Shown one piece after another: positions 1 to 47,356 of a DNA stretch of 47,356 bases (position 1 is the first letter of the stretch; each line of letters opens with the position of its first letter). The DNA is from a virus, in IMG/VR virus record IMGVR_UViG_3300032156_000919, positions 1-47,356 of that record, one strand, 5' to 3'. A program made the position numbers and the translations under genes. The notes beneath the pieces were generated by a model. It ran no database searches. It was not told the origin of the DNA and saw only the letters and a program-made list of their open reading frames with translations.

Positions 1-127
1 CTGGATAAAACAACCAGAGAAAGTGACGGTGCGATGATGTCACGCAATCCCAAGCAAGATTACACTCAGTACGTTCATGAGTTTACTGACAAAAATGGCG
101 TTACACGTTATGCGGTGGGAGAGTGGA
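1..127. repeat. Terminal direct repeat, left copy (closure overlap)
   Basis: These 127 bases recur without change at 47230-47356. The repeat cuts into two small genes whose reading frames join perfectly across the junction: the 43-residue gene at 47135-47266 and the 83-residue gene starting at 34. The simplest reading is a k-mer overlap from assembling a circular or circularly permuted genome of about 47,229 bp. A true short terminal repeat is the alternative. The sequence alone does not separate the two. Confidence 0.95.
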
Positions 128-285
128 ATCAGGAGCACGCGCAGTACACTTGCCCGCTCAGTTCTCGTGACGCGAAACTCACGGGCTGCCATACTGAGTT
201 CGCCAAGAAGCCTGCCGGTTTGGGCGGCTACCTAACCCGCGCTAAGGCTTTGCGCAGGGCGCGCTATTTGTTCGGCCCTGATTAG
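34..285 (+). CDS. Small hypothetical protein, 83 aa
   Basis: An 83-residue protein that I do not recognise. It is basic and rich in Arg, Lys and Tyr, with no membrane segment. The start is an ATGATG pair at 34-39 that overlaps the TGA stop of the preceding 43-residue gene (seen complete at 47135-47266), so the two are translationally coupled. The C-terminal third has an Ala/Arg-rich helix. It is part of the small-gene operon that begins at 46446 and crosses the closure point. The same frame reappears as a partial copy at 47263-47356. Confidence 0.75.
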   Translation: MMSRNPKQDYTQYVHEFTDKNGVTRYAVGEWNQEHAQYTCPLSSRDAKLTGCHTEFAKKPAGLGGYLTRAKALRRARYLFGPD

Positions 286-308
286 TATGACAGAAAAGAG
301 GACTAAAA

Positions 309-467
309 ATGTCAAACAATTATGTATTGCGAACCAAGAGGGATTATGTTTTCTTGGAAGTATCTTCTGCTTTGCAGAAGGCGATCCGGCGTGGGGACGC
401 GAAACTGGCTGGGCAGATACATGTCCCAAGAGGCAGATGGCAGATACAACTTCCGGGGAGCAGATAA
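309..467 (+). CDS. Small protein, 52 aa, with tail shared with the 45941 gene
   Basis: A 52-residue reading frame beginning MSNNYVLRTK, with a GAGG ribosome-binding site about 8 bases upstream. Its C-terminal stretch KLAGQIHVPRGRWQI closely matches KLAGQIHIPKGRWQI at the end of the 93-residue protein at 45941-46222, and the DNA is similar as well. The shared end, the good RBS and the position make this a better candidate than the overlapping frame at 287-478. Function is unknown. It may be a shortened copy of the 45941 gene that lost the zinc-binding N-terminus. Confidence 0.6.
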   Translation: MSNNYVLRTKRDYVFLEVSSALQKAIRRGDAKLAGQIHVPRGRWQIQLPGSR

Positions 468-469
468 TG
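402..469 (+). repeat. 68-bp dispersed repeat, copy 1
   Basis: Aligns without gaps to 46175-46242 with roughly a dozen mismatches. It covers the 3' end of a small gene. Both copies then continue, copy 1 after a 27-bp insertion between two ATAATG words, into CGTTTCG and a -10 box (TAGAAT at 527 or TATAAT at 46272). A module of gene end plus promoter has therefore been duplicated. Confidence 0.75.
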
Positions 470-523
470 GTAACCTGACTTCGGGCTACCATAATGCGTT
501 TCGTCATGCGATGAGACGGAAAG

Positions 524-538
524 TGGTAGAATGGGGGC
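524..538 (+). promoter_or_regulatory. Extended -10 promoter giving a leaderless transcript
   Basis: TGGTAGAAT at 524-532 is an extended -10 element. The ATG of the next gene follows after six bases (GGGGGC). Transcription would start at about the A of the ATG, so the mRNA should be leaderless. The same arrangement, TACAAT-GGGGGC-ATG, precedes the RHH gene at 35363. Confidence 0.5.
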
Positions 539-1759
539 ATGAGCGATCCGCGAGTTGAAGTACTGCCCATCGAACAAGGGGCGACTACCGACCTCGGCAA
601 TGTGAATAAGCATACAGTCCGGGGCGGTGCGTTGTTGGAGAATTCGCTCCGCAAGCGCGGCGCATTCAGGTCTATTGCATCGGCGGGGAAGGGCGTAGAA
701 GTCCCTGTGACCTATGCCGGAAATTATACGTTGGAGAAGGCGGTTGAGGCTGGATTCAAGGAGATTGTGAACGTCCATGTTCGAGGGGATCAACTTGTGA
801 ATGTAGTGCGTGACGATCTGACCCCAGGAAGTCCCGAGGCGATTGCGTTGGGATTGGAGGACAACGAGAGCGCGGCGAAGTCGTACAGCCCCGACCTCGA
901 CATCCTGGCGGCGTTGGCGGCGGGGGATGATGCGATACTGGCGGCGCTGCGGAAAGAGGATAAGGTGTTCGGCGGGATGCTCACCGGAATGGGATTAAAA
1001 GATGCGGGCAAGGATGTGCCTCTAGACACGGACAGGGGAGGCGAGCTTGCCGAAAAGTGGAAAACTAAAACCGGGCAATTGTGGGAGCTAAAAGATAGCC
1101 GCTTATTTATTGGGGATTGCACACTTAAGGAAAACGTAACCGCTTTGATTGGCGACAATAAGTGCGGTGCGTGCGTGACTGATTCGCCCTATGGAATAAA
1201 CCGTGAAGGCATAGAGAATGATGACCCCGAAGGATTGCGAAAACTGTTTGATAGTTGCCTTGCGAATATGCCAATAGAAAACGGTGCAATTATCAATTTT
1301 CAATCACCGCGATTGTTTCCAGAATGGCTTGATGCAATTAGAGCGGCGGGGCATAAATTTGAAAGAATGATTTGGATGTATAAGCCGAATGATGTTTGCT
1401 ATCCCTGGCAAGGATGGCTTCAGACTTCTGAAGCCATCCTTGTATCGTCCATCGGGAAACCCGCATTTGTGAAGGTTGATCCATACGCCCATGATACCTA
1501 TACGTCGAACTGGAATAATGAAACAAAGGGAAAGGTAGACGGATGGCATGGAAGTATAAAACCTCTGCCTCTTATTCAAGACCTTGTTTCAAGAGTTGGT
1601 GGTGATGTTTACGAACCATTCGCCGGGTCTGGTACTACAATAATCGCGGCGCACAATTTGGGGCGGCGATGTTTTGCAATGGAAATATCAGAGGAGTATT
1701 CAGCAATTATTCTGGAGCGCTTTTATCAAGCAACCGGTATCATGCCGGAGATGATATAA
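539..1759 (+). CDS. ParB-like domain / DNA methyltransferase fusion
   Basis: A 406-residue protein. Residues 1 to about 95 look like a ParB/sulfiredoxin-type N-terminal domain, a pairing common in phage methyltransferases next to terminases. Residues about 180-406 are an amino-methyltransferase: the catalytic motif IV appears as TDSPYGI (about 213-219), a D-x-PY variant, and the AdoMet-binding motif I as PFAGSGTT (about 360). It would methylate an exocyclic amino group (adenine N6 or cytosine N4) in phage DNA. Likely roles are protection from host restriction or marking DNA before packaging, since terminase genes follow. There is no normal ribosome-binding site because the transcript is probably leaderless. 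No partner restriction enzyme is visible. Confidence 0.85.
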   Translation: MSDPRVEVLPIEQGATTDLGNVNKHTVRGGALLENSLRKRGAFRSIASAGKGVEVPVTYAGNYTLEKAVEAGFKEIVNVHVRGDQLVNVVRDDLTPGSPEAIALGLEDNESAAKSYSPDLDILAALAAGDDAILAALRKEDKVFGGMLTGMGLKDAGKDVPLDTDRGGELAEKWKTKTGQLWELKDSRLFIGDCTLKENVTALIGDNKCGACVTDSPYGINREGIENDDPEGLRKLFDSCLANMPIENGAIINFQSPRLFPEWLDAIRAAGHKFERMIWMYKPNDVCYPWQGWLQTSEAILVSSIGKPAFVKVDPYAHDTYTSNWNNETKGKVDGWHGSIKPLPLIQDLVSRVGGDVYEPFAGSGTTIIAAHNLGRRCFAMEISEEYSAIILERFYQATGIMPEMI

Positions 1760-1817
1760 TAAAGTTGCCCGCAACGCGTTAACGTCCGGGCAATGACCAT
1801 AGCATAGAGGTGCTACG
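1752..1817 (+). promoter_or_regulatory. Extended -10 promoter and hairpin leader of the HNH gene
   Basis: TGATATAAT (1752-1760) overlaps the stop codon of the upstream methyltransferase. The 57-base leader can form a stem TTGCCCG (1765-1771) with CGGGCAA (1787-1793) and a second hairpin TAGCA/TGCTA (1800-1804 with 1811-1815) next to the ATG. It does not fold like the knotted leaders at 15.5 and 20.1 kb. Confidence 0.5.
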
Positions 1818-2399
1818 ATGGATGAGATTATAACAAAGAAGTGTTTTCTGTGCGGCACAGAAAAAGAATCTTGCGAGTTTAGCCCGCCGTCCCCATCTAA
1901 AAAAGGCAGGGCAAATAACATTTGCAAGGATTGTTATAACAAAAGACATAGGGGATACCGGGCGAAAGACGTTGAAAAGGCTCGGCAGTATGGAAGGGAC
2001 AGGTATCACAAAGACCCCGATAAGGCGAACGCTATGACGCGCAAGTGGCAAAGCGAACACCCGGAGACGGTGAAAGCGACCTTCAAAGAAAGATATTCTA
2101 GAAACCCAGATAAAATATTGGCGAAGAACAGAAACCGAGACGCCAAAATACGCGGCAACGTCGGCGGAGTAACAGAGCGGGAATGGAAGGAAGTAAAGGA
2201 TAGACATGAAAACAAGTGTCTTTGTTGTGGAGCGTCCGAAGTGAACTTGACAATGGATCACGTTGTCCCGCTAAAATTGGGCGGGCTTCATTCTGCCGAC
2301 AATATTCAGCCTCTTTGCTTGTCGTGTAATTGCTCAAAAGGGGCGAAGATTGCCGATTATCGTATCGCTTTCCCCGGCATTGAGATTGTGAAACTATGA
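1818..2399 (+). CDS. HNH homing endonuclease with N-terminal zinc finger
   Basis: A 193-residue protein. The N-terminus carries a four-cysteine zinc finger (C9 and C12, then C-x2-C near 38-41), followed by a Lys/Arg-rich helical stretch. The C-terminus has an HNH nuclease domain: CxxC, then DHVVPLKLGG, then DNIQPLCLSCN. This fits a free-standing homing endonuclease that cuts alleles lacking it. It lies between the methyltransferase and the terminase genes with its own promoter. Its stop overlaps the ATG of the next gene (ATGA), so it has been fitted into the operon. A few phages use HNH proteins in packaging, so a role with terminase is possible, but the zinc finger and A/T-rich codons favour a mobile gene. 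Confidence 0.85.
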   Translation: MDEIITKKCFLCGTEKESCEFSPPSPSKKGRANNICKDCYNKRHRGYRAKDVEKARQYGRDRYHKDPDKANAMTRKWQSEHPETVKATFKERYSRNPDKILAKNRNRDAKIRGNVGGVTEREWKEVKDRHENKCLCCGASEVNLTMDHVVPLKLGGLHSADNIQPLCLSCNCSKGAKIADYRIAFPGIEIVKL

Positions 2400-2806
2400 C
2401 CGACGAACCCAAAACAGGGATTGCGCAGGGAACTGAGCCGGAAGTCGGTTATAAAAAGCCGCCAGTAGATAAACGCTTCGGGCAGCCTGGCGGCAACCCG
2501 ATAAACAAGAAGGGTATCCCCTCGACCGCGATTGAAGTTCGCCGTCTCATCCAAGCCATCGGCGCGCAGAAGTTACCATTGCCGCAATCGGAGCAGGACA
2601 AGGCGGCGCGGAAACGAAAGAAATATATCACCCGCCTGGAGGCTTTACTCACCGCGATGTTTTCCAGCCGCGCTCCGGCGGACAAACAGACCATCCTCAA
2701 GGGCGGGTATCCTGGGCTGCTGAAGGACGAGGTGGATGTGACCAGCGGCGGCGAGAAAATAACCGGCATTATCCAGATCATCGAACACGATGACAAAATT
2801 GCATAA
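2396..2806 (+). CDS. DUF5681-like protein, candidate small terminase
   Basis: A 136-residue protein. The N-terminal block GYKKPPVDKRFGQPGGNP resembles the DUF5681 signature (GYKNPP...F..G.SGNP.G). A charged helical region follows. It sits directly upstream of TerL and overlaps it by 17 bases, the position normally held by the small terminase subunit, which recognises DNA and loads TerL. I see no clear helix-turn-helix, so the terminase role rests on position. The start overlaps the HNH stop. Confidence 0.6.
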   Translation: MTDEPKTGIAQGTEPEVGYKKPPVDKRFGQPGGNPINKKGIPSTAIEVRRLIQAIGAQKLPLPQSEQDKAARKRKKYITRLEALLTAMFSSRAPADKQTILKGGYPGLLKDEVDVTSGGEKITGIIQIIEHDDKIA

Positions 2807-4124
2807 GTTTCATACGCCCATTCTCACAGAAGAAACGCTACGGGAGTTCGTGCGCCTGGCTTGGGGCGTCTCATTCCCAGATGTAAAAGTATGCCCGAAT
2901 CATTCTACGCCATGGAAAATTTTCGCGGATGCTTACTTTGCGCGGTACCCAGTAATTGTGTTGCACGGTTCGCGAGGGTTCGCCGGGAAGTCTTTTTTAT
3001 TGTCCACCCTGGGCCTGACTGAGGCCGTGACGTTGGGAGCTGATGTGAACATTCTAGGGGGTTCTGGCGAACAATCCCGGCGCGTACTCGACCACATGCG
3101 TGACAGATGGGCGTTCGAGGGTGCACCGGCCCACATGCTGACCGGGGAGGCGCGCACGGAGACACGCTTGACGAATGGTGCGACCATTGAAGCTCTGATG
3201 GCATCACAGGCCAGCGTCAGAGGATCCCATCCCGCCCGTTTTAGAGGTGATGAAATTGACGAAATGGACTTGTCCATCCTGGATGCGGCAATGGGCCAGG
3301 CAATGGAACAAAAAGGCGTCAAGGCGCAGACGGTATTATCCAGCACCAGGCAATATTCAGACGGGACAATGGCCGAAGTTATGAAGCGTGCCGCCGAAAG
3401 GAATTGGCCTATCCACGAAATTTGCTACCGCGAAAATTTACAACCACACGGCTGGTTGTCACAAGCATCGGTTGATCAGAAATTTGGCGAGATCACTGAA
3501 GCCATGCGCCTGGTTGAATACGAATTGCAGGAACCATCGCCGGAAAGCCGTGCAATTCAACCCGCCGCCGTGGAAGATTGCTTTGATAAATCGCTTGGCG
3601 TCTTCGAGGGCGCGGCGCACGAGTACATCGAGATCGAGCCGCCTGTCGAGGGTATGAGTTATGCGACTGGCGCGGATTGGGCGCGCGCAAAGGATTGGAC
3701 GGTTATTACGACAATCAGAACAGATGCGCGCCCGATGCAGGTGGTGGCGTGGGAACGAACGGGTCGGCTGGACTGGCCGGTGATGATTACGAGATACACC
3801 GATCGGCGCAAACGCTATCCTGGCTCCGGCCTGCATGATACGACCGGGCTGGGGGATGTGGTGCAGTCCTACGTTGGCGAAGGGGGGATGACTTTGGTTG
3901 GACAGGCGCGGGCCGATCTGCTCACTGAATATATCGCTGCAATCGAGCGGCGCGAGTTGAAGTACCCGATGATCCGCTATGCCTACAACGAACACAAGTA
4001 CGCCTCACGCGAGGATGTGTACGCGGGCGGGAGTGTGCATCATCTACCAGATAGTATCTGTGCGGGTGCGCTGGCATGGAAGGCGGCGCGGAGCGGCGGC
4101 TGGTCACGCGGGCCGGGGAGTTGA
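2790..4124 (+). CDS. Terminase large subunit
   Basis: A 444-residue packaging motor ATPase and nuclease. Walker A is GSRGFAGKS (residues 60-68) and Walker B is FRGDEIDE (about 151-158), with the acidic pair expected for ATP hydrolysis. A C-terminal RNase H-like nuclease begins near ATGADWARAKDW (about 290), with a further Asp in HDTTGLGD. Length matches TerL proteins. It translocates DNA through the portal encoded next and cuts it. The start overlaps the upstream gene. It is the last gene of its operon; a promoter and hairpin follow before the portal. Confidence 0.92.
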   Translation: MTKLHKFHTPILTEETLREFVRLAWGVSFPDVKVCPNHSTPWKIFADAYFARYPVIVLHGSRGFAGKSFLLSTLGLTEAVTLGADVNILGGSGEQSRRVLDHMRDRWAFEGAPAHMLTGEARTETRLTNGATIEALMASQASVRGSHPARFRGDEIDEMDLSILDAAMGQAMEQKGVKAQTVLSSTRQYSDGTMAEVMKRAAERNWPIHEICYRENLQPHGWLSQASVDQKFGEITEAMRLVEYELQEPSPESRAIQPAAVEDCFDKSLGVFEGAAHEYIEIEPPVEGMSYATGADWARAKDWTVITTIRTDARPMQVVAWERTGRLDWPVMITRYTDRRKRYPGSGLHDTTGLGDVVQSYVGEGGMTLVGQARADLLTEYIAAIERRELKYPMIRYAYNEHKYASREDVYAGGSVHHLPDSICAGALAWKAARSGGWSRGPGS

Positions 4125-4145
4125 AAATTATTCAATCTTTTTTGG

Positions 4146-4205
4146 TGGTACAATAGTGCCATAATCTAGCCCGAAGAGGCGGTGGGTTAACAGTGGAGCC
4201 TCTTC
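4146..4205 (+). promoter_or_regulatory. Extended -10 promoter and hairpin leader of the portal operon
   Basis: TGGTACAAT (4146-4154) is an extended -10 box. The leader contains ATCTAGCCCG (4164-4173), a word also found in the leader at 9384-9393. An 8-bp stem, GAAGAGGC (4173-4180) with GCCTCTTC (4198-4205), ends directly at the portal ATG and presents the GGAG ribosome-binding site at its foot. This could tune translation of the portal. Confidence 0.55.
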
Positions 4206-6236
4206 ATGCCTAACGTCAAAAAATTCAGCAAACGACAACTGGAACAACTCGCAGAATCTCGTCGCATTATAGCGGACGCGAAGACCACGAGTGTCCAGCC
4301 TCGATTCGATGCGAAGGCGCAGGATAGTCTATTTATCAGTACGGTCAAATGGGCCAAAGAAGCCTTTGAAACTACCCCGCCTTATGCGGGCGACAGTCGC
4401 AAGCGCTCTCAATGGCTCAATCAATTTTGGCCGAATGAGCCATATTTAGCGGGTATTATTAATTCAGTCGTACAGGTTGATCGCAATCGGGGATGGTCGC
4501 TGGTTGGGGGGCGCAACCAGGTCATGCGATTTACAGACATTCTCCACAATTGGCAGGTCCAACCTGGCCGTGCCTCTTGGCGGGAGGGGGTTGGGGCAAT
4601 GGCACAGGCGTTCTACACAACCGATATGGGCGGCCTGTGCGAGGTCGGCAGGCAGTTCAAGGGCGGCCCGATGATGGGGGCATACCACCTAGACCCAACC
4701 CGCTGCGTGCTGACACCCAAGTATGACTTTCCCTTAAAGTATTATCCCCCACGCGCGAGGATGATTGAGCTGGCGCCAACCGATTACATGCGGGTTGCGT
4801 CCGCGATAAATATTGATGAGAATTTCAACGGGTTGGGCTACTCGGCTCTTTCACGTTGCGTCGAATTGGCGATCACGATGGTGTCCGTGTTCCGGCACGA
4901 CCAGGAGATGCTGTTCGCCCGCGCGCCGAAGGGATTGTTATTGCTCAAGGGTATCTCTCAGCAGACATGGGTTAACGCGATGGCGGTCAGAGATGCTACG
5001 CTGGACAATCGGGAGCAGGAGTGGTTCGGCTCCGTGGCCGTGCTTGCCACATCCGGCATGGATGATGTGGATGCGAAACTTGTAGCGCTCTCGCAATTGC
5101 CGGCCGGGTTCGACCAGAAGATATTCACAGATTTATTAATCTACGGTTATGCCCTATGCTTCGGCTACGACCCGCGCGAGTTCTGGCCGGTGTCATCCGG
5201 CGCACTGGGGACAGCCACTGAGACCGAAGCCCAGCACCGCAAGGCGACTGGGAAGGGCGGGAAGGAATTTATCCTGGGATTGCAGGAGGAGCTGCAAGGC
5301 AATCTGCCGGACACATTGCACTTTGAGTTCGACGAACGCGATGTAGATGGGGAGATGGCGGAGGCGGCGCTGCAACTGGCGCAGGTGCAAGCCGTGACCG
5401 CTATGCTGGGCATGCAACCTGAAGCCGTACTCTCAAAGGAACAAGCACTGACTCTGCTCGCGGAGCAAGGCGTCATCCCGCGCGAGTGGACAGTTGTCGA
5501 GGAAGATGTGGAGGCTACTGACACCGAGGATGCAGACAGCCCGGATAGTAGCGTGGAGGATGTGCCGGGGACTGAAGGAACACCCGCCCAGCCCACTGAT
5601 GAACAGGCGGCGCAGCAGGTGCGCTACTTGCAAATGCCGGAAGTCCAGCGTGCTCTACATGAGCACCCGGATGAGCCGCTGATTGAATATCACTTCGACG
5701 GGCGGTGTGGGCGGATCCGCGAGTTATCAATCAGGCGAACCCACAAGACCGTTCACCCGATTGCCGAAATTATGAAACGCTTGGCCGCACAAGTTGAGGC
5801 GGAGGATTTGCGTCCATTGCCGTCGCCGCGCGTTATTGTCCAGGAGAAGCCCGTGGAAGAAAAGCCCTCGATGATGGACTGGATTCGTTCCGAGTTCCAA
5901 GCAATCAAGGCGGCGATCAAGCCAGCCGAACCCATGAACTTGACTATCAACAATCCGCCCGCGCAATCCATGCAGGCTGGCCCCCTCTTTACGGCGGATG
6001 GCGTGACCTTCAAAATACCGGATCAACCTGCCCCGGAAGTCATCGTGAATGTGGATACAGAAAAGTTAGCCGGTGTCATCAGCGCGAACATGGGCGCGGT
6101 CATTCGGGATGCGCTTGCATCCATACCCGCGCCGATAGTGAATGTTCCCGCGCCGGTGGTACAGGTAAAAGCAGATAAACCGGATGAAACAAATGCAGTT
6201 TTGAGGGCGATAAGGAAACTGACCGGTGGGCACTAG
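4206..6236 (+). CDS. Portal protein
   Basis: A 676-residue protein in the usual place after TerL. Residues 1 to about 410 look like a portal: a Trp-rich N-terminal region, the segment NGLGYSALSRCVEL, and a long helix in the region GTATETEAQHRKATGKGGKEF, resembling the helices that line portal channels. Twelve copies would form the ring at one capsid vertex through which DNA passes. Residues about 430-676 are an unusual acidic, Pro-rich extension that could reach into the capsid or bind the next gene product. GGAG lies 7 bases before the ATG. It overlaps the collagen-like gene by 11 bases. The family assignment rests on gene order and residue pattern. Confidence 0.82.
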   Translation: MPNVKKFSKRQLEQLAESRRIIADAKTTSVQPRFDAKAQDSLFISTVKWAKEAFETTPPYAGDSRKRSQWLNQFWPNEPYLAGIINSVVQVDRNRGWSLVGGRNQVMRFTDILHNWQVQPGRASWREGVGAMAQAFYTTDMGGLCEVGRQFKGGPMMGAYHLDPTRCVLTPKYDFPLKYYPPRARMIELAPTDYMRVASAINIDENFNGLGYSALSRCVELAITMVSVFRHDQEMLFARAPKGLLLLKGISQQTWVNAMAVRDATLDNREQEWFGSVAVLATSGMDDVDAKLVALSQLPAGFDQKIFTDLLIYGYALCFGYDPREFWPVSSGALGTATETEAQHRKATGKGGKEFILGLQEELQGNLPDTLHFEFDERDVDGEMAEAALQLAQVQAVTAMLGMQPEAVLSKEQALTLLAEQGVIPREWTVVEEDVEATDTEDADSPDSSVEDVPGTEGTPAQPTDEQAAQQVRYLQMPEVQRALHEHPDEPLIEYHFDGRCGRIRELSIRRTHKTVHPIAEIMKRLAAQVEAEDLRPLPSPRVIVQEKPVEEKPSMMDWIRSEFQAIKAAIKPAEPMNLTINNPPAQSMQAGPLFTADGVTFKIPDQPAPEVIVNVDTEKLAGVISANMGAVIRDALASIPAPIVNVPAPVVQVKADKPDETNAVLRAIRKLTGGH

Positions 6237-8088
6237 GCGCGAACAACTTGATGAAATTCTGAAATACGCGGCAGAACGAGGTATCCCCGTTCCTGCTGAT
6301 GTGTTGCTTGAGATTGGCAAGCAGGACGCGAAAGAGATGCTTGACGGCGAGCGCAAGGCGACACAAGAATTGCTCACTACTCTCCGCAAAGAAATTGCAG
6401 CACGCATGGGCGCGTTTGAAGGTGTACAGCGAGACGCATTGGAGAAACTTGATAGATTGGTGGTTGAGTTCGATCCAGAGCAGTTGCCGATATACACAAT
6501 GACCAAGCGTGGCGCCGTCCCGCCGCCGAAAGTAGAGGGATTACTTCTGGGATCTAAAGGATGGGAGCCTAAGTATAGAGGTGGTGGCGGTGGGGCAAGA
6601 GGCCCGTCTGGACCGTCTGGTCCATCGGGACCCAGCGGAACGGGTACGGGGCCTAGTGGTCCCTCGGGGGAAGATTCCACCGTATCAGGACCCTCCGGGC
6701 CAAGTGGAGAAGATTCTACTGTGTCTGGACCTTCGGGTCCATCGGGACCCTCAGGTGCCGATAGCACGGTCAGCGGTCCGAGCGGCCCGAGTGGACCTTC
6801 GGGTGAGGATTCTACCGTTAGCGGTCCGAGTGGCCCCTCCGGCCCTTCCGGCCCTTCCGGCGAAGATAGTACTGTATCGGGACCATCGGGCCCATCAGGG
6901 CCAAGTGGTGAAGATAGCACGGTTTCGGGTCCTTCTGGCCCCAGCGGCCCTAGTGGGGAAGACTCAACAGTTCCCGGGCCCTCAGGTCCTAGCGGTCCTT
7001 CTGGTGAAGATAGCACGGTCTCGGGTCCTTCGGGTCCAAGCGGCGAAGACTCTACTGTTAGCGGGCCCCCAGGAGAGGATTCGACAGTTAGCGGACCATC
7101 CGGGCCTTCCGGCGAAGATAGTACAGTCAGTGGGCCTAGTGGACCTTCTGGTCCTTCCGGTGAAGACTCAACGGTTAGTGGCCCAAGTGGGCCGTCAGGA
7201 CCATCGGGTCCTAGTGGTGAGGACAGCACGGTATCAGGACCTAGTGGACCTTCCGGACCATCTGGAGAGGATAGTACTGTAAGTGGCCCTAGCGGTCCAA
7301 GTGGTCCATCGGGTGAAGATTCAACGGTATCTGGCCCATCGGGGCCGTCGGGACCTTCAGGGCCATCTGGGGAAGATTCAACAGTGTCCGGGCCGTCGGG
7401 TCCAAGTGGACCCTCCGGTCCTTCGGGTGAAGATTCGACGGTCAGCGGCCCGTCCGGCCCCTCTGGTCCCAGTGGCGAAGATAGTACCGTGAGTGGTCCA
7501 TCCGGTCCCAGCGGGCCGTCAGGCCCAAGTGGTGAAGATAGTACTGTGTCTGGGCCGTCAGGACCTTCCGGACCCTCGGGAGCTAACTCGACGGTATCTG
7601 GCCCCAGTGGCCCGTCCGGTCCGTCGGGCGCAAACTCTACAGTTTCAGGCCCAAGCGGACCTTCAGGCGCCAACTCAACGGTATCGGGGCCTTCCGGCCC
7701 GAGTGGGCCAGCGGGTAGCTATGGGACATTCTATGTACGAGGCTTTGTAAGCAATCCTCAAGCAGTCTACACCCAACGTGCCCAGATCGTGATGTTTAGG
7801 GCGTCCGCAGCACTGACTATTACCCGCATCCATATCGCTTGTTACGATTACAGTCCGACCGCGGAATTTGCGGGAGATCTAAAATTTGCAGATGATATTA
7901 ATAACGGTGGTTTTGCCAATGCCACGATAATAGACGTAGTAGATACTACAAATGGTGTGACTACGATCACCGCAGGGTTCGACGATGCAACTGTACCAAG
8001 CGGGAAATACGTGTACCTGCAAATGGATGCGTCTCCTCATGCTGATATTAAAGACCTATACATCGAGGTCTATTACACATTGGATTAA
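6226..8088 (+). CDS. Collagen-like virion protein
   Basis: A 620-residue protein with a probable GTG start inside the end of the portal gene. Residues 1 to about 125 are charged and helical. Residues about 126-497 are short collagen-like Gly-Pro-Ser runs (two to five triplets) broken about 22 times by EDSTVS, ADSTVS or ANSTVS. Residues about 500-620 are a compact beta-rich C-terminal domain with aromatic residues, plausibly a trimerisation or receptor head. It should form a trimeric fibre on the virion, perhaps anchored near the portal or on the capsid. The repeats are rich in Ser and Thr, which could be glycosylated by the enzymes encoded downstream. That link is inference. Confidence 0.82.
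   Translation: MGTRREQLDEILKYAAERGIPVPADVLLEIGKQDAKEMLDGERKATQELLTTLRKEIAARMGAFEGVQRDALEKLDRLVVEFDPEQLPIYTMTKRGAVPPPKVEGLLLGSKGWEPKYRGGGGGARGPSGPSGPSGPSGTGTGPSGPSGEDSTVSGPSGPSGEDSTVSGPSGPSGPSGADSTVSGPSGPSGPSGEDSTVSGPSGPSGPSGPSGEDSTVSGPSGPSGPSGEDSTVSGPSGPSGPSGEDSTVPGPSGPSGPSGEDSTVSGPSGPSGEDSTVSGPPGEDSTVSGPSGPSGEDSTVSGPSGPSGPSGEDSTVSGPSGPSGPSGPSGEDSTVSGPSGPSGPSGEDSTVSGPSGPSGPSGEDSTVSGPSGPSGPSGPSGEDSTVSGPSGPSGPSGPSGEDSTVSGPSGPSGPSGEDSTVSGPSGPSGPSGPSGEDSTVSGPSGPSGPSGANSTVSGPSGPSGPSGANSTVSGPSGPSGANSTVSGPSGPSGPAGSYGTFYVRGFVSNPQAVYTQRAQIVMFRASAALTITRIHIACYDYSPTAEFAGDLKFADDINNGGFANATIIDVVDTTNGVTTITAGFDDATVPSGKYVYLQMDASPHADIKDLYIEVYYTLD
6601..7716 (+). repeat. Collagen-type coding repeat with scrambled codons
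   Basis: Codes for the GPSG/EDSTV repeats. The amino acid pattern is almost perfect, but the DNA is not: successive units use GGT, GGC, GGA or GGG for Gly, all four CCN for Pro, and AGT, AGC or TCN for Ser in no fixed order. Long exact DNA repeats are therefore rare across about 1.1 kb. Confidence 0.9.
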
Positions 8089-8091
8089 ATA

Positions 8092-9381
8092 ATGGCAAAT
8101 TGGGTTGCTGACTTCCTGACGCGTAATCCTGACATGGCCGCTTTGCCAATTGCACTGCGGGCAAAGCACTCTATCCATTTCAAGCGCAGTGCCAGGGAAA
8201 ATATAGGGCAATTTGTTGGCGCGCCTTGCCACTTCCTGGATACCGATGGACTGTGGAAACCGCTGGATACCAAACTGATTGCCATCGGTTCAGAGTACGG
8301 CGCGCCTGGGCTGAGAACGCGCCTGTCTAAAAATGGCCTGGTGCGCGTGGATGGAGGCACGTATTCGCACATAAGCACCCGCATTGGAATACTCAATCCG
8401 ACCACCAAGGTGTTCTCGGCTATCAAAACCATTCCTAACGGGTTGATTTCCGGCGATCAGATCATTGCTGAAACTGGGGTGTGGAAGCGCGTGCTCACCC
8501 TGACCGAAACCGGCCTGCGTGAAGAGATCGTTATCTCGGCGCTCCCAACAGGCACAGGCGCAGGGGCTGGCGACTGGTTGGTATTGGAGACTGCCATCTC
8601 TGGCGTCTCGTTCCCCGATGGTTGGTTGGAAGATTTCAATGCAGACGGCTTTATGTTCCCGCCTCCGCGCACAGTGGACGCGAACAGGAACGAAGCCCCA
8701 TGCAAGCGGTACGCGCGTACGGTTGGGGGAGTTCAGTATATCTACACCGGCATTCCCGTCTCGTGGCTGGCAGATGCGGTTTATCCAGTGATGATTGATC
8801 CTGATTTTACAGGAAGCACGGCGGATGGATATGTTTACGGCCAAACACGTACCACATCCACTCAGTATGATAGCACCACTGGCACTCTTTACGTGGGTCA
8901 GTGGCCCGGCGCTTATATTTATAGAGGTTTTTTAAAATATGATACATCGTCTATTCCCGATAGTGCACCGATTACACAAGTCAATCAAAAATTTGTATGT
9001 GTTGATGATGTATCTGCAATAAATTTCGATGTTCAAATTGTCAAACAAGATTGGAGCGCGCAAGACCCGCTCTCTGCTGCCAACCGCGAAGCCGCTTATG
9101 ATAATTGTCTTGCCGGAACTGCGGATGCCAATATCTGGCGCAATACCAGCGGAATGAGTGTAAATACACAATATACCAGCGGGAATTTATCAACAGTTTG
9201 GATTAATGTAACAGGAAGCACCTACTATTCAATAAGAAGCAGTAGAGATTATGCTGAAATTGATCCTGAATACAATGAGTACATCATTATTGCCTCCCAA
9301 GAATACGCCACCGCCGCCTACCGCCCCGTCTTGACGGTGGTGTATACAGTTCCAGCAGGGTCAGTTATAATATGGTCATAG
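8092..9381 (+). CDS. Fibre-like virion protein, paralogue of the 33278 gene
   Basis: A 429-residue protein, similar over its whole length to the 436-residue product at 33278. They share the start MANWVADFL, the segment IALRAKHSIHFKR, a central domain ending in YPVMIDPDF or YPVVIDPDF, and a C-terminal beta-rich domain with QDWSAQDP. The C-terminal half resembles DNRLRE/TASSEG-type beta-sandwich modules found on surface proteins and fibres. It follows the collagen-like gene by three bases, so the two products may form one fibre. Which copy is older is unclear. There is no catalytic motif that I can see. Confidence 0.7.
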   Translation: MANWVADFLTRNPDMAALPIALRAKHSIHFKRSARENIGQFVGAPCHFLDTDGLWKPLDTKLIAIGSEYGAPGLRTRLSKNGLVRVDGGTYSHISTRIGILNPTTKVFSAIKTIPNGLISGDQIIAETGVWKRVLTLTETGLREEIVISALPTGTGAGAGDWLVLETAISGVSFPDGWLEDFNADGFMFPPPRTVDANRNEAPCKRYARTVGGVQYIYTGIPVSWLADAVYPVMIDPDFTGSTADGYVYGQTRTTSTQYDSTTGTLYVGQWPGAYIYRGFLKYDTSSIPDSAPITQVNQKFVCVDDVSAINFDVQIVKQDWSAQDPLSAANREAAYDNCLAGTADANIWRNTSGMSVNTQYTSGNLSTVWINVTGSTYYSIRSSRDYAEIDPEYNEYIIIASQEYATAAYRPVLTVVYTVPAGSVIIWS

Positions 9382-9404
9382 TTATCTAGCCCGTGGAGGC
9401 ATGA
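9366..9404 (+). promoter_or_regulatory. -10 box and leader of the FkbM-GT4 gene
   Basis: TATAAT (9366-9371) lies inside the end of the upstream gene and is followed by ATCTAGCCCG (9384-9393), as in the portal leader. GGAGG (9395-9399) is the ribosome-binding site. Two ATGs occur, at 9401 and 9405; only the second opens the long frame. Confidence 0.5.
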
Positions 9405-11321
9405 ATGAATCTCAAATTCCCCGATGGTTTTGATTACGTTAAACAGGATATTGAAAAGACGGGCGCGTGGGAACCGCGCACAACCGGATATATCAAGACT
9501 CACCTAAAGCCAGGGCAGACGTTCCTGGATATAGGTGCGCAGGTTGGCTACTTCTCTGACCTTGCATCGAGTCTTGGTGCAAGGGTTATTGCTTTTGAGC
9601 CGTCTTCCGAGAACAGAAAATATCTGGCTGAGAATTGCCCGGGCATACAGATTGTTGACAAGGCGTTGTCCAATGTAGCTGGCCAGGCAAAGCTCTACAC
9701 CGGTAAAACGCCTGGCGAACATAGTCTCGAGCAGAACTATCACAATAAAGAGTATCGTCATGGCCGGGAGTCGGGCTTCGAGATGGTGGAGACCGCGAGG
9801 TACGATGATCTGGGCCTTGGCGTGCCAGACATGATAAAACTCGACATTGAGGGAGGAGAGCTGAAGGCGCTGGAGGGTATGCAGTCTATACTCACTACCA
9901 ATAAGCCGATAACTCTCATCCTGGAGGACTGGTATAACCATGTCACGGATTGGCTTATAGATAATCATGGCTTTAGTCTGGTCACAACGGACAGAGGGGC
10001 AGGCAACCGGATATTGGTCAAGAATATACATGTCGTGCTCAATGAAGCGCTTACCCCTACAGGAGAGAGAGAGCGGAACAGAAGAGGATGCGATCCCGGA
10101 CCAACGGGAGTGAGGGGATGGAGTAGCAAGGGATGGGATCTCGGACCAACGGGAGTTCCGACTCTCGCATATTACGAAGAAGAACCAATACACTGTCACT
10201 TGCTTGGGACTTTCAATGCTCCAAACACACTCAAGGACGAGGGTATTGGCAATGCCTTCGGCACGAAGGTCATTAACATGGCAAAGATCCTCAAGAAGCT
10301 GGGTCACTACGTCATCTTCTACGGCGTGGAGGGTTCGGAGGTTGAGTGCGATGAGTTCGTGCAAGTATCCACCATGGATGTACTGCGAAAGACATACGGC
10401 GAGTGGGATAAGACCAAAATCTATCCCGAAAAGTATGGTGACTTCTCGCACAAGACCTTCAACGAGAGCTGCATCAGAGAGATAAACCAGCGCAAAAGAG
10501 TGGGCGACTTCCTGCTCCTGTGCCACGGCACATTTCATAAGCAGATCGCAGACGCGGTACAGATACCAAGCACGATTGAGATCGGGATAGGGCACCGCAG
10601 TTCATTTGCAGAGTTCCGAGTATTCGAGAGCCAGTTTCAAATGAACTGGACTTATGGGTACGAGGATTGCCACCTGAATACTTTCCCCATCCCTGGCAAT
10701 AGACCCAAGGGCGATGGTCGCTTTTACGATTGCGTTATACCTGGCTTTTTTGATCCCAATGACTTCGAATATTCCGAGCAGAAAGATGACTACTTCCTGT
10801 ACCTGGGGCGCGTCATCAGCAAGAAAGGCATCTTCGTTGCCCAAAAGGTGTGCGAGGAACTTGGGAAGAAATTGATTGTGGCTGGTTTTGGCTATACCGA
10901 GAAGGCGAATGCGGTAGACGCCAAGGCGTTCGAGGATCTGCTCAAGCTGCCCAACGTGGAGTACGTTGGATTCGCCGGAAAGGAAAAGCGCAAGCAGCTC
11001 ATGGCTCATGCAAAGGCGTTGTTCCTGCCCACTCTATATCTTGAGCCTTTCGGGTATGTGGTCATTGAGGCGAACCTTTCGGGTACGCCAGTTATCACAA
11101 CCCCATTCGGCGCGTTTTGTGAGACCGTCAAAGACGGGTATAATGGACATAAGTGCTGGACGCATCGGGAGTTCGTAGATGCTGCCAGACGCATTGACAC
11201 GATCAAGCCCAAGAATTGCAGGAAATGGGCCATGCAGTACACACTAGACAAGGCCGCGCCGATGTACCAAAGATACTTCACTAGGATTTTGAACCTGGTC
11301 GGCAAAGGTTGGTACGCATGA
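9405..11321 (+). CDS. FkbM methyltransferase / GT4 glycosyltransferase fusion
   Basis: A 638-residue two-domain enzyme. Residues about 25-215 are an FkbM-type AdoMet methyltransferase: FLDIGAQVGYF is the AdoMet loop and IKLDIEGGE the second motif. Members of this family O-methylate sugars or related groups. A linker (about 225-255) holds two copies of D-x-GPTGV, 15 residues apart. Residues about 260-638 are a GT4-type (GT-B fold) glycosyltransferase with FLYLGRVISKKG and the nucleotide-sugar motif EPFGYVVIEANLSGTPVI. It could add a sugar and methylate the product. It stands alone among head genes, right after the two fibre genes, which points to virion glycosylation. The acceptor is unknown. 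Confidence 0.85.
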   Translation: MNLKFPDGFDYVKQDIEKTGAWEPRTTGYIKTHLKPGQTFLDIGAQVGYFSDLASSLGARVIAFEPSSENRKYLAENCPGIQIVDKALSNVAGQAKLYTGKTPGEHSLEQNYHNKEYRHGRESGFEMVETARYDDLGLGVPDMIKLDIEGGELKALEGMQSILTTNKPITLILEDWYNHVTDWLIDNHGFSLVTTDRGAGNRILVKNIHVVLNEALTPTGERERNRRGCDPGPTGVRGWSSKGWDLGPTGVPTLAYYEEEPIHCHLLGTFNAPNTLKDEGIGNAFGTKVINMAKILKKLGHYVIFYGVEGSEVECDEFVQVSTMDVLRKTYGEWDKTKIYPEKYGDFSHKTFNESCIREINQRKRVGDFLLLCHGTFHKQIADAVQIPSTIEIGIGHRSSFAEFRVFESQFQMNWTYGYEDCHLNTFPIPGNRPKGDGRFYDCVIPGFFDPNDFEYSEQKDDYFLYLGRVISKKGIFVAQKVCEELGKKLIVAGFGYTEKANAVDAKAFEDLLKLPNVEYVGFAGKEKRKQLMAHAKALFLPTLYLEPFGYVVIEANLSGTPVITTPFGAFCETVKDGYNGHKCWTHREFVDAARRIDTIKPKNCRKWAMQYTLDKAAPMYQRYFTRILNLVGKGWYA

Positions 11322-11348
11322 AATCGAGTACCATAGAGAAGTTACTTC

Positions 11349-12068
11349 ATGGATAATATAGCCACATTGCGCAAGATGTACCTGCGATGCAGGGCGCGCG
11401 GGATTGTCGTTGACGGCCACACAGCGGCTATTGCCATCCGCGCCGCGGGGGATTATTCGGCCATTCGTGAGGGCTATTACGGTATCATTGTTGACACTTT
11501 GGTGCGTTACCTGACTGATGATGTTGGCCGCCTCCAGGCTAAGAATTTCGTAAAAAAGGAAATGCTGACTGCTTTTACCGACGCGTTTGAGACGGGTTGG
11601 GTGGAGACCGGCGGCGATCCCTATGAACCAGAGCCGGAGGATTCCGAATGGTTGACGACTCGAATCAATCAGGAACTTGCCTACATTGACGGCCTGTTCG
11701 TCACCATGAGGGCGATGCTTGAGGATACCGAGGAGCCATTGACGCTGAGCGACATTGACCAGTACGCCGAGGCAAGGGCGTCAGGATACTGCGCGAGCTT
11801 GGATTCGATTTATTCACAGGGAAAGTTGCGCGGGAAGAAAAACGTAATGCTGACGTTCGGCGGGCCGGATGGGTCGCCTGATAATATCTGCCAGAAAAAT
11901 GGCGGAACATGCGTTAGACTCAAAGACAAACGACATAGGGCAAAATGGTGGATTAGTCACGATCTTATACCCGGCCCGGGAAATGAAAACTATGACTGCG
12001 GCGGATATAATTGCCGACATTTTTTGGCGGACGATGAAGGCAATCAGTGGGCAGGGACTCAAGGATGA
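11349..12068 (+). CDS. Minor head protein candidate, 239 aa
   Basis: A 239-residue protein between the portal cluster and the protease-scaffold. The N-terminal two thirds are helical (LRKMYLRCRARGIVV, a long amphipathic stretch). The C-terminus has a Cys/His cluster (NICQKNGGTC, later YDCGGYNCRHFLAD) that could bind metal. The position and the C-terminal CGGYNCRHF pattern resemble minor head or head-morphogenesis proteins found beside portals. I do not see a full SPP1 gp7/Mu F signature, so the call rests on context. The next gene starts at its stop (ATGA). Confidence 0.45.
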   Translation: MDNIATLRKMYLRCRARGIVVDGHTAAIAIRAAGDYSAIREGYYGIIVDTLVRYLTDDVGRLQAKNFVKKEMLTAFTDAFETGWVETGGDPYEPEPEDSEWLTTRINQELAYIDGLFVTMRAMLEDTEEPLTLSDIDQYAEARASGYCASLDSIYSQGKLRGKKNVMLTFGGPDGSPDNICQKNGGTCVRLKDKRHRAKWWISHDLIPGPGNENYDCGGYNCRHFLADDEGNQWAGTQG

Positions 12069-12298
12069 ACGCTCTGCAAGACCCAACCGCCGCAAAAATC
12101 AGGATTGACCCAGACAGTGCGCTCGTCCGCGCGGACGGGGTGATCCTATTCAAGCGCATCTTCCGGGAGGGGCAGGTAGTGTTGCAATTCAAGGATAGTG
12201 ATCGGTTGCGATCGCGCAACCGGGGAACGGCGTATATCGAAGTGCCGTTGCTGGCGTTTGTGGAAGTGCTGATGAAGCCGCTGCCCAAATTCGTGTGA
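12065..12298 (+). CDS. Small hypothetical head-region protein, 77 aa
   Basis: A 77-residue protein, MNALQDPTAAKIRID..., coupled to the previous gene by ATGA. It contains a short beta-rich segment (VILFKRIFREGQVVLQFKD). The stop TGA at 12296-12298 lies inside the start of a homing-endonuclease remnant read in another frame, so the present C-terminus (LPKFV) may have been changed when that element was lost. Function unknown. Confidence 0.6.
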   Translation: MNALQDPTAAKIRIDPDSALVRADGVILFKRIFREGQVVLQFKDSDRLRSRNRGTAYIEVPLLAFVEVLMKPLPKFV

Positions 12299-12414
12299 AC
12301 GGGAAAACTTTACATCTGGGAAATTTTGATGAAAAGGTTGATGCCGCGAAAGCATATGATGAGGCGGCCAAAAAATACTTTGGAGAATTTGCAAAGACAA
12401 ATTTCAACTATTAA
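12283..12414 (+). pseudogene. AP2-domain remnant of an HNH homing endonuclease
   Basis: Read from 12283 in the frame ending at TAA 12412-12414, the sequence gives AQIRVNGKTLHLGNFDEK and then AAKAYDEAAKKYFGEFAKTNF. That is the typical DNA-binding AP2 repeat at the C-terminus of phage HNH endonucleases. There is no start codon, no HNH domain and no AP2 N-terminal half upstream. The remnant overlaps the last codons of the gene at 12065. It marks a former homing endonuclease insertion here. Confidence 0.8.
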
Positions 12415-12434
12415 AATTGCATATTGCCTTTTTG

Positions 12435-12504
12435 TGATATAATCTAAACAAATTGAAGCCTTATCTAGGCCGCAGAGCCGTTGCAGAAATGCAGCGGCTT
12501 TTTC
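12435..12504 (+). promoter_or_regulatory. Promoter followed by an intrinsic-terminator-like hairpin
   Basis: TGATATAAT (12435-12443) is an extended -10 box. The leader has ATCTAGGCCG (12463-12472). A hairpin follows: AGCCGTTGCA (12476-12485), loop GAAA, TGCAGCGGCT (12490-12499), then TTTT. A promoter leading into a terminator about 30 bases later, before the protease-capsid operon, suggests attenuation or a basal-level control. TAGGAG just after it is the ribosome-binding site of the next gene. Confidence 0.65.
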
Positions 12505-12516
12505 GTTAGGAGACGA

Positions 12517-14109
12517 ATGCCCGACGTTGGACGCAAACCACCGGACGAGAATCACACTCAATCGGTTTTATTTTGGAAAACCGCTGATTGGACGAAGGCG
12601 TCCAGCAAGAAATGGTGCAAGGATCATGATTACTACACGGACGGCCTGGACGAGACCGATAAACTCTTTCGATGGCGCCAATATGATCCAGATGATGATA
12701 AATACCGTTACCGCCAAAAGGTGATCGAAAAGAAAAATGGCGAACCATCCATTGCCTTGGTACTGGCGTTCAAAAAAGGAAACCAGATGATAACTAAACT
12801 GGATACTTTGGTAAACAGTTTCGTTACTACCCTACGTGGTCTGTTCCTCGGGGAACAGGCTGTGTCTATGCCGAATGTCTACCAACTTGTCTACGCCGAA
12901 CTTGATAAGCAGATGCAGGCGGACAATGTTTATCGCGCTTTGGTGGACGTGTACCTGGATGGCGCTTCGATGTTCGCCGTCTTTGCGATGAACGGGTTGC
13001 TCTACAAGGCGGACATCATGCTCGCCTCTGGCGGCGTTGTGATGGGCGATCCTGTGCAAGTCGAGATCCAATATGCCCCGGTTGCACAGTCGCTCAAGAC
13101 CTTGCGCCAGGCGGACGGGCAATACCGCTGGTTCGCGTTTCCAGCTGCTACGGCGGTGCTAAACCGCTCTGGCGAATTGGATAGCCGCCAATTGTTTGAG
13201 AGCTTCGTCAAACGCATCGAAGATGGCGCACCGTATCCCTACTTGACGTTCTATCACGTAGGCGAGGCGATCAAACTCGGCCTGGCCGATTACGTTGCGG
13301 TGGATGGTTACACTCTCCTGATGTCCGGCCTTTGGGACGCCGAAGCATTGCCCCAGGCCGTGCGCCAAGCCATCGAAAACGATCCTGATTACTACGGGAT
13401 CAGCATTGGTTATTTCTACCAGCCCGAAACTAAAGAACGGTTGCAGGTTGGTGAAGGTATCACAATTCCCGTCTACACGGACGGTATCCTGGTCGAGGCT
13501 AGTATCTTGGCTGAGCAGGACGCCTCCTGTTTGTTCACGGGAGCATACACGGAAGGAGTAAATCGTATGAACAAGAAAGCTAAAGACGAACTGGAAAAGA
13601 TCGTTGCTGGCAACCCTGAACTCGAAGCCCAGGTCGCGGAACTGGAGAAGCACGTGGATGAAGTCAACGCGTCCACTGAGGGATTGATCCGGCGCGAGAA
13701 GGAAACGCCAGAACCGCCCCCGGATACGAATGTTTTCCCCGAGCCTGTTGTTGAGCCGGAACCAGTTGCCTCGCCCGCCGAACTCATCCTCGATCAGGAG
13801 GGGATGGAGGCCTTGACTGAGCGTGTGTCCGGCAAAATTATGCCCGAAATGGCAGAATTCCGCACTTCTCATGCGCGGGTATTGGCAGACCTTACTGAAG
13901 CGGTTGACAAACTTACTGCCCGCGTCGCGGAACTGGAGAAGCCGCTGGCCGAGACCGTCCAGCAAGCGCTCCAAGACATGCCGCGCAACCAAGTGAAGGT
14001 TGTATATCGCCCCACTCTACGCCAGGCGGAACAGCCTGAAACCCAAGTATCCTCTGAAGATGTTGCTCAGGAAACCCTGGCAAACCTTCAAGCAGGAAAG
14101 GAGAAATAG
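12517..14109 (+). CDS. Prohead protease / scaffold protein
   Basis: About 530 residues, starting at the ATG 6 bases after TTAGGAG. A leaderward TTG at 12481 is in frame but lies inside the terminator stem, so it is unlikely. Residues about 265-345 match the HK97-type capsid maturation protease region: a DYYGISIGYFYQ strand, then IPVYTDGILVEASILAEQDAS, like the IPVFTEG..EISVLP segment of that family. The C-terminal 180 residues are acidic and coiled-coil (LEAQVAELEKHVDEV, VDKLTARVAELEKPL), as expected for a scaffold. It should shape the procapsid and then cleave the scaffold. It sits immediately upstream of the major capsid gene. Confidence 0.75.
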   Translation: MPDVGRKPPDENHTQSVLFWKTADWTKASSKKWCKDHDYYTDGLDETDKLFRWRQYDPDDDKYRYRQKVIEKKNGEPSIALVLAFKKGNQMITKLDTLVNSFVTTLRGLFLGEQAVSMPNVYQLVYAELDKQMQADNVYRALVDVYLDGASMFAVFAMNGLLYKADIMLASGGVVMGDPVQVEIQYAPVAQSLKTLRQADGQYRWFAFPAATAVLNRSGELDSRQLFESFVKRIEDGAPYPYLTFYHVGEAIKLGLADYVAVDGYTLLMSGLWDAEALPQAVRQAIENDPDYYGISIGYFYQPETKERLQVGEGITIPVYTDGILVEASILAEQDASCLFTGAYTEGVNRMNKKAKDELEKIVAGNPELEAQVAELEKHVDEVNASTEGLIRREKETPEPPPDTNVFPEPVVEPEPVASPAELILDQEGMEALTERVSGKIMPEMAEFRTSHARVLADLTEAVDKLTARVAELEKPLAETVQQALQDMPRNQVKVVYRPTLRQAEQPETQVSSEDVAQETLANLQAGKEK

Positions 14110-14110
14110 T

Positions 14111-15439
14111 ATGAAAAACAAAATCCTTAATCTCCGTGAGTTAACAGCCCCCGGCGCAACGGACCCCCTGTATTCCCATACTCACGCAGCCCTTTTCGAT
14201 TGCTGCGGTAACAATGATTTAATGTCATTGACCGTGGCCGGCACCTCGCCATTCCTAGACTGGTTGGGATGGCAGGCGTCCGATGTTTATCGCCTGGTAC
14301 GCGAATATCTGATGTTCACCCGCGCTGCTGATCATGGTGGTAACACCGCCTCACCTGGTTGGCAGTGCGATCCATGCGCAGACCCGCACGGCATCGAAAC
14401 GAAATTCTGCGAACTCGTGCAGGAAGGCTTTGGTCGCCTGCGCCGGATGGGTCCTGTCCGTGACCGGACTAAAACCTATCTCAATTACTGCGAAAATAGT
14501 CCTCGCTACCGTATTGACGGCGTGCAAATCACAAATGACTTTGAATACGATATGGTCCGCGCCGTTGAGGTGATCATCCAGGACCTGCTCGGATTGATCG
14601 TCCCTGGCAACGAGGACACTTGCGGTCAGTTTGACGGCCTCGAGAACCTAGTCCGGCACTATGAGGGTGTTGGGGAGTGCTGCGAACTCAACTCGATCCT
14701 GATTGACTGGAACGCAAGCCCGATGGCTTCCAGCACTGGTGCAACTTGGGACCATGGCGGTATTCCTGACGGTACACACTTTGTAGACCTGCTTCAGGCC
14801 CTGGTACGCCGCATCCGCGAGCGCATTCGCATGGTTCCCAGTTTAGCCGGTCGGCAACTCGGAATTGGCGATATGGTCCTCGTTATGCCTGGATCATTCA
14901 TCCCGTGCTTGCTGGACGCCTATACCTGCTGGAACGTCTGCAAGGAAGGCGATTTCGAGCATGGTGTTGGTAACATCTGGAATAACCCGGAAGATCGCGC
15001 CTTCCGCCAAAGTCTTTTAGGCGGGATGTTCGGGGCTGGGCAGATCATGATCGAGGGTGTTACTATCCCGATTGTCCCATTCGATTACCATCTGATGACT
15101 GGCGGTGCCCTGTTCGACGCCTACCTGCTGACCCGGGGCGCTGGGTCCCGGAATTGGTTGTACGGCCAGTACAACGACCTAGGTAATGCGGCGGCGGCCC
15201 CTGCTGATAGTGCTGGAGAATTCCAGGCTACTGATGGTGGTCGGCTCCTGACCTGGGGCGTAGGAGACCATACTTGTTCAGAGCGCGTGGTCGAGATGCA
15301 GCCCCGCCTGATTTGTGAGGCCCCATGGGCAGAAGTTCGGATATCTGACGTGAGCTGTGATGTTCTCGGAGGTCCTTTGAGCGCCGATCCTTGGAGCGAG
15401 TACTTCCCCTACGACTGTGAGAATCACAGGAATCAGTAA
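14111..15439 (+). CDS. Major capsid protein (HK97-like)
   Basis: A 442-residue protein. The start is the ATG after GGAAAGGAG, two bases beyond the protease stop; upstream in-frame codons are ignored. The position after protease-scaffold and before a strong terminator is that of a highly expressed major capsid gene. Segments such as DMVLVMPGSFIPCLLDAY and IMIEGVTIPIVPFDYH fit the E-loop/A-domain pattern of HK97-fold capsids found in uncultivated siphoviruses. It is unusually rich in cysteine (about 18 residues, including FDCCGNND, QCDPC and ECCELN), which could give disulfides or metal sites in the shell. Confidence 0.8.
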   Translation: MKNKILNLRELTAPGATDPLYSHTHAALFDCCGNNDLMSLTVAGTSPFLDWLGWQASDVYRLVREYLMFTRAADHGGNTASPGWQCDPCADPHGIETKFCELVQEGFGRLRRMGPVRDRTKTYLNYCENSPRYRIDGVQITNDFEYDMVRAVEVIIQDLLGLIVPGNEDTCGQFDGLENLVRHYEGVGECCELNSILIDWNASPMASSTGATWDHGGIPDGTHFVDLLQALVRRIRERIRMVPSLAGRQLGIGDMVLVMPGSFIPCLLDAYTCWNVCKEGDFEHGVGNIWNNPEDRAFRQSLLGGMFGAGQIMIEGVTIPIVPFDYHLMTGGALFDAYLLTRGAGSRNWLYGQYNDLGNAAAAPADSAGEFQATDGGRLLTWGVGDHTCSERVVEMQPRLICEAPWAEVRISDVSCDVLGGPLSADPWSEYFPYDCENHRNQ

Positions 15440-15453
15440 GTCTGATTTACAAC

Positions 15454-15484
15454 AATAGGGGAGGCGCAAACGCCTCCCCTATTT
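15454..15484 (+). terminator. Intrinsic terminator after the major capsid gene
   Basis: A stem of 11 bp, TAGGGGAGGCG (15456-15466) with CGCCTCCCCTA (15471-15481), tetraloop CAAA, extended by A-T pairs and followed by TTTAT. The same TAGGGGAGG arm is used in the hairpin at 26217. Confidence 0.85.
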
Positions 15485-15485
15485 A

Positions 15486-15494
15486 TGGTATAAT
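15486..15494 (+). promoter_or_regulatory. Extended -10 promoter of the GIY-YIG gene
   Basis: TGGTATAAT directly after the capsid terminator. It resets transcription for the homing endonuclease and glycan genes. No TTGACA-like -35 is present, as is usual for extended -10 promoters. Confidence 0.6.
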
Positions 15495-15500
15495 GAAAGC

Positions 15501-15599
15501 GCTAGGGAGTGGCGCTTTTATTTTGCCAATACAAGGCCGTTGTTTACACCAGCGCTCGATTCCCTAGCAGGATCAGGCAAAATGGTAGACAACGGCCTT
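15501..15599 (+). ncRNA. Knotted leader RNA, copy 1 (upstream of GIY-YIG gene)
   Basis: Four pairings occur in the order A-D-B-C-D'-A'-B'-C'. A: 15501-15508 with 15561-15568 (8 bp). D: 15511-15516 with 15551-15556 (6 bp, one G-U). B: 15521-15527 with 15576-15582 (7 bp). C: 15533-15547 with 15585-15599 (15 bp, one G-U). D nests in A, while A/D, B and C cross each other. The same order and nearly the same spacing occur at 20136-20233 with different bases. It starts about 12 bases after the -10 box and ends 19 bases before the ATG. Role unknown: a cis-regulator, ribozyme-like element or endonuclease cofactor are all possible. Confidence 0.7.
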
Positions 15600-15618
15600 A
15601 TGTTAATCAGAGGCAAAA

Positions 15619-16302
15619 ATGGACAACTGCGGCGTCTATGAAATCATAAACTTGGTAAATAATCATCGTTATATAGGTTCATCATGTGACGTTATGGCTC
15701 GCTGGCAAAGACATCAAAAAGCGTTGAGAAAAGGCAATCATCATAGTCGGTATTTGCAACGCGCATGGAATCTTTGGGGAGAGAAGAATTTCAAACTTCT
15801 GTTCCTGCTTCAATGTGACCGAAAGGTGCGATTAGAACGAGAACAGGAATTTTTCGCGATTCATCATCCTGAATATAATGTATCTCCATACGCCACAGGT
15901 GGAGCCGCTCCCGGTTCTGGCAAAGGCCATCATATAATGACGGAAGAAATTCTTAAGAAATTATCCGATTCGCATAGGGGTCAAAAAGGTCGCCCGATTA
16001 CGCCAGAACATAGAGCAAAAATAAACGAAGGAATAAGAAATAATCGCAAATATCCTGAGCATGTTTCAGAACAGGCACGCGCAAATATGATAGCAGCCCA
16101 GAGAAAACGAAAGGAAAAAGGAGTATCAGACGAATATCGCGCCGCGTTATTCGCCAAGTTGTCCGCTCTCCGCAAAGGGAAACCAGGCCATCCAAATTCT
16201 CCCGAAACGCGCGCTAAAATATCTGCTGCCCTCATGGGTCATCCTAATTACTGCCCGAGTAGAGATAAAAAAACGGGGCGTTTTGTTGGAGAATATCCAT
16301 GA
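15619..16302 (+). CDS. GIY-YIG homing endonuclease
   Basis: A 227-residue protein. GVYEI (residues 5-8) and RYIGSS (17-22) form the GIY-YIG catalytic core, with further conserved positions in the helix WQRHQKALRKG and a Glu in LEREQEFF. The C-terminal half has several NUMOD3-like DNA-binding repeats (LSDSHRGQKGRPITPEHRAKI, LSALRKGKPGHPNSPETRAKI). It would nick or cut an intron-free or gene-free allele to spread itself. It is more A/T-rich than its neighbours, lies between the capsid terminator and the glycan operon, and its stop overlaps the next ATG. Confidence 0.9.
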   Translation: MDNCGVYEIINLVNNHRYIGSSCDVMARWQRHQKALRKGNHHSRYLQRAWNLWGEKNFKLLFLLQCDRKVRLEREQEFFAIHHPEYNVSPYATGGAAPGSGKGHHIMTEEILKKLSDSHRGQKGRPITPEHRAKINEGIRNNRKYPEHVSEQARANMIAAQRKRKEKGVSDEYRAALFAKLSALRKGKPGHPNSPETRAKISAALMGHPNYCPSRDKKTGRFVGEYP

Positions 16303-16958
16303 ACATCACCCGCGCCCGCGATTTATTACTCCCAAAGGCTCTTTATGAATTAGACATCCAGCCATATATCCCCATCTTTGAAAAAATGTATACCCTGGCT
16401 CGCCCGCCCTTCCTGGCGATGATGAATCAACTCGCGCAGTGTTGTGAGAATGGCGAGGTCTACTTGGAAGTTGGCGCCTTCCTGGGCGGGTCTCTCATCG
16501 GAACGCTACTGGGCAATTCTGTCAGAGCAATTTCCATTGAGAACTTTTCAGAGAGGCCGGATAGCAACTTGGAAATGTTGAAGGCGAACACGGCAGCATT
16601 CGGGGTGCAGGACAGGATCGAATTCAACGAGATAGACTTCCATAAATATTTCAAGCAGGAACACCCCGGTCTGAAGATCGGCCTATATTATTATGACGGC
16701 GCGCATGAAGAGTACAATACGCGGGACGGGCTAGAGCTGGGCTTCCCCTTCGTTGTGGAAGATGGCCTCATTGTCCTGGACGACCTGTTTTATCCCGACG
16801 TTGTTCTGGGCTTGAATCGCTTCCTGGGCGCTCACCCATTTGAGATGAAAATCTTATGTGCTATCAGTCCGGCGGAGGAGCTTCATAGCGATTGGTGGAA
16901 CGGAACGGTTGTCTTGCAAAAGAAAGCGGTCAGGTTGAATTGGGCGGTTAAAGGTTGA
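16299..16958 (+). CDS. Class I AdoMet-dependent methyltransferase
   Basis: A 219-residue enzyme resembling the Methyltransf_24/macrocin-O-methyltransferase group. YLEVGAFLGGSLIGTLL (about 55-71) is the AdoMet-binding loop, FNEIDFHKYF a second motif, and YYYDGAHEEYNTRDGLEL and LIVLDDLF the metal/acceptor side with the Asp residues typical of these O-methyltransferases. Such enzymes methylate sugars in surface glycans. It is the first gene of the glycan operon and starts inside the stop of the GIY-YIG gene. Two bases separate it from a glycosyltransferase. Confidence 0.8.
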   Translation: MNITRARDLLLPKALYELDIQPYIPIFEKMYTLARPPFLAMMNQLAQCCENGEVYLEVGAFLGGSLIGTLLGNSVRAISIENFSERPDSNLEMLKANTAAFGVQDRIEFNEIDFHKYFKQEHPGLKIGLYYYDGAHEEYNTRDGLELGFPFVVEDGLIVLDDLFYPDVVLGLNRFLGAHPFEMKILCAISPAEELHSDWWNGTVVLQKKAVRLNWAVKG

Positions 16959-16959
16959 G

Positions 16960-17643
16960 ATGAATATCCTACCGATTCTAATGTGCCGCAACGAGGAACG
17001 GTGGATCGAGAGGGTGCTCACGCCCCTCGCAAACGTTTTTCCCCGCGTGCTCGTAGCAGATACGGGTTCGACAGATTCAACCATCGAGCAAATATTGAAA
17101 GTCCCGAAAGTCCAACTAATACGGTATCCCAACTCAACAATGGCGGAGGTGGGTCTCATCCGGGGGGCTTTACAAAGATTCGCCAAAGAACTCGGCGCTA
17201 CTCACGCGTTTATGTGTGATGCGGATGAGCTTTATCCTACCAGTTATTTGCAATATATTTATGACAACCCGATGCCGGAGGGGAAAATTTGTGGGTTCAC
17301 AACCGGTCTGGACGTGGCCGAACTCCCGAACGGGGAAATATGGAAATTCGACTCGGGGGCAAGTCGGGATGCGGTCTATTCCGTAGATACCACATGGCAC
17401 GGGTCGTATCCGTTCGAGGGCCACAGTTCGTTTCAGACAGACCATCCCGAATTGAATTATTACTGGCCGTCGCTTCTTCCGAACCATCATTACTACCACC
17501 TGCATCAGACGCGGCGCAGCAGCAAGGATGCGGATGTATATTTGCGGCTAGAAAAGAAATACAAATTTTCCATGCTGGATAGGCCGGACAAGAAGCCAGT
17601 AGAGTTCTGGCTCAAATCAGAAGCGGATTACGTTGATTCATGA
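16960..17643 (+). CDS. GT2-like glycosyltransferase
   Basis: A 227-residue protein of GT-A type. The N-terminal MCRNEERWIERVL and VADTGSTDSTIEQI are typical of family 2 glycosyltransferases, and MCDADELYP supplies the D-x-D metal motif that holds the nucleotide sugar. The C-terminus has a His-rich segment (LLPNHHYYHLHQTRR). It lacks membrane helices, so it probably acts in the cytoplasm on a soluble or protein acceptor. It overlaps the next gene by four bases (ATGA). Confidence 0.85.
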   Translation: MNILPILMCRNEERWIERVLTPLANVFPRVLVADTGSTDSTIEQILKVPKVQLIRYPNSTMAEVGLIRGALQRFAKELGATHAFMCDADELYPTSYLQYIYDNPMPEGKICGFTTGLDVAELPNGEIWKFDSGASRDAVYSVDTTWHGSYPFEGHSSFQTDHPELNYYWPSLLPNHHYYHLHQTRRSSKDADVYLRLEKKYKFSMLDRPDKKPVEFWLKSEADYVDS

Positions 17644-19490
17644 AACTCTTTGTAGCGAGTAATGGACGCGGAGGAAAAGGCGGCGGCGTGCGCTCAGTCA
17701 TGGATGCGCACGAAAAGTTACTGCGCGCAAAGGGCGTGGAATATGTGGACAACGAAAAAGCTGCCGACCTGGTTATTGTTCACGCAATGGGTGCGCCCTC
17801 TTCTCGTCGCACGGACGTTTATCATTCACACGGTTTTTATCCGACCGCGTTCGAGGACTGGGGAGATCGTTATAACTCAGTCAATCAAAGCCTCGTAAAT
17901 TATGTGATGACCGCGCGCAGCGTTGTTTCGGTAAGCGAACAAGCGGCGGAGGTCATGCGCAGGGATATGCACAGAAACCCATTGGTGATTCGCAACGGTG
18001 TGGACTTCCAGCAGATCCAACAGGGCGGTAAGCCGGGGGGGTATATTCTATGGCCGAAATTATCTATTAGTCCGACCTGCGATCCCGCGCCGTTGAAATG
18101 GTTGGCGGATCATACGTCCTACCCGTTCGCGTCAATAGCGAACGTGGCTGATAATATCAAAAGTTTTGAGGCTCTACCTCAAGAAGATTTTTTAGCACTG
18201 CTCAAGAACTGTTCTATCTACCTCGGAATAACCCGCGAGAACAATCCAATAGCCGAAATGGAATCAATGGCGTGTGGTCTGCCAGTTGTCGGGTTTAATT
18301 GGGGCTTCCACCGGGAATGGTTGACGAACGGGTACGGTTGCGAATTGGTAGAACCCGGTGACTTGGATGGATTATCCCAAGCCATAACGAAAGTATTGGG
18401 AAATTGGAAAGTTTATCACGAACAGGCGCTTGACTTTGCCCAAAAGAACTTTGGGTGGGACGAACCTATCCAGCAGATTTACGGGTTATATCAGTCCCTT
18501 CTTGAGCCTGCGCCCGTCCTGAGCGTTTCTGTGGTCATCCCGCTATACAATTATGCCAAGTGGATCGGTGAGGCGGTTCAGTCTGCGAAGGATGCGCAGC
18601 CAGCCGAAATCATTGTGGTGGACGATGCCAGTACCGACAATCCTACCATTCCAGAGGGCGTAAAACTCATCCGATTTGATACTAACCAGGGTGTAGCCGT
18701 TGCGCGCAATGTGGGAATATCACAGGCGAAAGGCGATTTGATCATCTGTCTGGACGCGGATGATAAATTGACCCCGATTGCTATTCGGCGCCTTGTCCCC
18801 AAGTTTACCAACCCTCGGGTGGGGATCGCCTTTGCTCCGATAAGTTTGATTGGCGAAAACGGAGTAATGTCTCGTCACCGTTGGTTTGAGGAACAGTACA
18901 GTTATTCCAGGCAACGAACCGGGAATAATAATTGCCCATCTTGTGCGATGTTCCGTAAGCGCGCATGGGAACAAGCAGGTGGCTATCGTACATACGAGAA
19001 ACCGGCCGAGGATGCTGGACTCTGGTTGCGTATTGCATCACAGGGCTGGAAGGTGGAAAACATTGGCGGTGAGTCAATGTTACATTATCGTTTTCACCAT
19101 AAAGTAAGTGAGTTTAGGGCGGGAAGCGAAACACAACTCTCCCCGCTGTTTGATTGGTGGAAAAGTAATCGTGCCTGGTCATATCGCAGCTCTGGCGTTG
19201 GCGAACTCGTGCAAATGTATGATTGCCCGCAAGTAAGTTTTGTCCTTGTGTACCGGGTCCAGGACGAACTTGACTTTATCCGTACCCTGGATAGCATCGA
19301 GGGGATGACGGCAATCGAATGGGAAATCTGTGCATTAGGGACACCACCTCCGTTGATTTTGAGTGGTTGGCCTTTCGTGCGCTGGAACAAGGAACCAACC
19401 TCCCCAACCCAGGTTTATCTTGAGGCGGGAGACGTGTTGAATGATGAAGAATGGGGTAAAATTATGGAGCGAAGGGAATTCCCCGCATGA
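17640..19490 (+). CDS. GT4-GT2 fused glycosyltransferase
   Basis: A 616-residue protein with two sugar-transfer domains. Residues 1 to about 285 are GT-B/GT4-like: VYHSHGF, IRNGVDFQQI and the ENNPIAEMESMACGLPVV sugar-nucleotide motif. Residues about 295-510 are GT2-like: VSVVIPLYNYAKWIGEAV, IIVVDDASTDNPTI, ICLDADDKL (D-x-D) and an EDAGLWLRIASQG segment. The C-terminal 100 residues are unassigned. The fusion should add two sugars in succession. It overlaps both neighbours by four bases, so the set is co-translated. Confidence 0.88.
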   Translation: MKLFVASNGRGGKGGGVRSVMDAHEKLLRAKGVEYVDNEKAADLVIVHAMGAPSSRRTDVYHSHGFYPTAFEDWGDRYNSVNQSLVNYVMTARSVVSVSEQAAEVMRRDMHRNPLVIRNGVDFQQIQQGGKPGGYILWPKLSISPTCDPAPLKWLADHTSYPFASIANVADNIKSFEALPQEDFLALLKNCSIYLGITRENNPIAEMESMACGLPVVGFNWGFHREWLTNGYGCELVEPGDLDGLSQAITKVLGNWKVYHEQALDFAQKNFGWDEPIQQIYGLYQSLLEPAPVLSVSVVIPLYNYAKWIGEAVQSAKDAQPAEIIVVDDASTDNPTIPEGVKLIRFDTNQGVAVARNVGISQAKGDLIICLDADDKLTPIAIRRLVPKFTNPRVGIAFAPISLIGENGVMSRHRWFEEQYSYSRQRTGNNNCPSCAMFRKRAWEQAGGYRTYEKPAEDAGLWLRIASQGWKVENIGGESMLHYRFHHKVSEFRAGSETQLSPLFDWWKSNRAWSYRSSGVGELVQMYDCPQVSFVLVYRVQDELDFIRTLDSIEGMTAIEWEICALGTPPPLILSGWPFVRWNKEPTSPTQVYLEAGDVLNDEEWGKIMERREFPA

Positions 19491-20128
19491 GAATTGCTGT
19501 TCTAATTCCGACATTCTTCCGTCCCGAGGGCTTGCGGCGGGTATTGCGGTCGCTTAAAGAAACCTCTCCTGACGTACGCGCGGTTGTCGTTGCAGAATCG
19601 GACGATGAACAGGCCCCGCTTATTACAAGTGAATTCAATGCGACTTTCGTTGTGTGCTTGCAACCAAGACAAGGAACAGTGCCAAACTGGAATTTGGCTC
19701 TCGCCACTGAGCCAAATTATGACGCCTATTTTCTCGGAGCAGATGACCTTTATTTTACTCCCGGGTGGTTGGAAGAAACCCTAAAGATTCTTGAGAGTAT
19801 TGGAGGATCTGGTTTGATTCAAATCAGCAATTTCGGTCATTATCTAATGACGCGCGATTTTATCATCGAACATCATGGCGGAGTAATGGTTATTCCGCAT
19901 TACAAGGGGTGGTGCCCTGACATTGAGGCGATCACCAGGGCGCGCCGCGCTGGCAAATTTGGTTATGCTCCGAATGCGATAGTTGTCCACGAATGGCGCG
20001 GGTCGGCCTCGAACAATTATGCCGTGGAGGGTTGGGCGCTTCTTGAACAGCGACGCGCGGCCGGATGGGCTGATGATTTTGAGCCAATTTTGAAAGAGAA
20101 GTTTCCAGGACGAGCGAACGTGGTATAA
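19487..20128 (+). CDS. GT2-like glycosyltransferase
   Basis: A 213-residue GT-A protein: AVLIPTFFRPEGLRRVL, then NWNLALATEPNYDAYFLGADDLYF, whose GADD stands in for the metal-binding D-x-D. The C-terminal HEWRGSASNNYAVEGW resembles the acceptor side of bacteriophage and capsule glycosyltransferases. It overlaps the fused enzyme upstream by four bases. Its stop codon TAA forms part of the TATAAT box that starts the next homing-endonuclease unit. Confidence 0.8.
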   Translation: MRIAVLIPTFFRPEGLRRVLRSLKETSPDVRAVVVAESDDEQAPLITSEFNATFVVCLQPRQGTVPNWNLALATEPNYDAYFLGADDLYFTPGWLEETLKILESIGGSGLIQISNFGHYLMTRDFIIEHHGGVMVIPHYKGWCPDIEAITRARRAGKFGYAPNAIVVHEWRGSASNNYAVEGWALLEQRRAAGWADDFEPILKEKFPGRANVV

Positions 20129-20129
20129 T
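20121..20129 (+). promoter_or_regulatory. Extended -10 promoter of the second HNH gene
   Basis: TGGTATAAT, overlapping the stop of the glycosyltransferase gene exactly as the promoter at 1752 overlaps the methyltransferase stop. Confidence 0.6.
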
Positions 20130-20135
20130 AAAGTC

Positions 20136-20233
20136 GTCGAAGGAATTGGGTGTTTTTTATTTGCCTAATAAATAGCCGTCTTTTATGCTAGAACGCCCGT
20201 CCTTCGACAGATAGGCAAGCATAGAAGGCGGCT
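20136..20233 (+). ncRNA. Knotted leader RNA, copy 2 (upstream of HNH gene)
   Basis: Same pairing order as at 15501-15599. A: 20136-20144 with 20200-20208 (9 bp). D: 20148-20154 with 20192-20198 (7 bp, one G-U). B: 20161-20167 with 20212-20218 (7 bp). C: 20174-20189 with 20218-20233 (16 bp, two G-U). Primary sequence is not shared with copy 1, but stem lengths and linkers are alike, and wobble pairs point to selection on RNA rather than DNA. It begins 7 bases after a -10 box and ends 21 bases before the ATG. Confidence 0.7.
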
Positions 20234-20254
20234 GTTTGTTCTTGGAGAATTTGT

Positions 20255-20854
20255 ATGGCACAAACCTCAGAAGAGAGATTGGCAAAACAAAGATTATATT
20301 ACGTGTCTCACCGCGAAGAGACAGCAGCGCGAAGCAAAAGGTATCGTACGACTCACCACGAAGAATTATGTGAAAAGGCGAAAATTCGACGGCTAAAGAA
20401 TATAGATAAATACCGCGAGAAAAATAAACAATGGGGAAGAGACAATAGCGATAAAGTATCTGCTCGCCATAAAATATATAATCAAGAACATAAAGAAGAA
20501 TTATCGGCAAAAAGGAAAGCTTTTTACAGGGAACACGCAGAAGAAAAAAAGGCATATGCTAGGAGATATTCGAAAATTAATAGGCTCGCTATTCGTAAAA
20601 TGGCAATAGGTCATTATGGGGGAAAGTGCGCCTGCTGCGGAGAATCAACTTATGAATTTCTCTCAATAGATCACATAGATGGCGGCGGTAATAAACATAG
20701 AAAAGAAATAAACAGTAAAGGCGGATGGGCTTTCGCTACTTGGTTAAAAAAGAATGATTACCCTGAAGGTTTTCAGGTTTTATGTCATAATTGCAATATG
20801 GCTAAAGGATGTTATAGTAAATGTCCACATGAGGAAATGAGAAAAAATGCGTAA
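20255..20854 (+). CDS. HNH homing endonuclease with Lys/Arg-rich repeats
   Basis: A 199-residue protein. The first 120 residues are a highly charged repeated helix (Y-x-x-x-H-x-E-E pattern: YYVSHREETAARSKRY, YRTTHHEELCEKAKI, YNQEHKEELSAKRKAF), common in phage HNH proteins and probably used to follow DNA. The C-terminus has CACC, then SIDHIDGGGNKHRKEI and LCHNCNMAKG, the HNH nuclease with zinc cysteines. It is clearly A/T-rich against neighbours near 50 percent GC and sits inside the glycan operon, so it is a mobile insertion. It overlaps the next gene by eight bases. Confidence 0.88.
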   Translation: MAQTSEERLAKQRLYYVSHREETAARSKRYRTTHHEELCEKAKIRRLKNIDKYREKNKQWGRDNSDKVSARHKIYNQEHKEELSAKRKAFYREHAEEKKAYARRYSKINRLAIRKMAIGHYGGKCACCGESTYEFLSIDHIDGGGNKHRKEINSKGGWAFATWLKKNDYPEGFQVLCHNCNMAKGCYSKCPHEEMRKNA

Positions 20855-21815
20855 TGTATCAATCATCATTCCCGCTAAAATCCGCAATCTCCAGGAGGCC
20901 GAATGGTTGAAGATCGCGCTTGCATCTGTCCCAAAGGATGTACCCGTTGTCCTGGTCAACGATCATTCGGTGGTGGCGTGGGAGGACGTGGAGAAGATAT
21001 GCAAGTTCAAGAAGAGCATCCTGATAGTACATCTTGGAACCAGTACCGGGTTGGCGGCAGCGCGCAACTTGGCCCTAAAGCATGTTAAGACCACCTTTTT
21101 TTTTCCTTTAGACTCAGACGATTACCTGGCCGAGAACGCGCTGCAAATTGCGATGGACGCCTATCCTGGCGATGGTTGGCTTTTCGGCTCGACCGTCCTG
21201 TTCGATGACAAGCAACGCACTACCTACAAGGCGCGCCCGTATGATATTTGTAAACTGCTCGAAGCGGTCTACTGGCCGAACGGATGTTTGCAAAAGACCG
21301 AGAACGCGCGCAAGGTCGGCGGGTGGGATGAAAGTCTGATCCTGTACGAGGATTGGGATTACTGGTTACGCTCTGCAAAGGCGGGTATAATTGGTCATCA
21401 TATCCCGGACGTGTTGTACTACTATCGGCAGAATCCGAACGGCATCATCCAGACGTTGAAGCGCAGCCCGGACATGGTAAAACGGGCGCGTGAGATAATC
21501 AAGACCAGGCACGCAGACCTGTTCTCAGGAGAAAACCCTATGGCGTGTTGTGGAAATAAAGACGTGACACCAAAAGCGAACGCCCGCCCGCAGGCGCGCG
21601 CCGCATCTATTCCCGCGCCAGCTGCCGAGGGCATGGTACTATTAACTTTCCTCGGTAGCGGTATGGCGCGTTCATTCTATGGCGCGTCCGGCATTTGCTA
21701 CCGCTTCGGTGGCTCCCGGCGCAAGTTCGGCTATGTGGCCGAGGAAGACGTTCCTGGACTGTTGGCGATGAAAGAGGACGGTGAGTATTTGTTTATAAGG
21801 GAGGCCGCGAAATGA
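20847..21815 (+). CDS. GT2 glycosyltransferase fused to a small phage structural-type domain
   Basis: A 322-residue protein. Residues 1 to about 225 are a GT2 enzyme: VSIIIPAKIRNLQEAEWL, AARNLALKHVKTTFFFPLDSDDYL (D-x-D) and YEDWDYWLRSAKAG. Residues about 230-322 are different: a Pro/Ala linker and a small domain, LLTFLGSGMARSFYGASG then YRFGGSRRKFGYVAEEDVPGLL, a pattern I associate with small proteins encoded between capsid and connector genes. The enzyme seems to carry a virion-type domain, which could target it to the particle. It ends the glycan module. Confidence 0.78.
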   Translation: MRNVSIIIPAKIRNLQEAEWLKIALASVPKDVPVVLVNDHSVVAWEDVEKICKFKKSILIVHLGTSTGLAAARNLALKHVKTTFFFPLDSDDYLAENALQIAMDAYPGDGWLFGSTVLFDDKQRTTYKARPYDICKLLEAVYWPNGCLQKTENARKVGGWDESLILYEDWDYWLRSAKAGIIGHHIPDVLYYYRQNPNGIIQTLKRSPDMVKRAREIIKTRHADLFSGENPMACCGNKDVTPKANARPQARAASIPAPAAEGMVLLTFLGSGMARSFYGASGICYRFGGSRRKFGYVAEEDVPGLLAMKEDGEYLFIREAAK

Positions 21816-22123
21816 GAAGGCGAATATGGTGTTATGTGATGAAACCCCAGTCTTATGAAATAGCCTGCGATAAATGTGGCGGGGCAAATTTAGATTGGTC
21901 GGAATATGAGCATAAAATTTGGTGTTATGATTGCAAAATCGACACCGATGGAACGGGCGGTATTTTCGATGGGCCGATTGGATGGGGCGTAGCAGAATTA
22001 TTGGGAATATCTTTCAATCGTTTCAACCTAAAGAAAAATAGGATGGAATATCCTCGTATCGTAGGACACAAGATAAAATATTTTGCAACACCGTCACGTA
22101 TGCTGGCAATGGAGGCGAAATGA
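21812..22123 (+). CDS. Small zinc-ribbon protein, 103 aa
   Basis: A 103-residue protein with two CxxC pairs (CDKCGG and CYDCK) separated by about 17 residues, a zinc ribbon. The rest is Lys-rich without motifs. It is coupled to both neighbours by ATGA overlaps. A second possible start lies at 21839. Unknown role; such ribbons often bind nucleic acid or stabilise small phage proteins. Confidence 0.65.
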   Translation: MRRRIWCYVMKPQSYEIACDKCGGANLDWSEYEHKIWCYDCKIDTDGTGGIFDGPIGWGVAELLGISFNRFNLKKNRMEYPRIVGHKIKYFATPSRMLAMEAK

Positions 22124-22440
22124 TAATAGATGCCGCCTTCATCGTCCGCTTCTTTATGGCCGCCCTTGCGATCTACCGCCTGGCGTGGATGTTCACTCGC
22201 GAAGATGGTCCGTTCGCGATATTTGATAGATTTCGGATATGGCTCGGCAAGCACGCAACGTCGAACAAAGGGCTAGGATGGACGCTGGCGGAGCTTTTCA
22301 ATTGTCCTCACTGTTTTGGGGTATGGCTTGCAATCTTATTTCTACCGGCAATCCTTTTTCCCTCCCAGCCTGTGGATGCTATTCTAATCATCCTGGCTAT
22401 AGCCGGACTGCAATCGTTTATGACCGGAAGGAGTGACTAA
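22120..22440 (+). CDS. DUF1360-type membrane protein
   Basis: A 106-residue membrane protein. The pattern ALAIYRLAWMFTREDGPFAIFDRFR followed by FNCPHCFGVWLAILF matches the DUF1360 family, short proteins of phages and bacteria with two or three helices and a conserved C-x-x-C. Helices lie at about 3-20, 68-82 and 84-100. Function is unknown; in phages it often sits among structural genes. It overlaps its neighbours by one to four bases. Confidence 0.75.
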   Translation: MIIDAAFIVRFFMAALAIYRLAWMFTREDGPFAIFDRFRIWLGKHATSNKGLGWTLAELFNCPHCFGVWLAILFLPAILFPSQPVDAILIILAIAGLQSFMTGRSD

Positions 22441-23474
22441 TGACCACAATTATCCCGCTATCTACTGCAATTTACGCTAACCGATTGGCCGTGCCGCTTC
22501 CCCGTTATGCTCAGATTGTTGAATATGCCGAACCCGCGTTCTTCGGTGTGAACCATCCCGACAATAAACTTTATGCCTGCCGCGAAATATGGTCGCACGA
22601 TCAACGGATTGCGGTCTACCGCGCCCTACAGAACGCACAATCGAAAATGGAGGCGGTTGCAGAATATCCGCTCATGTCTACCTGGATCGGTCCTGAGCGA
22701 CACGCGCTGGGCAACCCTCAAATCCTGAACGTTGGCAAGTTGATTCAGATGGGGCGAAAAGCGATCATTGCTCATCCCAATGTGCCGAACGCGTCTATAA
22801 TTGACCCTGCCATTTTTATCCACGCCGTTACTACCACGGACGTGAACGAAATCCATGTCTATCATCCAGGAACGCATGTGGAAATATACCCGTCCGAAAT
22901 CACCATCGTGGGCGGCGTGGCTACAATCACCGTCCCGCTGGTACGCATGGTTGCGATTGCGTATGAGAACACCCCCCCGGATGGGTTGGACATGGCTGAT
23001 TATGCTACCTGGGCCGAGAACCTGGTAGACATCGAGGAGGAGTATTTTGACCCAACCCTAGCCCCGGTCGAGTTCATCTCCCTGGACTGCTCGATCAACT
23101 GTGCGTGCCCGACCGAAACATGGGTTGATGGTTGCGCTTATATCCAGAATGCCGAGATGAGTATCGTACAGGTTGGCACATCGGGTTGCGTCTGTATCCC
23201 TGGCGCGACCCGCTTCGTTGATCTGTATTACCAGGCGGGCCTCACTTCTCTAACGTCTGAGGCGGAGGACATCATCGTCCGGCTGGCGCACGCCCTGATG
23301 CCTTCAGAACCTTGCGGATGTGATTTTCTGAAAGCGCGTTGGCGGGGCGATCAGTTGGTGCCAGAAGTCCTGACCGCGGAACGCGAGAATGCATCTTGGG
23401 GAATGTCAAACGGCGCGTGGCAGGCGTTTGTTTATGCACAATCAATTAGACAGCATCGCATGGGAGTGGTGTAA
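22440..23474 (+). CDS. Head-tail connector candidate, 344 aa
   Basis: A 344-residue protein without a recognised family. It has an N-terminal part rich in Tyr and Pro, a central beta-rich stretch (THVEIYPSEITIVGGVATITVPLVRMVAI) and a Cys-rich C-terminal part (DCSINCACPTETW, SGCVCIP, EPCGCDF). It lies between the glycan module and small head-tail genes, the position of adaptor or connector proteins. The cysteine content matches that of the major capsid protein, suggesting that the virion uses disulfides or metal. Confidence 0.45.
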   Translation: MTTIIPLSTAIYANRLAVPLPRYAQIVEYAEPAFFGVNHPDNKLYACREIWSHDQRIAVYRALQNAQSKMEAVAEYPLMSTWIGPERHALGNPQILNVGKLIQMGRKAIIAHPNVPNASIIDPAIFIHAVTTTDVNEIHVYHPGTHVEIYPSEITIVGGVATITVPLVRMVAIAYENTPPDGLDMADYATWAENLVDIEEEYFDPTLAPVEFISLDCSINCACPTETWVDGCAYIQNAEMSIVQVGTSGCVCIPGATRFVDLYYQAGLTSLTSEAEDIIVRLAHALMPSEPCGCDFLKARWRGDQLVPEVLTAERENASWGMSNGAWQAFVYAQSIRQHRMGVV

Positions 23475-23475
23475 T

Positions 23476-23667
23476 ATGGCGACTATATTTCCGGTTCATA
23501 AAACACGAGTCGATATTGAAAGGCTTGCACATGAAGAGGTTGTTATTGAATGTACTCTCGTTCACGCCAAACGCTTCGAGGCACGTTTATGGATTGCGAA
23601 ACAAATAATCCGGTTTGCTGTTTGGATTGCCGGAATGAACCTGAAAGTGAATGAGGAAGATGACTAA
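23476..23667 (+). CDS. Small hypothetical protein, 63 aa
   Basis: A 63-residue protein starting MATIFPVHKTR; a longer frame from 23389 exists but lies within the upstream gene. The segment RLWIAKQIIRFAVWIAGMNLKVNEEDD resembles small amphipathic proteins often encoded near head-tail genes. No further function can be given. Confidence 0.6.
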   Translation: MATIFPVHKTRVDIERLAHEEVVIECTLVHAKRFEARLWIAKQIIRFAVWIAGMNLKVNEEDD

Positions 23668-24235
23668 AACCGTCTCGAATTGCCCTGTCACATTCCGGGT
23701 TATCATCCCCAAGCCGCTGAACATCAATGGCATGGCTGCGCCTATCCGGGACGCCGTTATCAAGGACGCTCTGGCAATGGGGAAGGACTTCGAGAAGGTG
23801 ACGCGCACCTGGAAGGGCGACGTGCCGCGCATCCAGACCGAAGCCAAACTCGTTCCAGCCGGTGTATCGCCGTCAACGGCTTTCCACACTTCATTCACCG
23901 CCTCCGCCTGGCCGCGCGAAGACTCATATCATACTTGGCCGATACCCACAAGCGGTTACTGGAAATTCCGCTTCTTAGATGACGGAACGAAAGTTCGTTA
24001 TGCAGTAATGTCGCGCAACTTCGAGGCGAAGACGCGCGTCGGAATTTTGAAAAGCTACGTTGGTAAAGGTAAGATGCTTTTCGTTTCCAAGAAAATCAAC
24101 AAAGGTAAGGGAATGTCCGGCATCAGAGCGCGCAAGTTTACGAAAACTCTACGCGATAAATGGGAAAAACCATTCAAAGACCACATGAAAGCAGCCGTTG
24201 CGGAGGCTCGGAGAGCGTCAGGTCACGCTATTTGA
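23651..24235 (+). CDS. Tail-completion-type protein candidate, 194 aa
   Basis: About 191-194 residues, with possible starts at 23651 and 23660. The latter has GAGG too close; the former lacks a good site. It is basic, with VPRIQTEAKLVPAG, a YWKFRFLDDGTKVRYAVMS region and a Lys/Arg-rich helix at the end (LRDKWEKPFKDHMKAAVAEARR). The order connector, small protein, this gene, then tail tube fits a HK97 gp10-like tail-completion protein. Similarity is only general. A promoter and terminator-like hairpin follow. Confidence 0.4.
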   Translation: MRKMTKTVSNCPVTFRVIIPKPLNINGMAAPIRDAVIKDALAMGKDFEKVTRTWKGDVPRIQTEAKLVPAGVSPSTAFHTSFTASAWPREDSYHTWPIPTSGYWKFRFLDDGTKVRYAVMSRNFEAKTRVGILKSYVGKGKMLFVSKKINKGKGMSGIRARKFTKTLRDKWEKPFKDHMKAAVAEARRASGHAI

Positions 24236-24239
24236 TACG

Positions 24240-24298
24240 TGATATAATGTATTAATCAAGTAGGCCGTCAGAGCCAGCGAATATCGCTGGCTTTTTTT
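24240..24298 (+). promoter_or_regulatory. Promoter followed by an intrinsic-terminator hairpin
   Basis: TGATATAAT (24240-24248), then GTAGGCCG (24260-24267), then a perfect hairpin AGCCAGCGA (24272-24280), loop ATA, TCGCTGGCT (24284-24292), followed by a run of T. Same design as at 12435-12504. AAAGGAATCG precedes the next ATG. Confidence 0.7.
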
Positions 24299-24313
24299 GT
24301 TGAAAGGAATCGA

Positions 24314-24763
24314 ATGAGAAAATATCCTTTTCGTCTGATAACGAAATCCGGGCAGACCGGTTTGATCGAAGTAAATCGCGACGGCGTGCTCGAACGCTGC
24401 CTTCTACCCGCGCAATTGCTGGAGGGAAATTCAGAATTGACCAGTGAGCAGATTGACACTGGTGCACCTTATGGATTGCCGTTTAGCGAGTTTGTCCAGC
24501 CATCTAACGTCAAAGACCTGGCAAAGCAACTTGAATCCGCGCTGCACACTGCGGACGTTTGGACGCTGGAGGACTTGCGGACGAAAGTGCCGCTAGTAAT
24601 TTCTGCTCTGCAAACCGTTTACGGTATCGAATTTCGTAAACTTATCAAAGACGCAGAGGCTTACATCATAAAAGATAGAACTTCTGCAATTCAACCGGTA
24701 GCGGAAATCAAACCCGCTATCCCAAAAGTAAAGATGTTCAAGAAGGAGAAACAAAATGAGTGA
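24314..24763 (+). CDS. Hypothetical protein before the tail tube gene, 149 aa
   Basis: A 149-residue protein that I do not recognise. The N-terminus is beta-rich (YPFRLITKSGQTGLIEV), the middle helical (VKDLAKQLESALHTADVWTLEDLRTKV), and the end Lys/Pro-rich. It is first in the tail operon and overlaps the tail tube gene by eight bases. A tail terminator or a small structural protein would fit the place, but nothing in the sequence proves it. Confidence 0.55.
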   Translation: MRKYPFRLITKSGQTGLIEVNRDGVLERCLLPAQLLEGNSELTSEQIDTGAPYGLPFSEFVQPSNVKDLAKQLESALHTADVWTLEDLRTKVPLVISALQTVYGIEFRKLIKDAEAYIIKDRTSAIQPVAEIKPAIPKVKMFKKEKQNE

Positions 24764-26204
24764 ACTACATGCGTATACCGCTGGAGACGGGGCGCTATGG
24801 GTATTCCCGGAAGGGCCTAACCACGCGCCCGGGTACGTCGGATGCACGGACACCGACGACATCACCGAACCAAAGGGTGACATCGAACTCATCCGTTGCT
24901 TTGGCGCGGACGGCAATTATCAGGTTGTGGGCAACAAGCTCAGCCCGCCTGATGCTGTGACTACGAGCTTGACCAGTCTGACGTTCAGGACCCGCTCGCT
25001 TTTGGAGAAGATCCGCTGCGAATATGGGCTGGCGTTCCTGCAACGCGACGGTGGGCGCGCGGACTTGTTCTGCAACCATCAGCGCGCCCTGATCCTGGCA
25101 CATGTTCGCAACACCGAGAAATCTTACGGCGGCGTTCTTAAACGCGAATCAAACGACGAGTCCACGCGAGGCTTTTCCATCTCCGCCAACCCGCCTGTCA
25201 TTGACGTGGTCGAGGTGGAAGGCCATCGCAAGACCAATACTGAGGATGACGCTTTCAACGATGTTGCCATGCTCAAAGACCCCTGCACATTGTTGCCAGT
25301 AATGGACGGCGTAGCCGTATCAGCAGGAGCAGGTATCTATGCCTCGGGTGATGTCTGGATAACTCACGACGGCGGGCAAACCTGGGCTAAGACAGCCAGT
25401 CAACCCAATCTCGTCGCGAGTAACCTCATGTCCTGTGCGATCCTGGATATGTGCCACGGCGTCCGGCGCATTATCGTAGCCGAGGAAGCCGCTGCGAATT
25501 CATATACCGCCTATTCGGACGATGACGGCGCAACGTGGACAACGGTCAAACTTTTGGCTGCCGCTACCGCGCACGGTGTCACGCACGGCGGCGGAATCTT
25601 CGCCCTGGATGAGCATCACATCTGGCTTGCAAGCGCGCTGGGATTTGTTTATTTCTCCAACGATGGCGGCGAAACTTGGACTGGCGCTTTGGCGGTTGCG
25701 GGTGTGACAACCGACTTCACTCAGGTCGAATTTACCCTGGATGGCCTCAACGGTTACATCGGTACGACAACCGGCGTGGTTATCAAGACGATTGACGGCG
25801 GCACGAACTGGGCCGTCTGCGGCGCTCTGGCTGGCACCGATGACATTCTGAGTGTTTGCGTGCGGGCTGATAATTACGTCTGGGTGGGGGATGATGCTGG
25901 CGGTCTGTATTGGACCGAAGACGGCGGCGAGACCTGGACGCAGCGAACCGGCTGGATTGGTTCAGGTATCGCAAAGATCAACGACATCGGCTTTGCCAAC
26001 GATTACGTCGGCTTTATGATCGCCGATATTGCCGGGCCGGTCGGGAAAATCTACCGCACCATTGACGGCGGATATTCCTGGGACGTTCTGACCGCAGATA
26101 CCAATAATGGCCTGACCTCACTGGCAGTTGGGGATGAAAATTATGCCGTGTACGTGGGCCTGGTAAGCGGTACCACTGGCTTTACCGGCGTAGTGGAAGA
26201 GTAA
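24756..26204 (+). CDS. Tail tube protein with a BNR beta-propeller
   Basis: A 482-residue protein. Residues 1 to about 185 have no named family but lie where the major tail protein is expected: before a hairpin, tail chaperones and tape measure. Residues about 195-480 contain six Asp-box motifs (THDGGQTW, SDDDGATW, SNDGGETW, TIDGGTNW, TEDGGETW, TIDGGYSW), each near 45 residues apart, forming a six-bladed BNR/Ycf48-like propeller. It may decorate every ring of the tail and bind glycans or other ligands. No sialidase arginine triad is evident, so it is probably a binding domain. Confidence 0.7.
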   Translation: MSELHAYTAGDGALWVFPEGPNHAPGYVGCTDTDDITEPKGDIELIRCFGADGNYQVVGNKLSPPDAVTTSLTSLTFRTRSLLEKIRCEYGLAFLQRDGGRADLFCNHQRALILAHVRNTEKSYGGVLKRESNDESTRGFSISANPPVIDVVEVEGHRKTNTEDDAFNDVAMLKDPCTLLPVMDGVAVSAGAGIYASGDVWITHDGGQTWAKTASQPNLVASNLMSCAILDMCHGVRRIIVAEEAAANSYTAYSDDDGATWTTVKLLAAATAHGVTHGGGIFALDEHHIWLASALGFVYFSNDGGETWTGALAVAGVTTDFTQVEFTLDGLNGYIGTTTGVVIKTIDGGTNWAVCGALAGTDDILSVCVRADNYVWVGDDAGGLYWTEDGGETWTQRTGWIGSGIAKINDIGFANDYVGFMIADIAGPVGKIYRTIDGGYSWDVLTADTNNGLTSLAVGDENYAVYVGLVSGTTGFTGVVEE

Positions 26205-26216
26205 TCACCACAAAGA

Positions 26217-26243
26217 TAGGGGAGGGTTTTTGACCCTCCCCTA
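26217..26243 (+). terminator. GC-rich hairpin after the tail tube gene
   Basis: TAGGGGAGGGT (26217-26227) pairs with ACCCTCCCCTA (26233-26243), an 11-bp stem. There is no T-run after it, so it is likely to be a weak terminator or an mRNA-stabilising hairpin that lets the tube gene be expressed above the genes behind it. Confidence 0.6.
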
Positions 26244-26256
26244 AATGGAGCATACC

Positions 26257-26865
26257 ATGAGCAACAAATCAACCGACGGGACTAAAAACTTCGGCACGTT
26301 TGTCAATGCTGCCGGAGAGACTTACCAGATACGCGGCCTGTCCCCGCTCTTGCCAGAGAAAATTCGTAAGGCCGTGCTAGACGAGTTCATTGCCGGTGGT
26401 GGAAGCATCCTTGAAATTCCCACTTACACAGTCAAAACTGTTTCCGGTGAAGAGGAAATTCATCAGCACGATGAAACCACGCTGGTTGTCGAAGGCGATC
26501 CTGATGCCACGAAGAAAAATCAAAAGGACTGGCAAGAATACAAGCGGATAATGGCTCAGATTGATGGGGAGTATAGCGCGAAACTAATGCGTGCCGTTTT
26601 CAACGGGGTGCAATGTACGCCCACCGACGAATGGCGCTCTGAGATGCGTTTGCTTGGAATAACAGTTCCAGCAGATCCGGCCGCGGAAAAATATCTTTAC
26701 GTTGAGACCCGGGTAGTGCAATCGCCTGTTGATATATCGAGGCTGATGACGAGCGTATTCCGCCTGGCTGGGATAATTAATGAGGAGGCAGTGGCAGAGG
26801 CAGAGGCCACGTTTCAACGTGCATTGGAAGAAGCGACCATTAAAGCAAATCAGACTAAAAGGTGA
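26257..26865 (+). CDS. Tail assembly chaperone, upstream frame (G-like)
   Basis: A 202-residue protein. The start is the ATG 7 bases after TGGAG; an in-frame ATG at 26245 lies before it. It has the helical, charged composition of tail assembly chaperones that coat the tape measure. It ends with ACT AAA AGG TGA. The next frame continues the typical chaperone C-terminus, so a fraction of ribosomes should change frame near this stop to make a longer product, as in lambda G/GT. Confidence 0.75.
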   Translation: MSNKSTDGTKNFGTFVNAAGETYQIRGLSPLLPEKIRKAVLDEFIAGGGSILEIPTYTVKTVSGEEEIHQHDETTLVVEGDPDATKKNQKDWQEYKRIMAQIDGEYSAKLMRAVFNGVQCTPTDEWRSEMRLLGITVPADPAAEKYLYVETRVVQSPVDISRLMTSVFRLAGIINEEAVAEAEATFQRALEEATIKANQTKR

Positions 26866-27079
26866 TTCTGGATGGCGAACATCCCCATACTTTACTGAGG
26901 TGTCGGCCGCTCACCATTGGGGGATGAAACCATCCGCACTCAGTCTCTGCCAACCCAGCGAGGATCCTGCCGTGATGATGGCGCACTACCTGACTACCCA
27001 AAAGATGCAGGGTTATGAGAACGAGTTGCAGGAACGAGAGGCTGAGAAGGCCCGAATGAAAGCAAAGAGGAAACATTAG
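26780..27079 (+). CDS. Tail assembly chaperone, shifted frame (T-like)
   Basis: An open frame in +1 relative to the upstream chaperone. From about 26866 it reads HHWGMKPSALSLC, then PAVMMAHYLTTQKM and a charged helix YENELQEREAEKARMKAK, which is the usual T part of G-T chaperones. No suitable start with a ribosome-binding site precedes this domain, so it is made by frameshifting (+1 or -2) near AGG TGA at 26860-26865. The upstream ATG at 26780 is probably not used. The stop is two bases before the tape measure ATG. Confidence 0.7.
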   Translation: MRRQWQRQRPRFNVHWKKRPLKQIRLKGDSGWRTSPYFTEVSAAHHWGMKPSALSLCQPSEDPAVMMAHYLTTQKMQGYENELQEREAEKARMKAKRKH

Positions 27080-27080
27080 T

Positions 27081-30000
27081 ATGGCTGAACAGATTGGCCT
27101 CGAGGCTGTCTTCAAAACTTCTGAATTCGCGTCCGGCCTATCCACGTATATATCTGGCACAAAACGAGCAGGCGATGAGACCAACGCGATGGCAGGCGCA
27201 ATCAATGCTGCTGGCGGCCTGGTCGGCGGCGTCATGGGCGGGATAGCCAGCGCAACGATGATCGCAGTGACCGCTATCATTGCGATTGGGGCGGCGGCGG
27301 TTGCGGCGGGAGTTGGCCTGGCCGCACTCATGCTAAACGCGGCGGGGGTTGCAGACAAAATCCAATTAATGTCAGATCAGTTCGGGATAGGCACGGAGAA
27401 ACTACAAGAACTAGCCTTCGTTGGCATAATGACCGATACACCATTAGGGGCAATCACTGGCTCCATCACGAAATTAACGCGTGCCATGTATGCCGCAAGA
27501 GAAGGCACGGGCGCGCAGGCGGAGGCGTTCGACACATTAGGGATAAGCACTACAAATCTTGACGGTTCCATGCGCTCGCAGGAGGCGGTATTCAACGATG
27601 TCATCGCCGCGCTCGGAAAAATGGAAGACCCTGCTCTGCGCGACGGTATCGCAATGACCCTGCTGGGGCGCTCGGCAATGGAATTGAACCCGCTGATCAA
27701 GGCAGGCGCGGAAGAGGCTGCAAAATGGGCCGAGAAGGCTCGCCTGATGGGGGCGGTGGTATCTGAGGACGTGATAGCGAATTTTGATTTTCTGGGCGAC
27801 CGCGTAGAGGCCGCCAAACTCGCCCTAAAGGGCATCTCCATGACGGTGTTGAGCGAATTCCTTCCGGCTTTCCAGGGGGGCATGGATGTCTTGGAGGGAT
27901 GGATCATGAAATTAAACGCAATCATTGCGGTGGGTTTACGGCGCGGCGACTTCGGAATGATGGCTACTGATATCGGTGGATTGATCGGACAGATAGCCAC
28001 TGATATTGCCGGAGCACTGCCAGGCATCATGCAATCAGCCACAACGATAGGATTGGCAGTCATACAAGGCCTCATGACTGCTTTGCCTGCTATTACTGTC
28101 GCGGCTCAGTCAATGGTTACGACATATCTAACCTATCTCATGCAGGCCATCCCACAATTATTGACGGCGGGAATTCAAATCCTTCAAGCAGTCGTGACCG
28201 GCATAGTTTCAGCTCTCCCGCTCCTCATCCAGGCCGCAATGCAATTAGTCGTCACGGTAATCACGGCGGTTGGCGCGGCTTTGCCAACACTGATTCCCAT
28301 GATCCTGACCGCCCTTATGTCAATCGCAAATGTCCTTGTGACGAACATCCCGTTGATGATCAACGCGGCCCTGAAATTAATCGTGGGGTTGGCGAAAGGC
28401 ATCATACAAGCCCTGCCCGTCTTGATCCCCGCGGCGGTGAAGGTGCTGACGACCGTTGTCGCCGCGATTGCCTCGGCTCTGCCCACCCTAATCCCGCTCG
28501 CAGTTCAACTTATCATTACTCTGATAACCGCCCTAATTGGCGCACTGCCGCTTTTTTACGATGCGGGTTTACAACTACTTCTTGGCCTGATCCTGGGCAT
28601 CACTGCCGCTCTACCAATATTGATAGCAGCCGCACCCGTGATAATGCTGGCAATCATTGATGCCCTCGTCCAGTCTATCCCTCTTCTCGTTGCAATGCTT
28701 CCGCTGATAATTACAGCATTGGTAGACGGCCTGGCGGCCATGCAGGCGGCTATAATCCCCGTATGGACGGCAGTCTTTATGGAGATCATCCCTGCCCTTG
28801 TAAATGCCTTACCGATAATCCTGGCAGCCCTGGGGCCGCTAATCGTTGCTCTCTTTGTTGGACTATGGGATGTGGTTGTAGTAACCGTGACATCCTGGGG
28901 ATTACTGCTCGGGCCGTTGCTCGGAACTATCTGGACTGCATTTACCACCTGGTGTGCTGACATAGTAACCTCGGTGACAACCTGGCTTGCGAGTATCCTG
29001 ACCTCCTTTACGACCTGGGCGGCGGGGGTCATTAATAGTGTTATTGCCTGGGGAGCCAATTTACTGACTCAGATGGTTAAGCCATTCAGTAATGCAAAGA
29101 CTTCCATCCAAAAGGCGTGGGAAAGCTCATGGCTGGCAGAGGTGCTCGACCGAATATGGATAATTATCAAGACCGTATTCGAGAAGATTGAGCAATTTTG
29201 GATTGAAAAACTCAATGCCATCAAAAAGTTTTGGGTTGATAAGTGGAATGAAATCGTTTCCTTCTGGCAGCCAATTATCGCCTCGATCTTGACCAAGTTG
29301 ACCATCTGGTTCAACGCGGTCAAAACATTCTGGGAAGAGAAACTCAATGCTGTAAAGACATTCTGGGTGACAAAATGGAACGAAATAGTTTCATTCTGGG
29401 AACCGATTATCGCGTCAATTAAAACGAAATTGACTGCGTGGTTCGCGACAATTAAGGCATATTGGGAAGATAAACTCAATGCCCTTAAAACATTTTGGAG
29501 TGGCGTTTGGAACGACATGGTGAATATAATAACCGAAAAACTAGGCGGTTTCTACCAAGCGGGAGTAGACATCGTTTCAGGTATTTGGAATGGTGTTCAA
29601 AGTATGTGGGGGGGTGTCGTGCAGAACGTGCGATCTATGATAGATCAATTATTGGCCGAAATTGAAGCGGCCCTCGGTATCCATTCGCCTTCGAGAGTCA
29701 TGGCTGATGTTGGCGAAGAAATCTGTAGGGGATTATCCATTGGCATATTGGATAATATGCGTACTCCCATTGCGGCGGCGCAACGTTTAGTCAATAATGT
29801 TAGACAGGTTTTATCTACTCTCCCCGCTGGTTTTGGATATGATACAAGCGGTCAAGTTATTAGTGGAGCAAAACCACCTCAATTACTTACACCCTCTGGT
29901 GATTGGAGTTGGATGAGTCCAGAGGATTATACTGCCCGCGTAAATGGTGTGTGGGACGGCATCATACATGCTGTATCTACCCTCCCCGCTGGTTTTGGAT

Positions 30001-30431
30001 ATGATCTAAGTGGGCAAATCATTAGTGGAGCAAAACCACCTCAATTACTTACACCATCCGGCGATTGGGGCTGGATGACACCACAAGATTATACCGATCG
30101 CATAAATGGGGTATGGGATGGCATTATACATGGGATCGAGGATTCTCTTGGTATTAGTTCACCCTCGACAGTCATGGCAAACATTGGACGTAGACTATTG
30201 GAAGGCCTTGCAAGGGGCATTAAAGATTACATGATGCTCCCTGTGAATGCGATGGCAATGGTCGCCGCAAGCGTCCAGACCGCCGCGCTCGCTCCCGCTA
30301 TGGCGGGCGGCACCTCCAACTCGTACAGCAACATAACAAACTGGAATGTCAACGTTCAGGGTGGAGGCGGGATGAACGAGCAAGACCTGATGCGCGCTCT
30401 CCAGCGAAGGGAGTTGCTCTATGCACGTTGA
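27081..30431 (+). CDS. Tape measure protein
   Basis: A 1116-residue protein that sets tail length and may be ejected into the host. The N-terminus is a phage tape-measure domain with Gly/Ala-rich hydrophobic helices (about 35-95). Residues about 300-640 are a long series of hydrophobic helices of 20-40 residues with little charge, capable of spanning membranes. Residues about 690-830 are Trp-rich heptad repeats (FWVDKWNEIVSFW). A pair of SPS-type helix motifs (LGIHSPSRVMADVGEE and LGISSPSTVMANIGRR) flanks a 54-residue tandem duplication. At about 1116 residues a tail near 160-170 nm is expected from the usual 1.5 angstrom per residue. Confidence 0.93.
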   Translation: MAEQIGLEAVFKTSEFASGLSTYISGTKRAGDETNAMAGAINAAGGLVGGVMGGIASATMIAVTAIIAIGAAAVAAGVGLAALMLNAAGVADKIQLMSDQFGIGTEKLQELAFVGIMTDTPLGAITGSITKLTRAMYAAREGTGAQAEAFDTLGISTTNLDGSMRSQEAVFNDVIAALGKMEDPALRDGIAMTLLGRSAMELNPLIKAGAEEAAKWAEKARLMGAVVSEDVIANFDFLGDRVEAAKLALKGISMTVLSEFLPAFQGGMDVLEGWIMKLNAIIAVGLRRGDFGMMATDIGGLIGQIATDIAGALPGIMQSATTIGLAVIQGLMTALPAITVAAQSMVTTYLTYLMQAIPQLLTAGIQILQAVVTGIVSALPLLIQAAMQLVVTVITAVGAALPTLIPMILTALMSIANVLVTNIPLMINAALKLIVGLAKGIIQALPVLIPAAVKVLTTVVAAIASALPTLIPLAVQLIITLITALIGALPLFYDAGLQLLLGLILGITAALPILIAAAPVIMLAIIDALVQSIPLLVAMLPLIITALVDGLAAMQAAIIPVWTAVFMEIIPALVNALPIILAALGPLIVALFVGLWDVVVVTVTSWGLLLGPLLGTIWTAFTTWCADIVTSVTTWLASILTSFTTWAAGVINSVIAWGANLLTQMVKPFSNAKTSIQKAWESSWLAEVLDRIWIIIKTVFEKIEQFWIEKLNAIKKFWVDKWNEIVSFWQPIIASILTKLTIWFNAVKTFWEEKLNAVKTFWVTKWNEIVSFWEPIIASIKTKLTAWFATIKAYWEDKLNALKTFWSGVWNDMVNIITEKLGGFYQAGVDIVSGIWNGVQSMWGGVVQNVRSMIDQLLAEIEAALGIHSPSRVMADVGEEICRGLSIGILDNMRTPIAAAQRLVNNVRQVLSTLPAGFGYDTSGQVISGAKPPQLLTPSGDWSWMSPEDYTARVNGVWDGIIHAVSTLPAGFGYDLSGQIISGAKPPQLLTPSGDWGWMTPQDYTDRINGVWDGIIHGIEDSLGISSPSTVMANIGRRLLEGLARGIKDYMMLPVNAMAMVAASVQTAALAPAMAGGTSNSYSNITNWNVNVQGGGGMNEQDLMRALQRRELLYAR
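29814..30137 (+). repeat. 162-bp tandem duplication inside the tape measure gene
   Basis: Units 29814-29975 and 29976-30137. Each codes for 54 residues beginning STLPAGFGYD and containing QLLTPSGDW and NGVWDGIIH. The two differ at a modest number of bases, so the duplication is fairly recent. It is in frame. Confidence 0.85.
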
Positions 30432-31278
30432 GGCGATAGTTGACGGTACGACTTATACAATTACGGAAAAGGGGATCACCCTCGAGACCGGTTATACCGG
30501 CTACCTGGTGCCGCGCATCAAAGTTGATACCGAGCAGGGGCCGGATGGTCTGATAGTTCACAGCAATCGCATCGAGCAGAGGACTCTCGACCTGCCTCTA
30601 TGCCTGAAGCGGACATCCCGCTCCGCGATGTTGGAGCACCTGCGGACGCTGGCGGAAACTCTCCTGGAGGGTGATTTCACACTACGCTTCACGCTGTGCG
30701 GCGAAAGTCGGGAGGTTAGGGGTGTTTACTTGATCGAGGGGCCAGACGATGACGGGATAGATAGCCTGGATGATCGCGACATTGCGAAGATGGTCTTGTC
30801 TTTCCTGTGCACCGATCCGTATTGGTATGATGCTATCGTAAATATCACACTTGTAAACGCCATTACCTCTGGCGCTCAGATATTGTTTTTTCCCTTTTTT
30901 CCAATGGCCCTGGCGCCATCCAGTCAACTGGCGCAGCAGGTTATCACCAATATCGGCCTACGGACTTGGCCGGTCTGGACGATAACCGGCCCCGGCGCGG
31001 ATCTGGCACTGATAAATGTAACCACCGGGAAAACACTCTCGTTTTCTGGATTGACCCTGTCCGCCGCCGACACATTGGTGATTGATACCCGCCCTGGAAT
31101 AAAGAGTATCATTTTGAATGGCGTAACAAACGAATGGGCGCACGTTGTGGTTGCATCCTCGAGTCTGTGGCCGCTCGAACCCGGCGCGAATGACATTATC
31201 ATAACGATGAATTCAACCACGGTGGACACCTCGGTTTCCGTGGATTATTATCCACGATATTTGACCCTCACACTATAA
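30421..31278 (+). CDS. Distal tail (Dit-like) protein
   Basis: A 285-residue protein of the siphovirus tail-component type: N-terminal beta-rich domain (VPRIKVDTEQGPDGLIVHSNRIEQRTLDLPLCL), helix (SRSAMLEHLRTLAETLL) and the strand-rich DPYWYDAI region, then a C-terminal galectin-like or Ig-like extension. It forms the hub ring below the tape measure. Its start overlaps the tape measure stop by 11 bases, and its stop overlaps the next start (TAATGG). Confidence 0.8.
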   Translation: MHVEAIVDGTTYTITEKGITLETGYTGYLVPRIKVDTEQGPDGLIVHSNRIEQRTLDLPLCLKRTSRSAMLEHLRTLAETLLEGDFTLRFTLCGESREVRGVYLIEGPDDDGIDSLDDRDIAKMVLSFLCTDPYWYDAIVNITLVNAITSGAQILFFPFFPMALAPSSQLAQQVITNIGLRTWPVWTITGPGADLALINVTTGKTLSFSGLTLSAADTLVIDTRPGIKSIILNGVTNEWAHVVVASSSLWPLEPGANDIIITMNSTTVDTSVSVDYYPRYLTLTL

Positions 31279-32384
31279 TGGCTACTTGGCGAATACTTAC
31301 CCGCGACGCGAATGGCAACCTAACAGGCGAGTTAGATTCTTACCTATCTGGCACATCGTTTATCCTGCGATACAATGGGTTCGGGACATTCGTCATCGAG
31401 ATACCCTGGGAACCGCAAGGGTTGAATATCGTTCGGCGGGGTGGATTGCACCTGATGCGTGATGATGTCATCGTCATGTCCGGGCATATCACCGGTTGGA
31501 AACGCACGCAGAACTTGGCGCGAAATTCCGTTCAGATAAATGGTGCGGACGACCTGAAGCTATTATCCTACCGCGTCTGCCCTCCGGTTTATAACGGCCC
31601 GCCTTATAGTGGAGATGATTATGACATCCAGACCGACAAAGCCGAAACGGTAGTGAAATATTATGTGGATAAACATGCCGGGCCGGGTGCTATTATTTCA
31701 AGGCGCATCCCCGGTCTGACCATCGCCCCGGATTTGTCCGCAGGTGCAACGGTGACGGGGAGCGCCAGGTTTGACAAGTTGGACGAAATGGTGATCGAGT
31801 TGGCGAACCTGGGCGGGTTGGGCGTGAGCATCAAAGGTCTGGTGTTTGACGCCGTTACTCCGAAGGATTTATCGGATACCATCGTGTTTGGTTTAGACTA
31901 CGGGACGCTGGATGGTCTTGAATATGAATATGGGATGCCCGCGGCAAATTACGTTTACGTTGGGGGGACTGGCGAACTTACCTTGCGGGCGTTCGAGGAA
32001 AGAGGAAACTCACAGTCAATCCTGGATTGGCAGCGAGTCGAATCGTTCTACGACTGGCGCAGGAGTGCCATTGTAGCAGAACTGTTGGAAGCCGCTGATA
32101 AGAACTTGCTAGAGAAGGTCGGCGCGCAAACCTGGACATTATCGGTGATCGAACAAGTCGGGCGCATTCCGTTCATAGACTACCAACTTGGGGACACTGT
32201 GAACATATATGCAGATGGGGTACAATTGCCAGCAGTGTTCAGCGAGGCAAAAATTGACCTGTATCCGGGCGGTATCGCGATAGTGACCCCGGTGCTATCT
32301 GCAACCGGCCTGCCGATACGGTTGGTTGACGCAATCGAGCAAAGACAAATTACCACGCGGGTTCGCCGCCTGGAAGGAGTTTGA
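31278..32384 (+). CDS. Gp37-like baseplate/tail protein
   Basis: A 368-residue protein resembling the siphovirus ReqiPepy6 Gp37-like family: RYNGFGTFVIEIP, VMSGHITGWKRT near the N-terminus and a C-terminal segment QLGDTVNIY. Members are tail hub proteins that open to let DNA and tape measure out. It follows Dit directly, as usual. No lysozyme or peptidase motif is seen. Confidence 0.75.
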   Translation: MATWRILTRDANGNLTGELDSYLSGTSFILRYNGFGTFVIEIPWEPQGLNIVRRGGLHLMRDDVIVMSGHITGWKRTQNLARNSVQINGADDLKLLSYRVCPPVYNGPPYSGDDYDIQTDKAETVVKYYVDKHAGPGAIISRRIPGLTIAPDLSAGATVTGSARFDKLDEMVIELANLGGLGVSIKGLVFDAVTPKDLSDTIVFGLDYGTLDGLEYEYGMPAANYVYVGGTGELTLRAFEERGNSQSILDWQRVESFYDWRRSAIVAELLEAADKNLLEKVGAQTWTLSVIEQVGRIPFIDYQLGDTVNIYADGVQLPAVFSEAKIDLYPGGIAIVTPVLSATGLPIRLVDAIEQRQITTRVRRLEGV

Positions 32385-32385
32385 A

Positions 32386-33276
32386 ATGACTATCGAGTAT
32401 TTTCCATTCGATGCGGGTGCTGGGTCTGTTGTCCGTGAAGATCAATGGGCGAAGATGGCGAAACTGTGGCGCGGAACTGGAGTTGTCGGCGGATTCCTGA
32501 ACGCCTTCGAGGTTTACGCTGATAGTTCGGGGATGCAGGTAAAGGTCAAATCGGGCGCGGCCTGGATAGAGGGGTTTTACATTTCGTCAGACGCCGTGGA
32601 AATTAAGGCAGTTGCCGCCTCTGATCCTGCTCAAGATCGCTACGATAGAGTTGTCTTGCACGTTGACTGGCCTGGAAATACCATCTCGATTTTAGTGACA
32701 ACCGGCGTACTCGGCGCGGGAGTTCCCCTAGCACTGGTAACGACCGCTACAGATTGGGAGATAGCCCTGGCTACGGTTCTGGTAACCGCAGGCGTCGGGA
32801 CTATTGCTGCTGGCAAGGTTACGGATGAACGCACTTATGCAGTTGTGACAATTGCCCTCGGAGGCACTGGAGCGATAACAGCCGGTGCTGCGCTTACGGC
32901 ATTGGGAGGCGCGCCAATTGCGTCCCCTACGTTTACCGGCAATGCCACAATTCGTATTGCGCCCAGGATCGGCACGGTCACGACTAGCGCCACCCCTACC
33001 CCCAACGCCGATACCCAAGACCAGTACAACGTCACGGCTCTTGCCGAGCCATGCACGTTCGGCGCGCCGACGGGCACGCCGGTCAATGGGCAGAAATTGA
33101 TTATCCGTATCAAGCCGGACGCTACTCCACGCGTGATCGGCTGGAATGCGATTTATGATGAGCGTGGCGCCGTCCTGCCGCTCATCACGGTTGCGAACAA
33201 ATATATTTATGTCGGGTTCGTTTACAACGCGGCAGCCACTACCTGGGACTGCCTAGCAGTTGCATTGGAGCTCTAA
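32386..33276 (+). CDS. Baseplate upper/fibre protein
   Basis: A 296-residue protein starting after AAGGAG at 32386. The N-terminal 100 residues (YFPFDAGAGSVVREDQWAKMA, MQVKVKSGAAWIEGFYISS) match the usual start of tail proteins that join fibres to the baseplate. Then come hydrophobic beta repeats and a C-terminal domain (TFTGNATIRI, FGAPTGTPVNGQKLIIRIK) of the type found in phage fibres. It lies between the hub and the second fibre gene. Confidence 0.7.
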   Translation: MTIEYFPFDAGAGSVVREDQWAKMAKLWRGTGVVGGFLNAFEVYADSSGMQVKVKSGAAWIEGFYISSDAVEIKAVAASDPAQDRYDRVVLHVDWPGNTISILVTTGVLGAGVPLALVTTATDWEIALATVLVTAGVGTIAAGKVTDERTYAVVTIALGGTGAITAGAALTALGGAPIASPTFTGNATIRIAPRIGTVTTSATPTPNADTQDQYNVTALAEPCTFGAPTGTPVNGQKLIIRIKPDATPRVIGWNAIYDERGAVLPLITVANKYIYVGFVYNAAATTWDCLAVALEL

Positions 33277-33277
33277 T

Positions 33278-34588
33278 ATGGCGAATTGGGTTGCTGATTT
33301 CTTGGAACGAAATCCCGAACAAGCCGCGTTCCCCATCGCATTGCGGGCGAAACATAGTATTCACTTCAAGCGACCCGGAGGTCAGGTCGAGGCGAACTTT
33401 ACCGGCGCGCCGTGCCACTACCTAGATACTGATGGCCTTTGGAAGCCGCTGGACACGAAACTCGTTGCCATTGGAGCAGAATATGGCGCGCCAGGATTAA
33501 GGGCGCGCATTGCGAAAAACGGCCTAGTGCGAATTGAAGGGGGAACTTACTCACACCGTAGTACGCGCATCGGTATTTTCGACCCGACTACCAAAGCGTT
33601 TACATCCATAAAGACAATTCCGTTGGGCAGCGTTCACGAAGATAAAATCATTGCCGAGTCTGGAGTGTGGCGACGCGAATTGACATTGACCGAAACCGGC
33701 CTACGAGAAGAGATTGTCATTGCCTCTCTGCCAACCGGAACCGGCGCGGGTGCGGGAGATTGGCTGGTTTTGGAGACTGCCGTTTCTGGGTTGTCATTTG
33801 CTGATGGCTGGCTGGATGAATTTGCGGCAGACGACTTTCGCTTCCCGCCCCCGCGCACGCGTGATGCGAACAGAAACGTAGCCCCATGCAAACGCTTTGC
33901 CAAGACGATTGGTAACATCCAATATATTTACACTGGCGTCCCTGTTTCGTGGCTGGCCAGCGCAATCTATCCAGTTGTGATTGATCCTGATTTTGCAGCG
34001 GATACGGCGGATCAAGACATTTATGGTTTAAGTGTGACGTATGCCACGGCCAGGAGTACATCTACTGGGTTTGGATACGCAGGTAGCAATTTATTGGTTA
34101 TAGGGCAAAAGACAGACTTTTATGTTTGGCGTACTGTTTTGAAATATGACACAAGCGCAATAACATTGAATTTTAGCGTTATACTGGTTAATCTGAAGCT
34201 AACATGTACAAACACTGATGCCAGTACGTCTGATTTTGACGTAGTAATCAAGAAACAGGATTGGAGTGCACAAGACCCAATTGCGGCTGGAAACCGAGAA
34301 GCGGCCTATGATGGATGCCTGGCTGCGGCGGCGGATGATAATATCTGGATTAATACTGCTAGTATAACTATCGAAACCCGACAGACCAGCGGTAATCTTA
34401 ACACAGCATGGGTGAACAGAATCGGAAATACATATTACTCTCTTTTATCATCTGAGGATATTGCCAATTCGCAACCTACTGATAATGAATATATAGCCAT
34501 AGCCGATTCGACCATTGCCGATGTGGCCAAGCGCCCAATTCTGACAGTAATATATTACTCTGCCGGTAGTTTCTTCGCGTTCTTTTAA
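33278..34588 (+). CDS. Fibre-like virion protein, paralogue of the 8092 gene
   Basis: A 436-residue protein, homologous along its length with the product at 8092. The first half is most alike (MANWVADFLERNPEQAAFPIALRAKHSIHFKR). The C-terminal half has a beta-rich DNRLRE-like domain with YDTSAITLNFS and KKQDWSAQDP. It follows the baseplate fibre gene by one base, so it is likely to be a receptor-binding or fibre subunit. The N-terminal block probably attaches it to the virion. The same block recurs as a fragment at 38812. Confidence 0.72.
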   Translation: MANWVADFLERNPEQAAFPIALRAKHSIHFKRPGGQVEANFTGAPCHYLDTDGLWKPLDTKLVAIGAEYGAPGLRARIAKNGLVRIEGGTYSHRSTRIGIFDPTTKAFTSIKTIPLGSVHEDKIIAESGVWRRELTLTETGLREEIVIASLPTGTGAGAGDWLVLETAVSGLSFADGWLDEFAADDFRFPPPRTRDANRNVAPCKRFAKTIGNIQYIYTGVPVSWLASAIYPVVIDPDFAADTADQDIYGLSVTYATARSTSTGFGYAGSNLLVIGQKTDFYVWRTVLKYDTSAITLNFSVILVNLKLTCTNTDASTSDFDVVIKKQDWSAQDPIAAGNREAAYDGCLAAAADDNIWINTASITIETRQTSGNLNTAWVNRIGNTYYSLLSSEDIANSQPTDNEYIAIADSTIADVAKRPILTVIYYSAGSFFAFF

Positions 34589-34685
34589 CAGAATGAAGCG
34601 AGCATCGCTGGGTTCATTGCTCGAAACACTGCGTTATGTCCCCCCAATTCCCCCCGAAAAATTGAAAAAGATCAAGGAGAAGTTT

Positions 34686-35324
34686 ATGAAAACCGCGATG
34701 AAAATGCTGTTGATAATTTCACTGTTGGCGCTGGGCTGCCTGGCCTACGCGCCGTATCCGGCTTGCGTGGACGAGACGCCGAATTGGACTTACGATGGAT
34801 TTTGCTGGCGAGATTATCCTGTTCCCGGCCTGCCGGATTATGCCACACAGTACAGCATACAACCCGATCTCGTAATGGGTAAGGCGCTGTTTTATAGTCC
34901 TTTCGTCATGGAGGCGACGGCCAGGTATCGTGAGTTGAGTTTAGATGGTTACTTGGGCGGCGTGGCTACGATGACTTGCGGTGCGTTGGGTGATCCGGTC
35001 TGGCTGAGACGGCCCGGCTATGATTGGGAGGGGCCGTATCGGATCGTGGACTGCGCTCGCCGAAATGACCTGTATGGTCTGATCGTATATTGGGGCGACT
35101 CAATTGAGGCGGATTGGAAGACCGCGAGGCGCTGGGGAATGGTGTCGGGCACTTGGGATAACTGGACGGTCAACGATTGGATGCTCCGCGGTGTATTGAC
35201 TTCTCGGATTGATCCCGCAAACCTTTCATTGGACGAACCGATTGTGCGACTCGCAGATTGGTTCCTGGACAATGTTCAATATTCGAGCAGCCGGTTGCAG
35301 GATTGGCGGGAACGCCCGAAATAG
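34686..35324 (+). CDS. Secreted DPBB-like protein, candidate lysis or envelope enzyme
   Basis: A 212-residue protein. An in-frame ATG exists at 34593, but only 34686 has a good ribosome-binding site (AAGGAG, 7 bases away) and it puts a signal peptide first (MKTAMKMLLIISLLALGCLAYA). The mature part contains YSPFVMEATARYREL and GGVATMTCGALGDPVWLR, then GPYRIVDCARRNDLYGLIVYWG, a pattern of double-psi beta-barrel (RlpA/barwin-like) domains including the conserved Asp in VDCA. Such domains act on peptidoglycan or bind it. As no other lysin is recognised, it is a candidate for lysis. Confidence 0.6.
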   Translation: MKTAMKMLLIISLLALGCLAYAPYPACVDETPNWTYDGFCWRDYPVPGLPDYATQYSIQPDLVMGKALFYSPFVMEATARYRELSLDGYLGGVATMTCGALGDPVWLRRPGYDWEGPYRIVDCARRNDLYGLIVYWGDSIEADWKTARRWGMVSGTWDNWTVNDWMLRGVLTSRIDPANLSLDEPIVRLADWFLDNVQYSSSRLQDWRERPK

Positions 35325-35327
35325 CTC

Positions 35328-35356
35328 TTGACAGATATGACAATCTCATATACAAT
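35328..35356 (+). promoter_or_regulatory. Sigma70-type promoter, probably leaderless, for the RHH gene
   Basis: TTGACA (35328-35333), 17-base spacer, TACAAT (35351-35356). The next ATG begins 7 bases later, so the transcript would start at or near the ATG. The linker GGGGGC is identical to the one before the gene at 539. Confidence 0.75.
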
Positions 35357-35362
35357 GGGGGC

Positions 35363-35551
35363 ATGAAACACTACACGTTCAACCTAGATGAACAAGATAT
35401 TGAAATCATTGACGGCGCGGCCGACAAGATGACTAAGCCGAACCGCTCCGAGGCAATTCGCAAGATCGTCCGCGAGTGGCATTACTGGGCAGAGCTTCGT
35501 CGGCAGCAAGAGACGAAGATCAAGTTGCCAAAGGAATGGAAGGATAAGTAA
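35363..35551 (+). CDS. Ribbon-helix-helix DNA-binding regulator
   Basis: A 62-residue protein, MKHYTFNLDEQDIEIID..., with the ribbon (HYTFNLDE) and two helices (DIEIIDGAADKM, NRSEAIRKIVREW) of CopG/MetJ-type repressors. It should bind DNA as a dimer and could control its own strong promoter or the early operon. The start is the ATG after GGGGGC; the upstream in-frame extension is excluded by the promoter. Confidence 0.85.
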   Translation: MKHYTFNLDEQDIEIIDGAADKMTKPNRSEAIRKIVREWHYWAELRRQQETKIKLPKEWKDK

Positions 35552-35560
35552 GTTTCGCGA

Positions 35561-35632
35561 TGCGGGTGGGAGGCATCGTGTCTCACAGGTCTCATAATCC
35601 TGATCAGGCCGCAGCAAGGGCGGCACCCGCTA
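35561..35632 (+). tRNA. Degenerate tRNA-Met(CAU)-like cloverleaf
   Basis: Acceptor TGCGGGT (35561-35567) with ACCCGCT (35625-35631), first pair mismatched; D stem GAG/CTC with a 9-base loop; anticodon arm CAGGT-CTCATAA-TCCTG (35586-35602), anticodon CAU; variable loop ATCAG; T arm GCCGC-AGCAAGG-GCGGC (35608-35624). All arm and loop sizes are correct. The D loop lacks GG and the T loop lacks TTC; CCA is not encoded. It may be a divergent or decaying tRNA, an Ile-type CAU tRNA, or a tRNA mimic. Confidence 0.5.
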
Positions 35633-35651
35633 CTAATTTTAGGAATGAATA

Positions 35652-35945
35652 ATGAAGAAGATTAAATTATCGCAAGGGAAAGTTACATTGGTAGATGATG
35701 AGGATTTTGATTTATTATCTAAATACAGGTGGCACTATCATACAGGATGTCGTTGTGAATATGCGCGACGGAGTACCTGGAAAGATGGAAAAGTTGGAAC
35801 AATTTATATGCACCAAATGATAATTAATACACCGCCTGGGCTTGAGACGGATCATATAAATGGCAATAAATTAGATAACAGAAGAGAAAATTTGAGGATT
35901 TGTACAACAAGAGAAAATCAACATAATCAACATAGAAATCTATAA
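35652..35945 (+). CDS. HNH endonuclease without AP2 domain (truncated)
   Basis: A 97-residue protein. MKKIKLSQGKVTLVDDEDFDLLSKYRWHY is the usual N-terminus of phage HNH-AP2 homing endonucleases, and ETDHINGNKLDNRRENLRICT is the HNH core. Full-length relatives continue for 50-70 residues with an AP2 DNA-binding domain; this one stops at NQHNQHRNL. It may nick with poor specificity or be inactive. It is A/T-rich and follows the tRNA-like element by 20 bases. An AP2 piece without HNH lies at 12283. Confidence 0.85.
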   Translation: MKKIKLSQGKVTLVDDEDFDLLSKYRWHYHTGCRCEYARRSTWKDGKVGTIYMHQMIINTPPGLETDHINGNKLDNRRENLRICTTRENQHNQHRNL

Positions 35946-35965
35946 CTGATTTGAAAGGAGGAAAA

Positions 35966-36160
35966 ATGCTCACAATAGTATCGAAACAATCTGGCTCAAA
36001 ACGATGGGGTTGGGCAACTGGCCCTGATCCTGAATTAACACGCCTGGCGCGCCAAGTGCGCGCTGAGGTCAAACCGGCTATGGGGGATCGTCCGGCACAT
36101 CTTGACCTATCAATAAACCAAATCAAAAAGGCCATCAAGAAAGGAGCGCAGATCAGATGA
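35966..36160 (+). CDS. Small basic hypothetical protein, 64 aa
   Basis: A 64-residue Lys/Arg-rich protein, MLTIVSKQSGSKRWGW.... AAAGGAGG lies 5 bases before the ATG, one of the best ribosome-binding sites in the window. The last helix (LDLSINQIKKAIKKGAQIR) is amphipathic. Its stop overlaps the next start. Unknown function. Confidence 0.65.
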   Translation: MLTIVSKQSGSKRWGWATGPDPELTRLARQVRAEVKPAMGDRPAHLDLSINQIKKAIKKGAQIR

Positions 36161-36459
36161 CCACAACTCATACCCCCGGCCCCTGGATTGCTACACAGGC
36201 ATTTTATGAGGGTTGGCCCCGCGATACTTATTGTGTGGAAACCGCAAACCATATTTGTGTTTGTCATAAAGTCAAAGAAGTAGACGCCGCCTTCATCGTC
36301 CGTGCCTGCAATTCCCACGCCGACCTGCTCGCCGCGCTGAAACAGATAAAGCATACATTGGCGCACGGGCGCAACGTAGGCGAGAATATAGTTACTGCCG
36401 CAATAGAAGCGGAAGATATCGCCCGCGCCGCAATTGCCTCAATGGAGATAAAGTCATGA
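36157..36459 (+). CDS. HTPGPW-type small phage protein, 100 aa
   Basis: A 100-residue protein with the start HTPGPWIATQAFYEG and the later ANHICVCHKVKEVDAAFIVRACNSHADLLAALKQI, a common phage protein pattern (HTPGPW...A.LI..AP.LLAAL). Function is unknown in the family. It overlaps both neighbours by four bases. Confidence 0.75.
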   Translation: MTTTHTPGPWIATQAFYEGWPRDTYCVETANHICVCHKVKEVDAAFIVRACNSHADLLAALKQIKHTLAHGRNVGENIVTAAIEAEDIARAAIASMEIKS

Positions 36460-36710
36460 GAACACATACCGTACCCTGGGATTATGAACATATATTTAAC
36501 CCGCCAACGAAGGCCGAACGGGAAAAAGAGTTGCATCTAAACGGTGTACCGTGCCCGATCTGTGGTCTGCTTGGCATGAAGATTGACGTGTTGCCCGGCG
36601 AAGGCGTCCTGTGCGACATCCACGGGATTGTGCCGTTGGAGGATCCCACGGAAGAACGCGACCGAAAAATTGAAGCCGCCTATATCCGCACCTGCGGATA
36701 CCCATTTTAA
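36456..36710 (+). CDS. Zinc-ribbon-like small protein, 84 aa
   Basis: An 84-residue protein with CPICG and a later CDIHG, a possible four-ligand (three Cys, one His) zinc site. No helices for membranes. Translationally coupled to the previous gene. Unknown function. Confidence 0.65.
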   Translation: MRTHTVPWDYEHIFNPPTKAEREKELHLNGVPCPICGLLGMKIDVLPGEGVLCDIHGIVPLEDPTEERDRKIEAAYIRTCGYPF

Positions 36711-36720
36711 GGAGGAAGAA

Positions 36721-37500
36721 ATGTCTGACGAAATTGTTGTATCTGAAAGTGTGCGACTTGGCACACTTGAAATTGCACCCACGGGCGTCATTGCCCGCGC
36801 CACTCTCATTGCTACCGAACTGGCCGCCCTGGTCAATGCCCGGAAACTCTATGTGGTTATCAATAACAAGAAATATGTCCGCGTCGAAGGATGGTCAACC
36901 CTCGGCGCCATGCTCGGTGTGACACCGCGCGAAGTATCCACCACCATGCACGAGGATGGAACATTCGAGGCAATGGTCGAGATCGTCCGCTCGGATGGGC
37001 AGGTAATCGGGCGCGGTTCGGCTATTTGCGGAATGGATGAACCAACCTGGGCAAATCGCAAAGCTTACGCCCGGCGTAGCATGGCAATTACGCGAGCGAC
37101 CGGCAAGGCGTTCCGCCTATCCTATTCTTGGATCATGACATTGGCCGGATATGAGGCGACGCCCGCCGAGGAGGTCGTAGATGCGGAGAGTCGTTCGGTC
37201 ATTGAAAATGATGTTGATAAAGACTTCCCGCCTCAATCCGAAGCAGCGCCTGCGAGTAAAATGCCCGCGCATGTCAAGGGCATGAAGATCACACCGCAGG
37301 ACATTCTGGATCAGGGTTTATCCGAATCAGTCCAGTCTGCCAGTTGGATGGTCAACAAGTTGCTCCTCGTGAACAAACCGCTCGACGAAGGCTTAGAAAT
37401 TTGCAAACTCTACCGGCGATGGCGCATTGCCGGATTAGAAGCCAAAGACGCCGCTATAAAGACATTGGCCGGAGAACAACCGCCCGCACAAGAGGAGTGA
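36721..37500 (+). CDS. Recombination/replication-associated protein candidate, 259 aa
   Basis: A 259-residue protein that starts after AAGGAGGAAGAA. The core reads VRVEGWSTLGAMLGVTP, RSDGQVIGRGSAICGMDEPTW and AYARRSMAITRATGKAFRLSYSWIMTLAGYEATPAEEV, a pattern that I have seen in uncharacterised phage proteins of early operons, reminiscent of single-strand-annealing or DNA-binding factors. The C-terminal 70 residues (DQGLSESVQSASWMVNKLL) are helical. The functional guess is weak; the gene is clearly real. Confidence 0.5.
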   Translation: MSDEIVVSESVRLGTLEIAPTGVIARATLIATELAALVNARKLYVVINNKKYVRVEGWSTLGAMLGVTPREVSTTMHEDGTFEAMVEIVRSDGQVIGRGSAICGMDEPTWANRKAYARRSMAITRATGKAFRLSYSWIMTLAGYEATPAEEVVDAESRSVIENDVDKDFPPQSEAAPASKMPAHVKGMKITPQDILDQGLSESVQSASWMVNKLLLVNKPLDEGLEICKLYRRWRIAGLEAKDAAIKTLAGEQPPAQEE

Positions 37501-37503
37501 CCC

Positions 37504-38178
37504 ATGAAAAACCTAACGAATAAACAATTTCTTGAAGGTCTGAGAAAACTCAATGCCTGTGATCCGGCGGTTGAATGGGTCAAACAACACGGCGGCAGCG
37601 CTGCCGACTGTTGGCATGACTGCGACAATGGTAGCTGGATGGGCTGGTTGCTTGGCTATATGAAGTTATATGAGTCGCCTCAGAAACTATCACTCTGCCT
37701 GGCAGACATAATCAAACCCTGCTCGAAAATACTGCCAGAGGCCGGGGCGGCCGAGAAAACATTACGCCTATACGCGACTGGGAAAGCCACCATTGAAGAA
37801 GTAAATGCGGCGGCTGAGGCGGCTGAGGCGGCTGGCAAGGCGGCTGAGGCGGTTGGCAGGGCGGCTGGCTGGGCGGCTGGCTGGGCGGCTGGCGGGGCGG
37901 CTGGCTGGGCGGCTGGCAGGGCGGCTGAGGCGGCTGGCAGGGCGGCTGAGGCGGCTGGCAAGGCGGCTGGCTGGGCGGCTGGCAGGGCGGCTGGCTGGGC
38001 GGCTGGCATGGCGGCTGAGGCGGCTGGCTGGGCGGCTGAGGCGGCTGGCAGGGCGGCTGAGGCAGCTGGCAGGGCGGCTGAGGCAGCTGAGGCAGCTGAG
38101 GCGGCTTCTCTACGACATTCTGCCAACGTGTTCCGCAAACACTACCCAGCACCATTCGGCAAGGTGAGCCAAGCGTGA
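37504..38178 (+). CDS. Alanine-rich repeat protein
   Basis: A 224-residue protein. Residues 1 to about 98 form a small globular domain with Trp and Cys (AADCWHDCDNGSWMGWLLGYMK), a pattern found in phage and bacterial proteins that carry Ala-rich tails. Residues about 100-200 are repeats of AAGW, AAGR and AAEA, a 12-base period in DNA, forming one long helix whose Trp and Arg residues would line one face. The end is SLRHSANVFRKHYP. It may be a spacer or a membrane-active helix. Unknown function. Confidence 0.65.
   Translation: MKNLTNKQFLEGLRKLNACDPAVEWVKQHGGSAADCWHDCDNGSWMGWLLGYMKLYESPQKLSLCLADIIKPCSKILPEAGAAEKTLRLYATGKATIEEVNAAAEAAEAAGKAAEAVGRAAGWAAGWAAGGAAGWAAGRAAEAAGRAAEAAGKAAGWAAGRAAGWAAGMAAEAAGWAAEAAGRAAEAAGRAAEAAEAAEAASLRHSANVFRKHYPAPFGKVSQA
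37806..38103 (+). repeat. GC-rich near-identical 9/12-bp repeats
   Basis: Nearly perfect repeats of GGCGGCTGG and GGCGGCTGAGGC units code for the Ala-rich helix. The near identity at DNA level suggests recent slippage or recombination and probable length variation between isolates, in contrast with the scrambled collagen repeat at 6601-7716. Confidence 0.85.
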
Positions 38179-38311
38179 CCATAAAACTTCTGGCGCGAGC
38201 ATCATCCTAGCCGGGCTGGATCGTGGGCGCAGACCGGCGGGGAGTGATGACCCCCGTTCTTTACTGACCCAGGGCGGCCTCCTCGTCCTGGGTCAGAGAG
38301 AGGAAACCAAA
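38179..38311 (+). other. Structured intergenic leader without gene
   Basis: Contains ATCC-T-AGC...GCTGGAT (38204-38221), CGGGG/CCCCG (38238-38242 with 38252-38256) and a 10-bp hairpin CTGACCCAGG (38264-38273) with CCTGGGTCAG (38287-38296). No clear -10 box. Several stems overlap or cross, so alternative folds are possible. AGAGGA before 38312 is the ribosome-binding site. Confidence 0.45.
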
Positions 38312-38485
38312 ATGCTCAGTAAATATGGTTTATTGCTCTTCATCCTTTCGCTCGTTGCTTTTGTGGAATCTGTACATGCGGGGACAGCATGGTATGTTTC
38401 ATTTATATCTATAATTTTCACGTCGATCTCAGGTGCTTTATTTGTTTGTTTTGATAACGAGGAAGATGACAAAGATGGAGAATAG
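38312..38485 (+). CDS. Small membrane protein, 57 aa
   Basis: A 57-residue protein (MLSKYGLLLFILSLVAFVE...) with two hydrophobic helices at about 5-22 and 27-46 and an acidic tail (DNEEDDKDGE). AGAGGA lies 7 bases before the ATG. It could act in lysis, host membrane takeover or superinfection exclusion; the sequence does not say which. Confidence 0.65.
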   Translation: MLSKYGLLLFILSLVAFVESVHAGTAWYVSFISIIFTSISGALFVCFDNEEDDKDGE

Positions 38486-38822
38486 AATGGACGACTTCTC
38501 GATCATCCTTGTTTTTGTGGCCTCGTTCTGCTCGCCTTTGTTGCTATTCCTGCTCTTCGCAATCGTGGGCGTGTGGTTCGAGGGGAACGAAAAAGGAGAA
38601 GAACCACTGCCAGAGGAATGCCAGGTTCGCCGAACCTTCCTGCCTCTTGGAAAATTGCCGGAAATGGAGCCCATAACGATAACCATATTGGGCATACGAA
38701 TAAAAGTCGGCGAGAGACTTGCAGATAGATTCGATACTTCTAACATCCCAGAAGATGCAATTATAAATCAAGTTCACTTGCGCGTATCATTGCCCGAAGA
38801 GGAGAAAAATAATGAAAGATAA
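38475..38822 (+). CDS. Membrane-anchored small protein, 115 aa
   Basis: A 115-residue protein. GAGGAAG (38460-38466) fits the ATG at 38475 better than the second ATG at 38487. It has one strong hydrophobic helix (about 7-34) and then a soluble, acidic domain (ITILGIRIKVGERLADRF). It overlaps the previous gene by 11 bases and the next by 11. Unknown function. Confidence 0.6.
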   Translation: MENRMDDFSIILVFVASFCSPLLLFLLFAIVGVWFEGNEKGEEPLPEECQVRRTFLPLGKLPEMEPITITILGIRIKVGERLADRFDTSNIPEDAIINQVHLRVSLPEEEKNNER

Positions 38823-39099
38823 ATTTGAGGCCTTGCTCGGCGGGAAGGGAAAAATATTCTTTTCTTTGAAAAGCAAAGAGGAACCGTTGGAGGAGATCGG
38901 CGATGATAGAACCAGATGGCCGATTGTTTGGACTAAGAATAGTATTCACTTCAAGCGACCTGATGGGTTGATCGAGGCGTATTTCAAAGGGAAAAGGAGA
39001 TCGGCAATGAAAACTAAACTGCTCAACGTAATTATCTTTATCTTCCTGGCTGCCCTGGTTGGTATCTGGGTGGCGGCCTGCATGTTTCCAATGTGGTAG
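38812..39099 (+). CDS. Chimeric small protein: fibre-N fragment plus membrane helix
   Basis: A 95-residue frame. Residues about 40-62 (NSIHFKRPDGLIEAYFKG) copy the N-terminal block of the fibre genes at 8092 and 33278. Residues 66-95 are a membrane helix (MKTKLLNVIIFIFLAALVGIW...). An ATG at 39007 has its own strong AAAGGAGA site, so a 30-residue membrane peptide may be made separately. The chimera looks like a captured fibre-gene fragment joined to a small membrane gene. Confidence 0.5.
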   Translation: MKDKFEALLGGKGKIFFSLKSKEEPLEEIGDDRTRWPIVWTKNSIHFKRPDGLIEAYFKGKRRSAMKTKLLNVIIFIFLAALVGIWVAACMFPMW

Positions 39100-39104
39100 G
39101 TGTT

Positions 39105-39308
39105 ATGATACACCGCAAATATCGCTCATTGTTCAGCCTGTGCCTCGCGGGATTGTGGTTGTCAATCTTCGCTCCTCGTCTTATGCAGGAATACTACCCG
39201 ACTATGTTCTGCATGAACAACAAAGTCGTATGCTACATTTTCGCTAAACACACCTGGCTATTAAAGGGAAAACGACATGAATATTCTTCCAGAAAACGTA
39301 ATCGCTGA
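39105..39308 (+). CDS. Small membrane protein, 67 aa
   Basis: A 67-residue protein with one hydrophobic helix (LFSLCLAGLWLSIFA) and a basic C-terminus (LLKGKRHEYSSRKRNR). The ribosome-binding site is weak (TAGG). It overlaps the next gene by 32 bases, in another frame, which lowers confidence. Confidence 0.4.
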   Translation: MIHRKYRSLFSLCLAGLWLSIFAPRLMQEYYPTMFCMNNKVVCYIFAKHTWLLKGKRHEYSSRKRNR

Positions 39309-39822
39309 CCTAGCGGCCCTGGCCGCCGAAGGAGACCGATCACTCTGGGCAATTGCACGCATGGCACAAGAGATGGCTGAGGAACTACCTGTCAAACGGG
39401 CGATCCTGGATGAGGCTATTGCGCAAGCGTGCCAGTGGAAAGCAAGTCGAGCTCGTGATGTGAGGTCGGTCGCTGGATATTATCCTGAGGCTTCAGTGGA
39501 ACTCTTCCCCACCCTAAGTTTTAGCCACTTCCGCACGGCTATGAGTGCCCGGGATTTGGACAAGTCGCTCAAATGGTTGGGGTGGTGTCTTTCGTCCGCC
39601 GACGAATATGGAGGGATGCCGGCCCCCTGTGATGTACTTGCCGCGAAGATGCGCGAGGCCGGTGACAAGATTGCCATGCCGGTTTGGGAGAAATGGTTGA
39701 CGCAGGTGGGGCAACTGCTCAACAAGTTGTATGTTCATTCCAGTACGCCTCCTGGAATAAGGACGAAACTGGAAGTAGTAATGATTGCCTTTGATAAAGC
39801 ATTCCCGGACATAGGAGATTAG
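39277..39822 (+). CDS. Hypothetical helical protein, 181 aa
   Basis: A 181-residue mostly helical protein, MNILPENVIADLAALAAEGDRSLWAIARMAQEMAEEL..., with RARDVRSVAGYYPEASVEL, LSFSHFRTAMSARD and WLGWCLSSADEYG. The pattern resembles phage proteins with a ParB-like helix-turn-helix used in replication or partition, but no specific family is certain. It lies in the early operon upstream of the initiator. Confidence 0.6.
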   Translation: MNILPENVIADLAALAAEGDRSLWAIARMAQEMAEELPVKRAILDEAIAQACQWKASRARDVRSVAGYYPEASVELFPTLSFSHFRTAMSARDLDKSLKWLGWCLSSADEYGGMPAPCDVLAAKMREAGDKIAMPVWEKWLTQVGQLLNKLYVHSSTPPGIRTKLEVVMIAFDKAFPDIGD

Positions 39823-39824
39823 AT

Positions 39825-40022
39825 ATGATAGATGTCCACCTTAAAGTCCCGAACAAGATCATAGGTTTGTATAGGGCGTCTAACCTGCGTATGCCGCTTA
39901 TTGGAGAGGCTGTTCAGGTCTATTATGCCGGATCCAAAGTCGGGCGCGGCAAGGTCGTTGCGGCGGATAGCAAATCCAGGTTGTACGACATTGAACTGAA
40001 GGGCGAAAAGGAACAACCATGA
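39825..40022 (+). CDS. Small hypothetical protein, 65 aa
   Basis: A 65-residue protein, probably a small beta barrel (GEAVQVYYAGSKVGRGKVVAADSKSRLYDIEL). It ends EKEQP, the last codons supplying the ribosome-binding site (AAGGAA) of the next gene. The gene at 40019 ends with the same five residues and nearly the same bases. Confidence 0.6.
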   Translation: MIDVHLKVPNKIIGLYRASNLRMPLIGEAVQVYYAGSKVGRGKVVAADSKSRLYDIELKGEKEQP

Positions 40023-40360
40023 GCGAACTTGATGAACTAGATAAAAAATTCGATGTTGGCAATATGACAAACCTTGACCTATGCGTGGTTTGGCACAATC
40101 ATCAAGTACCGTTAGAAGTTGCCAACCGCGCCGCCGCCGAACTTGCCCAACTTCGCGCCGCGCTAAAAAACGCCGAAGAAATAGCCGCGATTTATGCGGC
40201 CAACAATTCTGCATTTATGGTCGCCCTAGACGAGGTAATTGACTTGGCAGAAGAGGGCATAGGTTATACCAGTCAATACTTCCGCGAGAAATGGAACATG
40301 GATGGCAGATTATCTGACCTGAAAAAGAAATTCACCACGCCAGAGAAGGAGCAACCATGA
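40019..40360 (+). CDS. Hypothetical helical protein, 113 aa
   Basis: A 113-residue acidic protein with long helices and a coiled-coil-like segment (AAAELAQLRAALKNAEEIAAIYAANN). It ends EKEQP, as does the gene before it, with GAGAAGGAG acting as the ribosome-binding site for the tiny gene that follows. Unknown function. Confidence 0.6.
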   Translation: MSELDELDKKFDVGNMTNLDLCVVWHNHQVPLEVANRAAAELAQLRAALKNAEEIAAIYAANNSAFMVALDEVIDLAEEGIGYTSQYFREKWNMDGRLSDLKKKFTTPEKEQP

Positions 40361-40434
40361 TCATATCAATTATTCTCGGAGCAGCAATTCTACTTTTTAT
40401 TGTAGCCGTGCTGTTCCTCTGCGCGTATGTGTGA
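40357..40434 (+). CDS. Transmembrane peptide, 25 aa
   Basis: A 25-residue peptide, MIISIILGAAILLFIVAVLF plus CAYV, which is one transmembrane helix. AAGGAG lies 5 bases upstream and ATGA couples it to the previous stop. The size and hydrophobicity resemble small membrane-acting peptides. Its end is just before the promoter at 40440. Confidence 0.5.
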   Translation: MIISIILGAAILLFIVAVLFLCAYV

Positions 40435-40439
40435 AGGTA

Positions 40440-40556
40440 TGATATAATGACCTTGCGGAAATCGGGCACAGGCGACAAGTTCTCTCTTGGAGGCTTGCGG
40501 CCTCGGGATACCTGTGCCCCCGACCGCAAGGCCGTAAGTCTCCAAGAGAGAATTTG
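40440..40556 (+). promoter_or_regulatory. Promoter with knotted leader and long inverted repeat before the initiator
   Basis: TGATATAAT (40440-40448). In the leader, CCTTGCGG (40451-40458) pairs with CCGCAAGG (40524-40531), GGGCACAGG (40464-40472) with CCTGTGCCC (40511-40519), and 40476-40503 with 40529-40556 over 28 positions including three G-U pairs. The long arm encloses the other 3' partners, so the stems cross or exclude one another. TAGGAG (40562-40567) then serves the initiator gene. It could be an RNA switch, or part of the replication origin. Confidence 0.65.
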
Positions 40557-40573
40557 ATTTATAGGAGATGACA

Positions 40574-41470
40574 ATGAGTGAGCAGCAAGCACCCTACAAA
40601 ACAGGAAATCCTGAAGCGGATGGCGCGATGGAGATGCTGGGGAAGGGGTATGAGCATTCATCTCTGGAAATCCACCCGCAAACAACGGTAATTCGGCGCA
40701 AGGGCTGGGAAATGGTCGAGGAGGTGGTCCCGGCGTTCGTCAAAATCTCAACCGCCTTCAAGCAGGAAATGGCAACCATAGACGGCGACGCGTTGAAGGT
40801 TTGGCTTTTTATCGCACTTTCGATAAATCGGAACACCGAGCAAGCACACCCTGGTGTCCGCACAATCGCTACCGCCTGCGGAATGGGGCAGAACAAGGCC
40901 ATTGTAAAGATCAAGGAACTTGAGGGACTGGGACTTTTATCTGTCAACCGCAAAGATAGAAAATATAACATCTATGAAATACCCGATTACATATCAGCCA
41001 ATGCATTAACTGCCTCTAAAATGGAGGCAGTTAATGAAACTGCCTCTGAAAACCCTAAAACTGCCTCTGAAAAAGAGCAAACTGCTTTTGATCCTGCCGC
41101 CTTAAAAGTGCTTAACCAGAGAACCAGAGAACCAGATAATAAGCGACCCTTTAAAAAAGGCGATTTAATAGATGGCGTACTATTCTATGCAGAACAGTCT
41201 AAAGAACGTGGGGAAGACAAGATCGAAGAAATCCTTTGCAACCTTGAACATATCCTTCACAGGAATATCCAGCGCACCGGCCAATGGCAAGACTTGGCGA
41301 AATGGATGCTCAGGCGGTTGGAGAAAGAGCCATACACAATCTGGGCGAGTTGGTATATGGCCGATCCATTTAATGCAAAAACATCCTGGCGGATAATCCC
41401 TAAACAGATACGCGAGAGTTGGCCGCAAGCGTTCCAACCCATAGCGGAATCAGGATACAGGACACTATGA
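40574..41470 (+). CDS. Replication initiator (winged helix / DnaD-like)
   Basis: A 298-residue protein starting at the ATG after TAGGAG. Residues about 75-130 are a winged helix-turn-helix (HPGVRTIATACGMGQNKAIVKIKELEGLGLLSVNR) like replication initiators and DnaD N-domains. Residues about 140-180 are a low-complexity linker whose DNA holds iterons. The C-terminal domain (EEILCNLEHILHRNIQRTG, WMLRRLEKEPY) may bind helicase. The arrangement is that of lambda O. It is followed, with ATGA overlap, by the DnaB-type helicase. It should melt the origin and load that helicase. Confidence 0.75.
   Translation: MSEQQAPYKTGNPEADGAMEMLGKGYEHSSLEIHPQTTVIRRKGWEMVEEVVPAFVKISTAFKQEMATIDGDALKVWLFIALSINRNTEQAHPGVRTIATACGMGQNKAIVKIKELEGLGLLSVNRKDRKYNIYEIPDYISANALTASKMEAVNETASENPKTASEKEQTAFDPAALKVLNQRTREPDNKRPFKKGDLIDGVLFYAEQSKERGEDKIEEILCNLEHILHRNIQRTGQWQDLAKWMLRRLEKEPYTIWASWYMADPFNAKTSWRIIPKQIRESWPQAFQPIAESGYRTL
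41004..41090 (+). repeat. Iterons inside the initiator gene, candidate origin
   Basis: AAACTGCCTCTGAAAA at 41037-41052 and 41058-41073, and AAACTGCTTTTG at 41079-41090, are spaced exactly 21 bp, two helical turns. Upstream, CATTAACTGCCTC (41004-41016) and GAGGCAGTTAATG (41024-41036) are a perfect 13-bp inverted repeat of the same core. They encode the linker repeats TASENPK, TASEKEQ, TAFDPAA. An A/T-rich stretch (AAGCGACCCTTTAAAAAAGG) follows. Confidence 0.75.
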
Positions 41471-42846
41471 CAACTCAAACTCTACCCTCGCTCGAATATG
41501 CAGTGGCTCCTGTGCTTCCACAGAACACCCAGGCTGAGTGCGCCGTCATTGGTGGGGTGTTGATTGACCCCGAGAAGTTCGGAGAACTAGCGGTGTTCCT
41601 GACGGCCAATGATTTCTACATTCACCGTCACCGCTGGATATGGGAGGCTTTTACCCGCCTGCAAGAGCAACACGTTCCGCTTGACATCCTGATCGTCACC
41701 GAGGAACTCGACCGCGCTGGGCAACTGGGCGAGGTTGGAGGCCCGGCCTACCTGACTGCTCTGCTCAACCAGGTCCCGACCTCGCTCCACGCCGAGGCTT
41801 ATGCCCGCATGGTACAGACCGAGGCCGTGCGGCGCAGGGTATTGACGGCCTGCAGCAGGGCCGCACAACTGGCCTTTGACCAGAGTCAGACCGCTGAAAG
41901 CATCCTGTTCCAGTCTGCTGAAGCCTTCGGTCTGCTAGCGGCGACGGCGAATGTGGGACGGGAAGTCGAACCGTTGGCAAAAGTCTTATCTTGTGAATAC
42001 GATGCTCTAAAGAGACGAACCGAGGATCCGAAGGAAGTATGGGGACTTGCCACTGGCCTGCCCAAGCTGGACAAGGAAACGGGAGGATTACAGACTGGCG
42101 AGTTGACCTTTCTGGCTGGGGAACCCGGGGTGGGAAAGTCCTGGTTGGCGCTGACCATTGCGGATTACATCTCGGGCGACGGAATTCCTGGGGCATTCAT
42201 CTCCCTGGAAATGAAAAAGAACAAGATCGTGCAACGCCTGATGGCCGGGCGTTCTGGTGTGCGGACACGCAGTCTACGTTCCGGCTTCCTGGGAGAAGAA
42301 GATTGGCTGGAGATCACGCGGGCGGTGGCGGAGCTTGACCAATTGCCGTTATATCTGGACGACCGCTCGACTGACTGCGTGGGATTGCGCGCCACGTTGC
42401 ATCGCCTGAAACGTGAACGAAAAATCCAGTGGTTCATGCTTGATTACCTACTCAAACTTACCGACACAGGCAAAGACGATACCGAGAAGACGGCGCACAT
42501 CTCCTGGTCGCTAAAGACCATGTGCCATGACCTTGACCTGGCCGGGGTGGTGTTGCACAGCATCACGAAAGCGGGTATGGACACGACGGGTGATCCGGTC
42601 AAGGCCTGGCTACGTGGCAGTGGGCAACTCTTACATGATGCGGATAACATCTTTGTGTTGACTACATTCTCACCCGGCAAAGGAAACCTGGTTACGGAGA
42701 AGGACAAGAAAAGTCGGGCGACATTGTGGATGAAAAAAGGGCGGGAAATGGAGAACTCAATGTTCAATCTTCACTTGGTTCGCAAGACCCCCAGTCCGTT
42801 CTTTGGAGAACTGGAACTTGACGAAGGGAGAAAACCTTATGTCTGA
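41467..42846 (+). CDS. Replicative DNA helicase (DnaB-like)
   Basis: A 459-residue protein. Residues about 10-115 are the DnaB N-terminal domain (PQNTQAECAVIGGVLIDPEKF, HRWIWEAFTRLQ, LGEVGGPAYLTALLNQVPT). Residues 185-459 are the RecA-like motor: Walker A GEPGVGKS (218-225), GAFISLEMKK, Walker B WFMLDYLL (about 318-325), SITKAG and GSGQLLHDADNI. The usual 5'-3' hexameric fork helicase. It overlaps the initiator by four bases. Several motifs deviate from bacterial DnaB (DDTEKTAHISWSLK), so it is a phage version. Confidence 0.93.
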   Translation: MTTQTLPSLEYAVAPVLPQNTQAECAVIGGVLIDPEKFGELAVFLTANDFYIHRHRWIWEAFTRLQEQHVPLDILIVTEELDRAGQLGEVGGPAYLTALLNQVPTSLHAEAYARMVQTEAVRRRVLTACSRAAQLAFDQSQTAESILFQSAEAFGLLAATANVGREVEPLAKVLSCEYDALKRRTEDPKEVWGLATGLPKLDKETGGLQTGELTFLAGEPGVGKSWLALTIADYISGDGIPGAFISLEMKKNKIVQRLMAGRSGVRTRSLRSGFLGEEDWLEITRAVAELDQLPLYLDDRSTDCVGLRATLHRLKRERKIQWFMLDYLLKLTDTGKDDTEKTAHISWSLKTMCHDLDLAGVVLHSITKAGMDTTGDPVKAWLRGSGQLLHDADNIFVLTTFSPGKGNLVTEKDKKSRATLWMKKGREMENSMFNLHLVRKTPSPFFGELELDEGRKPYV

Positions 42847-42991
42847 TTACCAGCCCGGCCTGGCGTCTTTATTCGCGGCAACTGCACGCGAAGCTCCGAA
42901 GATCATCATTCGGGCATATTGCCCTGTTTGCGGGGCACAGACCGAGCAGGTCTTCGCCCGCGATGAAGGCAAGAAGATTGCTGTGCGGTGA
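42839..42991 (+). CDS. Small protein with CxxC, 50 aa
   Basis: A 50-residue protein, MSDYQPGLASLFAATARE..., that starts inside the helicase stop region and has a single CPVCG pair. It could make a zinc site only as a dimer. Unknown function. Confidence 0.55.
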   Translation: MSDYQPGLASLFAATAREAPKIIIRAYCPVCGAQTEQVFARDEGKKIAVR

Positions 42992-42995
42992 AGCC

Positions 42996-43142
42996 ATGAC
43001 AGAACTGATCGAAGTCATTATCTATTCCGAGGGCAAGAAGACCACAGTCCTGGTTCCGGCTGAACTTTCCGATGTGCCGCTGTATGAGTTGGCGGCTGCT
43101 GGGTTGATCTATCTGAAACGAGTAGGAGAGACCGATGATTGA
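42996..43142 (+). CDS. Small hypothetical protein, 48 aa
   Basis: A 48-residue protein, MTELIEVIIYSEGKKTTVL..., an acidic alpha/beta peptide with no known family. The start is five bases after the previous stop, and its end overlaps the ATG at 43135. Confidence 0.5.
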   Translation: MTELIEVIIYSEGKKTTVLVPAELSDVPLYELAAAGLIYLKRVGETDD

Positions 43143-43212
43143 TAAAAGAAGAATTTATGGAAAATGGGCAGGTAGGCCGGAGGGCGGCGGAATATGTCCG
43201 TCTATACACTAG
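43135..43212 (+). pseudogene. Truncated small phage gene at the cassette boundary
   Basis: A 25-codon frame, MIDKRRIYGKWAGRPEGGG..., resembling the start of small phage proteins with a YGKWAGNP-x-G motif, which normally run on to a Cys. Here it ends in a TAG at 43210-43212. The G of this stop is the first base of GTTGGGT (43212-43218), the left edge of the cassette array, so the gene seems to have been cut by that insertion. Overlaps upstream gene by eight bases. Confidence 0.4.
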
Positions 43213-43218
43213 TTGGGT
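43212..43218 (+). other. Cassette-boundary core site GTTGGGT (left edge)
   Basis: GTTGGGT matches the integron core site GTTRRRY. It sits 7 bases before the methyltransferase ATG at 43226, as expected for the 5' end of a gene cassette, and the same heptamer ends the array at 44746-44752. Confidence 0.5.
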
Positions 43219-43225
43219 TGCTGAA

Positions 43226-44083
43226 ATGGACGTACCTTACAAACTTTACAAAGGCGATTGCCTAGAAATAATGCCCACGCTGGAAGCGGGAAGCGTTGAC
43301 GCTATCATCACGGATTTACCCTATGGCACAACTCAGTGCCATTGGGACAGCGTTATTCCGCTTGATGAAATGTGGGCGCAAGTCAAACGAATTTTGAAAC
43401 CTAAAGGCGTGTTTGTCACCACTGGAAGCCAACCATTTACAACCGTTCTGATTGCTTCAAATCTCGATTGGTTCAGGTATGAATGGATTTGGGAAAAGCC
43501 ACGAATTACAGGTTATCTTTCCGCTAACCGTCGCCCGATGAAGGCCCACGAAAATATTTTAGTTTTCGGGCGTGGTGTCTATAATCCGCAAATGCTCAAA
43601 GGCGAAAAGCATAAGTCAGGCGCAAAGCCAAAATGGGAAGGTCAAGCGAAAGTTTACGGTAAACATGAGCGCATCCTAACAAGTTCTGATATGTGGTATC
43701 CACGCTCAATCATAAAATTTTCGTCTGACCCTGAAACAACAGTCACACGAAAAGACCGCCCGAATAAAACAGAGCGTCACCCAACACAGAAACCGCTTGC
43801 GCTTTACGAGTATCTCATCCGAACATATACCAACCCTGGCGATTTGGTTCTTGATTTTTGCATGGGTTCAGGCACAACAGGCATTTCTGCTTATGCCGAA
43901 GGTAGAAAGTTTATCGGCATCGAAAAAGAGCAAAAGTATTATTCCATAGCCGAGAAGCGCATAAGTCAAGCAGCGCGACAGCCAGCACTCTTCCACGCAA
44001 CCCAACAAGGCGTGCAGCGGACGCCGGAAACCGCGCCCCTAACGCAAACCATTGGGCGGCTTCGCCCGGGAGAACAAACATGA
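43226..44083 (+). CDS. Site-specific DNA methyltransferase (adenine-type)
   Basis: A 285-residue protein from the ATG at 43226; a longer frame to 43139 (TTG) crosses the cassette boundary and is unlikely. Motif IV is TDLPYGT, followed by W-D-x-x-I-P, and motif I is DFCMGSGTT near residue 210. PTQKPLALYEYLI is the typical beta-class link between them. It would methylate adenine N6 (or cytosine N4). Its last 28 residues (ATQQGVQRTPETAPLTQT...) are encoded by the attC-like site. It is more A/T-rich than the replication genes before it. It may protect phage DNA. No cognate nuclease is seen. Confidence 0.88.
   Translation: MDVPYKLYKGDCLEIMPTLEAGSVDAIITDLPYGTTQCHWDSVIPLDEMWAQVKRILKPKGVFVTTGSQPFTTVLIASNLDWFRYEWIWEKPRITGYLSANRRPMKAHENILVFGRGVYNPQMLKGEKHKSGAKPKWEGQAKVYGKHERILTSSDMWYPRSIIKFSSDPETTVTRKDRPNKTERHPTQKPLALYEYLIRTYTNPGDLVLDFCMGSGTTGISAYAEGRKFIGIEKEQKYYSIAEKRISQAARQPALFHATQQGVQRTPETAPLTQTIGRLRPGEQT
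44000..44057 (+). repeat. attC-like site 1 (end of methyltransferase cassette)
   Basis: Begins ACCCAAC (44000-44006, RYYYAAC) and ends ATTGGGC (44051-44057, one base from GTTRRRY). Inner arms: GCGT (44010-44013) pairs with ACGC (44042-44045). It shares CCCAACAAG, one variable base and CGTGCAGCGGACG with site 3, as well as CTAACGCAAACC before the core. The imperfect hairpin with unpaired bases is as in integron attC sites. Confidence 0.55.
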
Positions 44084-44205
44084 AACGAATCGGACTTTGG
44101 TTTTACTACCTTTGGGCATTACTTACACCAGTGCATGACACGTTTATCTGGTCACCATTCCTGGCGTGGAAGTGCGCCGGAATTGCAAACAGGAAGAAGG
44201 CGTGA
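44080..44205 (+). CDS. Small membrane-associated protein, 41 aa
   Basis: A 41-residue protein, MKRIGLWFYYLWALLTPVHD..., hydrophobic and Trp-rich in its first half, basic at the end (NRKKA). GGGAGAA lies 7 bases before the ATG. It would be the gene of the second cassette. Unknown function. Confidence 0.5.
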   Translation: MKRIGLWFYYLWALLTPVHDTFIWSPFLAWKCAGIANRKKA

Positions 44206-44213
44206 TTTGAAAT

Positions 44214-44299
44214 GAACGGCTCTCCGCCGCAAAGAATGTTCGCCGCGCTTCCCCGCTCGTGACGGCACATAAGCATGCCGCTAACGCAAACCGTTCGGC
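44214..44299 (+). repeat. attC-like site 2 (weak)
   Basis: Ends with CTAACGCAAACC (44281-44292) and GTTCGGC (44293-44299), like the other sites. The left arm is poor: GAACGG (44214-44219) pairs with CCGTTC (44291-44296). It also begins with ATGAACGGCTCTCCGCCGC, similar to ATGACCGGCAGTCCGCCGC at 44776. It may be a worn site. Confidence 0.4.
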
Positions 44300-44365
44300 G
44301 GCTTGTTCCGCAAAGGAGAGAAAATGCAAACGCAAACCGTTAGCCCGCTCGAAAGGAGAAAAAGA

Positions 44366-44737
44366 ATGATCGATTACCAATTATCGAATATTCTCAACGC
44401 CGCACTGCGACTTAAGAAAACTAAGGAAGGCATTGAGGATTTCAAAAGAATTGTTCGCGCAGAACTTGAAGCAGTCCAACTAAGCGTGCAGGCGGCCGGG
44501 GGTGGGTGCCTTCTGTTGAGCAAAACGATGGCACAACTTTTTGATGAGTGGTATGAACCGCGCGAGGAAGAATTGGAAAATCTTGAACCCGAGGATATTG
44601 CCCGCCGAGCGTGGAACGATGGCTTTGTTGCCGCCCAACAAGACGTGCAGCGGACGGCTTCGCCTCCTCTTGAGATAACTGCTGATCCAGCCGTCGTTAT
44701 AAACGACGGCTATCGCGCTAATCCGCCCCGCCGCTAA
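44366..44737 (+). CDS. Cassette-borne hypothetical protein, 123 aa
   Basis: About 123 residues from the ATG after GAAAGGAGAAAAAG (44366); another in-frame ATG at 44324 also has AAAGGAG. The two ribosome-binding sites flank a duplicated ACGCAAACC core (44330-44338). It is helical (IIDYQLSNILNAALRLKK is close to the start; EELENLEPEDIARRAWNDGF near the end). The last 33 residues (AAQQDVQRTASPP...) are encoded by attC-like site 3, just as the methyltransferase reads into site 1. Function unknown. Confidence 0.55.
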   Translation: MIDYQLSNILNAALRLKKTKEGIEDFKRIVRAELEAVQLSVQAAGGGCLLLSKTMAQLFDEWYEPREEELENLEPEDIARRAWNDGFVAAQQDVQRTASPPLEITADPAVVINDGYRANPPRR

Positions 44738-44752
44738 CGCAAACCGTTGGGT
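44633..44752 (+). repeat. attC-like site 3 (right edge of array)
   Basis: GCCCAAC (44633-44639) matches RYYYAAC and GTTGGGT (44746-44752) matches GTTRRRY; they are complementary apart from the end pair. The centre holds a perfect 10-bp hairpin, AGCCGTCGTT (44691-44700) with AACGACGGCT (44702-44711) in near-palindromic form, like the variable terminal structure of long attC sites. Length is 120 bp. Confidence 0.6.
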
Positions 44753-44909
44753 GCAGTAGAGAGAAGGTGATATAAATGACCGGCAGTCCGCCGCCTTTAA
44801 TGTAATATCGGGGGTTGCGCATCCGATATAAACACGCAAAGTTTTGGGTTATAATATAGGCGATAGCCCAATCTCGTCGTCTGACGAGAAAACTTGAAAG
44901 GAGAATGAA
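44753..44909 (+). promoter_or_regulatory. Promoter and hairpin leader of the holin operon
   Basis: No gene fits here. ATATCGG (44807-44813) can pair with CCGATAT (44823-44829). TATAAT (44850-44855) is a -10 box preceded by TGGGT. CTCGTC (44873-44878) and GACGAG (44883-44888) make a short hairpin. GAAAGGAG precedes the next ATG. ATGACCGGCAGTCCGCCGC at 44776 repeats the motif at 44212. Confidence 0.5.
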
Positions 44910-45254
44910 ATGTTAGACATGCTTGTTGCGCTCACTATCCAGTTCGTCTCTCTCTTGGGAGTGGCCGCTCTAGTAGCGGTTGTCGTGAACATCCTAAAGG
45001 CATTCGGCGCGGTCAAGGAGGGCACGTCGGCGTACTGGGCCTCAGGCCTCGGCCTGGCGGCGTTCATCACCGTCGCTGTTTTGGGTATCTTCAAACCAGA
45101 CTTGACCCTCGCATTCCTGAACGAGGTTGCTCTCAAGATCGCTACAATTATGACGTTCGTCTTGGGCTTCATCGTTCAGATTGCCGCTGCTCCACTATTC
45201 CACAAAGCTTTGAGTAGTGGCAGCATCCCTCTCCTCGGCAAGAAACTAAGCTAG
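44910..45254 (+). CDS. Holin candidate
   Basis: A 114-residue membrane protein with three hydrophobic segments (about 5-32, 44-62, 73-97), short turns and a C-terminal polar tail (HKALSSGSIPLLGKKLS). Size and topology fit a class I holin, which forms holes in the inner membrane at lysis time. It has its own promoter and is followed by a gene with one membrane helix and a coiled coil. No endolysin gene is next to it. Confidence 0.6.
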   Translation: MLDMLVALTIQFVSLLGVAALVAVVVNILKAFGAVKEGTSAYWASGLGLAAFITVAVLGIFKPDLTLAFLNEVALKIATIMTFVLGFIVQIAAAPLFHKALSSGSIPLLGKKLS

Positions 45255-45264
45255 GACAATCCAC

Positions 45265-45537
45265 ATGAGCGGCGGAGAGGCTTGGTTGAATCTGCTTGTC
45301 CAGGTTCCTCTTGTAGGAATTTTTATCTGGTTTATACTGGAACGAGACAAACGCTCCAACGCTTCACAGCTCGAGCGAGATCGCGAATGGCGCGATTTCA
45401 TGCGCGAACAACGCGAAGCGCACACTGGGGCATTGTCAAGACTGGCCGAGGAGATCAAGGCCATCGGCGGACAGGTGGGGGTGGTGAGCGGGATCCTCGC
45501 AGGATTGAACTTCACCAGGAAAGATAAGCAGAAGTGA
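45265..45537 (+). CDS. Membrane-anchored coiled-coil protein, lysis accessory candidate
   Basis: A 90-residue protein: one membrane helix (LLVQVPLVGIFIWFILE, about 9-26), then a charged coiled coil (RDKRSNASQLERDREWRDFMREQREAHTGALSRLAEEI). The design resembles BhlA/holin-like or spanin-type accessory proteins. It begins 10 bases after the holin stop. The exact role is uncertain. Confidence 0.55.
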   Translation: MSGGEAWLNLLVQVPLVGIFIWFILERDKRSNASQLERDREWRDFMREQREAHTGALSRLAEEIKAIGGQVGVVSGILAGLNFTRKDKQK

Positions 45538-45541
45538 TGAT

Positions 45542-45940
45542 ATGGATCGGAGCAAAATGCTGCGTTTTCCCTGGCCGGACAGTCGGCTGAGTCCGAACTC
45601 GCGCAAAGACCGCCGCTATCTAACAGACGTGCGCACTGCGGCGCACCAGGTTGGGTTTGCCATTACCCGTGATGCAGGATTGATGCTACCCATGAAAGGC
45701 GACCTTTGCTGGCGGCTGGTATTTTGCCCGCCAGACGGGCGACATCGTGACGATGACAACGTTTATGCAAGTTTTAAGTCCGCCCGCGACGGGATATTCG
45801 CGGCACTGGAAACAAATGATGCGCGCATCCGCCGGACGGTCATTGAGTGGGGCGAGATCGAAGTGGGGGGTGCTGTGTACGTGGAGATCATGGAATTGAA
45901 AACGGCGGAGTATGTAGAATATGGACTAGGCAAATACTAA
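45542..45940 (+). CDS. RusA-family Holliday junction resolvase
   Basis: A 132-residue protein. HRDDDNVYASFKSARDGIF (about 68-86) holds the catalytic acidic cluster of RusA (D70, D71/D72, N73, K79, D83), and ETNDARIRRTVIEWGE matches the segment that follows. The length fits RusA. It resolves branched DNA formed in replication and recombination before packaging. The start is two codons after the previous stop. Confidence 0.85.
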   Translation: MDRSKMLRFPWPDSRLSPNSRKDRRYLTDVRTAAHQVGFAITRDAGLMLPMKGDLCWRLVFCPPDGRHRDDDNVYASFKSARDGIFAALETNDARIRRTVIEWGEIEVGGAVYVEIMELKTAEYVEYGLGKY

Positions 45941-46222
45941 ATGAAATCAAGGAACCAAGACCCTCCAAAGAACTGTGAATGGTGCGGCAAGTCTCTGCCC
46001 GAGAGCCTTAGTCGGCAGTTCAAATATCACCCCGGCGAATGCAAAAGGCAGGGCTGGAAGCGGGCACACAAGAAGGCTGTGAATAGATCAAACGACCCTC
46101 CTCCCTTCATACCGGCCCGGCCGCGCAGCCCGGCAGGGATGATGAAGATGCTCCGGGATGATTACATGCAGTTGAAACTTGCCGGACAGATACACATCCC
46201 GAAGGGAAGATGGCAGATATAA
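45941..46222 (+). CDS. Small zinc-finger-like protein, 93 aa
   Basis: A 93-residue basic protein. CEWCG and a later YHPGECKRQGW give a four-ligand (three Cys, one His) zinc site like that of HNH or HTH-type small phage proteins. The C-terminal part (DDYMQLKLAGQIHIPKGRWQI) is shared with the 52-residue gene at 309. It directly follows RusA. Confidence 0.65.
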   Translation: MKSRNQDPPKNCEWCGKSLPESLSRQFKYHPGECKRQGWKRAHKKAVNRSNDPPPFIPARPRSPAGMMKMLRDDYMQLKLAGQIHIPKGRWQI

Positions 46223-46242
46223 CTTTCGGGGAGTAAATAATG
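46175..46242 (+). repeat. 68-bp dispersed repeat, copy 2
   Basis: Partner of 402-469. Here the repeat runs over the stop of the zinc-finger gene into CGTTTCG and then the TATAAT box at 46272. Confidence 0.75.
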
Positions 46243-46271
46243 CGTTTCGACCGATGAAGAGAAATAAGTGT

Positions 46272-46352
46272 TATAATGTTTTTGGTTCTCCAAACCAAGT
46301 GGCCGGGGAGACCTGGCCCAGGAAGCCCGAGAAATTCGGGCTTCCTGATTTA
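46272..46352 (+). ncRNA. Possible small RNA: promoter to terminator in about 80 bases
   Basis: TATAAT (46272-46277) would start a transcript near 46284. A strong hairpin, AGGAAGCCCGA (46320-46330) with TCGGGCTTCCT (46336-46346), is followed by GATTTAATTT. The segment between has GGTT-CTCC and GGGGAGACC arms and TGGCC/GGCCCA. No reading frame is present, so either a short RNA or an attenuated leader is made. Confidence 0.5.
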
Positions 46353-46371
46353 ATTTCGTCCCAATTTACCC

Positions 46372-46413
46372 TTGACAGAATAAGCGATTATGCTTATACT
46401 ATATATGTATAGT
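46372..46413 (+). promoter_or_regulatory. Strong sigma70 promoter with operator-like palindrome
   Basis: TTGACA (46372-46377), 17-base spacer, TATACT (46395-46400). ACTATA (46398-46403) and TATAGT (46408-46413) form a palindrome over the -10 and start site, a likely operator. The RHH protein encoded at 35363 is one candidate to bind it. It drives the operon at 46446 that crosses the closure point. Confidence 0.75.
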
Positions 46414-46445
46414 AGGCCATTCACCTACACAAAAAGGAGAACCAA

Positions 46446-47138
46446 ATGAACATTACAGAATCGCCACACGTTTTTGATGATTATTTTCTGCGCACCGGTG
46501 ACGTTGAACCAGTGCTGGACGGCGCTATGCTTACTATCTACAACAGTAGGCATGGTAGCGGCAACAAATTTACCAGCGTTACCAATCTCGTTGCATATAA
46601 CAATGAGCATCTAACCAGCATTCTCTGCGCGTGGACATGCAGACACAGCGGTTCGCAATTTTGGCGGCACTACCGCGACGGCGAACGGGTGATGTGGAAA
46701 TCGCTAACCGAGGCCGAGAGGATGCTGATCCTGGATGCGTTCGGCGAACCGCATGTTCCGGGCTGGGTGAAGGCACCTGGTAAACTCGAACGTGATTATA
46801 TCCGAGGCCGCGAACTCTACCGCGCTGAGCAAGATGAACAGGGAACGCTCTATGGATACAAGTACCTGCGCCTCAGCGCAGATGATGGACGTCTTCACTC
46901 GCCCGCAAATGTCAGCAAAAATGCCGCGTGGGAAAATTTGGAATTGAGCGCCGACCGCGAACCAACAGCGGAAAACACGCACGGGATATACTGCATGAAA
47001 TCCCGAAAATCGCCTCAGTTGAACGCATTTGCTCAGCGCGATTGCTATATGGTGCGCTTGGCTCTCTCCGGGACGATTGTTGAGGGCGAGACCGGATTTC
47101 GTGCACAGCACGCGCAGATCGTGGAGGTGTTGCAATGA
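46446..47138 (+). CDS. Early hypothetical protein with DUF7666-like pattern, 230 aa
   Basis: A 230-residue protein after AAAAGGAGAACC. The C-terminal half (TLYGYKYLRLSADDGRLHSP, NAAWENLELSADREPT, THGIYCMKS) resembles a domain common in phage and actinobacterial proteins (YK..R..DGRL.SP.....W.....C..GIY..K). The N-terminal half is unassigned, with Trp and Arg rich segments. It is the first gene behind the strongest promoter in the window, so it is likely to act early. Function unknown. Confidence 0.6.
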   Translation: MNITESPHVFDDYFLRTGDVEPVLDGAMLTIYNSRHGSGNKFTSVTNLVAYNNEHLTSILCAWTCRHSGSQFWRHYRDGERVMWKSLTEAERMLILDAFGEPHVPGWVKAPGKLERDYIRGRELYRAEQDEQGTLYGYKYLRLSADDGRLHSPANVSKNAAWENLELSADREPTAENTHGIYCMKSRKSPQLNAFAQRDCYMVRLALSGTIVEGETGFRAQHAQIVEVLQ

Positions 47139-47266
47139 GAATCGGTAAAATTGTTCGCGTCATTAGAGAAATTCCAGCCCCGCTCCGCATACTGAACTGG
47201 CCGATGCCAAAACCGATACCAGTCCCCGACTGGATAAAACAACCAGAGAAAGTGACGGTGCGATGA
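47135..47266 (+). CDS. Small hypothetical protein, 43 aa
   Basis: A 43-residue Pro-rich basic peptide, MRIGKIVRVIREIPAPLRIL..., coupled by ATGA to the gene before it and by ATGATG to the gene after it. GGAGGTG precedes the ATG. It crosses into the repeated 127 bases. Unknown function. Confidence 0.6.
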   Translation: MRIGKIVRVIREIPAPLRILNWPMPKPIPVPDWIKQPEKVTVR

Positions 47267-47356
47267 TGTCACGCAATCCCAAGCAAGATTACACTCAGTA
47301 CGTTCATGAGTTTACTGACAAAAATGGCGTTACACGTTATGCGGTGGGAGAGTGGA
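47230..47356. repeat. Terminal direct repeat, right copy
   Basis: Identical to 1-127. It includes the first 94 bases of the 83-residue gene found complete at 34-285, so 47263-47356 is a second, partial view of that gene and not a separate one. Confidence 0.95.

Follow-up and report, generated by a model that had tools for sequence, protein, structure and literature searches.

What does it mean that two homing endonuclease genes of different families, carried by one phage, each stand behind an RNA leader with the same knotted arrangement of helices? The window, i.e. the whole stretch of 47,356 nucleotides that was analysed, is a 47-kb IMG/VR phage record, the genes of which include tail, terminase-like, methyltransferase and glycosyltransferase genes. 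An earlier note on this DNA had placed two knotted leaders in it, with helices in the order A-D-B-C-D'-A'-B'-C', and all of these helices were found. Copy 1 lies at 15501-15599 and copy 2 at 20136-20240, each adjoining an endonuclease gene on its 5' side, and in both the helices are joined by short linkers and enclosed between a -10 box and a ribosome site.

The two leaders and the genes behind them

All features of the two loci are on the plus strand. Copy 1 is preceded by an extended -10 promoter (TGGTATAAT, 15486-15494), a part of the module kept in all four members of the leader family described below, and consists of helix A (15501-15510/15559-15568), helix D (15511-15516/15551-15556), helix B (15521-15527/15576-15582) and helix C (15533-15547/15585-15599). 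A Shine-Dalgarno-like AGAGG (15609-15613) lies outside the knot. In copy 2 the promoter (TGGTATAAT, 20121-20129) shares bases with the stop codon of the gene before it and is followed by helix A (20136-20144/20200-20208), helix D (20148-20154/20192-20198), helix B (20160-20167/20212-20219) and helix C (20171-20189/20218-20236, extendable to 23 bp); here, too, the Shine-Dalgarno sequence (GGAG, 20244-20247) is outside the knot. Promoters and ribosome sites were recognised by sequence, helices A and D of both copies and helix C of copy 2 by the topology descriptor and covariation, and helix B of copy 2 by helix search. In copy 2 helices B and C compete for two bases, which affects two pairs of B. 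The B strand of copy 1 has a second possible partner, GGCAAAA at the start codon, but this pairing is not conserved and was taken as chance. A terminator-like GC hairpin (AGGGGAGGCG...CGCCTCCCCT, then ATTT) is located at 15456-15481, between the preceding gene and the copy 1 promoter.

Copy 1 precedes a GIY-YIG homing endonuclease gene with NUMOD3 (15619-16302, ORF table; family confirmed by Pfam), the stop of which overlaps the start of the next gene. The gene behind copy 2 (20255-20854), which overlaps the next gene at its 3' end, encodes an HNH homing endonuclease. Its product had no Pfam match, but it matches PHROG HNH families and in tblastn is ~42-54 % identical to annotated phage HNH endonucleases over the HNH half. 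Scans against Pfam and PHROGs showed no domain common to the two enzymes and no RuvC+HNH or RuvC-type architecture, only small GIY-YIG and HNH proteins (ORFs of 199-227 aa). The tree of the GIY-YIG proteins was mostly unresolved, with the carriers of the knotted leader forming no visible clade, and no relatives of the GIY-YIG protein were confirmed by single-sequence search.

The -10 box had been placed 7-12 bases before stem A in the earlier note; the actual gap is 6 bases in both copies, and 5 and 3 bases in the other two members, each of the four having a TATAAT box 5' of helix A. The distance to the ATG, given as about 20 bases, was corrected to 19 and 18 bases after the end of helix C in copies 1 and 2, respectively, and is 13 and 11 bases in the other members. 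The ribosome sites lie 3' of helix C and are left unpaired by the knot. As transcription usually starts about 7 bases after the -10 box, the RNA is expected to begin on the first base of helix A or a few bases away from it, and its 5' end could retain 3-6 unpaired bases.

The topology descriptor scored 93.5 for copy 1 and 107 for copy 2, the next-best place in the window reaching 65.5. The top score in 140 dinucleotide shuffles of the window was 79.5, so that none reached 80, and the best unrelated match in 2.7 Mb of other DNA was a GC-rich repetitive stretch scoring 86. Unrelated inverted repeats mistaken for a knot are therefore already disfavoured and scarcely credible as an explanation: long helices alone are present in other phage leaders and the alignment used for counting was fitted by hand to the structure, but the shuffles fall far below both copies, homologues with compensatory changes were found and a structure-free model gave a significant match.

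Shared sequence and covariation

The two copies had been reported to share almost no sequence, which did not hold. A core, TTTTATTT(T)GCC(T)AAYAnRnRGCCGTY, is common to the four members, and the pattern TTATTTN{0,1}GCCN{0,1}AATA occurs twice in the window, both times at the leaders, with no occurrence expected. A model built only on the sequences of the three GIY-YIG leaders recovered the HNH leader (20120-20247) with E=2e-13, and the similarity between the HNH leader and the GIY-YIG leaders begins at the -10 box and ends at the ribosome site. This match indicates that the HNH and GIY-YIG leaders are homologous, and common descent is the simpler reading than convergence.

The earlier note had made its proposal depend on further examples with covarying stems, and at least two were found among the IMG/VR pattern and protein matches listed. 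L050, on contig IMGVR_UViG_3300025000_000646, has a descriptor score of 101; L131 (the same as L266), on IMGVR_UViG_3300050030_000026, has a score of 109.5 and was first reached via its protein. Both precede GIY-YIG genes. The family thus comprises four members, the two in the window, L050 and L131, which all have the four-helix order with short linkers and lie directly 5' of endonuclease genes. BLASTN with copy 1 gave no match in phage records, and no knot was seen in thirty HNH relatives checked. A pattern scan of 84,980 species genomes yielded 58 loci, none of them genuine, and a model search of 99 sequences, nearly all of them whole IMG/VR records that carry an endonuclease or a leader locus, returned known members only. 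About 700 genomes of two phyla contained no member, a negative made weak by the coarse first look. As the RNA models held sequence without structure, more diverged members may have been missed. Rfam gave no match at any family's cut-off for the knotted leaders, with gathering and permissive thresholds, and no match to a group I intron core in the window.

Covariation was counted in a hand-set alignment of the paired cores only, in which 98.6 % of the cells pair. Both sides had changed in 14 of 36 pairs, compared to 6.6 in shuffles (none of 500 reached 14) and to 1-2 pairs in slid registers, but as the alignment was fitted to the structure and has only four rows, these counts lean towards the structure. 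The changes fell on helices A (4/8), D (3/7) and C (7/15), with none of the six pairs of helix B affected; B is almost letter-for-letter constant across the four members, with G-U variation only and no compensatory changes. One U-G pair in helix C is retained in all four. Support for A/D crossing C is good. Whether all three cross one another hinges on helix B, which is nearly invariant and shows no compensatory change. Of the mutually crossing three-stem knot described in the earlier note, the part formed by A/D and C is therefore backed by covariation, and the remainder relies on a helix that is invariant rather than covarying. All members have short and similar linkers as well as conserved single-stranded joints, in keeping with a core that folds as a unit. 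Compared by topology only, the leaders have the same crossing order of three helices as ABCABC pseudoknots. These 'pseudotrefoils' (topology class 1C) account for 51 RNA STRAND sequences, compared to 1688 with simple ABAB pseudoknots (PMC3390330).

One homing site in three states, and leaders of other designs

Along most of its length the contig of L050 shares 93-98 % identity with IMGVR_UViG_3300025009_000235 (G004). In G004 the upstream tail gene runs directly into an apparent tape-measure gene, endonuclease and knot being absent at the site, and no knot was found anywhere in it by model search. In L050 the match to G004 breaks off a short way into the next gene; what follows is the promoter, the knot and the GIY-YIG gene, the right border of the insert being beyond the contig end. 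At the same junction L160 has a GIY-YIG gene ~62 % identical to that of L050, which has neither promoter nor leader and the start of which overlaps the upstream stop (TAATG). The homing site is thus seen with promoter, knot and endonuclease (L050, reverse strand ~13140-13560), empty (L440, in G004) and with an endonuclease without leader (L442, in L160). The empty site in G004 and the leaderless gene in L160 indicate that the leader, although it arrives as part of the cassette, is optional to the enzyme; this speaks against an obligate cofactor. The view in the earlier note that the RNA moves with, or has been recruited by, endonucleases of any family holds in that the structure is conserved by covariation, the leader is shared by descent across two families and it lies inside an inserted cassette in the one comparable phage. 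Overall, the interpretation given in that note is partly supported.

The third endonuclease of the window, an HNH gene at 1818-2399, is preceded on the plus strand by a second, unrelated leader, made up of a hairpin at 1765-1793 (CCCGCAACG...CGTCCGGG, then AATGACC) behind a -10 box at 1755-1760. Its consensus is CCCCGCRACG-loop-CGTCCGGGG, CATGRYC and a small Shine-Dalgarno hairpin (window 1755-1817). In the window, L050/L118 and L119 its stem begins 4 bases after the -10 box. Besides the window, members are L050, L119, L396, L397, L399, L401, L404, L405, L408, L409, L412, L416, L419 and L421. The pattern of this type was met at 35 IMG/VR loci, about half of which look genuine; these lie mostly before HNH and GIY-YIG genes, and a few before integrases (L402, L410) or HTH genes. 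In phage records it precedes HNH endonucleases of Propionibacterium phage Anatole and Arthrobacter phage Pitbull, and, in Arthrobacter phages, also rightward operons whose genes are uncharacterised; the hairpin-type design is not confined to homing endonucleases. There was no Rfam match for it in the loci scanned. Both leader types occur on one contig in the window and in L050. On the reverse strand of L050 a 312-bp stretch (3301-3612), missing in the near-identical G004, ends just 5' of the second-type leader's -10 box.

Different pseudoknotted leaders were found directly before GIY-YIG genes in L184 (1382-1474, crossing helices of 8 and 19 bp) and L123 (1152-1228, helices of 10 and 15 bp), both with a promoter-like -10 just upstream and L184 with a -35 as well. 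Homing endonucleases thus repeatedly stand behind a structured leader with a promoter of its own, built in several unrelated ways, and with the second leader type the pattern exceeds a single case. Conserved sequences with inverted repeats are also known 5' of phage genes of cluster K mycobacteriophages, where the 13-bp SAS (GGGATAGGAGCCC) and the ESAS with 17-bp inverted repeats are start-associated in one phage cluster, stand before a subset of genes, are present or absent in homologues and have no known function (PMC3203893). The knotted leader is similarly optional in homologues, but SAS/ESAS have no knot and are closer to the second, hairpin type.

What the knotted leader may do

We tentatively favour, with slightly less than even confidence, a role of the knot as a cis-acting expression leader that is carried with homing endonucleases and protects the 5' end of their message. 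The mobile cassette would consist of promoter, knotted leader, ribosome site and endonuclease gene; between phage genes such a cassette cannot rely on local transcription, and so brings its own -10 promoter. With transcription starting at or next to helix A, the 5' end of the RNA would be locked in, or lie a few bases from, a compact fold in which A/D cross C with helix B at the junction, all helices presumably forming simultaneously and the downstream ribosome site staying free. The most likely effect would be to shield the message from 5'-end-dependent decay and to make its translation independent of the neighbourhood. A leader that folds independently of its neighbours would benefit a cassette in foreign surroundings. 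The second leader type, with its stem 4 bases 3' of the -10 box, points the same way. Base-paired 5' ends are known to stabilise bacterial mRNA, since RppH and RNase E require single-stranded 5' termini (reviewed in PMC3997798). It counts against 5'-end protection that the related gene of L160 lives without a leader and that the family has only four members. Furthermore, as a plain hairpin would protect the 5' end equally well, the conserved core (TTTA, AAYA and the U-G pair of helix C) asks for more than protection, and suggests a function beyond it. It is conceivable, but rather unlikely, that promoter and pseudotrefoil leader form a portable module swapped among unrelated endonuclease families and phages, in which the core is an active RNA, either a ribozyme or a switch sensing a ligand or protein, that times expression.

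We also regard as unlikely a conformational switch in which A/D and C form in turn, during transcription or on binding of a ligand or protein, and so toggle endonuclease expression. Pseudoknot-free folding, with MFE values of -46 to -54 kcal/mol for helix C compared to -35 to -47 kcal/mol for A/D, sets these helices against each other and predicts that they would compete if no knot forms, and conservation of the core nucleotides exceeds what a passive stem requires. However, the short, similar linkers and conserved joints are better suited to co-folding, and in the C-only state the start region, ribosome site included, was masked no more than with shuffled 5' strands. The latter result also leaves without support a translation block by ribosome-site masking as in T4. 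In phages T4 and Aeh1, I-TevI, I-TevII, I-TevIII, segB and mobE have ribosome-site hairpins that mask the site on read-through transcripts, the late promoter being placed so that late transcripts lack the hairpin (reviewed in PMC2988022). The knotted leaders resemble these in having a structured RNA just 5' of a free-standing or intron-encoded homing endonuclease, with a promoter near and a probable action in cis, but here the whole knot is 3' of the promoter, stem A following the -10 box by 3-6 bases, and it does not include the ribosome site.

An RNA acting in cis on RNA polymerase as a processive antiterminator, similar to put RNA and giving read-through into the phage operon, appears improbable. 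The leader does lie immediately 3' of a promoter, the terminator-like hairpin at 15456-15481 precedes copy 1, and both endonuclease genes run into the start of the gene that follows, so that transcripts may continue into the glycosyltransferase genes. HK022 put, however, consists of two stem-loops without a knot, and no downstream terminator in need of read-through was identified on casual inspection. Quite improbable, too, is a self-cleaving ribozyme that trims the endonuclease message or separates it from upstream transcripts. A compact fold of several pseudoknots with a conserved core at the 5' side of a mobile insert recalls the HDV-like ribozymes of retrotransposons, which have the same position, but no Rfam ribozyme matched, the helix order is unlike that of HDV (P1-P2-P3-P3'-P1'-P4-P4'-P2'), and the leader's own promoter leaves only a few bases upstream of the fold.

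A trans-acting RNA or endonuclease cofactor, e.g. the guide suggested in the earlier note, is very improbable: all four leaders adjoin endonuclease genes, and these belong to two families, but at the homing site of L050 a related GIY-YIG gene (that of L160) does without a leader, the two enzymes show no common domain or RuvC-type architecture in the family scans, a guide-sized stretch is absent between promoter and stem A, and leader homology stops at the ribosome site, as for a cis leader. The HEARO or omega RNA of IscB is likewise a structured RNA 5' of an HNH-containing ORF in a mobile element. It is a larger RNA with a guide function and is associated with a RuvC+HNH protein, unlike the leaders described here, which have no Rfam match and precede ORFs of 199-227 aa.

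Structured control of homing endonucleases is already known, and no description of the knotted leader was found in the literature searched, subscription papers being outside its reach; as far as could be tested, a homologous knotted leader across unrelated families is new. Descriptions of homing endonucleases usually stop at the enzyme gene. That a promoter and structured RNA are homologous between a GIY-YIG and an HNH gene implies that regulatory RNA parts can be swapped among unrelated selfish genes, and an RNA part seems to have been passed between unrelated mobile genes. The family packs a rare knot topology, three of its helices covarying, into ~100 bases, and offers a natural pair with and without the leader at one homing site. 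How selfish genes bring their own expression control thus becomes a directly testable question.
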